Of a stretch of 33,625 bases of DNA, positions 1-33,625 are shown piece after piece. The notes beneath the pieces were generated by a model that had not been told where the DNA came from, made no database searches, and saw only the letters and a list, made by a program, of their open reading frames with translations. This stretch comes from Dehalococcoidia bacterium (GTDB taxonomy: Bacteria > Chloroflexota > Dehalococcoidia > DSTF01 > WHTK01): NCBI GenBank assembly GCA_035574915.1, contig DATLYJ010000137.1:1-33625 (forward strand), given 5' to 3'. The position numbers were made by a program, and so were the translations under genes. The number at the start of each line of letters is the position of its first letter. Within the stretch, counting starts at the first letter, position 1.

Positions 1-648
1 GGCGCCGACGTCTACAGCAGCGACGGCCACAAGCTCGGTGAGCTGCACCGGGTGGTGCTCAAGAGGAGCGACCTCAGCGTCACGCACATCGTGGTCGATA
101 TCGGCTTCCTCCGCTCGGGGCGGCCGATCTGGGAAGGCGGCGTCGGGCTCGACTACGACCGTGTCGTGCCCATCAGCGCCGTAGCCTCGGTAGGCGACGA
201 CCGCATCGTCCTGAACATGACGGCGGAGGAGTTCAAAGACGCGCCCGAGTACACGATCGAGAGCTTCGAACCGCCCGAAGACCTCACCCCCGGCGAGTTC
301 GACATAACCGACATCGTGGATGCCGCCCACCGGATTGCCGACTATGTTGGCAGCGTAGGGGCGAATTACTGGCTCTTCGAGAAGCTGAACAAGCCCGCGG
401 GCAGTGTGGACATCGCCGAGGGGACGCCGGTCTGGCGCCAGGAGCCGCACCAGAAGCTGGGCGAGGTGAGCCGCGTGCTGGTAGGCGCGGACGGCGTGGC
501 CCAGGCCCTCGTGATCAGGCGCGGCTTCCTGCTCAAGCGCGACGTGATACTGCCGCTGCGCTACGTCACCGAGCTCATGGACGACCTCGTGCGCGTCGAC
601 ATCTCGGACGAGCACCTGGAGGCGCTCAAGGAGTACGAGGGCCCGTAG
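1..648 (+). CDS. PRC-barrel domain protein, 5' truncated by window edge
   Basis: The frame is open from base 1, so the true start lies upstream; 215 residues are visible. The first residues (VYSSDGHKLGELHRVVL) look like the opening strands of a PRC-barrel, a small beta-barrel found in photosynthetic reaction-centre H subunits, RimM and many stress or membrane-associated bacterial proteins. A second, similar half starts near residue 138 (TPVWRQEPHQKLGEVSRVL) and runs to the end, so the protein appears to hold two PRC-like barrels joined by an acidic linker. No signal peptide or membrane segment is visible in the part shown. The exact role is unknown; such proteins are usually annotated only by domain. 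It ends 49 bases before mutS2. Confidence 0.8.
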   Translation, partial: GADVYSSDGHKLGELHRVVLKRSDLSVTHIVVDIGFLRSGRPIWEGGVGLDYDRVVPISAVASVGDDRIVLNMTAEEFKDAPEYTIESFEPPEDLTPGEFDITDIVDAAHRIADYVGSVGANYWLFEKLNKPAGSVDIAEGTPVWRQEPHQKLGEVSRVLVGADGVAQALVIRRGFLLKRDVILPLRYVTELMDDLVRVDISDEHLEALKEYEGP

Positions 649-682
649 GCGGAGAAGGCGCCGAGAGGGCGGGCGTTGCCCT

Positions 683-691
683 TGTTACAAT
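683..691 (+). promoter_or_regulatory. Extended -10 promoter of mutS2, leaderless layout
   Basis: TGTTACAAT reads as an extended -10 element (TGn plus TACAAT, five of six matches to TATAAT). Exactly six bases separate it from the GTG at 698, so transcription would begin at or next to the start codon. There is no ribosome binding site between them, which fits a leaderless mRNA. No good -35 is seen, as expected for an extended -10. Confidence 0.5.
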
Positions 692-697
692 CGCCAC

Positions 698-3097
698 GTG
701 GACGAACATGCGCTTCGCGTGTTGGAGTACGACAAGGTCATCGACCGCCTGGCGAAGCTCACATCCTTCGCCGGAGGCCGCGATCTCGCCCTCGCCCTCC
801 AGCCCTCGCCCGACTTTGACGAGGTGCTGCGGCGTCAGCGCCTGCTCGCCGAAGCCATCCGGCTCCGGCGCCTGCGGACGCCGCTGAACCTCACGAGCGC
901 CTCGGACGTGCGCCCTGCCGTGGAGAAGGCGGCCCTGGGCGGCGTCCTCGACACGCACCAACTGCTGGAAATCGCCAACACGCAGCAGGTCGCCGAGACG
1001 GTGCGCGCGGCGACGGCCCGCCACGAGTCCGACATGCCCCTGCTCTGGGGGCTGGGGCAGTCCATCGTCGAACTGCGCAACCTGGTCGCCGAGATACTCA
1101 AGGCGATCGACCAGCGCGGCGAGGTGCTCGCCTCGGCGAGCCCGAACCTCGGCCTCATTCGGCGCGACATACGCATCGCCCACGACCGCCTCCACTCCAA
1201 GCTGCAGGAGTTCCTGGCCTCGCCGGCCGGAAGGCTCGCCGCCCAGGAGCCCATCGTCACTCTGCGCGACGGCCGCTACGTGATCCCGATCAAGGCCGAC
1301 TTCCGCGGCGAGGTCCGCGGCATCGTGCATGACGTGTCTTCCAGCGGCGCCACCCTCTTCATCGAGCCGCTGGCCGTCGTCGACCTGGCGAACAAGTGGC
1401 GTGAGCTCCAGATCGAGGAGCAGCGCGAGGTCGAGCGCATCCTGCGCCGCCTCAGCGCCCTCGCCGGCGAGAACGCCGCCGTGCTCAAGGCGAACGTCGG
1501 CGTGCTTGCGCAGGTGGACCTCGTCATGGCGGCGGCCCGCCTCGCCGACGAGCTGACCCCGCACGATCGGACCTCGCTTCCGGACGCCGCGCCGCCCGAG
1601 CGTTGGCTCCTTTCCTTCAAGGACGGCGCGGCCGCGCTCGAGCTGCGGGAGGCGCGCCATCCCCTGCTTTCGGCGCCGGTGCCGATCAGCATCTCGATCG
1701 GCGGCGCCGACCGCGTGCTGCTTATCACGGGTCCGAACACCGGCGGCAAGACTGTCGCCCTGAAGACGGTCGGCCTGCTCGTCCTTATGGCCCAGTCCGG
1801 CCTGCCCGTCCCGGCCGAAGGGGCCAGCCGCATCCCGGTCTTCGAGGATGTACTCGCCGACATCGGCGACGAGCAGAGTATCGAGCAGTCGCTGTCCACC
1901 TTTAGCGGCCACATCAAGAACATAATCGGCCTCCTGCAACGCGCCGGCCCGACGTCCCTCGTCCTGCTGGACGAGTTGGCCGCCGGGACGGACCCGGCCG
2001 AGGGCGCGGCCCTTGCCCGGGCGCTGCTCCGGCACCTGATCGAGCGCGGCGCCCTGACGATCGCCACCACACACCACGGAGAGCTCAAGCTCTTCGCGCA
2101 CTCGACGCCCGGCGTGCGCAACGCGGCCGTGGAATTCAACCCGGTGACCCTGGCGCCTACCTACAGGATCACGATCGGTGTCCCGGGCCGCAGCAACGCC
2201 CTGGCGATCGCCGCCCGCCTGGGGCTGCCCGAAGCGATCCTCAAGGACGCGCAGGCCTCGCTCTCTCCGGAGCAGGCGGAGATCGACGCCCTGCTCGACG
2301 ACCTTCGCCGCGAGCGCGAGGCCGCCGCAGCCGCCCGCCAGCAGGAGGAGCAGGCGCGCAGGCGCGCCGAGGAGGCGCGCGCTCGCGCCGAGCAGCGTCT
2401 TGCCGCCATCGACGAACAGCGCGCCGAGCGCTTGGAAGAGGCCGCAACAGCGCTCGAGGAAGAGGTCGACGCCGCGCGGGAGGCCCTGGCGCGCGCCCAG
2501 CGCACCCTCCAGCGCCTGCACGCGGCCGGCGCCCCACCACGGGACCTCGAGGAGGCCCGGCAGGCGGTGGCCGAAGCCAGTGAGACGGCGAAGCGCATTC
2601 GCCGCCGCTCGCGGCGCCGGCGCCGCCCGCACACGCTCGGCCCGCAGGACATCAGGCCTGGCTATCAGGTGTGGCTGCGAGGCGTCCCGACACCGGCCGA
2701 GGCGCTCTCCGAACCAGACCGGCGAGGGGAGCTCGACGTCACTCTCGGCTCATTGCGCGCGCGCGTGCGCGTCGACCAGGTCGTCAGGGTCGAGAAGGCG
2801 GCGCCGGTGAAGCTGCAGCCCTCTGCGCTGCCCGCGCCGCCGCCGTCGTTCGCCGAGCAGATCGAGGTGCGTGGCCAGACGCTCGATGAAGCCCTGCCCA
2901 GGGTCGAGCAGTTCCTCGACCTGGCTTTTCGGGCCGGCGCGCCGCGGCTGCGCGTCGTGCACGGCAAGGGCACCGGCCGCATGAGGCAGGCAGTGCGGGA
3001 GATGCTGGCCAGGCACCCTCTGGTGAAGGACTTCGGCTTCGCCCCGCCGAACGAAGGAGGAGAGGGCGTGACCGTAGTGGAAATGGCGCTGTCCTGA
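698..3097 (+). CDS. mutS2: Endonuclease MutS2 (MutS2/Smr family ATPase)
   Basis: At 799 residues this is full length for MutS2, a MutS paralog without the mismatch-recognition domain, known for suppressing recombination and, in Bacillus, for splitting collided ribosomes. The order is: helical core and clamp (about 1-320), ABC-type ATPase with Walker A GPNTGGKT near 346, the conserved SLSTFSGH segment and Walker B LVLLDELAAGTDP, a long charged coiled coil (about 515-640), an Arg-rich stretch, a KOW-like part, and a C-terminal Smr nuclease domain (EVRGQTLDEA, then VHGKGTGRMR). The GTG start is chosen because it begins at the family N-terminus and sits six bases after a -10 box. The next gene overlaps by one base, so the two are probably co-translated. 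Confidence 0.95.
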   Translation: MDEHALRVLEYDKVIDRLAKLTSFAGGRDLALALQPSPDFDEVLRRQRLLAEAIRLRRLRTPLNLTSASDVRPAVEKAALGGVLDTHQLLEIANTQQVAETVRAATARHESDMPLLWGLGQSIVELRNLVAEILKAIDQRGEVLASASPNLGLIRRDIRIAHDRLHSKLQEFLASPAGRLAAQEPIVTLRDGRYVIPIKADFRGEVRGIVHDVSSSGATLFIEPLAVVDLANKWRELQIEEQREVERILRRLSALAGENAAVLKANVGVLAQVDLVMAAARLADELTPHDRTSLPDAAPPERWLLSFKDGAAALELREARHPLLSAPVPISISIGGADRVLLITGPNTGGKTVALKTVGLLVLMAQSGLPVPAEGASRIPVFEDVLADIGDEQSIEQSLSTFSGHIKNIIGLLQRAGPTSLVLLDELAAGTDPAEGAALARALLRHLIERGALTIATTHHGELKLFAHSTPGVRNAAVEFNPVTLAPTYRITIGVPGRSNALAIAARLGLPEAILKDAQASLSPEQAEIDALLDDLRREREAAAAARQQEEQARRRAEEARARAEQRLAAIDEQRAERLEEAATALEEEVDAAREALARAQRTLQRLHAAGAPPRDLEEARQAVAEASETAKRIRRRSRRRRRPHTLGPQDIRPGYQVWLRGVPTPAEALSEPDRRGELDVTLGSLRARVRVDQVVRVEKAAPVKLQPSALPAPPPSFAEQIEVRGQTLDEALPRVEQFLDLAFRAGAPRLRVVHGKGTGRMRQAVREMLARHPLVKDFGFAPPNEGGEGVTVVEMALS

Positions 3098-3567
3098 TGG
3101 CAGAAATCCGCATACTCCGAGAACGCGTCGTCGAAGCGCCGCCGGACCTGGTCTACGACTGCATAGCCGATTACACGAACCACCACGGCAACATACTGCC
3201 GAAGGAGTTCTCCGACCTGAAGGTCGAGAGCGGCCCGGGGCGGGGCCAGGGCACCCGCATCTCCTTCAAGATGACGATGGGCGGCCAGACGCGCAGCGCC
3301 CTTGCCGACATCACCGAGCCCGAGCCGGGCAGGGTGTTGGTCGAATCGGACCCGAACACGGGCATCAAGACCGTCTTCACCGTCGAACCTGCCAATGGCG
3401 GCAGCCGCGTCCGCTTCGACACCAGTTGGCGGCCCAGGGGCTTCCAGGGCCTCATCGAGCGCCTGATGGCGCGCCGGCTGCTCGAGCCGGTGTACGACCG
3501 CGAGCTCGAGCAGCTGGAGCGCTACGCCCGGAGCCGCATGGCGGCGGGCCAGGGTCAGGTCTCGTGA
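3097..3567 (+). CDS. SRPBCC family protein (polyketide cyclase/START-like)
   Basis: The 156-residue product has the SRPBCC (Bet v1-like) pattern: a first strand EIRILRERVVEAPPDLVYD, a helix-turn, a run of beta strands with a Gly-rich turn (GPGRGQGTRISFKM), and a C-terminal amphipathic helix ending in LEQLERYARSR. Such folds make a hydrophobic cavity and bind or act on lipids and aromatic compounds; the ligand here cannot be told. The ATG overlaps the mutS2 stop (TGATG), suggesting translational coupling, though the functional link to MutS2 is unclear. Its last 13 bases overlap the end of the convergent gene on the other strand. Confidence 0.85.
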   Translation: MAEIRILRERVVEAPPDLVYDCIADYTNHHGNILPKEFSDLKVESGPGRGQGTRISFKMTMGGQTRSALADITEPEPGRVLVESDPNTGIKTVFTVEPANGGSRVRFDTSWRPRGFQGLIERLMARRLLEPVYDRELEQLERYARSRMAAGQGQVS

Positions 3568-4109
3568 CGCACGGCGCGCGCCCGCGGACCTGATGCCAGG
3601 CGGGCGAGGGCGCCGGTGGCCGCGCCCCAGACGACATGGGCCGCGATCATCAGGGCGTTGCGCCGCGCGGACTCATGCCCCGCGGACGGGAGCACATTCG
3701 CTGCCGGCAGCCAGCCAGCGTAGCTCCCTGCCCACACGCCGAGGCCAAAGATGACGCCGCCGAGGACCGAAGGGCCTCGCAGGAGCGAGGCGAGGAGCCC
3801 GTAGGCGGCGCCGGCGGCGGCGCCATACGCGAAGTGAGCCGCGAAGGTCAGCGTCCGCATCTCCGGCTCCGAGAGCTTCGGTGCCAGGCCGCTCTCCTCC
3901 ACCAGCTTCTCGGTGATGTGACGCGGGGGGAGCGGGTGGCGTTCTCGTGGCGGCAGGCGGCGGTGGAGCGCGGCCATCGCCAGCGTCATGGGCAGCGTCG
4001 CCACCAGACCGGCGAGGGCCCCACCCAGCAGCCGCCGCGAGAGCGGATGAGGGCGCTCGATCGCCACCTCACGCTCGTCGAGCCGCCAGTCGAGGCCGGT
4101 CGCGGTCAT
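3555..4109 (-). CDS. Integral membrane protein of unknown function
   Basis: A 184-residue protein with about four hydrophobic segments: near 29-47 (LGGALAGLVATLPMTLAMA), 89-106 (Ala/Gly-rich, FAYGAAAGAAYGLLASLL), 113-135 (GGVIFGLGVWAGSYAGW) and 152-168 (MIAAHVVWGAATGALARL). A polar loop with PPRHITEKLVEESGL lies between the first two. The Gly/Ala-rich repeats resemble YagU/DUF1440-like inner-membrane proteins, but I cannot assign a function. A GGAGGG ribosome binding site precedes the ATG. The gene overlaps the convergent SRPBCC gene by 13 bases and has a striking inverted repeat in its upstream region. Confidence 0.75.
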   Translation of the reverse strand: MTATGLDWRLDEREVAIERPHPLSRRLLGGALAGLVATLPMTLAMAALHRRLPPRERHPLPPRHITEKLVEESGLAPKLSEPEMRTLTFAAHFAYGAAAGAAYGLLASLLRGPSVLGGVIFGLGVWAGSYAGWLPAANVLPSAGHESARRNALMIAAHVVWGAATGALARLASGPRARAVRHET

Positions 4110-4129
4110 GGTCCCTCCGGGAAAGTAAA

Positions 4130-4193
4130 ACCGGTAACCTCTGGTTTCCTGGTCTTGCGCTTTCGCGCTGGTCCAGTAGCCGACGTTACCGGT
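4130..4193. promoter_or_regulatory. Perfect 9-bp inverted repeat, possible operator pair
   Basis: ACCGGTAAC at 4130-4138 and GTTACCGGT at 4185-4193 are exact reverse complements, 46 bases apart. Between them lies a small hairpin GCGC-TTTC-GCGC. The element is 21 bases upstream of the minus-strand membrane protein gene, in a 190-base stretch that has no other gene. It could be a pair of regulator half-sites or the base of a long hairpin in the leader. Confidence 0.45.
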
Positions 4194-4299
4194 GAGATGA
4201 GCTTAGGCGGCCAGGGCTGGCGATGTTATCAAGCCGCTGGCCAGCGCCATGCTGTTCTCATGCCAACTCCGGCCGCCTGCGGCAGTGGTCCGACCGAAA

Positions 4300-5070
4300 T
4301 TAGTCCTTCGTGGCCACGAAGAATAGGCGCTTGAAGGGGAATATGGTGCCGTGCGCCGTCCTGGGGTACGCCCGGCGCAGCTTCGCCGCGTAGGCGGCGG
4401 TGAATGCGGCCGCTTCGCCTTCGTCCAGCATCGCCAGTACGGGCCGGAGGGCTGTGCCCTTTACCCACTCCAGCACCGGGTCGTCTCCCTGGAGGACGAA
4501 GTAGTACTCCGTCTCCCAGGCGTCGACCGTGAAGCCCTTCGGCCAGAGCGCTTCGATGTAGACGGGGAGGGCGCGCGAGCCGGGCGGCCGCCAGCCGTCT
4601 GCGAGCTTCGCTGCCCAGGGCCCTTCGCGAGCGGTGTCATTCAGGAGTGTGTGGGATTCGGCGTAGAAGTTAGCCGGCATCTGCACGGCGAAGCAACCGC
4701 CCGGCCGAACCAGTCCGGCAAGGCGGGGTATCAGCGACTCGTGGTCGTCCAGCCACTGCAGCGCTGCGTTCGAAAAGAGCAGGTCGCAGGCCTCGCCGAA
4801 GTCGGCGATATCGCCGCGGCGGAAGTCGAGGCGGCCGGGCCTTGCCAGGGCCGCTGCCTGCGCCAGCATCTCGGGCGAGGAGTCGAGGCCGACGACCCTG
4901 GCCCGCGGCCAACGGTCGGCAAGGCGCGCGGTGAGTTCGCCGGTGCCGCAACCAAGGTCGAAGATGCTCTCGTAGGCCCTGTCCGGAATGCGTTGCAGGA
5001 GCTCGAAGAAGGGGCGGGAGCGCTCGTCGCGGAACAGCGCGTACTGGTTCGGGTCCCAGGTGGTGGTCAC
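4300..5070 (-). CDS. tam: Trans-aconitate 2-methyltransferase-like SAM methyltransferase
   Basis: The 256-residue product closely follows the Tam family, which methylates trans-aconitate formed as a by-product of the citric acid cycle. Landmarks are the N-terminal W-(D)PNQYALFRDERSRPFFELL, SAM motif I FDLGCGTGELTARLADRW, the acidic residue at the end of strand 2 (VVGLDSSPEML), FSNAALQWLDDHESLIPRL, and FAVQMPANFYAESH. The start is GTG, overlapping the upstream gene's stop as GTGA, so the two are coupled. The family assignment is firm; the substrate is inferred from similarity only, since close relatives methylate other small acids. Confidence 0.85.
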   Translation of the reverse strand: MTTTWDPNQYALFRDERSRPFFELLQRIPDRAYESIFDLGCGTGELTARLADRWPRARVVGLDSSPEMLAQAAALARPGRLDFRRGDIADFGEACDLLFSNAALQWLDDHESLIPRLAGLVRPGGCFAVQMPANFYAESHTLLNDTAREGPWAAKLADGWRPPGSRALPVYIEALWPKGFTVDAWETEYYFVLQGDDPVLEWVKGTALRPVLAMLDEGEAAAFTAAYAAKLRRAYPRTAHGTIFPFKRLFFVATKD

Positions 5071-5345
5071 GGCCGGTCAGGCGCCGGAGCCGCCGGGCGC
5101 CCGGCGCTGGCGCTGCTTTCGTCCGGACGCGCGGCCTCCAGGAACCCGCGCCCGGCGTCCGTCAGGCTGACGACGACGCGGCCACCCGCGTCAGGCTGCC
5201 GGTGGACGAAGCCGAGGTCCAGCGCGTCCTCCCAGACGGGCAGTCGCGGACATGAGGTGCGCCACGCGCGCATGACCGCGGCGTAAGGCCGCGGCTCGAC
5301 GGCGAGCCAGCCGAGGAGGTCAAGGACAAGCGCGCGGTTCTCCAT
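5067..5345 (-). CDS. Small conserved-type protein of unknown function
   Basis: A 92-residue protein beginning MENRALVLDLLGWLAVEPRP and containing DAWRTSCPRLPVWEDALD-like sequence (here RAWRTSCPRLPVWEDA). The fold looks like a small winged-helix-like domain (helices followed by VVVSLTDAGRGFLEA), but I do not recognise a named function. The ATG at 5345 is preferred because the conserved-looking part begins there and a -10-like TATCCT lies eight bases upstream with no ribosome binding site; an ATG at 5384 and a TTG at 5420 are possible but less convincing. The C-terminus is Ala/Pro-rich. Its stop overlaps the tam start by four bases. Confidence 0.65.
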   Translation of the reverse strand: MENRALVLDLLGWLAVEPRPYAAVMRAWRTSCPRLPVWEDALDLGFVHRQPDAGGRVVVSLTDAGRGFLEAARPDESSASAGRPAAPAPDRP

Positions 5346-5444
5346 TGGGGCATAGGATAGGCGTATGTCCGTCGGGCTGTCCATTAGAAATCTTCGATGA
5401 CTAACCGCGGGCCGGGCCAATAACCGGCTTGCCAGCGGCGCCGA

Positions 5445-6254
5445 TCACCGGCCTGTCCAGCGTGGCTCGCGGCGCTCACGGAAGGCCCGCCCGCCCTCCG
5501 CCTTGTCCTCCGTCTGGACGCCGATCGCCCAGGCTTCGTTCTGGAGCTGCCGGTCCACGCCTTCGTGCGTGAGGTCGCGCACCAGCCGCTTTGTCAGCTC
5601 GATGGTGATCGAAGGCCCGGCGGCAATGCGTCCGGCGAGGTCCAGCGCGGCCGGCATCAGCTCGGAGGGTTCGACGACGCGGTTGACCAGGCCCCAGCGT
5701 TCCGCGGTAGCGGCGTCGACGGCGTCGCCGGTGAACATCATCTCCAGCGCGCGGGAGTCGCCGATTAGCCGGGGCAGGTGGAAGGTGGTCCCCGTATCCG
5801 GTGTCAGCCCGCGGCGGACAAAGACGGAGATGAAGCGAGCCTCCGTGGAAGCGATGCGTATGTCGGCGCTGAGGGCAAGCGACAGGCCGGCGCCGGCCGC
5901 GACGCCGTTCACGGCCGCGATTACCGGCTTCGGGAAGTGGTTCAGGGCCGTAAACAAGACGCCCCAGTGGCCGATGGCCCCTTCCTTCGAGCGGCGGTAG
6001 CCCGACGCTTCCGCCATTTTCGCCACCTCATCCGGGGTGTCGCCGCCGAGGAGGTCGGCACCGGAACAGAAGCCGCGGCCTTCGCCCGTGATTACCAGCA
6101 CCTTACAGGCGTCCTGCACAGCGCCCCGCTCCAGAACGGGCAGCAGCTCGTACACCGTCCGGGCTCGCATGGCGTTCAGGCGCTCGGGCCGGCTGAGCGT
6201 CACGACCCAGACGCCGTCTTCGCGTTCTTCGACCTTGAGGTCCTGGTGCTGCAT
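5445..6254 (-). CDS. Enoyl-CoA hydratase/isomerase family protein
   Basis: The 269-residue crotonase-fold protein has the CoA and oxyanion-hole motifs GFCSGADLLGG (about 61-71) and VNGVAAGAGLSLALSADIRIA (about 115-135), followed by RRGLTPDTGTTFHLPRLIG. The second catalytic glutamate position of true hydratases is occupied by TPDTGTT, as in PaaG/isomerase-type members, so double-bond isomerisation or ring-type chemistry is as likely as hydration. It ends FRERREPRWTGR, a usual crotonase ending. A strong GGGAGGT ribosome binding site sits six bases before the ATG. It may start a three-gene minus-strand cluster with the small gene and tam. Confidence 0.9.
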   Translation of the reverse strand: MQHQDLKVEEREDGVWVVTLSRPERLNAMRARTVYELLPVLERGAVQDACKVLVITGEGRGFCSGADLLGGDTPDEVAKMAEASGYRRSKEGAIGHWGVLFTALNHFPKPVIAAVNGVAAGAGLSLALSADIRIASTEARFISVFVRRGLTPDTGTTFHLPRLIGDSRALEMMFTGDAVDAATAERWGLVNRVVEPSELMPAALDLAGRIAAGPSITIELTKRLVRDLTHEGVDRQLQNEAWAIGVQTEDKAEGGRAFRERREPRWTGR

Positions 6255-6280
6255 GTGGTACCTCCCGCCCGGTCAGGCCG

Positions 6281-6286
6281 AGTATA
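6281..6286 (-). promoter_or_regulatory. -10 box TATACT upstream of enoyl-CoA hydratase gene
   Basis: On the minus strand the sequence reads TCTTATACTCGG, giving TATACT (five of six matches). It lies 26 bases before the ATG, with a GGGAGGT ribosome binding site in between. The same hexamer appears upstream of two other minus-strand genes here (22874 and 28757). No clear -35 is visible. Confidence 0.4.
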
Positions 6287-6477
6287 AGACGTCAGTTGCG
6301 GCGACCGTGCCCAGTCTGGCTTGCGCAGGCGGCCAAGTGGGCCGCGTCCTTGCCAAGGCGCATTCCCACGTCTGGGCGCGCTGGCGTAAGCGCGCGAGGC
6401 CGCCACGGGCCGCGTCGTTGCGACGGCGTCAGCCCGACGCCCTGCCCCCGTCTGGTGTGCGCGAGGCGGCCGCGTCG

Positions 6478-6591
6478 CGTCATTGCGAGGCCGAAGGCCG
6501 AAGCAACCTTTGGCGAGGCGTGCGCATGATGGGCGACCGAGGAGATGCGGCGTGTCAAGGGTTGCCTCGGATTGGCGGCCTCGCCAAGGCG
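6478..6591. repeat. Imperfect palindromic intergenic repeat element
   Basis: The left arm CGTCATTGCGAGGCCGAAGG (continuing into CCGAAGCAACC, 6478-6508) is mirrored by the right arm GGTTGCCTCGGATTGGCGGC (continuing into CTCGCCAAGGCG, 6559-6591). Pairing is imperfect but covers most of both arms, with about 50 bases between. The GTCATTGCGAGG...GAAGCAACC pattern is one I know from dispersed palindromic repeats in many bacteria, so this is probably one member of a genome-wide family. There is no transposase. Confidence 0.5.
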
Positions 6592-6666
6592 CAGTAGCGG
6601 ATCACCATGTTCTCGACCGATCCCCTTACCAGATTAAGCATTTTTTCAAATTTGCCGGAAATTCCC

Positions 6667-6695
6667 TTGTCAAGATGGCTCAACAGTGGTAATCC
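6667..6695 (+). promoter_or_regulatory. Possible promoter of the membrane protein at 6735
   Basis: TTGTCA (five of six to the -35 consensus) is followed after 17 bases by TAATCC, a weak -10. It lies in the AT-rich stretch directly before the gene. The spacing is right but the -10 is poor, so this is a weak call. Confidence 0.3.
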
Positions 6696-6734
6696 TTTGC
6701 CAAGCCTTTTCGCTGTCGACCTAGGAGGTGACGC

Positions 6735-7175
6735 TTGGACAAAATCAACGAACTAACCAACGGCGAGAAAGCGATCTCGCTTGGCGGCATCTTGATGCTG
6801 GTGGCCTCCTTCTTACCCTGGTACAAGGTGTCCTTCAGCTTCGGTGAGTTCGGCTCCGTAAGCGCAAGCGCGAGCGGCTGGGAAGCGCCGGGCGCCATCT
6901 GGTCGATCCTCGCGGTCATCATCGCGGTCGCGATGGCAGGCGTCGTACTGGCGGCGAAGTTCGGAAACGTCCAACTGCCCGACCTGGGCAGCTTCACCTG
7001 GGGCCAGGCCCTCCTCGCCGGCGGAGGCGCCGTCGTCGTCCTGATAGTCCTCAAGCTCATCAACGAATCCAGCAGCCTCTCTTACGGCTTCTACCTGGGC
7101 GTGATCGCTGCCGCGCTCCTGGCTGCCGGCGGCTACTTGCGCTACCAGGAGACCGGAGGGATGGCCAAGACCTGA
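6735..7175 (+). CDS. Small four-helix membrane protein, unknown function
   Basis: A 146-residue protein with four predicted membrane spans: near 14-31 (ISLGGILMLVASFLPWY), 55-75 (IWSILAVIIAVAMAGVVLAA), 92-108 (ALLAGGGAVVVLIVLKL) and 119-137 (FYLGVIAAALLAAGGYL). The FLPWYKV motif after helix 1 is common in short bacterial membrane proteins of unknown role. The TTG start is chosen because a perfect AGGAGGTGA ribosome binding site sits immediately upstream (6723-6731) and no ATG follows before the first helix. No operon partner is visible; the next gene is convergent. Confidence 0.8.
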   Translation: MDKINELTNGEKAISLGGILMLVASFLPWYKVSFSFGEFGSVSASASGWEAPGAIWSILAVIIAVAMAGVVLAAKFGNVQLPDLGSFTWGQALLAGGGAVVVLIVLKLINESSSLSYGFYLGVIAAALLAAGGYLRYQETGGMAKT

Positions 7176-7182
7176 ACCTGTG

Positions 7183-7202
7183 CAGCGCCTTCGCGGGCGC
7201 TG
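7183..7202 (+). terminator. Hairpin after the membrane protein gene
   Basis: CAGCGCC and GGCGCTG pair perfectly (seven bp) around the loop TTCGCG, followed by TTTCG. It begins eight bases after the stop codon. The T-run is short, so termination efficiency is uncertain. The neighbour is convergent, where a terminator is expected. Confidence 0.45.
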
Positions 7203-7274
7203 TTTCGCTCCTAACCGTCAGCGAGGGGGCCCCGGCCTGGGAGCAGGGGCTCTTTTGCCTTCCCCGAGCCGTAG

Positions 7275-8264
7275 TCACCCCAGGCGCGACTGCCAGCGCT
7301 CGATCACGTCCGTGTTCACTACCGTGGGCGGCACGTGGCCGCTGATGCCGGCGATCAGGTTGTCGACCGCGAGGTCGATCATCGCCTGGCGGGTCTCGAC
7401 CGTGGCTGTGCCTATGTGGGAAAGGATGAAGGCGTTGTCGAGCCGGAGGATTGGCTCCTCCGGGTCTGGCGGCTCCTTTTCGAGCACGTCCAGGGCCGCG
7501 CCGGCGATCCGGCGTCCCTCCAGGGCGCGCGTAAGGGCCGCCTGGTCGACCACCGGCCCGCGCGAGGTGTTGATCAGGTAGGCCGTGGGCTTCATGAGGG
7601 CCAGCTCGCGCTCGCCGATGAAGCCTCGCGTCGACGGGTTGAGGTCCACGTGCAGAGTGACGATGTCGGCTTCCCGCAGCAGGTCTGCCTTCTCGCGGTA
7701 CTCGGCGAAGGGCGCTTCCGGCGGCGGCTCCCGGAAGAGGTCGTGGAACAGCACCCGCATGCGGAAGGCCTGGGCCCTTCGCGCGACGGCCCGCCCGATG
7801 CGCCCCAGGCCGATGATGCCCAGCGTCTTGCCATGCACGTCTACGCCGAAGGCCGGGGGCGCGGCCCGGCCCCAGCCCGTCTTCGCGTAGGCGGAGAAGG
7901 CGCCGAGGTTGCGGCAGACGTAGACGATCAGGCCCAGCGTCAGGTCCGCGACCGCCTCCGTGAGCACGTTTGGCGTGTTGGTGACCACGATGCCCGCCTT
8001 CGTGGCCGCCGCCAGGTCGACGTTGTCATACCCGACGCCGACCTGGGCGATAACGCGCAGCGGCGGCGGCACGGAGGCGAAGAACTGCGCGTCCAGGGGC
8101 GCGCTGTTGCCGCAGAGGAGGCCGACAGCGCCGCTGAGCGACTCCAACAGCTCTGCGCGCGTCAGAGGGCCGGCCGCCTGGCGCAGGCGCGGGGCGCAGA
8201 CGGTCCCCAGGCGCGCCAGGGTCTCTTCGGGCAGGCGGGCGGTCACGAAGACATCGGCTGTCAT
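7275..8264 (-). CDS. D-2-hydroxyacid dehydrogenase (glyoxylate/hydroxypyruvate reductase type)
   Basis: The 329-residue product has the NAD(P)-binding Rossmann core GIIGLGRIGRAVARR (about 149-163) inside a split substrate domain, and the catalytic trio of the family: Arg235 in INTSRGPVVD, Glu264 in LDVLEKEP and His283 in LSHIGTAT. The VGYDNVDLAAATKAGIVVTNTP and LTEAVADLTLGL segments are typical of GyaR/GhrB-like enzymes, which reduce glyoxylate, hydroxypyruvate or related 2-keto acids in the cytoplasm. An acid at the end of strand 2 of the Rossmann fold (FHD, about 174-175) suggests NADH preference. It overlaps the upstream hydrolase gene by four bases, so the two form an operon. Confidence 0.9.
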   Translation of the reverse strand: MTADVFVTARLPEETLARLGTVCAPRLRQAAGPLTRAELLESLSGAVGLLCGNSAPLDAQFFASVPPPLRVIAQVGVGYDNVDLAAATKAGIVVTNTPNVLTEAVADLTLGLIVYVCRNLGAFSAYAKTGWGRAAPPAFGVDVHGKTLGIIGLGRIGRAVARRAQAFRMRVLFHDLFREPPPEAPFAEYREKADLLREADIVTLHVDLNPSTRGFIGERELALMKPTAYLINTSRGPVVDQAALTRALEGRRIAGAALDVLEKEPPDPEEPILRLDNAFILSHIGTATVETRQAMIDLAVDNLIAGISGHVPPTVVNTDVIERWQSRLG

Positions 8265-9226
8265 GAGGGCTGCACTCCTTCGGCCCGCAGGCCGCCGGGA
8301 CCCGCGGTCTTCTCGCCCAGGAAGTCGGTTAGCAGGCGGTTGACGGCTTCGGCCTGCTCTTCCGGCACCAGGTGGCCGGTCCGCGGCAGCACCACCAGCC
8401 GGCTGCCGGAGATGCCACGCGCCAGCGTCTCCCCGTGCCGCAAGGACACGATGCGGTCCGTGTCCCCCCAGATTATGAGCGTCGGCGCCCGAATTCGCCC
8501 CAGGTCGATGCGCGCGTCGCGGCGCCGGTCTCGCATCAGGCGCTGGTAGGCGCGCGTGTGACCGCGGATGTGGCCCGGCGCCTCATAGGCAGCGATCACT
8601 TCGGGAGTCAGGTAGGCGGGGTCGTAGACGGCCCTGCTCAGCCAGCGTCGCCGCACCGGGTGATTGTGGAGGACCGCGGCGACGAATGCCGGGACGAACG
8701 GCGCCAGCCAGGGACTGGCGCCAGCGGCCCGGAGCATGAAGTCGTCCGTGGTCGAAGCGATGAGGACGAGGCGTGCGACCCGCTCCGGGTACGCGACCGC
8801 GAAGCGCTGGGCGATTGACCCTCCCATCGAGTGCCCGACGAGGGCCACGCGCTCCAGGCTCAGGAGGTCTAGCAGGCTCGCCAGGTAGCCGGCTTGCGCC
8901 GTGAGGGACAAGTCGGCGACATCCCGGCTGGTGAACCCATGCCCGGGGAGGTCCACGGCGATGACGCGCCGGCCGCGCGCGATCTCCGGGAGGTTGAGAC
9001 GGAAGCTGTAGGTTGAGGCGCCAAGTCCGTGAAGAAGCACGACGGCGGGCCCTTCGCCCTGGTCCAGGTAGTGGATGCGGCCGACTCCCGGGACGTGCGC
9101 GAGATGGCCGGGCGGTTTCGTCGCCTCCAGGTCCACGTACTCATAGCGCCGCGCCTCGAGGTCGCCGCCGAGCTTGGCCGCGGCCAGGCCCGCACCGATG
9201 AGCGTAAGGAGGCTCCCGGACCGCAC
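8261..9226 (-). CDS. Alpha/beta hydrolase
   Basis: The fold and triad are clear over 321 residues: oxyanion loop LLHGLGAS (64-71), nucleophile elbow GHSMGG with Ser133, the acid in WGDTDRIV (Asp257) and His285 in RTGHLVPEE. A lid of helices (about 160-225) separates the halves. The N-terminus has a hydrophobic stretch (LLTLIGAGLAAAKLGG), perhaps a membrane anchor or uncleaved signal. The GTG at 9226 is preferred over the longer frame to 9274, which would run into a repeat element: a -10-like CATACT stands exactly six bases upstream, the same layout as mutS2 and pth. Substrate unknown; it is coupled to the 2-hydroxyacid dehydrogenase. Confidence 0.85.
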   Translation of the reverse strand: MRSGSLLTLIGAGLAAAKLGGDLEARRYEYVDLEATKPPGHLAHVPGVGRIHYLDQGEGPAVVLLHGLGASTYSFRLNLPEIARGRRVIAVDLPGHGFTSRDVADLSLTAQAGYLASLLDLLSLERVALVGHSMGGSIAQRFAVAYPERVARLVLIASTTDDFMLRAAGASPWLAPFVPAFVAAVLHNHPVRRRWLSRAVYDPAYLTPEVIAAYEAPGHIRGHTRAYQRLMRDRRRDARIDLGRIRAPTLIIWGDTDRIVSLRHGETLARGISGSRLVVLPRTGHLVPEEQAEAVNRLLTDFLGEKTAGPGGLRAEGVQPS

Positions 9227-9232
9227 GCAGCG

Positions 9233-9238
9233 AGTATG
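9233..9238 (-). promoter_or_regulatory. -10-like CATACT for the hydrolase, leaderless layout
   Basis: On the minus strand CATACT (four of six matches) is followed by six bases and then GTG. No ribosome binding site lies before the GTG. The exact spacing repeats that seen before mutS2 and pth, which strengthens an otherwise modest match. Confidence 0.35.
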
Positions 9239-9248
9239 CCAGAGGTAG

Positions 9249-9380
9249 CAGTTCAGCCGGTCAGCGGTCAGCACTTCAGCCGGTCAGCATTGCAGGAGGG
9301 CGCCGCTCGAAGTGCCTTGCTCGCTGACGCCCCGAAGCCCACTGACCGAAGTGCTGAAATCCTGAAATCCTGAAGTGCTG
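9249..9380. repeat. 132-bp tandem repeat, copy 1
   Basis: The first 96 bases are identical to copy 2. The left part (CAGTTCAGCCGGTCAGC and on) is a run of near 8-base units of the form NNNTCAGC, and the right part (GAAGTGCTGAAATCCTGAAA and on) is a run of the reverse-complement type CTGAARTS. The unit therefore has inverted arms flanking a core GGGCGCCGCTCGAAGTGCC and can fold on itself, for example CAGCACTTCAG with CTGAAGTGCTG. Confidence 0.9.
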
Positions 9381-9512
9381 CAGTTCAGCCGGTCAGCGGT
9401 CAGCACTTCAGCCGGTCAGCATTGCAGGAGGGCGCCGCTCGAAGTGCCTTGCTCGCTGACGCCCCGAAGCCCACTGTCTGAAGTGCTGGAACCCTGAAAT
9501 CCTGAAGTGCTG
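9381..9512. repeat. 132-bp tandem repeat, copy 2
   Basis: This follows copy 1 without a gap; 9381-9476 is identical to 9249-9344. Its right arm diverges slightly and continues past the unit end to 9524 with more 8-mers: CTGAAGTG, CTGGAACC, CTGAAATC, CTGAAGTG, CTGAAATG, CTGAAGTC. No coding frame with good features crosses the repeats. The region 9227-9655 otherwise holds only the upstream sequence of the sigma factor gene. Confidence 0.9.
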
Positions 9513-9597
9513 AAATGCTGAAGTCCTCCCCCTGTACTCTTTTCCAGCGGAAGCGTATTGTTGAGATCACGGATGCATAGGCGGCCCTGAAGGGAGC

Positions 9598-9614
9598 TAT
9601 CGAAGACTTCGATA
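9598..9614. promoter_or_regulatory. Perfect 17-bp palindrome upstream of the sigma factor
   Basis: TATCGAAG-A-CTTCGATA is an exact inverted repeat of eight bases around a single A. It lies 41 bases before the sigma factor ATG. Both a regulator binding site and a leader hairpin are possible; the one-base centre favours a protein site, because a hairpin would have to open several pairs for its loop. Confidence 0.5.
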
Positions 9615-9655
9615 AGCAGGGCGAAGTGGGATGGCGGTGACTCGGAGGGCGCTTC

Positions 9656-10327
9656 ATGACCCTGGACGCTGACGACGGAATCCTGCGGCGGCGCTGGAAC
9701 GTAGATATCGGTAGAGGCACCGAGAGCTGGGAAGCGGACGCGGGTGACCGGCCCCTCGACTACGCCGACGCCGGAGATGAGCGTCTCGTTATCCTTCTCG
9801 CCGGCCGCGACGTTCGGGCCCTGGAGACCCTGTACGACCGCTACGGCGATTACGTCTACTCGGTCTCTCTACGAGTCGTCGGAGACCCGCAGCTGGCGGA
9901 GGACATAGCGCAGGAGGTGTTCCTGCGGCTGTGGCGACGGCCGGACCTGTTCGATGCCGCGCGCGGGCGCTTCGTCACCTGGCTGCTCAGCGTCGCCCGT
10001 AACCGGGCGATCGACGAGCGGCGGAGCCGCGACCGGCGCTTCCGGCACGAGAACCCGCAGGGCCTCGAGTCGGAAGAGTTGCCGGCCCGGGCCGAAGACC
10101 CGGTCGACACGGCGCTGCACGCGGACGACCGGGTGTTGATCCAGAGGGCCCTGGCCCTCCTGCCCAGGGAGCAGGCGGACGCGATAAGGCTGGCGTACTT
10201 CGGCGGCTACACACAGCAGGAGATTGCGGAGGGGCTCAAGCAGCCGCTCGGCACGGTGAAAACAAGGATCAGGCTGGGCCTTCAGAAACTCAGGGCGGTG
10301 CTGATCGAGCAAAGGGACGGTCGGTAA
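9656..10327 (+). CDS. ECF-type RNA polymerase sigma factor (SigK-like)
   Basis: The 223-residue protein has region 2 (about 57-125) with LYDRYGDYVYSVSLRVVGD, the core-binding DIAQEVFLRLWRRP and the -10-recognition helix GRFVTWLLSVARNRAIDERR, then a linker and region 4 (about 160-215) with LPREQADAIRLAYFGGYTQQ and the helix-turn-helix EIAEGLKQPLGTVKTRIRLG. An N-terminal extension of about 40 residues precedes region 2. A GGAGGG ribosome binding site stands six bases before the ATG. It is followed after four bases by an RskA-type anti-sigma gene, so it is almost certainly held inactive at the membrane by that partner. The regulon cannot be told from here. Confidence 0.95.
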   Translation: MTLDADDGILRRRWNVDIGRGTESWEADAGDRPLDYADAGDERLVILLAGRDVRALETLYDRYGDYVYSVSLRVVGDPQLAEDIAQEVFLRLWRRPDLFDAARGRFVTWLLSVARNRAIDERRSRDRRFRHENPQGLESEELPARAEDPVDTALHADDRVLIQRALALLPREQADAIRLAYFGGYTQQEIAEGLKQPLGTVKTRIRLGLQKLRAVLIEQRDGR

Positions 10328-10331
10328 CACT

Positions 10332-11219
10332 TTGGACTGCGAGCCGGTCCGCGAAGACATCGAAGCATACGTACTGGGAGCGCTCGATGCATTCTCGACG
10401 CGCCGGCTCGAAGCGCACGTCCGCACATGCTCCTCCTGCCGTGACCTGATCCGCGCTTACGGCCCCACCGTGGGCCTGATTGCCCTCTCCGCCCCCCTTC
10501 AGCGCGCGCCCACCCGACTCAAGGAACGCGTGCTTGGCGGCGTCGGCGCTTACAGCGCGACAGTGAGCCCCGTCACGCTCGTAAGGTCGTCCCGCTGGTG
10601 GGCGGCGGCCGCCGTGATCTTCCTCGGCCTGGGCATCGGCGCCGTCGCCTGGGCCTTCGTCCTCTCGGCGCAGGTTAACGACTTGCGCCGCGACAACGCG
10701 GCCCTGGCTGAGCTTAGCCAGGCGGGCGCGGAGGACCGGACTCGCATCCTCCAGCTCCAGGCTGATGTCAACACCGCAAAGTCGCAGCAGCGCGCCATGG
10801 AGGCCGTCATCTCCGACCAGCAGGCCCTCATCCGCCTGGCCCTCGACCCCGACCTCATACCGACAGATATGCAGGGTACGGAGATCGCGCCCCAGGCCCA
10901 CTGCCGCTACGTCTGGAGCAGTAGCCAGTCGATGGGCGCCCTGAACTGCCAGAACCTGCCCTCCATCAGCTTCGCGCTCACTTACCAGCTGTGGATGGTG
11001 CGCGGCGACCGCACCCTGAGCATGGGGACGTTCGCGGCCCGTCCGGACGGCACGGCGAGCCTCCTGTACAAGCCGAGCGGCGAGGGCTCCGGCTCAAGTC
11101 TCGGTCCGATTACCGACATGTTCGTGACCCTGGAGTCGGCCTCCTCGGTCGCCCGCCAGCCGAGCCAGGAGGTGCTGCTCCGGCGTGTCGCGCGCGAGTC
11201 GGAGCTCGCGGCCCGCTGA
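10332..11219 (+). CDS. RskA-type membrane anti-sigma factor
   Basis: A 295-residue protein with the zinc-type anti-sigma motif His29-x3-Cys33-x2-Cys36 (AHVRTCSSC) in its cytoplasmic N-terminus, one membrane span (about 89-112, WWAAAAVIFLGLGIGAVAWAFVL), a coiled coil (about 113-160, LRRDNAALAELSQ) and an extracytoplasmic RskA domain with YQLWMVRGDRTLSMGTFAARP and a final VTLESASSVARQPSQEVLL. It would sequester the upstream sigma factor and release it after signal-dependent proteolysis, as known for RskA. The start is TTG, four bases after the sigma stop; no ATG lies before the conserved N-terminus. A palindrome covers its stop codon. Confidence 0.92.
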   Translation: MDCEPVREDIEAYVLGALDAFSTRRLEAHVRTCSSCRDLIRAYGPTVGLIALSAPLQRAPTRLKERVLGGVGAYSATVSPVTLVRSSRWWAAAAVIFLGLGIGAVAWAFVLSAQVNDLRRDNAALAELSQAGAEDRTRILQLQADVNTAKSQQRAMEAVISDQQALIRLALDPDLIPTDMQGTEIAPQAHCRYVWSSSQSMGALNCQNLPSISFALTYQLWMVRGDRTLSMGTFAARPDGTASLLYKPSGEGSGSSLGPITDMFVTLESASSVARQPSQEVLLRRVARESELAAR

Positions 11220-11229
11220 GGCTCAGCGG
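11213..11229. terminator. Palindrome across the anti-sigma stop codon
   Basis: CCGCTGAG-G-CTCAGCGG is an exact inverted repeat of eight bases and includes the TGA stop. It lies between convergent genes, where a bidirectional terminator is expected. There is no T-run, so it may instead act in a factor-dependent way or be a binding site. Confidence 0.4.
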
Positions 11230-11261
11230 CGAAGTCCGCCTGCGCCTGAGGGCACTGGTCC

Positions 11262-11888
11262 CTACGCTCTCGAGCGCCGGGGCTGGCGGCGCCGTCTCCC
11301 TGCACGGCCCAGGAGGAGCCACGCGACCAGCAGGCCGATGCCCATCACCAGCGGCGCCGGCGGTGATGGCGCCGGCCCCGGCGCCGGCGGCACCCGCGCT
11401 CGCTCTGCAGCCGACTTCGCCCGGCGGCGCTCCAGTTCCAGCCTCAAGCTCTCTTCGCCCTTTCGCATCGCCCAGTGGTGGCTGTGGCTGAACAGCGGCC
11501 GGAAGAACGCGGACGTATAGCGCAGCACTGGCTTCCGCCCCCGGACACGCCAGTCGTAGGTGACGTCGACGAAGTCGCCGTCCTGGGACAGCGTCCACCG
11601 CCCTGTGCCCTCGAGGTCGCCCCAGGCTTTGAGGCCGAAGCCTCGCGGCGGGTCCGAGTCCGTCACGGCAAAGTGCCAGTTCAACTTCACCGGCAGCCAG
11701 CCCTTCGCCTGCACGCGCACCACCATGTCCTTCCGTTCCGGCCCGCCCGACTGGATCTCGAGCGCGTCCAGGTAAACGGAAGGCCACCAGCGGGGCAGGC
11801 CCTTTGCGTCCTGCAAGATCTCATAGACCTCTTCGCAAGTGCCGCGCACGCGCCAGCGGCTGATGAAGTGGTAGTCGTTAGCCGCCAC
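11262..11888 (-). CDS. SRPBCC family protein with C-terminal membrane anchor
   Basis: The 208-residue protein has an SRPBCC (Bet v1-like) domain over about 1-150: a first strand YHFISRWRVRGTCEEVYEIL, WWPSVYLDALEIQ, WHFAVTDSDPPRGFGLKAWG and a final helix region with SHHWAMRKGEESL. A Pro/Ala linker then leads to a single hydrophobic helix near the C-terminus (PLVMGIGLLVAWLLLG) and a basic tail (RRRRQPRRSRA), the layout of a tail-anchored or C-terminally inserted protein. The GTG at 11888 is chosen since GGAGG lies five bases before it; a GTG at 11912 is the longer option with no ribosome binding site. Ligand unknown. Confidence 0.75.
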   Translation of the reverse strand: MAANDYHFISRWRVRGTCEEVYEILQDAKGLPRWWPSVYLDALEIQSGGPERKDMVVRVQAKGWLPVKLNWHFAVTDSDPPRGFGLKAWGDLEGTGRWTLSQDGDFVDVTYDWRVRGRKPVLRYTSAFFRPLFSHSHHWAMRKGEESLRLELERRRAKSAAERARVPPAPGPAPSPPAPLVMGIGLLVAWLLLGRAGRRRRQPRRSRA

Positions 11889-12100
11889 CACGGCCTCCGT
11901 GAACGGCGTCACGCACCACGGGTGGCTTGGAAGCCCGCATCTGTGGCATCTTAGACCTTTGCCGGTCCAGGCCGTAACTCACTCCAGCACCGTCGCCACG
12001 GCACGCGACCATTTCGCCCGCCGGCGTGACGACTGCCCCTCTGTGGAGCGCGTGTTGGAGTGCAAATCCCCCGGTCCTGACCCGGCGCCCCGGAGCACAG

Positions 12101-13891
12101 GTGTCTGACAACCAGGTCCTCAAGTACCTCAAACGCTACAGGCTCCGCTACTTCCTGGGCTTCCTCGCCCTGGTCGGCGCATCCCTCGTCGTCATGCTGC
12201 CACCCGTCGTCGTCCGCGACGCCGTCGACGCCATCGGCAAAGGCACGACGCGCGGTCAGCTCGCGACCTACGGCGGCTACATCATGGCCCTCGCCCTGCT
12301 CGAGAGCATCCTGCGCTTCGCCGCCCGCCATCTCGTCTCCGGCACTTCTCGTTATGTCGAGTATGACCTCCGCACCGACCTGGCCACCCGCTTCATGGCC
12401 CTCGACCAGCGCTTCTACACGGAGTCTCAGACCGGCGACCTCATGGCCCGCTGCACCAACGACCTCCAGGTCATCCGCGACCTCATGGGCCCGACGCTCA
12501 TCGACATCCTCCGCATCATCACGATGGTCGCTATCGGTTTCGGCTTCCTGCTGACCATCGACACCCGCCTCGCGCTCATCGCCATCGCCTACTTCCCCAT
12601 CATCGGCTTTGTCGTCGTCTACTTCCGGGTCGGCGTCGAGGCAAAGTTCCGGGCCGTGCAGGACCAGTTCGGGCTCATCGCTACGCGCGTGCAGGAGAAC
12701 ATGTCCGGCATGCGCACCATCAAGGCCTACGCCCAGGAGGACTCCGAGACCGCCACCTTCATCGAGGCTAACCGCGAGATGAAGCGCCGTTCGATGTCCT
12801 GGGCCTACTACACCTCCGCAATGTGGCCGCTCATGGCCGTGCTCACGGGCGCCTCGACCATCCTCGTCTTGTGGTTCGGCGGCCACGATGTGGTCGAGGG
12901 GCGGATAACCACCGGCCAGTTCGTGCAGTTCAACACCTACCTGGCCGTGCTGGCGAATCCCATCATGTCCCTCGGCTGGACCGTGACCGCCCTCCAGCAG
13001 GGTGCCGCCGCCATGAAGCGGGTCTCCGAGATCCTCTCGTCCGTCCCGCGCATCCGCGACCCCGAGCACCCCACTCACCTCGATCACGTCCGCGGCGAGA
13101 TCGAGTTCCGCGACGTCACCTTCGGCTACCGCGACCGTCCAGTCCTCGAAGACATCAGCCTGCGTATCCCCGCCGGCAGCACTGTGGCGCTCGTTGGCAG
13201 CACGGGCGTCGGCAAGACAACCCTCGTCAACCTAATCGCCCGCCTCTATGACCCCTGGAAGGGGCAGGTGCTGCTCGACGGCGTCGACGTGCGGGACCTC
13301 TCCCTCGAGCAACTGCGCGAGGCCATCGGCTTCGTGCCCCAGGAGACGTTCCTGTTCTCCGACAGCCTGCGCGACAACATCGCCTACGGCCGGGCCGAGC
13401 CGTCGCCGGAGGAGCTCCAGTACGCGCTCGAGACCTCCCAGCTCGTGAACGACCTGCCCCAACTGACCCACGGCATCGAGACCGTGATCGGGGAGCGCGG
13501 CCTCACACTCTCGGGCGGCCAGAAGCAGCGCACCGCCCTCGCCCGCGCCCTCCTGAAACGCCCGCCCGTGGTCATCCTTGACGATGCCCTCTCTCACGTG
13601 GACACCCATACCGAGGAGGAAATCCTGAAGCGCCTCAAGGGCTTCATGGAGGAGCGCACCACGATCATCATCGCGCACCGCACCTCCACGCTTGCCAGCG
13701 CCGACATGATCGTCGCCCTCGAAGACGGTCGCATCGCCGAGGTCGGCACTCACGACGAGCTTCTGCGCCTCAACGGCGTCTACGCCCGCTTCTACCGCCG
13801 CCAGCAGCTGGCCGAACAGCTCGCGGAGGACGAGGCCGTCACTCCAGCCGAGGTGGAGCAGGGCGGCCCCGGAGTAGGGGCGCCTTCATGA
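12101..13891 (+). CDS. ABC exporter subunit with degenerate ATPase site (YheI/BmrC-like)
   Basis: The 596-residue half-transporter has a six-helix membrane domain (about 15-310) and an ATPase domain (about 335-575): Walker A GSTGVGKT (366-373), signature LSGGQ (470-474), Walker B VVILDD (490-495) and switch His526 (IIAHRTST). The residue after the Walker B aspartate is Asp495 where active sites have Glu, so the site made with this Walker B should hydrolyse ATP poorly. That is the hallmark of one half of heterodimeric exporters such as BmrCD and TM287/288. The start is GTG at 12101 with GGAG five bases upstream; an in-frame GTG at 12026 has no such site. Substrate unknown; drugs or lipids are typical. 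Confidence 0.92.
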   Translation: MSDNQVLKYLKRYRLRYFLGFLALVGASLVVMLPPVVVRDAVDAIGKGTTRGQLATYGGYIMALALLESILRFAARHLVSGTSRYVEYDLRTDLATRFMALDQRFYTESQTGDLMARCTNDLQVIRDLMGPTLIDILRIITMVAIGFGFLLTIDTRLALIAIAYFPIIGFVVVYFRVGVEAKFRAVQDQFGLIATRVQENMSGMRTIKAYAQEDSETATFIEANREMKRRSMSWAYYTSAMWPLMAVLTGASTILVLWFGGHDVVEGRITTGQFVQFNTYLAVLANPIMSLGWTVTALQQGAAAMKRVSEILSSVPRIRDPEHPTHLDHVRGEIEFRDVTFGYRDRPVLEDISLRIPAGSTVALVGSTGVGKTTLVNLIARLYDPWKGQVLLDGVDVRDLSLEQLREAIGFVPQETFLFSDSLRDNIAYGRAEPSPEELQYALETSQLVNDLPQLTHGIETVIGERGLTLSGGQKQRTALARALLKRPPVVILDDALSHVDTHTEEEILKRLKGFMEERTTIIIAHRTSTLASADMIVALEDGRIAEVGTHDELLRLNGVYARFYRRQQLAEQLAEDEAVTPAEVEQGGPGVGAPS

Positions 13892-14007
13892 ACCAAAGGC
13901 AGGCTCTCCATTCCCGTCCCCTCGACGGCCGTGGTACCAGGGGCCGCGGCCGGCCCCGGCGCCCAGCCAAATCCCGGCCGCCAACCCGGCCAGGGGGTCG
14001 CCCATGA
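13888..14007 (+). CDS. 39-codon basic mini-ORF bridging the two ABC genes
   Basis: An ATG overlaps the first ABC gene's stop (ATGA at 13888-13891), and the frame stays open until its own TGA overlaps the second ABC gene's ATG (ATGA at 14004-14007). The peptide starts MNQRQALHSRPLDGR and has 11 Arg, 1 Lys and 7 Pro in 39 residues with one acidic residue. An AGGGG run lies seven bases before its ATG, and the GGGGGT used by the next gene lies inside it. It may be a real small protein or a device that carries ribosomes across the gap. Arg/Pro-rich frames arise easily in GC-rich DNA, so coincidence remains possible. Confidence 0.4.
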   Translation: MNQRQALHSRPLDGRGTRGRGRPRRPAKSRPPTRPGGRP

Positions 14008-15797
14008 CGATGAACATCGAGTGGGACGAAGACGAAGTAATCGGGAAGGTCTACGACGCCCGCATCGCCCGCAGGCTCGCCGCCTACCTGCGTCCTTACA
14101 TCATGCCGATCGCGGTTTCCGTGGTGCTCCTCATCGGGGTCTCCGCGGCTGAGATCGTTGGCCCTCTGATCCTGAAGGAAGCAATCGACGGACAGATCCT
14201 GAAGGGCCGCACGGACAGGCTTGGGCTGCTGGTACTACTCTACATCGGCTCGCTGGCCGCCATCTTCGTGATGCGGTACGCCCAGGCCGTCCTCATGGCC
14301 TACGTGGGCCAGAGCGTGATGATGGACATGCGCGTCCAGTTGTTCAGCCACCTCCAGCGCATGTCCATAGCCTTCTTCGACCGCAACCCCGTGGGCAGGC
14401 TCGTCACCCGCCTCACGAACGACATTGCCACACTGGAGATGGTGATCTCTCAGGGCGTCGTCCAGATCGTGACGAACCTCCTCATGCTCGCCGCGATCGT
14501 CGTTGTCCTCCTCGTGCTCGACTGGAAGCTGGCGCTGCTCATGTACCTCCTGTTACCGCCCCTGGTCCAGGCCGTGCGCTACTTCGCCTGGACACAGCGC
14601 GACGGCTACCGGGAGCAGCGCGCCTGGCTGGCGCGCATCAACGCCTACCTCAACGAAAACATTACCGGCATGGCCGTGATCCAGCTCTTCAACCGCCAGC
14701 ACGAGAACCTGCGCCGCTTCGATGTCCGCAACCGCGGCCTCCTCAACGCGAACCTCAGAGTCCTCGCCTGGTACGCCATCTTCGAGCCGACGGTCGTGAT
14801 CTTCGGCGCCGTCACGACCGCGCTCATACTCTGGTATGGCGGCGGCCGCGTCCTGGAGGAAACGCTGACCCTTGGCACACTCGTCGCCTTCATCCAGTAC
14901 ATGCAGCGCTTCTACTGGCCCATTCGCGACCTCTCCGACCGCTACACGACGCTCCAGTCCGCCATGGCCTCCTCCGAGCGCATCTTCGGCGTCCTCGATG
15001 AGCAGGAGGAGGTCGTGGACCCGCCTCACCCCGTGCACCTCCAGGACGTCCAGGGCCGCATAGAGTTCCGCAACGTCTGGTTCGCGTATGACGACGACAA
15101 CTGGGTCCTGAAGGACGTCAGCTTCACCCTCGAGCCCGGCGAGAAGGTGGCGATCGTCGGCGCGACCGGCGCGGGCAAGTCGACGATGATGTCGCTCCTC
15201 AACCGCTTCTATGACATCCAGCGCGGGCAGATCCTCATCGACGGCATCCCCATCGTCGACGTGCCCCAGCGCGAGCTGCGCAGGCACGTCGGCCTCGTCC
15301 TGCAAGACGCCTTCATCTTCACCGACTCCGTCGAGGAGAACATCCGCATGCGCGATCCGTCGATCTCGCTCGACCAGGTGAAGGCCGCCGCCCGCCTGGT
15401 GGGCGCCGATTCCTTCATCATGCGCCTTCCGGAGGGCTACTCGACCGTCCTCGCCGAGCGTGGCGCCAACCTCTCGACGGGGCAGAAGCAGCTCCTCGCC
15501 CTCGCCCGCGTCGCCGCCTTCGATCCCGAGATCGTGCTCGTCATGGACGAAGCGACCGCCAGTATCGACCCCGAGACCGAGGCCTTCCTCCAGCGCAGCA
15601 TCCGCGCCGTGACGGCCAACCGGACATCGATCATCATCGCGCACCGTCTGAACACGATCCGCTTCGTGGACCGCATCATCGTCCTCAGCGGCGGCCGCAT
15701 AGTGGAGACCGGGACGCATGAGGAGCTGCTGGCCCGGCGCGGCACCTACTTCCGCCTCTACGAGCTGCAGTACAAGGACCAGGACCTGGTCGCCTGA
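14004..15797 (+). CDS. ABC exporter subunit with consensus ATPase site (YheH/BmrD-like)
   Basis: The 597-residue half-transporter pairs with the upstream subunit. The membrane domain covers about 30-320, with MSIAFFDRNPVGRLVTRLTN in the usual place; the ATPase domain has Walker A GATGAGKS (386-393), Walker B VLVMDEATAS with the catalytic Glu516, and the switch histidine in IIIAHRLNT. Its signature is LSTGQKQLL instead of LSGGQ, matching the altered signature of TM288/BmrD-type partners, so the altered signature and the Asp-bearing Walker B of the partner form the same degenerate site. GGGGGT lies five bases before the ATG. Together the two genes should make one heterodimeric exporter in the cytoplasmic membrane. 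Confidence 0.92.
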   Translation: MTMNIEWDEDEVIGKVYDARIARRLAAYLRPYIMPIAVSVVLLIGVSAAEIVGPLILKEAIDGQILKGRTDRLGLLVLLYIGSLAAIFVMRYAQAVLMAYVGQSVMMDMRVQLFSHLQRMSIAFFDRNPVGRLVTRLTNDIATLEMVISQGVVQIVTNLLMLAAIVVVLLVLDWKLALLMYLLLPPLVQAVRYFAWTQRDGYREQRAWLARINAYLNENITGMAVIQLFNRQHENLRRFDVRNRGLLNANLRVLAWYAIFEPTVVIFGAVTTALILWYGGGRVLEETLTLGTLVAFIQYMQRFYWPIRDLSDRYTTLQSAMASSERIFGVLDEQEEVVDPPHPVHLQDVQGRIEFRNVWFAYDDDNWVLKDVSFTLEPGEKVAIVGATGAGKSTMMSLLNRFYDIQRGQILIDGIPIVDVPQRELRRHVGLVLQDAFIFTDSVEENIRMRDPSISLDQVKAAARLVGADSFIMRLPEGYSTVLAERGANLSTGQKQLLALARVAAFDPEIVLVMDEATASIDPETEAFLQRSIRAVTANRTSIIIAHRLNTIRFVDRIIVLSGGRIVETGTHEELLARRGTYFRLYELQYKDQDLVA

Positions 15798-15809
15798 GAC
15801 GCGCCGCCT

Positions 15810-15971
15810 TTAGCGCGCGCGCCTGGGGCGATAGGTCTGGCGCTTCGGACGACCTTCGCTCGAGTAGCGTGATACGGACGTGTCGCGCGCCGAGGCAGTC
15901 TGGCGGCACTTGCCGCAGGGGATGCTTAGCGTGCAGCCGGGTGTGCCGGACGGGCAGGTGGGTCGTCGCAC
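15810..15971 (-). CDS. 53-residue four-cysteine protein, possible zinc ribbon
   Basis: This short frame starts with GTG eight bases after a strong AAAGGAGG ribosome binding site (15980-15987 on the minus strand). The product has four cysteines early on, C6-x6-C13-x5-C19-x2-C22 (CPSGTPGCTLSIPCGKC), then a Ser/Arg-rich part and a very basic tail (PKRQTYRPRRAR). The pattern suggests a metal-bound knuckle with a nucleic-acid-binding tail. I do not recognise a family. It follows the gene at 16013-16360 on the same strand after 41 bases, so both may be co-transcribed, and it is convergent to the ABC operon. Confidence 0.55.
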   Translation of the reverse strand: MRRPTCPSGTPGCTLSIPCGKCRQTASARDTSVSRYSSEGRPKRQTYRPRRAR

Positions 15972-16012
15972 TAGCGGGCCCTCCTTTCCTTCGGGGGCGC
16001 CGCGCGCCGCCC

Positions 16013-16360
16013 TCAGATTCGGGCCTTTTCCATGTGCAGAAACGCGAACAGCTGTGTCCTCATGCCGTCAGAGAACGTCAGCAGCCGGCCCTCGCGGTTG
16101 TAAAGGCGGTAGCGGATGTGGTCCTGCAAATAAGGCGATACCTCCAGCAGGACCTCGCCATCGTTGGCCACTACCGTGATGCCCTCTCCGCAGGCCATGA
16201 ACCCGTCGGTCTGGGCCACGAGCTCCCCGGAAGAGTCGTAGAGCTTGAAGGCGATGAGCGCCTCCCCGCCCGAGGAACAGGCGATGCGCAGGAGAGTCTC
16301 GCGCGTCGACGTGTCGATGAAGTCTGTGCTCGCTCCCGGCCGGTTTCGTCCCATCCTCAT
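16013..16360 (-). CDS. Hypothetical beta-rich protein
   Basis: A protein of about 115 residues with alternating beta-strand pattern: STRETLLRIACSSGGEALIA, FKLYDSSGELVAQTDGFMAC, GITVVANDGEVLLEVSPYL, IRYRLYNREGRLLTFSDGMR, ending FAFLHMEKARI. No signal peptide, membrane span or named motif is visible and I do not recognise it. The two strand-turn-strand units of the type LYDSSGELV and LYNREGRLL look like a repeated beta hairpin. The ATG at 16360 is preferred, with GAGGTG ten bases before it; a GTG at 16495 would add a Pro-rich, unconvincing N-terminus. The next gene on this strand is the small cysteine protein. Confidence 0.6.
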   Translation of the reverse strand: MRMGRNRPGASTDFIDTSTRETLLRIACSSGGEALIAFKLYDSSGELVAQTDGFMACGEGITVVANDGEVLLEVSPYLQDHIRYRLYNREGRLLTFSDGMRTQLFAFLHMEKARI

Positions 16361-16577
16361 CGCGTCGAAGCACCTCGTTCCTGGCAACTGCTCCGTGATT
16401 CGCGGAAAGAGCGCAAGCGCTCCAGGCCTTAGCTCCGGGGTTCGAAAGGGCGGGTATTGCGGGGTCGGACCGGGGAACTGCCGCGAGTTTAGCACACCGG
16501 GGCTGCAGCGACCGCGACCATTTCCCTCGCGGCCTCCGTGGTCTAACCTACCCTAACCACGCGCAGCGAGGTCCGGC

Positions 16578-17867
16578 ATGACCACCAACCGCCTCAAGTT
16601 CGGCATCTTCATGGCCCCCTTCCACCGCGCGGGCGAGAACCCGACGCTGGCGCTCGAGCGCGACCTCCAGCTCATAGAGCACCTCGACCGCCTGGGCTTC
16701 GAGGAGGCCTGGATCGGCGAGCACCACAGCGCCGGCTGGGAGATCATCGCCGACCCGGCGATCTTCATCGCGGCCGCCGCCGCCCGCACCAGGCACATCA
16801 AGCTCGGCACCGGCGTCACCAGCCTGCCCTACCACCACCCCCTCATGGTCGCCGACCGCATGGTCATGCTCGACCACCTGACGCGGGGCAGGGCGATGCT
16901 CGGCGTCGGCCCCGGCGCCCTGACCTCGGACGCCTACATGATGGGCATCGAGGCCACGACCCAGCGCCCCCGCATGGACGAAGCCCTCGCCGCGATCATG
17001 GCGCTTCTCCGCGGCGAGGTCGTGAACATGCACACGGACTGGTTTACGCTCAGGGAAGCCCGCCTCCAGATCGCGAACTACACCGAGCCCCACCTGCCGG
17101 TCGCCGTTGCCGCTTCCTTCTCACCCGCCGGGCCCACTGCTGCCGGCAAGTACGGCATCGGGCTCCTTTCCGTCGCCACCCACCAGCCCGGCGGCCTGGA
17201 GGCCCTGAAGCGCACCTGGTCCTGGGTAGAGGAAGCGTACGAGAAGGCCGCCGAGGAGAGCGCGGGCAGCAAGCGCCGCGCCTCCCGGCGCAGGAACGGC
17301 GCCGCCCCGGGACCAACGCCATTCGTCCCGCCGCCTCCCAACCGCGCGGACTGGCGCATTGTCATGCCCTTCCACCTCGCGGACTCGCGCGACGAAGCCA
17401 TCGAGCAGGTCAAGGACGGCTACATGGCCTACGCCCAGTCCTACTTCGCCGAGACCCTGGGCAGGCCGATGGTAGCCGCGGGCCAGGGGCTTCCCACACC
17501 GCGCGAAGCCGTCGAGGCCGTCATCGCCCGCGGCGGCGCCATCATCGGCACGCCGGACGATGCCGTCGAGGCCGTTGAACGCTTGCTGGACATGTCGGGC
17601 GGCTTCGGCGGCATCATGTTCCAGGCCCACGAGTGGGCTTCGACCCCGAACACCCTGCGCAGCTTCGAGCTCTGGGCAAGGTACGTAGCCCCGCGCTTCC
17701 AGGCTCAGACACGCACCCTGGAGAACCGCGACTGGGTCGCCGCCAACCGGGCCACGATCTTTGCCGAGAACACCCAGGCGATCGCCAACGCCTTCACCGA
17801 CGCCGGCAAGGAGCTGCCTTCGCTCATGCAGCAGCGCCTCGCCCAGCGCCGCCCTGGCATCCTCTGA
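16578..17867 (+). CDS. LLM-class flavin-dependent oxidoreductase (limonene monooxygenase-like)
   Basis: The 429-residue product has the luciferase-like TIM-barrel pattern: KFGIFMAPFHRAGENPTLAL at the start, LDRLGFEEAWIGEHHSAGWE (about 36-55), TRHIKLGTGVTSLPYHHPLM, DHLTRGRAMLGVGPGAL and a later GTPDDAVEAVERLLDMSGGF. It resembles LimB-type monooxygenases, which use reduced FMN and oxygen on hydrophobic substrates or cut C-S or C-N bonds. A low-complexity insert of basic then Pro-rich residues (SKRRASRRRNGAAPGPTPFV, about 233-258) interrupts the barrel where the family has a loop. GAGGT lies five bases before the ATG. Substrate cannot be told from sequence, and no dedicated flavin reductase is adjacent. 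Confidence 0.9.
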   Translation: MTTNRLKFGIFMAPFHRAGENPTLALERDLQLIEHLDRLGFEEAWIGEHHSAGWEIIADPAIFIAAAAARTRHIKLGTGVTSLPYHHPLMVADRMVMLDHLTRGRAMLGVGPGALTSDAYMMGIEATTQRPRMDEALAAIMALLRGEVVNMHTDWFTLREARLQIANYTEPHLPVAVAASFSPAGPTAAGKYGIGLLSVATHQPGGLEALKRTWSWVEEAYEKAAEESAGSKRRASRRRNGAAPGPTPFVPPPPNRADWRIVMPFHLADSRDEAIEQVKDGYMAYAQSYFAETLGRPMVAAGQGLPTPREAVEAVIARGGAIIGTPDDAVEAVERLLDMSGGFGGIMFQAHEWASTPNTLRSFELWARYVAPRFQAQTRTLENRDWVAANRATIFAENTQAIANAFTDAGKELPSLMQQRLAQRRPGIL

Positions 17868-18070
17868 GAGGACGCCTTCTCCCGTTCTCGGTCGCCAGCG
17901 CCGCAAGCTGGGCGTCTGCGGTCAGGTTCCCTGCCGTCCCCAGAGGCGGGCAAAGACCTTCACCTGCTCCAGGACATCCGGTCCCAGGGTGACGGTATCA
18001 AGATGCCAACCGTTATCGGGCAGCCCGCCGATCTGCGACAATCCTTCAAACCGCGCGAAAGAGGGGGAAC

Positions 18071-19285
18071 TTGACCCGTCCCGACCTCGACTCCCTGAAG
18101 GACGAAGCCTGTCGCGCCGTCGACCGCCTGCGCGATGACATCGTCTCGATAAGCCACCACATCTGGGACAACCCGGAGCTTGGCCTGCAGGAGCACCGCG
18201 CCGCCGCGCTCCTCTGCGAGCGCCTCGAGGCCGATGGCATCGAGGTTCGCCGCGGCATAGCGGGCCTGGCCACGGCCTTCCGCGCCGATTTCGGCCGCCC
18301 CGGCCCCATCGTCTCGATCATGGCGGAGTACGACGCCCTCCCTGGGGTCGGGCACGGCTGCGGCCACAACATCATCGCTGCCGGCTCGCTTGGCGCCGCC
18401 CTTGCCCTCGCCTCCCTGGGCGCGCGTCTCCCCGGCAGCGTCCGCCTCCTGGGCACGCCGGCCGAGGAGTCCGCCGTCGAGGGCGCCGGCGGCAAGGCCC
18501 CTATCCTCCGCGACGGCCACCTCCAGGGTGTCGATGCCGCCATCATGATCCACCCCGGCTCTCGCACCCGCCCCGCGACGCGCCCCTCGCTGGCGGCGCG
18601 GGCGCTCAAGGTCGAGTTCTTCGGCAAGGCCTCGCACGCCGCCTCGGCGCCGCACCTCGGTATCAACGCCCTCGACGCCGTCATCCAGACCTTTAACGCC
18701 ATCAACGCCCTGCGCCAGCAGGTACAGGCGGACGCCCGCATACACGGCGTGATCACGCACGGCGGCGAGACCCCGAACGTCATTCCCGCTTACGCTGCCG
18801 CCCGCATCCGCGTCCGCGCCAACCAGGCGGCCTACCTGAAGGACCTGTACGAGCGCGTCCTGGCCTGCGCCGAGGGCGCCGCCAGGGCCACCGGCGCCCG
18901 CCTCGAGTGGAGCGAGGACGTCTACCCCTACCACAACACGGTCCCGAACGGCCCCATCTCCCTCGCCCTGGAGGCCAACCTGCGCCACCTCGGCCTCAGC
19001 ATCGACGACCTCGAGGAGGGCGCCGGCACCGGCAGCACCGACTTCGGCAACGTCTCGCACTACCTCCCCGCGGGCTTCGCCTACCTCGCGATCGCGCCCG
19101 CCGGCACCGCCAGCCACTCCGTCGAGATGCGCGAGGCCGCCGGGTCGCCCGCCGGCGACGCAGCCTGCCTCAACGGCGCCAAGCTCCTGGCGATGACGGC
19201 CCTCGACCTTATGGCCGACGATGACCTCCTCCGGCGCGCCCGAGAAGAGTTCGAGCACGCCGAGCGCCTCGCGGAGCCGTGGTAG
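18071..19285 (+). CDS. M20-family amidohydrolase (AbgB-like)
   Basis: The 404-residue enzyme matches M20D peptidases/aminoacylases: SHHIWDNPELGLQEHRAAAL near the start, MAEYDALPGVGHGCGHN with a metal-binding His99, TPAEESAVEGAGGK with the catalytic and metal-binding acids (about 131-133), His161 in MIHPG, and the dimerisation domain beginning KVEFFGKASHAASAPHLGIN. This is the arrangement of AbgB-type p-aminobenzoyl-glutamate hydrolases and related amidases; the true substrate is unknown. The start is TTG, placed directly after GAGGGGGAAC; no ATG is available near the conserved N-terminus. The 200 bases before it hold no gene. Confidence 0.9.
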   Translation: MTRPDLDSLKDEACRAVDRLRDDIVSISHHIWDNPELGLQEHRAAALLCERLEADGIEVRRGIAGLATAFRADFGRPGPIVSIMAEYDALPGVGHGCGHNIIAAGSLGAALALASLGARLPGSVRLLGTPAEESAVEGAGGKAPILRDGHLQGVDAAIMIHPGSRTRPATRPSLAARALKVEFFGKASHAASAPHLGINALDAVIQTFNAINALRQQVQADARIHGVITHGGETPNVIPAYAAARIRVRANQAAYLKDLYERVLACAEGAARATGARLEWSEDVYPYHNTVPNGPISLALEANLRHLGLSIDDLEEGAGTGSTDFGNVSHYLPAGFAYLAIAPAGTASHSVEMREAAGSPAGDAACLNGAKLLAMTALDLMADDDLLRRAREEFEHAERLAEPW

Positions 19286-19342
19286 CAACTCCCCGCTCCT
19301 CCCCGGGTGTATAGGATGTCCTGGTCCCCGCGCGCGGCTTCG

Positions 19343-19371
19343 TTGACAGGCGCAAGCCGCAGACGTACCGT
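19343..19371 (+). promoter_or_regulatory. Promoter of the cysteine desulfurase gene
   Basis: A perfect -35 TTGACA is followed after 17 bases by TACCGT (three of six to the -10). It lies 43 bases before the ATG. The perfect -35 with ideal spacing makes this one of the better promoter matches in the window, despite the weak -10. Confidence 0.45.
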
Positions 19372-19413
19372 GATTGAACCGTACTGGATTTATTACTGCG
19401 GCCGGCGGGGCGA

Positions 19414-20592
19414 ATGATCTATCTAGACAACGCTGCGACCACGCCTCTGCACCCAAGGGCGCTCGAGGCGATGATGCCCTACCTCACCGAGAGCTTCGGC
19501 AATCCCTCCGCCACCTACGCCCTCGCCCGCAAGGCCAGCAAGGCAATCGACGACGCCCGCAGGACTGTCGCCGCCGTCCTCAACGCCAGGCCTTCGGACA
19601 TCGTTTTCACCAGCGGCGGCACCGAATCGATCAACACCGCCCTCAAGGGCGTCGCCTTCGCCCAGAAGAAGGCGCGCGCCGGCAACCACGTCGTCACGAC
19701 CACGGTCGAGCACCACGCCGTCCACCACTCCTGCAACTACCTCGAGCAGTTCGGCTTCGAGGTCACCTATGTCCCCGTCGACAGCTACGGCTGCGTCGAC
19801 CCTGATGACGTCGCCCGGGCGGTCACGGAGCGCACTGTCCTCGTTTCCGTGATGCTGGCGAACAACGAGGTCGGCACCATCGAGCCTATCCCCGAAATCG
19901 CCGCCGCCGTGGGCGAGCGCGGCCGTGCCCTGCGCAAGCGCATCCCCCTGCATACCGATGCCGTGCAGGCCCCGGGAGCGCTGGAACTGGACGTCGACCG
20001 TCTCGGCGTCGACCTCCTGAGCCTCTCCGGACACAAGTTTGGCGGGCCCAAGGGCACCGGCATCCTCTACCTGCGGCGCGGCACGCCCTTCGTCTCCCAG
20101 ATGTCCGGCGGGGGCCAGGAGCGCCAGCGCCGCGCCGGTACCGAGAATGTCGCCGGCATTGTCGGCCAGGCCGTCGCCCTGGAGGCCGCCGAGTCCGAAC
20201 GAGAGGCGCACTCGAGGGACGTCGCCGCCCTCCGCGATTTCCTGATCGAGTCGGTGCTGCGGTCCGTGCCCGACAGCCGCCTCAACGGCTGCCCCGACGA
20301 GCGCCTGCCGAACAACGTCAACATCAGCTTCCGCGGCGTCCGCGGCGACGAACTGGTGCTGGCGCTGGACAAGAAGGGCATCGCCGCCAGCGCCGGCGCC
20401 GCCTGCGGCTCTTCGACCTGGGAGCCGTCGCACGTCCTGTTGGCGATGGGCGCCTCGATGCCGGAGGCCGTCGGCGCCCTGCGCCTCACCCTCTCGGCCG
20501 CGACCACGCGCGCCGAAGTCGAAGCCGTCGCCGCCGTCCTCCCCGGCCTGGTCGCCTCGCTGCGCGAGGGCCTCACTGCCCGCGCCGTCTGA
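19414..20592 (+). CDS. Cysteine desulfurase (NifS/IscS family)
   Basis: The 392-residue PLP enzyme opens with YLDNAATTPLHPRALEAM and shows FTSGGTESINTAL, the PLP-stacking His in TTVEHHAVHHSC (about 100-101), TDAVQAPG with Asp182, the PLP-binding Lys208 in SGHKFGGPKG, and the active-site loop with Cys331 (GAACGSSTWEPSHVL). It takes sulfur from cysteine and passes it to Fe-S cluster scaffolds or tRNA thiolation enzymes. Neither iscU nor mnmA/thiI is adjacent. In this window the Fe-S rich SdhB/SdhE proteins are possible indirect beneficiaries, but no operon link exists. Group I versus II is not certain: the Cys loop is long, as in IscS/NifS. Confidence 0.95.
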   Translation: MIYLDNAATTPLHPRALEAMMPYLTESFGNPSATYALARKASKAIDDARRTVAAVLNARPSDIVFTSGGTESINTALKGVAFAQKKARAGNHVVTTTVEHHAVHHSCNYLEQFGFEVTYVPVDSYGCVDPDDVARAVTERTVLVSVMLANNEVGTIEPIPEIAAAVGERGRALRKRIPLHTDAVQAPGALELDVDRLGVDLLSLSGHKFGGPKGTGILYLRRGTPFVSQMSGGGQERQRRAGTENVAGIVGQAVALEAAESEREAHSRDVAALRDFLIESVLRSVPDSRLNGCPDERLPNNVNISFRGVRGDELVLALDKKGIAASAGAACGSSTWEPSHVLLAMGASMPEAVGALRLTLSAATTRAEVEAVAAVLPGLVASLREGLTARAV

Positions 20593-20624
20593 GCGCCGGC
20601 TGTATCGCCGCGCCCTCCGCCCAC

Positions 20625-20630
20625 TATCAT
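20625..20630 (+). promoter_or_regulatory. -10 box TATCAT of pth, leaderless layout
   Basis: TATCAT (five of six matches to TATAAT) is followed by six bases (CCGATC) and then the ATG. There is no ribosome binding site. The spacing equals that before mutS2 and the hydrolase. No good -35 is seen. Confidence 0.45.
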
Positions 20631-20636
20631 CCGATC

Positions 20637-21299
20637 ATGGCAGCGAAGCCGCCTGACTGGGTGGTCGCCGGCCTCGGCAACCCGGGCGAAAAGTACGCCG
20701 GCCACCGGCACAACGTCGGCGCCTGGTGCATCGAACGCCTCGCCCGCCGCCACCGGGCGCGTCTGCGAGGCGTGAAGGGCGGCCAGGGCGCGACCGTCAC
20801 CATCGGCCCCGACCGCGTCCTGCTCTTCCGGCCGAACTCCTGGGTGAACATCAGCGGCGACGTCATCGCGCCGCTCCTGAAGCGCCTCCGGCTACCCGTC
20901 GAGCGCCTCATCGTCGTCTACGACGAGCTCGACCTCCCCGAGGGCCGCATCCGCATCCGCCAGCGAGGCAGCGACGGCGGCCACAACGGTCTCAAGTCCA
21001 TAATCGCCGCCACGGGCTCGGGCGGCTTTGGCCGCGTGCGCATCGGCATCGGCCGGCCGCACGTGGACGGCAAGCCGTCCTGGGACCCCGAAGTCGTTGC
21101 CCGCCACGTCCTCTCCAACCCTGCCGGAGCGTCGCGCGACGTGCTCGATGCGGCGGTGGACCGCGCCTGCGAGGCCGTCGAGGCCATCGTGCGCGAGGGC
21201 TATGACCGCGCCATGAACCGCTACAACTCGGCCGAAGGAAACGACGACGCCCCGGCGCCGCCGCCAGCCCCGGCCGCCGACGCCGCCCTCAGTCCCTGA
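20637..21299 (+). CDS. pth: Peptidyl-tRNA hydrolase
   Basis: The 220-residue protein is bacterial Pth, which frees tRNA from peptidyl-tRNAs that drop off the ribosome. Conserved parts are VVAGLGNPGEKYAGHRHNVG (Asn15 and catalytic His25), FRPNSWVNISGDVI, VVYDELDLPEGRIRIR with the catalytic Asp, and GSDGGHNGLKSI. The last 25 residues are an Ala/Pro-rich tail (APAPPPAPAADAALSP) not needed in the family. The gene appears to be transcribed from its own leaderless promoter and is followed by a convergent gene. Confidence 0.95.
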   Translation: MAAKPPDWVVAGLGNPGEKYAGHRHNVGAWCIERLARRHRARLRGVKGGQGATVTIGPDRVLLFRPNSWVNISGDVIAPLLKRLRLPVERLIVVYDELDLPEGRIRIRQRGSDGGHNGLKSIIAATGSGGFGRVRIGIGRPHVDGKPSWDPEVVARHVLSNPAGASRDVLDAAVDRACEAVEAIVREGYDRAMNRYNSAEGNDDAPAPPPAPAADAALSP

Positions 21300-21424
21300 C
21301 CCCGAGCCGGCCGGGCGTCAAACCCAGCACCGCGCGCGTCAGCACGCGAGCCGGATCACGGCCCGAGTCCGTCCGCGGCATCGAGCCGCCACTGCCAACC
21401 TCGGAGATACGCGCGATCCTGGCG

Positions 21425-22864
21425 CTAGTCCTCCCGCAGCCGCTGCCACTGCCAGAGCCGTGACAGGGCAAGTGCCGCGCGGCGCATGCTGGGGAACATC
21501 GCGATGCCGGAGGCCGCTGCCGCCCTCTGCAAGGCATCGAAGCTCGCGAAGCCGGCCGCGTTCGTCGGCGTGTCACTGACGAGCACCACGGGCTTCGCCG
21601 ACTCCTTCTGCACCTCGACCAGCATTTCGACCTGGCGGCGCGCCATCTCCTCCGGGTCCCGGCGCTCCTCCGGCGGCCCCGGCGGGCGCGGGCCAGGCCC
21701 GCCGCCCCAACCCCCCGCATACAGCACGAAGTCGATGTTTGGCGCCGAAGCGCAGATCTTCAGCGTGCGCGCCTGCTGTTCCGGGCCGGCTCCCATCGCC
21801 GCATCGATCGGGTTGCGCACGCTCGTGCCGGCCACGGGCACGTACTCCATCATCAACCGCTGCGTCTCCGGAGGCAGGTGCGGCACACCCAGCCCCTCAG
21901 CGTTCACGTCGTCCGCGGAGAGCACGCTGCGCCCGCCTCCCCCGACGATGATGCAGGCGTTCGGACCAGATAGCTTCTTCACCCGCTCGAAGGCGATCAC
22001 CATGTCGACCAGCTCGTCCATGCCCTCCACGCGCACGGCGCCCGCCTGGCGGCACAGCGCATCGAACACCCGGATCGGGCCGGCCAGGCTCGCGGTGTGC
22101 GACCGCGTCGCCCGCCCCCCGGCCTCCGTGCGGCCGCCCTTTAGGATCGCCACGGGCTTGCGCGCGGCGCACTTCTTCAGCGCAGCCACGAAGCGGCGCC
22201 CGCCCCTCACCCCTTCCAGGTAGGAGGCGACGATGTCCGTCTCGTCATCCTCGGCCATGTAGTCAAAGAAGTCCGCGTCGCAGAGGTCAGCCGCGTTGCC
22301 GTAACTGACCACCTTGCTGTAGCGCAAGCCTCGCGCCGCGCCCGCGTTGATGAACTGACTCGCGTTCGCGCCGCTCTGCGACAAGAGGCCGACGCGCCCC
22401 TTCTCCTTCGGGAAGCCGCCCATGAACGACAGGCCTACATCCGGCACGTAAAGCCCCATGCAGTTCGGCCCGATCACCCGGATCCCGAGCTGTTTGGTGC
22501 GCTCGATGACCGCCTGCTCCAACTCTGCCCGCTCTTCGTCCCCTGTCTCGCTGAAGCCCGCGGTGAAGAAGTGGATGACCTTCACGTTCTTCGCGGCGCA
22601 GTCCTCGACCAGTTGCGGCACGACCGCCGCCGGCACGCTGGAAATCACGTAGTCGACGTCCGTCGGCACATCGCGCAGGCTCGGGTAGCACTTGAGGCCC
22701 TGGATCTCGTCGTAACGGGGGTTTACCGGGTAGATGGGGCCCTTGAACCCCATCTCGATGATCGACGGCAGGAAGCCGCCTCCCATCCCCCCGCCGGTAG
22801 ATGCGCCCGCGATTGCCACGTGGCGCGGGTGAAAAATGTACTCGAGGGGGTGCTGGGAAGCCAT
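21425..22864 (-). CDS. ADP-forming acyl-CoA synthetase, CoA-binding (alpha) subunit type
   Basis: The 479-residue protein has an N-terminal CoA-binding Rossmann domain (LEYIFHPRHVAIAGASTGGG, then YPVNPRYDEIQGLKCYPSL), a succinyl-CoA-ligase-like flavodoxin domain with IGPNCMGLYV and GLLSQSGANASQF, and the phospho-histidine loop with His256 (RATRSHTASLAG). A further Rossmann-like domain follows (about 300-470), with a Gly/Pro-rich loop near GGWGGGPGPRPPGPPEER. These are the alpha-type domains of ADP-forming acetyl-CoA synthetases; the ATP-grasp beta part is absent both here and next door, so a partner must be encoded elsewhere. ATG at 22864 is chosen over a GTG at 22903 because the family begins there and a TATACT box lies nine bases upstream. 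Confidence 0.88.
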   Translation of the reverse strand: MASQHPLEYIFHPRHVAIAGASTGGGMGGGFLPSIIEMGFKGPIYPVNPRYDEIQGLKCYPSLRDVPTDVDYVISSVPAAVVPQLVEDCAAKNVKVIHFFTAGFSETGDEERAELEQAVIERTKQLGIRVIGPNCMGLYVPDVGLSFMGGFPKEKGRVGLLSQSGANASQFINAGAARGLRYSKVVSYGNAADLCDADFFDYMAEDDETDIVASYLEGVRGGRRFVAALKKCAARKPVAILKGGRTEAGGRATRSHTASLAGPIRVFDALCRQAGAVRVEGMDELVDMVIAFERVKKLSGPNACIIVGGGGRSVLSADDVNAEGLGVPHLPPETQRLMMEYVPVAGTSVRNPIDAAMGAGPEQQARTLKICASAPNIDFVLYAGGWGGGPGPRPPGPPEERRDPEEMARRQVEMLVEVQKESAKPVVLVSDTPTNAAGFASFDALQRAAAASGIAMFPSMRRAALALSRLWQWQRLRED

Positions 22865-22873
22865 GCAGCGGGC

Positions 22874-22879
22874 AGTATA
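22874..22879 (-). promoter_or_regulatory. -10 box TATACT of the acyl-CoA synthetase gene
   Basis: On the minus strand TATACT (five of six matches) stands nine bases before the ATG at 22864, giving a leader of two or three bases at most. No ribosome binding site is present. It forms a divergent promoter region with the plus-strand secreted protein. Confidence 0.4.
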
Positions 22880-22941
22880 GGCGCGCCCAGCCTTACGCTC
22901 CACCGCCGATCGGACGGCAATAGATCCCGGCCCGTCACGTT

Positions 22942-22970
22942 TTGGTTAGGCGAGGGGTCGCGCGTGTTAT
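22942..22970 (+). promoter_or_regulatory. Probable promoter of the secreted metzincin-like gene
   Basis: TTGGTT, 17 bases, then TGTTAT (four of six), with an alternative -10 GATAAT at 22972. The AT-rich patch stands out from its surroundings. The gene starts about 105 bases downstream, which implies a leader of about 100 bases. Confidence 0.4.
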
Positions 22971-23076
22971 GGATAATTGACGCGCGGCGCCCGTGCCCCC
23001 ATCATGCTGCGCAGGCAGGCGCATGCAGCACAGGCAGGCGCCGCCCCGCCGTGGAATGGACCTCCGGGAGGTGGAG

Positions 23077-23928
23077 ATGAAGACAGGGATTGTCAGAGGA
23101 CTCGCGGTGCTGCTGGCCGGCGCCGCGCTCGGTTGGCTCGGCACAGCTTTGATCGATGGGTCGACGGCCAGCGCCGACCACCCGTGGGGCAACTACCACT
23201 GGGCGCGCACATCCAACCCCTTCACCCTGAAGGTCGGCGACAACGTCAGTTCGAAGTGGGACGCCTACCTCGATGAAGCGGTCGCCGACTGGAGCCTTTC
23301 TTCGGTCCTGGACCTGGCGAAGGTCGCGGGCGCGACCAACCCCAAGAACTGCCGGCCGACCGCCGGCCGCATCGAGGTCTGCAATTCCCGATACGGTAAC
23401 AACGCCTGGCTCGGCCTGGCCCAGATCTGGGTGAACGGCGACCACATAATCCAGGCCGTCGCGAAGATGAACGACACCTACTTCGACACGGCCACGTACA
23501 ACACGCCCGCCTGGCGCCGCCTGGTCATGTGCCAGGAGATCGCCCACGGCTTCGGCCTCGGGCACACGGACGAGAACTTCAACAACCCTAACGAGGGGTC
23601 GTGCATGGACTACACGAACGACCCCGACGGCGGCCCGGGCGGCGCGTCCGAGACTGACCCCTCGAACGAGCACCCGAACGCGCACGACTTCGAACAGCTC
23701 GAGCTGATTTACGCCCACCTCGACAGCACGACTACGATTAGCCAGGGCGAAGGTAGTGGCCCCGGTAACGGCCGCAACAGCGGCCCCTTCGACGACCCCA
23801 GCGAGTGGGGGCGCCTCGTTAGCTCCTCGGCCGACGGCCGCGTCCAGGTCTATGAACGCGACCTGGGTGGCGGCATCAGGATCATCACGCATGTGACCTG
23901 GGCAGAGCCCAGGCCCGGGCGGCGCTAG
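23077..23928 (+). CDS. Secreted metzincin-like protein with altered zinc motif
   Basis: The 283-residue protein has a signal peptide (about 1-33, LAVLLAGAALGWLGTALI, likely cut after ASA) and a metalloprotease-like core. The motif CQEIAHGFGLGH (152-163) fits the metzincin HExxHxxGxxH pattern except that the first zinc His is Gln153; Glu154, His157 and His163 are present. SCMDY (175-179) fits the metzincin Met-turn, and Cys152 and Cys176 could form a disulfide. I recall relatives with CQEIGH, so the Gln may be a family trait rather than a defect. The C-terminal part is Gly/Ser-rich. A GGGAGGT ribosome binding site precedes the ATG. It may bind or cut extracellular protein; activity is uncertain. 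Confidence 0.78.
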   Translation: MKTGIVRGLAVLLAGAALGWLGTALIDGSTASADHPWGNYHWARTSNPFTLKVGDNVSSKWDAYLDEAVADWSLSSVLDLAKVAGATNPKNCRPTAGRIEVCNSRYGNNAWLGLAQIWVNGDHIIQAVAKMNDTYFDTATYNTPAWRRLVMCQEIAHGFGLGHTDENFNNPNEGSCMDYTNDPDGGPGGASETDPSNEHPNAHDFEQLELIYAHLDSTTTISQGEGSGPGNGRNSGPFDDPSEWGRLVSSSADGRVQVYERDLGGGIRIITHVTWAEPRPGRR

Positions 23929-23949
23929 CAGTCCGGCTAGAAGGACCTG

Positions 23950-23980
23950 AAGGGAGGCCGGCGCCTTGCCGGCCTTCCTT
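23950..23980. terminator. Strong bidirectional terminator
   Basis: AAGGGAGGCCGGC pairs with GCCGGCCTTCCTT over 13 bp, with one G-T wobble, around the loop GCCTT. The arm ends supply AAGG on one side and CCTT on the other, so both strands have short pyrimidine or T-rich tails. It lies between two convergent genes, 22 bases after one stop and 12 before the other. Confidence 0.75.
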
Positions 23981-23991
23981 GCTGTCAGCGA

Positions 23992-24765
23992 CTAATCCGC
24001 CAGGCCCGCATCTCCCGTGCTCGGCGGGCGGATCACGGAGGGAGTGGTCGGGATCGGCGTCGGCGGCACCGCCGTAGCCGGCGGGCGAGTGGGCGTGGCC
24101 GCCGTCGGGCACACGACCTGTACAGTGCCGGTCGCCGTTACCGTGGTGCCCGCGGCCCGCGCCGTTATCTGCACCAGGCCGGACGTGCCCGGGAAGGCCG
24201 TGTACACCGCTGTCGCCACGCCGCTGATCGTCGGCGCCACGGGCACGATCGAGCCGTTCCCCGACGCCACGAACTCGATCATGGTGTTGTTCGCTACGAG
24301 GCGCCCGAACTGGTCGCGGACCGTCGCGAACACCGAGGCCTGGCTGCCGCAGGTGATCGTCGCCGGCGTTATGAGCAGCGTGATCGATGCCGGCGGCCCG
24401 GCGGTCGGGCAGGTCACGGTGATCGTCACGCTGTCCGAAGCCGACCCCACCGTAGCCGTCACTACCAGCGGGCCAGCGAAGCCAACAGGCACGGTGAAGA
24501 GCACCGACGCTACACCGCTGACCGTGTCCACCACGGCGATCACCTGGCCAGCGGCGGCAAACGTCACGTCCGTCCCATTCGGCACGGCCACGCCGTCATC
24601 CCGCACCACCGCCGTGAGGATCACGCTGCGGCCGCACTCCACCTCCGTGCTCGAAGCAACCAGGTCGACGGTGATCGCCGCCGCGGCTCTGTCGGCCGGC
24701 GCCAGCGATGCCGCCCCTAACGCCACCGCTACCGCGGCCAGAACAACGACAAGACGCCTGAGCAT
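23992..24765 (-). CDS. Secreted protein with two bacterial Ig-like (Big_1/invasin-type) domains
   Basis: The 257-residue protein has a signal peptide (LVVVLAAVAVALGAASLA, cut near residue 30) and two repeats of about 85 residues with the Ig-like strand pattern: VECGRSVILTAVVRDDGVAV with GQVIAVVDTVSGVASVLFTV, and ITCGSQASVFATVRDQFGRL with GSIVPVAPTISGVATAVYTA. Each repeat carries a Cys pair (VECG...VTCP and ITCG...VVCP), likely disulfides. A Thr/Pro-rich stalk follows and the protein ends PPSTGDAGLAD. The ending recalls an LPxTG-like or lineage-specific C-terminal tag, but no membrane helix follows it. AAGGAGGT lies five bases before the ATG. It is probably a cell-surface or secreted adhesion-type protein. 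Confidence 0.85.
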   Translation of the reverse strand: MLRRLVVVLAAVAVALGAASLAPADRAAAAITVDLVASSTEVECGRSVILTAVVRDDGVAVPNGTDVTFAAAGQVIAVVDTVSGVASVLFTVPVGFAGPLVVTATVGSASDSVTITVTCPTAGPPASITLLITPATITCGSQASVFATVRDQFGRLVANNTMIEFVASGNGSIVPVAPTISGVATAVYTAFPGTSGLVQITARAAGTTVTATGTVQVVCPTAATPTRPPATAVPPTPIPTTPSVIRPPSTGDAGLAD

Positions 24766-25101
24766 TCGATACCTCCTTAGACGAGCGGGGTCGCGAAGCC
24801 TGTCGGCGCCATCGTAGTCCCACAGATGCGCCGCCGCGAGACCTGTTATGTCGAGTAGCGAAACGTGAAGGCGACCTTAACGCGATCGAGGCCGTCGTTA
24901 CCGCCGCCATCACCACGGGACGCCGCCTGCTACTCCTCTTCGAGCGCCTAAACCTTAAGGCGGCTGAGTGCTGCGAGAGAGCTTTACTGCCGCAGTGCGG
25001 CTGCTTCGCGATTGCCGCGGACGCTGTGGAGCCACCGCGCCCGGCCCGTCCTCGAGGAGCCGGCCGGGGGGCGGCGTCTACCGGGCTCCCGTACCGTCCG
25101 C
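24766..25101. other. Gene-free stretch between secreted protein and sdhE
   Basis: These 336 bases hold the ribosome binding site AAGGAGGT (24771-24778, minus strand) of the secreted protein and no supported gene. The end nearest sdhE is very GC-rich, with a possible hairpin (GCCCGGCC and GGCCGGGGGGC around CCTCGAGG, about 25049-25075) that could end the sdh operon transcript, though no T-run follows. A 44-codon frame there looks accidental. Confidence 0.5.
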
Positions 25102-26004
25102 CTAGGCGTGCACCGGCGTCGCGGTCAGCTTCGATAGCACCTTGTTAGTCGACACGACGTGCCGGTCAACCCTCAGTTCCTTCGGGTCGATGCCGAGCGC
25201 CAGGCCGATGAGCTGGGGCAGGTGCAGGATCGGCACCTGCAGGCCGTCAACGGTCGCGTATTTCGCCGCGTCCGGCTGCTGCGCATCCAGGTTCAGGTGG
25301 CAGAGCGGGCAGGGAGTGACCAGGAAGTCCGCGCCTTCCTTCTGTGCCTCGCTGAGGTGGTTCGCCGCCATGGTCAGCGAATTCTTCTTGTTGATCGTGA
25401 GGATCGGGAAGCCGCAGCACTTGTCCTGGCCCTCGTAGGTGATGAGCTTGCAACCCACCGCTTCGATCACCTGCTCCAGGTAGGTGTCGCGCTCCGGGAA
25501 TTCGTCGAAGCCGAGGATGGACTCCGGCCGCAGGATGTAGCAACCGTAGAAGGGGCCGGCGCTGATCCCGTGCAGCGGCCGCTTGATCATGCTCTTCAGC
25601 CGGTCCAGCCCGAAGTCCTCCACGAGCACCCAGAGGAAGTTCTTCACCTCCAGGCCCTTCTGGGCGTCGTAGTACAGGCCCTCGTCCGAGAGCGTCTGGT
25701 TGATTTCGGCCGCGAGCTTCGCGTTCTTCTTCAGCCGCTGCTGCGCCATGCTCTGTACGCCCTGGCAGGTGCTGCAGATGTTGATCAGCGGCAGACCCAG
25801 CCGCTGCGCCAGCGCGAAGTTGCGCGCGTTCAGCGCATCCGCGGTCTCCATGCTGTGCTCGCTGATCACGCCCGCGCCCGTACAGTTGCCGTCGTACAGC
25901 TCGACGAGCTCGATCCCTAACGCAGCCGAGGTGCGCACCATCGACGTGTAGAGCTCGGGGCAGGCGCCCTTCGAGACGCAGCCGGGCCAGAAAGCGTACT
26001 TCAT
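25102..26004 (-). CDS. sdhE: SdhE, HdrB-like CCG-domain subunit of succinate dehydrogenase/fumarate reductase
   Basis: The 300-residue protein has two CCG-type motifs of the heterodisulfide reductase B family. The second is complete: Cys155, Cys196-Cys197, Cys232 and Cys235 (YGC, KCCGFP, CPLC). The first has Cys9, Cys41, Cys77 and Cys80, but Asn40 stands where the first cysteine of the CC pair is expected (NCTGAG). Such subunits replace the SdhC/D membrane anchor in class-E enzymes (archaeal SdhABEF, Campylobacter MfrABE) and carry a non-cubane [4Fe-4S] cluster that passes electrons to quinone. It is the last gene of the sdhA2-sdhA1-sdhB-sdhE run, 41 bases after sdhB. No membrane helix is visible; attachment is likely peripheral. 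Confidence 0.9.
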   Translation of the reverse strand: MKYAFWPGCVSKGACPELYTSMVRTSAALGIELVELYDGNCTGAGVISEHSMETADALNARNFALAQRLGLPLINICSTCQGVQSMAQQRLKKNAKLAAEINQTLSDEGLYYDAQKGLEVKNFLWVLVEDFGLDRLKSMIKRPLHGISAGPFYGCYILRPESILGFDEFPERDTYLEQVIEAVGCKLITYEGQDKCCGFPILTINKKNSLTMAANHLSEAQKEGADFLVTPCPLCHLNLDAQQPDAAKYATVDGLQVPILHLPQLIGLALGIDPKELRVDRHVVSTNKVLSKLTATPVHA

Positions 26005-26045
26005 CGAGGAGTCCCCCTATCTCGCCGCGGCCGAAAGCCGCGGAC

Positions 26046-26999
26046 CTAAACCTTCGCGTGCTCGAAGCGCTTGAAGATGCGCTTTACGTGCGCCGCCCCC
26101 GGGATCTTGTGCGTGAACGGCGAGGGCATCTTCCCGGCGCGGATCATCCGGATGCCGCCCGGCAGCTCCGCCAGGTTGGCAGCGATGTTGAGCAGCCCGT
26201 GCGTCCGTGGCAGCATCTGAAACTCGTTCAGCCGCCCGCCCTCCTTCACCGTCGAGGTGAAGGCGAAGGTGTGCCGGGAGCCGGCGTTGTTCGTGATACC
26301 GATGGCTGTCGCCTCCGCGCGCAGCTTCATGATCTGGTCCATGGGCTTCACGTCCTTGGGGCAGACCTGGACACAGAAGTTGCAGCGCGTGCAGTCCCAG
26401 ATTCCGCTCGGTTCGCTCAGCTCGCGCAGGCGCGCGGCCGTATTGCCGTCCCGCGGGTCGTGCACGAAGCGCCATGCCTTGGCCAGCGCCGCCGGTGCCA
26501 GGAAGGATTTGTCGACCTCCAGCACCGTGCAGTCGGAGACACAGGCGCCGCACATGATGCAGTTCATGACCTCGGCCAGTTCGATCATCGCCTGCGGCGG
26601 CGCAAGGTACTCGCGCTCAGGCGGCGGGCCCGAGGGCTGAAGCCACGGCTTTACCGCCCGGATTTTGTCCCAGAACGGCGCCATGTCCACGACCAGGTCC
26701 TTGATGGTCGGCATGTTCCCCGCCGGCTCGACGACGATCTCCTCGCCGTCCTCGGCCACGCTCGATACCTGCGTCTTGCAGGCCAGGCGGGCGCGGCCGT
26801 TGATGCGCATGGCGCAGGAGCCGCAGATCGCGCTCCGGCAGGAGCAGCGCAGCGAAAGCGTCCCATCGTGGAACTCCCGCACCTCGATCAATGAGTCGAG
26901 GACGGTCGCGCTCTCCGGCATGTCGACCGTGTAGCGCCGGTACTCAGGCTCCTTGCCGGATTCAGGGTCGTATCGGAGGACTTTGAGCTTTACCTCCAT
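26046..26999 (-). CDS. sdhB: Succinate dehydrogenase/fumarate reductase iron-sulfur subunit
   Basis: The 317-residue protein has a plant-type [2Fe-2S] site (Cys54, Cys59, Cys62, Cys74 in CSCRSAICGSC...ARLAC) and two ferredoxin-type sites, Cys147/150/153/157 and Cys203/206/209/213 (CTRCNFCVQVCP). In most SdhB the last site lacks the second cysteine and binds [3Fe-4S]; here all four are present, as in class-E archaeal enzymes, where a second [4Fe-4S] is found. The C-terminal part is longer than in usual SdhB. The ATG at 26999 overlaps the sdhA1 stop (TGATG), with AAGGA seven bases upstream; the longer frame would start inside sdhA1. It carries electrons from the flavin subunit to SdhE. Confidence 0.93.
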   Translation of the reverse strand: MEVKLKVLRYDPESGKEPEYRRYTVDMPESATVLDSLIEVREFHDGTLSLRCSCRSAICGSCAMRINGRARLACKTQVSSVAEDGEEIVVEPAGNMPTIKDLVVDMAPFWDKIRAVKPWLQPSGPPPEREYLAPPQAMIELAEVMNCIMCGACVSDCTVLEVDKSFLAPAALAKAWRFVHDPRDGNTAARLRELSEPSGIWDCTRCNFCVQVCPKDVKPMDQIMKLRAEATAIGITNNAGSRHTFAFTSTVKEGGRLNEFQMLPRTHGLLNIAANLAELPGGIRMIRAGKMPSPFTHKIPGAAHVKRIFKRFEHAKV

Positions 27000-28681
27000 C
27001 AGTACTTCCTTTCCTGCGGCTGCCATCGAGTAATGGTCACCGGCATCTCGGAGAGCTGAGGCCCCTCCGGTGAGTAGGTGCAGGCGATGTGCTTGAGGAA
27101 GTTCGCGTCGTCGCGCTGGGGGAAGTCAGTGCGGTAGTGCGCGCCGCGGCTCTCCTTGCGCGCGACGGCGCTCACGCACGTCATCTCGGCGCAGTCGATC
27201 ATGAACCCCAGCTCGATCGCGAACAGGAGGTCCGTGTTGAACACCTTGCCCTTGTTCTCCACGCCCACCTTCTCGTAGCGCGCGCGGATGTCCTTCATCC
27301 TCTCGACCGCCAGGCGCAGCTGCTCCTCGGTGCGGAACACGCCGACGAGCTCGCTCATCATGTTGCCCATGTCGAGTCGGATCTTGGCCACGCGGTCGCC
27401 GTTCAGCGGCCGGTCGAGGAACGCCTGCAGCTTCCGCTTCGTCTCCTCAGCGTAGCGATCCGAGGGCGGCGTCCAGCCCATCACGCTGCGCGCCCGCTCC
27501 GCCGTCGCTACGCCCGAACGCCGTCCGAAGACGACCGTATCCAGCAGCGAGTTCGCGCCCAGCCGGTTAGCGCCGTGGACGCTGACGCAGGCAGCCTCGC
27601 CCGCCGCGTACAGCCCCTCGAGCGGCGTCTTGCCGTCGATGTCCGTCTTCACGCCGCCCATGATGTAGTGGACCCCGGGGCGTACCGGGATCGGCTCCTT
27701 CACCAGGTCGACTCCCGCGAAGTCGATGCCGATCTCCCGGATCTGCCACAGCCGTTCACGCACCCGCTCTTCGCCCAGGTGCCGGAGGTCCAGCAGCACG
27801 CAGCCGTCGACGCCCCGTCCCTCATTGATCTCCGTCTGCTCCGCCCGCGACACCACATCACGGCTGGCAAGCTCCATCATGTTCGGGGCGTACTTGCTCA
27901 TGAAGCGCTCGCCCTCGGAGTTGAGCAGGTAGCCGCCTTCGGAGCGAGCGCCCTCCGTGATCAGCACCCCCGAGCCCTTTAGCGTGGTCGGGTGGAACTG
28001 CACCATCTCCATGTCGATGATGGGTGCGCCAATGCGGTAGGCGAGGCTGATGCCGTCGCCGGTGCAGATCAGGGCGTTCGTGCTTGGCTCGTACATCCGC
28101 CCCAGCCCGCCTGTCGCGATGATCGTCGACTTCGCGGCGATGACGTGCACGTTGCCCGTCCGGATCTCCATCGCCACCGCGCCCTTGCACACGGCGTCCT
28201 CGACAATGAGGTCCGTGACGAACCACTCTTCGTAGACCCGCAGGCCGTGCTTGATCAGCTGCTCGTAGAGGACGTGCAGGATAGCCTGGCCGGTGATGTC
28301 GCCGACGAAATACGTCCGCGCCTTGGAGGCCCCGCCAAACGACCGCGACCCCAGGCGCCCGCTCTCCTCGCGGTGGAAGATGACCCCCATGCGCTCGAGC
28401 TCGATCAGCGCCGGCCCCGCCTCCCGGCACAGCACCTCGATCGCGTCCTGGTCGCCCAGGTAGTCGGAGCCCTTCACCGTGTCGAAGGCGTGCTCTTCCC
28501 AGGAGTCGTCTTCCCCCAGAGCAGCATTAATGCCGCCCTGGGCGGCATTGGAATGGCTGCGCACGGGGTGGACCTTGCTAATGATCGCGACGTCCGCCCC
28601 CTCCAGCTGCGCCGCGATGGCCGCCCGCATCCCCGCGAGACCGGCCCCGATAATCAGGACATCGTGCTGGTAGACTGCCAC
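26999..28681 (-). CDS. sdhA: Succinate dehydrogenase/fumarate reductase flavoprotein subunit, copy 1
   Basis: The 560-residue flavoprotein has the FAD dinucleotide fold [20 protein letters not shown], the covalent-FAD histidine in [19 protein letters not shown], dicarboxylate contacts [20 protein letters not shown], the catalytic arginine in [33 protein letters not shown], and a C-terminal helical domain with [19 protein letters not shown]. No Tat signal is present, so it is cytoplasmic. The GTG start follows GGAAGGGAA. It overlaps sdhB by one base, which makes it the most direct partner of SdhB. The neighbouring paralog has the same length and shares all catalytic motifs, with stretches of identical DNA. 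Confidence 0.93.
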
Positions 28682-28756
28682 TTCCCTTCCCTATCTAGCC
28701 GGGTGCTCCCAGCTCCCGGCAAAGGAATCTGCGGCGGGACCTGCCCCACGAGAGCG

Positions 28757-28762
28757 AGTATA
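28757..28762 (-). promoter_or_regulatory. -10 box TATACT between the two sdhA genes
   Basis: In the 104-base gap between sdhA2 and sdhA1 the minus strand reads GGCTTATACTCGC. TATACT (five of six) lies 75 bases before the sdhA1 GTG. The -35 region (TTTTTC, 17 bases upstream) is weak. It suggests that sdhA1-sdhB-sdhE could be transcribed apart from sdhA2. Confidence 0.4.
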
Positions 28763-28785
28763 AGCCGCCGCCCTGATAGGAAAAA

Positions 28786-30468
28786 CTAGTAGCTGCGCTT
28801 CTGCGGCGCCCAGCGCGTTACCCTCACGTCCTCGTACTCCAGGCGCGGCCCCTGCGGCGTCCGCCACGCCACCGTGTGCTTCATCCAGTTCTGGTCGTCC
28901 CGCTCCGGGTAGTCCCGGCGCGAGTGCGCTCCGCGGCTCTCCTTCCGCGCGATCGCGCCTGCCGCGATCACCTCCGCCAGGTCAACCAGGAAACCCAGCT
29001 CCAGGACAGAGAGCAGGTCATAGTTGTACACCTTGCCCTTGTTGCGGACCGGCACGCCCGCGTAACGAGACCGGTAGTCGGCGATCTTCGCCAACCCTTC
29101 GCGCATCTGCGCCTCGTCCCGGAAGATGCCGAAGTGCTCCTTCATCGCCTCGCCCATCTCCTGGCGCAGGCGCGCCGGCAGGTCGCCGCCGTTCAGAGGC
29201 CGGTCCATCAGTTCCCGGATCCGGGTGAGCGAGGGCGCGAGCGAGCCCTCGTTCAGGGGCGCCTGCTTGAGGCCGCGCGCGAACTCGGCTGCCGCCTTGC
29301 CGGCCCGACGGCCGAAGGTCACCGTTTCCATCAGCGAGTTGCCCCCGAGCCGGTTCGCCCCGTGCAGCCCAACGGAAGCCACTTCGCCGGCGGCGAAGAG
29401 TCCCGGCAGGGGACTGGCGCCGTTCGCGTCCACCTTCACGCCGCCCATCGAGTAGTGCATGCCCGGCCGCACCGGGATCGGGTCCTTCGCCGGGTCGACG
29501 CCGGCGACATCTATCGCCAGCTCACGGATCTGGGGCAGCCGTTCGCGGATCTTCGCCTCGCCCAGGTGCCGGAGGTCCAGCAGTACGCAGCCGTCCACGC
29601 CCCGCCCTTCGTCGATCTCCGTCTGCTCCGCCCGCGAGACCACGTCGCGGCTGGCAAGCTCCATCATGTTCGGGGCGTACTTGCTCATGAAGCGCTCGCC
29701 CTCGGAGTTGAGCAGGTAGCCGCCCTCGCCCCGGCAGCCTTCGGTCATGAGGATGCCGCTCTCCTTCAGCGTCGTCGGGTGGAACTGCACCATCTCCATG
29801 TCCTGCAGCGGCGCGCCGGCGCGATAGGCCAGCGCCATGCCGTCCCCGGTGCAGATGAACGAGTTCGTAGTCGGGTGATAGACGCGGCCCAGGCCGCCCG
29901 TGGCCAGCACAACCGCGCCCGCTTCCACCACGTGCAGCTCCCCGCTTCGCATGTCGATGGCGGAAACGCCGCGGCATACGCCGTCCTGCACTATCAGGTC
30001 CACCGCGAACCACTCCTCGTACACGCCGATGCCGTACTTCAGGAGCTGCTCGAAGAGGACGTGCAGGATCGCCTGGCCCGTAATGTCGGCGATGTAGCAG
30101 GCGCGCGGCGTGCCGGCCCCGCCGAAGGGCCGCTGGGCGATCCGCCCATCGTCCCAGCGCGTGAACACCGTGCCCATGCGCTCAAGTTCGACGATGTCGC
30201 CCGGCGCCTCCCTGGCGAAGATCTCCACGATGTCCTGGTCTGCCAGGTAGTCGGAGCCCTTCACCGTGTCGAAGGCGTGCTCCTCCCACGTGTCGGCTTC
30301 GCCGAGAGCGGCGTTGATGCCGCCCTGCGCCGCCACCGAATGGCTCCGGAGCGGGTGTACCTTCGTCAGGATGGCCAGGTTTGCGCCCTCCCGCATCGCC
30401 TCAAGGGCGGCGCGCATACCCGCCATGCCGGCGCCAATCACAAGGACTTCGTGCTTGAATACCGCCAC
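28786..30468 (-). CDS. sdhA: Succinate dehydrogenase/fumarate reductase flavoprotein subunit, copy 2
   Basis: The 560-residue product is a tandem paralog of the next gene: VLVIGAGMAGMRAALEAMRE, covalent-FAD His in [76 protein letters not shown] and [19 protein letters not shown]. All FAD and dicarboxylate residues are kept, so it should be active. The GTG at 30468 is preferred to 30477 because GGGAGGT lies seven bases before it and because the product then begins MAVFKHEVLVIG, matching [12 protein letters not shown] of copy 1 and giving the same length. Both genes share a 77-bp identical block. It might serve the opposite direction (fumarate reduction), another dicarboxylate, or be interchangeable. 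Confidence 0.93.
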   Translation of the reverse strand: MAVFKHEVLVIGAGMAGMRAALEAMREGANLAILTKVHPLRSHSVAAQGGINAALGEADTWEEHAFDTVKGSDYLADQDIVEIFAREAPGDIVELERMGTVFTRWDDGRIAQRPFGGAGTPRACYIADITGQAILHVLFEQLLKYGIGVYEEWFAVDLIVQDGVCRGVSAIDMRSGELHVVEAGAVVLATGGLGRVYHPTTNSFICTGDGMALAYRAGAPLQDMEMVQFHPTTLKESGILMTEGCRGEGGYLLNSEGERFMSKYAPNMMELASRDVVSRAEQTEIDEGRGVDGCVLLDLRHLGEAKIRERLPQIRELAIDVAGVDPAKDPIPVRPGMHYSMGGVKVDANGASPLPGLFAAGEVASVGLHGANRLGGNSLMETVTFGRRAGKAAAEFARGLKQAPLNEGSLAPSLTRIRELMDRPLNGGDLPARLRQEMGEAMKEHFGIFRDEAQMREGLAKIADYRSRYAGVPVRNKGKVYNYDLLSVLELGFLVDLAEVIAAGAIARKESRGAHSRRDYPERDDQNWMKHTVAWRTPQGPRLEYEDVRVTRWAPQKRSY

Positions 30469-30516
30469 GGAGGACACCTCCCGGAAGTCGGCCCTTCGAT
30501 GCTTCTTGCGAACACC

Positions 30517-30545
30517 ATCGTATGAGCGTCCCGATATTCATACAA
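30517..30545 (-). promoter_or_regulatory. Promoter of the sdh operon
   Basis: On the minus strand TTGTAT is followed after 17 bases by TACGAT (four of six to the -10), about 49 bases before the sdhA2 start, with GGGAGGT near the start codon. It lies in an AT-rich patch (about 30515-30590) that stands out from the GC-rich surroundings. It would drive sdhA2 and, by read-through, the rest of the operon. Confidence 0.45.
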
Positions 30546-30727
30546 CCGATAAAGACAGCCTTTAGTTATCGAATTCCTCTTTTAGGGCCGTTCGGCCCCC
30601 TCCGGCGGGACAGCCGGACTGGCCGCGGGCACGAGGAGCCATGCCACCTACAGCGGCCCTGGCGCCGTCGAGGCCGCGGGGCCTACAGAGCCGTAGCCTC
30701 GGCCGGGGAGGCGCCTGTCGCGGGCCG

Positions 30728-30893
30728 GAGGAAGGCGTCGGCAAGGAAGCCGGGCGCGATAGGAGGAAGGGCCGGCGAGGTCACCGGCGGCGAAGGACTC
30801 GAGGCAGAGGGCGAGGCAGAGAATTACTGGACCAAGGCCCGTGCCGCCCGGATCAGGGTCAAGGAGTCCGTCCGCGAGGCCAGGGGACCGTGA
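30728..30893 (+). pseudogene. CsbD-like remnant, possibly frameshifted
   Basis: In one frame EEGVGKEAGR is read; in another, directly after, AGEVTGGEGLEAEGEAENYW and then TKARAARIRVKESVREARGP up to a TGA at 30891. Joined by one frameshift around 30765-30775 the two pieces resemble the CsbD stress-protein pattern (KEAxGKVTGDxxLxAEGKAxxxxGKAK). A strong hairpin follows at 30922, as expected after a plus-strand gene. No good start codon or ribosome binding site is seen, and the frame containing the last part runs back to an ATG at 30522 through poor sequence. The rest of 30478-30921 holds only the sdh promoter and GC-rich sequence with no supported gene. Confidence 0.35.
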
Positions 30894-30921
30894 GCGAGCG
30901 ACGCCAGGCCTGCGCCTTGCA

Positions 30922-30954
30922 GCGAGAAGAGGCCCTTTTCAGGGCCTCTCTCGC
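30922..30954. terminator. Strong hairpin, bidirectional terminator
   Basis: GCGAG-A-AGAGGCCCT pairs with AGGGCCTCT-CTCGC (14 bp with one bulged A) around the loop TTTC. It separates the plus-strand CsbD-like remnant from a convergent minus-strand gene. No long T-run follows on either strand. Confidence 0.65.
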
Positions 30955-30963
30955 ATAGTCCCC

Positions 30964-30989
30964 ACGGCGGAGCCCCGCCGGTCCGCCGT
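30964..30989 (-). terminator. Second hairpin at the end of the minus-strand gene
   Basis: ACGGCGGA and TCCGCCGT pair perfectly (eight bp) around a ten-base loop and abut the stop codon of the gene at 30989. It may assist the neighbouring hairpin in ending transcription. No T-run is present. Confidence 0.35.
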
Positions 30990-31255
30990 CAGGCTGCCTT
31001 CGTCGTCTTCCGCGGGCGGTTGCCCTTCAGGGAGCCCACCTGCTCCTGCAAAGCCGCGATCTGCTCTCGCAGCGTGAGCATCTCGGTGAGCATCTCGACG
31101 ACCAGCGCGTCACCGGCCGGGATTGTCCGGCCGCCGCCACGCCGGGCCGGGATAATCCTGTCGAGCGACAGGACCGAGGGCACGCCGTTGAGCGCGCAGT
31201 AGATGATGAACAGGCCCGCTGCAAGCAGGACAGGTCCGGCGACTACCTGGAGCAT
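30989..31255 (-). CDS. Small membrane-anchored coiled-coil protein
   Basis: An 88-residue protein with one N-terminal membrane helix (VVAGPVLLAAGLFIIYCALN), a short linker with basic residues (IIPARRGGGRTIPAGD) and a coiled coil (about 55-78, VEMLTEMLTLREQIAALQEQ), ending in a Lys/Arg-rich tail (GNRPRKTTKAA). The layout is that of a small single-span protein that oligomerises in the cytoplasm; I do not recognise a family. The ATG at 31255 has GGAAAGG six bases upstream; a GTG two codons earlier (31261) is an alternative. It stands alone, 119 bases downstream of the PEP/pyruvate-binding gene on the same strand. Confidence 0.7.
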   Translation of the reverse strand: MLQVVAGPVLLAAGLFIIYCALNGVPSVLSLDRIIPARRGGGRTIPAGDALVVEMLTEMLTLREQIAALQEQVGSLKGNRPRKTTKAA

Positions 31256-31380
31256 GGTCACCCTTTCCGTCCGCCACCGCAGCGAATGCTAGGCTGTGGC
31301 CGCGCCCCGAGCCATTAGGGAGAACCCCTACTTTTCCGCCGGTCGGCCCCCGGCGCCGGTCTCGGACAAGATGGTGTCGC

Positions 31381-32331
31381 CTACAGCGTCGTGATCGGCC
31401 GAGACTGCAACAGGTAGATCTGCCCCGCCGCCATCCCCCACTCCACGTCTTGCGGCGACCCGAAGTGCTCCTCCACCTGCAGCGCAATGCGCGCCACCGC
31501 CTTCGCCTCTTCATCCGAGATCGAGGGGGCGTTCGCGCGGCCCGGCTCCAACTCGCGTTCGATGGTCCCGCCGCCGTCCGGGTGCGGGAAGATGGCCAGG
31601 CACTTCTCGTAGATCTCCCGCTCCAGCAGACCCAGCGACTCCTTGTGCACTACGAAGGCGTCCGGCGTCACGCGCCCCGACACTATCGCCTCGCCCAGTC
31701 CGTAGCTCGCGTTGATCACCACGCGGTCGCGGTCCCCCGTTACGGGGTGGGCTGTGAACGCGATGCCGGACTTCTCGGAGGGCACCAGGCCCATCACGAC
31801 CACCGCCATCGCCTCGCCACCGATCGGCATCCCTTTCAGCGCCCGGTAGCGAATGGCGCGCTCTGACCACAACGAGGCATAGCACCTCTTCAGAGAGTCG
31901 AGCACGCCGTTTACGCCGAGGACATTGAGGTAGGACTCGTAGAGGCCGGCGAAGGACGCGCCCGCGCCGTCCTCCGAGACGGCGGAAGAGCGCACCGCGC
32001 TCGCCACGCCGGACATCGACACCAGCTCATCGTACGCTGCCGCAACCTGCTCCCGTAGTTCGTCCGGCAAGTCGGCGCTCATCACCGCCGTCGTAACCTT
32101 TTCCGAGAACGCCCTGACGGCCGCGAGGTCCTTCGGGTCAAGCCCGGCCGCGCCCTCGGCAGCAGCCTCGATGCCCGCAGCCTCCTCGAAGCAGCGGTAC
32201 CCGTCCGCGTTCACGGCGTAGCCCAGCGGTACCGCGAACCCCGCGGACAGCATCTCCGAGAGCGACGCCGCCTTTCCACCAACCAGCTCGCGGGGCAACC
32301 TGCCACGGTGCAGCCATTCGATGAAAGCCAA
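31381..32331 (-). CDS. Stand-alone PEP/pyruvate-binding (PPDK N-terminal) domain protein
   Basis: The 316-residue protein equals only the N-terminal ATP-grasp domain of PEP synthase or pyruvate phosphate dikinase. It has LVGGKAASLSEMLSAGFAVP at the start, VRSSAVSEDGAGASFAGLYE, VMGLVPSEKSGIAFTAHPVT, NASYGLGEAIVSGRVTPDAF and the closing DVEWGMAAGQIYLLQSRPIT. The phospho-histidine swivel domain and the PEP-binding barrel are absent, and the end QSRPITTL followed by a stop shows a clean domain boundary. Such single domains occur as separate subunits, for example in phenylphosphate synthase, so a partner may be encoded elsewhere. The start is TTG with GGGAGGGTGAG immediately upstream; no ATG precedes the conserved N-terminus. 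Confidence 0.88.
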   Translation of the reverse strand: MAFIEWLHRGRLPRELVGGKAASLSEMLSAGFAVPLGYAVNADGYRCFEEAAGIEAAAEGAAGLDPKDLAAVRAFSEKVTTAVMSADLPDELREQVAAAYDELVSMSGVASAVRSSAVSEDGAGASFAGLYESYLNVLGVNGVLDSLKRCYASLWSERAIRYRALKGMPIGGEAMAVVVMGLVPSEKSGIAFTAHPVTGDRDRVVINASYGLGEAIVSGRVTPDAFVVHKESLGLLEREIYEKCLAIFPHPDGGGTIERELEPGRANAPSISDEEAKAVARIALQVEEHFGSPQDVEWGMAAGQIYLLQSRPITTL

Positions 32332-32369
32332 CTCACCCTCCCTGAGCAGCGATCTTAACAGCGCCGCCG

Positions 32370-32386
32370 GTGTGTGTGTGTGTGTG
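32370..32386. repeat. GT dinucleotide microsatellite
   Basis: A run of eight GT pairs plus G lies between the LOG gene stop (32390) and the PEP/pyruvate-binding gene start. It is outside coding sequence and about 40 bases before the TTG start, so length change could alter the leader or promoter of that gene. Confidence 0.8.
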
Positions 32387-32389
32387 ATG

Positions 32390-33169
32390 TCAGGCCGGCT
32401 GTCTGCCGTTGCCGTTGCGCTCGCCCAGGAACCAGCGGCGGCGGGGGGCCTTTCGGGTCAGCCCGAACTTCGCCATTGCAGTCTCACGGATGTAGTCCAC
32501 CGCTTCTTGCGGCGAGTCCGTCACCTTGAAGATCGCCAGTTCTCCCTTGTCCAGCGTGCCGGCTTCGACCAGCGTCTCACTCATGAAGTGCAACATCGGC
32601 AGCCAGAACTGCGCTCCCATCAGCACGACCGGGAAGTCGCTGATCTTCCCCGTCTGGATCAGGGTCGCTGTCTCGAACACCTCGTCCAGGGTGCCGAACC
32701 CTCCCGGCATGACCACGAAGGCGTACGAGTACTTGACCAACATGACCTTGCGCACGAAGAAGTAGCGAAAGGTCACGAAGCGGTCCAGGTAGGCGTTGGG
32801 CTTCTGCTCCCGGATCAGCTCGATGTTGCAGCCGACGCTCCGTCCGCCGGCCTCCTTGGCGCCGCGGTTCGCGGCCTCCATGATCCCCGGCCCGCCTCCC
32901 GTCATCACCGTGAAGCCCTCCCGAGCCAGGAGCGCTCCCGTCTCCCGCGCCAGGGCGTAGTAGGGGTGGTCTTCTTCGAAGCGGGCGGAGCCAAACACCG
33001 TCACGCAAGGTCCCAGGAAGTGCAGCGCCCGGAATCCCCTCATGAACTCGAAGAAGATGCGGATCGCCCGGAGCAGCTCGATCTCCCGCCTTTTCGGGCC
33101 TTCGAGAAGCTCCGTCTCCTCTGGATGCGGGTGCGCCGGGGCGGTTAGTAAGTCGTTGCGCAGGTTCAT
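32390..33169 (-). CDS. LOG family protein (TIGR00730-type Rossmann fold)
   Basis: The 259-residue protein has the nucleotide-binding motifs of the LOG family, GGGPGIMEAANRGAKEAGG (about 92-110) and MPGGFGTLDEVFE (about 153-165), with VTVFGSARFEEDHPYYALAR ahead of them. LOG proteins release the base from cytokinin- or AMP-type monophosphates; the second motif carries the catalytic Glu. An N-terminal extension of about 50 residues (EETELLEGPKRREIELLRAI) is typical of the longer bacterial type II members. The ATG has only a weak ribosome binding site. It sits upstream of the PEP/pyruvate-binding gene on the same strand with 58 bases between. Confidence 0.9.
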   Translation of the reverse strand: MNLRNDLLTAPAHPHPEETELLEGPKRREIELLRAIRIFFEFMRGFRALHFLGPCVTVFGSARFEEDHPYYALARETGALLAREGFTVMTGGGPGIMEAANRGAKEAGGRSVGCNIELIREQKPNAYLDRFVTFRYFFVRKVMLVKYSYAFVVMPGGFGTLDEVFETATLIQTGKISDFPVVLMGAQFWLPMLHFMSETLVEAGTLDKGELAIFKVTDSPQEAVDYIRETAMAKFGLTRKAPRRRWFLGERNGNGRQPA

Positions 33170-33186
33170 GGCTTCTTAGGGTCGCA

Positions 33187-33216
33187 CGAAAGCCGCCCGA
33201 TTGCGAAGGGCTTTCG
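33187..33216. promoter_or_regulatory. 8-bp inverted repeat between divergent genes
   Basis: CGAAAGCC at 33187-33194 and GGCTTTCG at 33209-33216 are exact reverse complements, 14 bases apart. The element lies 18 bases before the LOG gene start on one side and about 58 bases before the thioesterase-like start on the other. It could be an operator or a leader hairpin. Confidence 0.35.
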
Positions 33217-33274
33217 GTCGCTCCAGTGCGCTCGCTCCTTTTGTCTAAGCACCGCAGTCGCTTAAATGATCGGC

Positions 33275-33625
33275 ATGTCCGAGTCAGATAACCAAGCCTT
33301 CCTCACGCGCCGCGACGACCTCTTTCTGCCCGCGCCCATTGCGCGCGGGCCATGGAACCCGAACTCCCTGCACGGCCGCCTCCTCGCCGGCCTCCTGGCC
33401 CACACCGTGGAGCAGCGCTTCGGCCGCCCGGACTTCCAATTCGCCCGTCTCACCATCGACCTCTTCCGCCTCCCTCCCCTCGCGCCGCTCTCGATCGACG
33501 TGGCGCTGCGACGCGAGGGCAACCGGATCAGGGTCGCCGAGGGGTCGATCTCCTCCGAGGGCTTGGAGGTGGCGCGAGGCAGTGTCGTCATGCTGCGGCG
33601 GGCCGAGCAGCCTGAGGGCGAGGTC
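33275..33625 (+). CDS. Acyl-CoA thioesterase-like protein, 3' truncated by window edge
   Basis: The frame is open to the end of the window; 117 residues are visible. After MSESDNQAFLTRRDDLFLPA the sequence RGPWNPNSLHGRLLAGLLAH matches the hotdog-fold thioesterase pattern (W....HGG.LAALLA), followed by beta strands FQFARLTIDLFRLPPLAPLS and IDVALRREGNRIRVAEGSIS. These proteins hydrolyse acyl-CoA thioesters or bind them. The start could be this ATG or one three codons earlier at 33266; here TTAAAT, a possible -10 box, lies seven bases upstream and there is no ribosome binding site. The gene is divergent from the LOG gene. Confidence 0.75.
   Translation, partial: MSESDNQAFLTRRDDLFLPAPIARGPWNPNSLHGRLLAGLLAHTVEQRFGRPDFQFARLTIDLFRLPPLAPLSIDVALRREGNRIRVAEGSISSEGLEVARGSVVMLRRAEQPEGEV

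Follow-up and report, generated by a model that had tools for sequence, protein, structure and literature searches.

Bacterial arrays of seven- or eight-base units have so far been reported genome by genome and with separate explanations, including quadruplexes, translational regulation and regulator binding. The closest described class to the arrays analysed here is that of the GGGAATC heptamer of Xanthomonas. The heptamers GGGAATC of Xanthomonas and GGGGA(C/T)T of Nostoc are dispersed and intergenic, with partly conserved units and usually few units per site (Rehm et al. 2015, PMC4692102). In Xanthomonas, 70-75 convergent inverted pairs occur per genome, an ORF lies closer on one side of the repeat than on the other (28 vs 160 nt) whatever its direction, and 83% of the repeat positions are common to two species; phase variation was judged unlikely for GGGAATC (PMC4692102). 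TAACTGA heptamers are known from Beggiatoaceae, Cyanobacteria and Bacteroidetes, with only one inverted repeat in the main genome studied (MacGregor 2015, PMC4679880). For Geobacter metallireducens, pairs of hepta- and octanucleotide arrays have been interpreted as protein-binding sites and named 'putative global regulator binding sites' (PMC2700814). Finally, long simple sequence repeats with units of 5-11 nt were described by Mrazek et al. and, as cited in PMC4679880 and PMC4692102, were explained by slippage.

The window analysed here is a whole stretch of 33,625 nt from the draft genome of a Dehalococcoidia bacterium. It carries a tandem element between a divergent gene pair. The left neighbour is an alpha/beta hydrolase gene on the minus strand (8261..9226; Pfam Abhydrolase_1, 5.7e-35), and the right neighbour is an ECF sigma factor gene on the plus strand (9656..10327; Pfam Sigma70_r2, 1.9e-21, and Sigma70_r4_2), followed by the gene of an RskA-like anti-sigma factor. 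The 5' ends of both neighbours face the array, at gaps of 26 nt and 134 nt, respectively. The element itself consists of two copies of a 132-bp unit without assigned strand (9248..9379 and 9380..9511), which were detected by repeat search and TRF, adjoin head-to-tail and are identical at 128 of 132 positions (97%). A preliminary description of the same DNA had recognised these two copies, placing their start one base late at 9249, and had counted 96 identical bases between them. The first 97 positions of the unit are identical, and all four substitutions (9345/9477, 9347/9479, 9357/9489 and 9360/9492) are located in or beside the right arm.

Each copy has a left arm of NNNNTCAG octamers and a right arm of CTGANNNN octamers, which are oppositely oriented and enclose a GC-rich core of about 50 bp (9296..9345 in copy 1 and 9428..9477 in copy 2, no strand assigned), which differs between the copies only in its last base. 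The left arms, composed of units that read ...TCAG, lie on the minus strand at 9253..9287 (chains 9253-9264 and 9268-9287) and 9385..9419. On the plus strand, the right arm of copy 1 covers 9346..9379 with the units CCGAAGTG, CTGAAATC, CTGAAATC and CTGAAGTG, and that of copy 2 is longer, covering 9478..9527 with CTGAAGTG, CTGGAACC, CTGAAATC, CTGAAGTG, CTGAAATG and CTGAAGTC. This agrees with the arms noted before, namely ...TCAG units on the left, CTGAARTS-type units on the right and an extension in copy 2. Allowing up to three mismatches, CTGAARTSCTGAARTS, which represents two CTGAARTS units, has 14 matches in the window, 13 of them inside the element, compared to 1.1 expected and a maximum of 3 in 100 shuffles. 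The recent duplication that had been proposed appears to be a genuine, later and ordinary tandem duplication of the whole unit, its age being judged solely from the 97% identity of the copies. A second array locus of this genome is also tandemly duplicated at a spacing of 132 bp (contig C49:1343-1600, L207; arrays at positions 1433 and 1565). It has no sequence relationship to the unit in the window and is located at the start of a truncated-globin gene; the equal spacing may be a coincidence.

The octamers form a dispersed family in the genome. In the 3.25-Mb draft, which comprises 183 contigs, CTGANNNNCTGANNNNCTGA has 99 overlapping matches and its reversed control none. Arrays of CTGANNNN are grouped in about 19 clusters on 15-16 contigs, all of which (19/19) are intergenic according to the gene calls. 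The genome search for CTGAARTS that the preliminary description had proposed led to other loci with the same octamers as well as to relatives that carry them; the corresponding search for the core gave short matches only. Among tetramers that occur three times in succession at a pitch of eight, CTGA is the most frequent in 330 kb taken mostly from array-bearing contigs, and the tetramer pitch counts for other periods contained codon-like signals only. A motif-free scan for periods 5-12 detected 18 period-8 arrays, all 18 noncoding, and one other noncoding array. This period-8 share of 18 out of 19 noncoding arrays applies to the scanned 330 kb, whose contigs had been selected largely by the CTGA pattern; the remaining genome was surveyed for CTGA only. 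In the relatives, the noncoding arrays had almost only periods of 7 or 8, in regions mostly chosen by the CTGA or GGCA pattern. On four contigs of the genome (C9, C23, C49 and C83; L202, L203, L207 and L211), a predicted ATG start lies inside the last octamer (CTGACATG or CCGACATG).

The unit is roughly CTGA-M-V-T-S, in which positions 1-4 are CTGA and four variable bases follow: A or C at position 5, A, C or G at position 6, mostly T at position 7 and G or C at position 8. Among 191 units, 47 are distinct. In chains allowing one missing unit, 101 of 104 interior units retain the full CTGA anchor, a conservation that is somewhat overstated because the detector itself requires CTGA. Adjacent units in the window's genome differ at 1.95 of the four variable positions and units of different loci at 2.04. 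Since neighbours differ as much as units from other loci, they are not slippage copies of each other in this genome. The slippage of 8-mers that had been suggested as a source of length variation is therefore not visible here, and 132 is not a multiple of 8. Adjacent units are more alike in two relatives (G007 and G015) and in Chloroflexi and Verrucomicrobia loci.

Beyond the view of the preliminary description lie the fixed polarity of this dispersed family relative to gene edges and a sister genus that uses another octamer likewise. The polarity was determined for 62 clusters, 54 of them one-armed, which come from the window's genome and from three relatives in its order (G005, G007 and G015). 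Of the one-armed clusters, 45 have the CTGA strand directed towards the closest gene and 8 away from it, with one tie (p = 2e-7). The median gap is 9 nt on the side to which CTGA points, compared to 129 nt on the opposite side. In all eight two-armed clusters, a TCAG arm is followed by a CTGA arm. The ratio is 33:8 at stop edges and 15:1 at start edges, and this likeness makes a sense-strand signal unlikely. Arms within 30 nt of an edge are found at stops in 41 cases and at starts in 16. The gene edges were taken from a simple codon-usage ORF caller, and several of the polarity violations involve overlapping gene calls. Stops within CTGA could bias the start-edge calls, though not the stop-edge calls, and the opposite sign in other genomes indicates that the gene caller does not create the rule. 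Single CTGA or TCAG motifs outside of arrays show only a weak asymmetry at gene edges genome-wide.

To our knowledge, there is no mechanism that produces such a polarity towards gene edges. Three-frame stop codons, provided by the TGA in CTGA, cannot account for a polarity that is also seen at 3' edges; moreover, Verrucomicrobia and two genomes of another family of the phylum (G118 and G296) show the reverse sign. Rho-utilisation arrays, with UC every 8 nt on the TCAG strand, are improbable as well, since the base frequencies of the unit show no excess of C over G on this strand and the sign is opposite in other lineages.

The relatives differ in word and sign. G001, a genome of a sister genus within the family, has hardly any CTGA arrays, with one match to the three-unit pattern. 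Instead, it contains about 230 matches of the octamer GGCANACK with up to two mismatches, of which the window's genome has five; this number is approximate, since the reversed control, too, gives a high count (177), in part owing to the similarity between the unit and its reversal. The exact GGCANACK matches listed in this genome alone span dozens of loci (L345-L364 among them), and these arrays are polar as well, with GGCA directed away from the closest gene in 19 cases and towards it in 5 (p = 0.007). In G118 and G296, the arrays have a period of 7 or 8, and the CTGA arrays have the opposite sign in 9 of 9 cases. Paired 7-mer arrays in these two genomes have locus-matched complementary arms (0.574 vs 0.247 permuted). 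At L303-L322 of these genomes, inverted heptamer pairs with locus-matched arms fill the intergenic regions from edge to edge, among them GATTGCA/TGCAATC, AACAGGG/CCCTGTT, GAATGTT/AACATTC and GATAGCC/GGCTATC.

The wider distribution of the arrays is patchy. A CTGA array of four units is present at least once in 27 of 400 sampled genomes of the phylum, and few genomes are rich in them. A scan for CTGAARTS only also detected arrays in Verrucomicrobia, Rubrobacteraceae and others, and in Verrucomicrobia loci near genes TCAG mostly reads toward the gene. In several Verrucomicrobia loci (L063, L081, L099, L118, L137 and similar), CTGAAATG arrays often open with GGGTAAA, a few bases away from a start codon. 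Three contigs of uncultured viruses (L031, L032 and L033) carry three-unit CTGAAATG arrays, apparently between genes. A search for plasmid relatives found none.

Turnover was seen in small samples, namely at the purB site and at one orthologous site. The array directly upstream of the purB start in the window's genome is absent from six relatives. Two species of one genus differ at the right edge of one orthologous intergenic site, which carries CTGA octamers in one species and two different heptamer arrays in the other. As for the gene pair in the window, another gene lies upstream of the sigma factor in G001, where no match to the hydrolase was found at the cut-off used.

On balance, we give an even chance to the reading that the arrays have grown by mutation and are intergenic arrays of fast turnover, the window element being one member that was duplicated as a whole, without need for a locus-specific function. 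A mutational process with a register of 7-8 bases, such as short-range template switching or slippage during DNA synthesis, would let arrays grow in dispensable DNA, and purifying selection would halt this growth at gene boundaries. The fixed polarity would then reflect a strand asymmetry of the mutational process and not a sense-strand signal, and the 132-bp duplication would be a later and ordinary tandem event. We infer this origin alongside a layout, a lineage-specific word and sign, and an absence at the tested orthologous site that were directly observed. Its support comes from the dispersal, the period, the polarity at both kinds of gene edge, the turnover at the sites compared and the related class in Xanthomonas (PMC4692102). 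A point against it is that neighbouring units in the window's genome are not copies, contrary to the prediction of plain slippage. In addition, selection could have kept the anchor intact while the other positions vary freely. In Xanthomonas, 83% of the repeat positions are conserved between two species (PMC4692102), more than is expected for fast-turnover junk, which also counts against a mutational origin, as does the absence of any known mechanism for a polarity towards gene edges.

A more far-reaching version of the mutational origin, which we consider unlikely as it stands, is that a so far undescribed DNA-synthesis or end-extension activity with a register of 7-8 bases acts in several phyla and writes genus-specific words with a fixed strand direction to gene edges. 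If this were true, the arrays would be the signature of one general process and not many unrelated repeats. The same layout, with a 7- or 8-base register, a partly fixed unit, a location beside gene edges, one strand direction at both starts and stops and convergent pairs, was found in different words in sister genera and with the sign reversed in other lineages. Should it prove general, its cause cannot lie in any particular word, as it would with G-quadruplexes or stop codons, and where the arrays come from can be tested in terms of DNA synthesis and of selection at gene borders.

The main rival to a mutational origin is a binding array, which is favoured by the fixed anchor and the free spacer. 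Here, a DNA- or RNA-binding protein, possibly oligomeric, would recognise CTGA (or TCAG) every eight bases and mark or insulate gene boundaries. Since the four spacer bases are nearly free, the units look independent, and neighbours that resemble independent draws, the strict polarity and the close position to gene edges are all consistent with putative binding sites. The opposite-strand 7/8-mer pairs of Geobacter metallireducens have been read in the same way (PMC2700814). However, the word is wholly different between sister genera, six relatives lack the purB array, and other lineages show the opposite polarity. Moreover, ten proteins were scanned (nine array-adjacent ones and the anti-sigma factor), and those matched to a family are housekeeping or ordinary proteins. 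Recognition by a binding protein is possible, with a clearly lower probability than a mutational origin.

It is improbable that the arrays are RNA or DNA hairpin elements, i.e. a terminator, a REP/BIME-like insulator or an mRNA-stabilising structure whose stem happens to consist of octamers. The long hairpin proposed in the preliminary description is supported for the unit itself, as RNA folding predicts a long imperfect hairpin for the 132 nt (-54.7 kcal/mol, z -2.8). All mixed clusters have their arms in hairpin order, and the locus-matched 7-mer arms of G118 and G296 also fit a hairpin. As an organising principle, however, the hairpin did not hold: the complementarity of left and right arms is not higher within a locus than between loci, either in the window's genome (permutation, P = 0.71) or in G005, G007 and G015 (P = 0.66), and 54 of the 62 clusters have one arm only. 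The arm-permutation test therefore led to the rejection of the hairpin as a conserved unit in the window's genome. An intergenic region filled from both edges looks like a hairpin, since the same word is present in two orientations.

A specific role in termination was likewise rejected from the gene context, since the excess of arrays between convergent genes is not significant (odds ratio 1.6, p = 0.23), and no intrinsic terminator, i.e. a GC-rich short stem with a T run, was found in 9100-9700. An Rfam search of the element matched no family. This, together with the missing link to RAYT or Y1 transposases, bears out the previous statement that the element is not a known REP sequence; a palindromic unit of 20-40 bp with a tetranucleotide tag, as in REP/BIME, was not found, the arms being arrays with variable bases that are not matched within loci. 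A CRISPR array, with identical repeats of 20-50 bp, unique spacers and cas genes, had been excluded before and was rejected here, too, as the units are 8 nt long and lack spacers, and the neighbours are a hydrolase and a sigma factor gene.

Even less probable is an expression switch similar to phase variation, in which the number of octamers would alter the spacing of the hydrolase and sigma factor promoters. The array is located in a divergent promoter region, the two copies differ in array length, and some relatives have similar adjacent units. Against this, there is no sign of slippage in the window's genome, more arrays are located at 3' ends of genes than at 5' ends (41 stops, 16 starts), the associated genes with a match are housekeeping or ordinary genes, and phase variation was considered unlikely for GGGAATC (PMC4692102).

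We regard it as very improbable that the octamer arms belong to a non-autonomous mobile element, such as a MITE or a RAYT-mobilised REP. The dispersal of inverted-arm elements and their patchy distribution across phyla would fit such an element, but no core is shared between loci, no target-site duplications were recognised, and neither Y1/RAYT genes nor reverse transcriptases track the arrays. Y1_Tnp is absent from G007, which has 42 array matches, and present three times in the nearly CTGA-free G001 and twice in the CTGA-free G002. In the 20 genomes searched, reverse transcriptases do not follow the arrays either. RVT_1 was detected in three of these 20 genomes, and a reverse transcriptase gene is present in the window's genome at G000:C119:7498-8298 (L295). 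An assembly artefact or chance, which a draft of 183 contigs might suggest, is hardly credible, because the copies differ at four bases and are thus not one sequence collapsed or doubled, and because arrays are present on many contigs as well as in relatives whose genomes were assembled independently.

Compared to the known systems, the window's family shares with the GGGAATC heptamer of Xanthomonas its dispersed and intergenic location, the partly fixed unit, the convergent pairs and the one-sided closeness to ORFs. It differs in that its unit has eight bases, is anchored by CTGA and is not G-rich, and the outward-reading strand, which is G-rich in Xanthomonas, reads TCAG here. Quadruplex formation can therefore not be the general reason for the layout, and CTGAMVTS, which has no G-tract, does not belong to the quadruplex-forming repeats. 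Whereas 83% of the sites are shared between two Xanthomonas species, the single site of the window's family examined across relatives is not shared. Similar to TAACTGA (PMC4679880), the arrays are intergenic direct repeats that contain CTGA, are patchy across phyla and are often located directly upstream of starts. The TAACTGA repeats differ in that they have a unit of seven bases, occur mainly in one orientation upstream of starts and show little symmetry between starts and stops (PMC4679880), and the 8-nt unit falls outside the 7-nt definition of TAACTGA. The arrays of Geobacter metallireducens (PMC2700814) also consist of tandem 7/8-mers that are paired on opposite strands with variable spacing, and one of their classes is MTYCTGA; they differ in their fixed number of units (4 or 5) and in their consensus words.

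The long repeats of Mrazek et al., as far as they are described in the papers citing them, resemble the arrays in unit length and non-coding bias, heptamers being dominant there and units of 7-8 bases here; unlike in that slippage class, neighbouring units in the window's genome are not copies. The features common to the repeats of Rehm et al. and Mrazek et al. are present: dispersed tandem units of 5-11 nt, a non-coding bias, one-sided closeness to ORFs and convergent pairs. Neighbours that look like slippage copies were found in some relatives and not in the window's genome, which bears on slippage and not on the descriptive class of Rehm et al. REP/BIME sequences are likewise dispersed, extragenic, potentially hairpin-forming and sometimes tandem, and differ in having a palindromic unit of 20-40 bp, of which none was found here, as well as in the unmatched arms and the missing association with RAYT in the present family. 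A CTGA-anchored octamer, a change of word between sister genera and a reversal of sign between lineages were not found in a limited search of the open-access literature. The TAACTGA repeats and the 7/8-mers of Geobacter metallireducens are further members of the same loose class as GGGAATC, and the arrays of the window extend this known, unexplained class of bacterial repeats.
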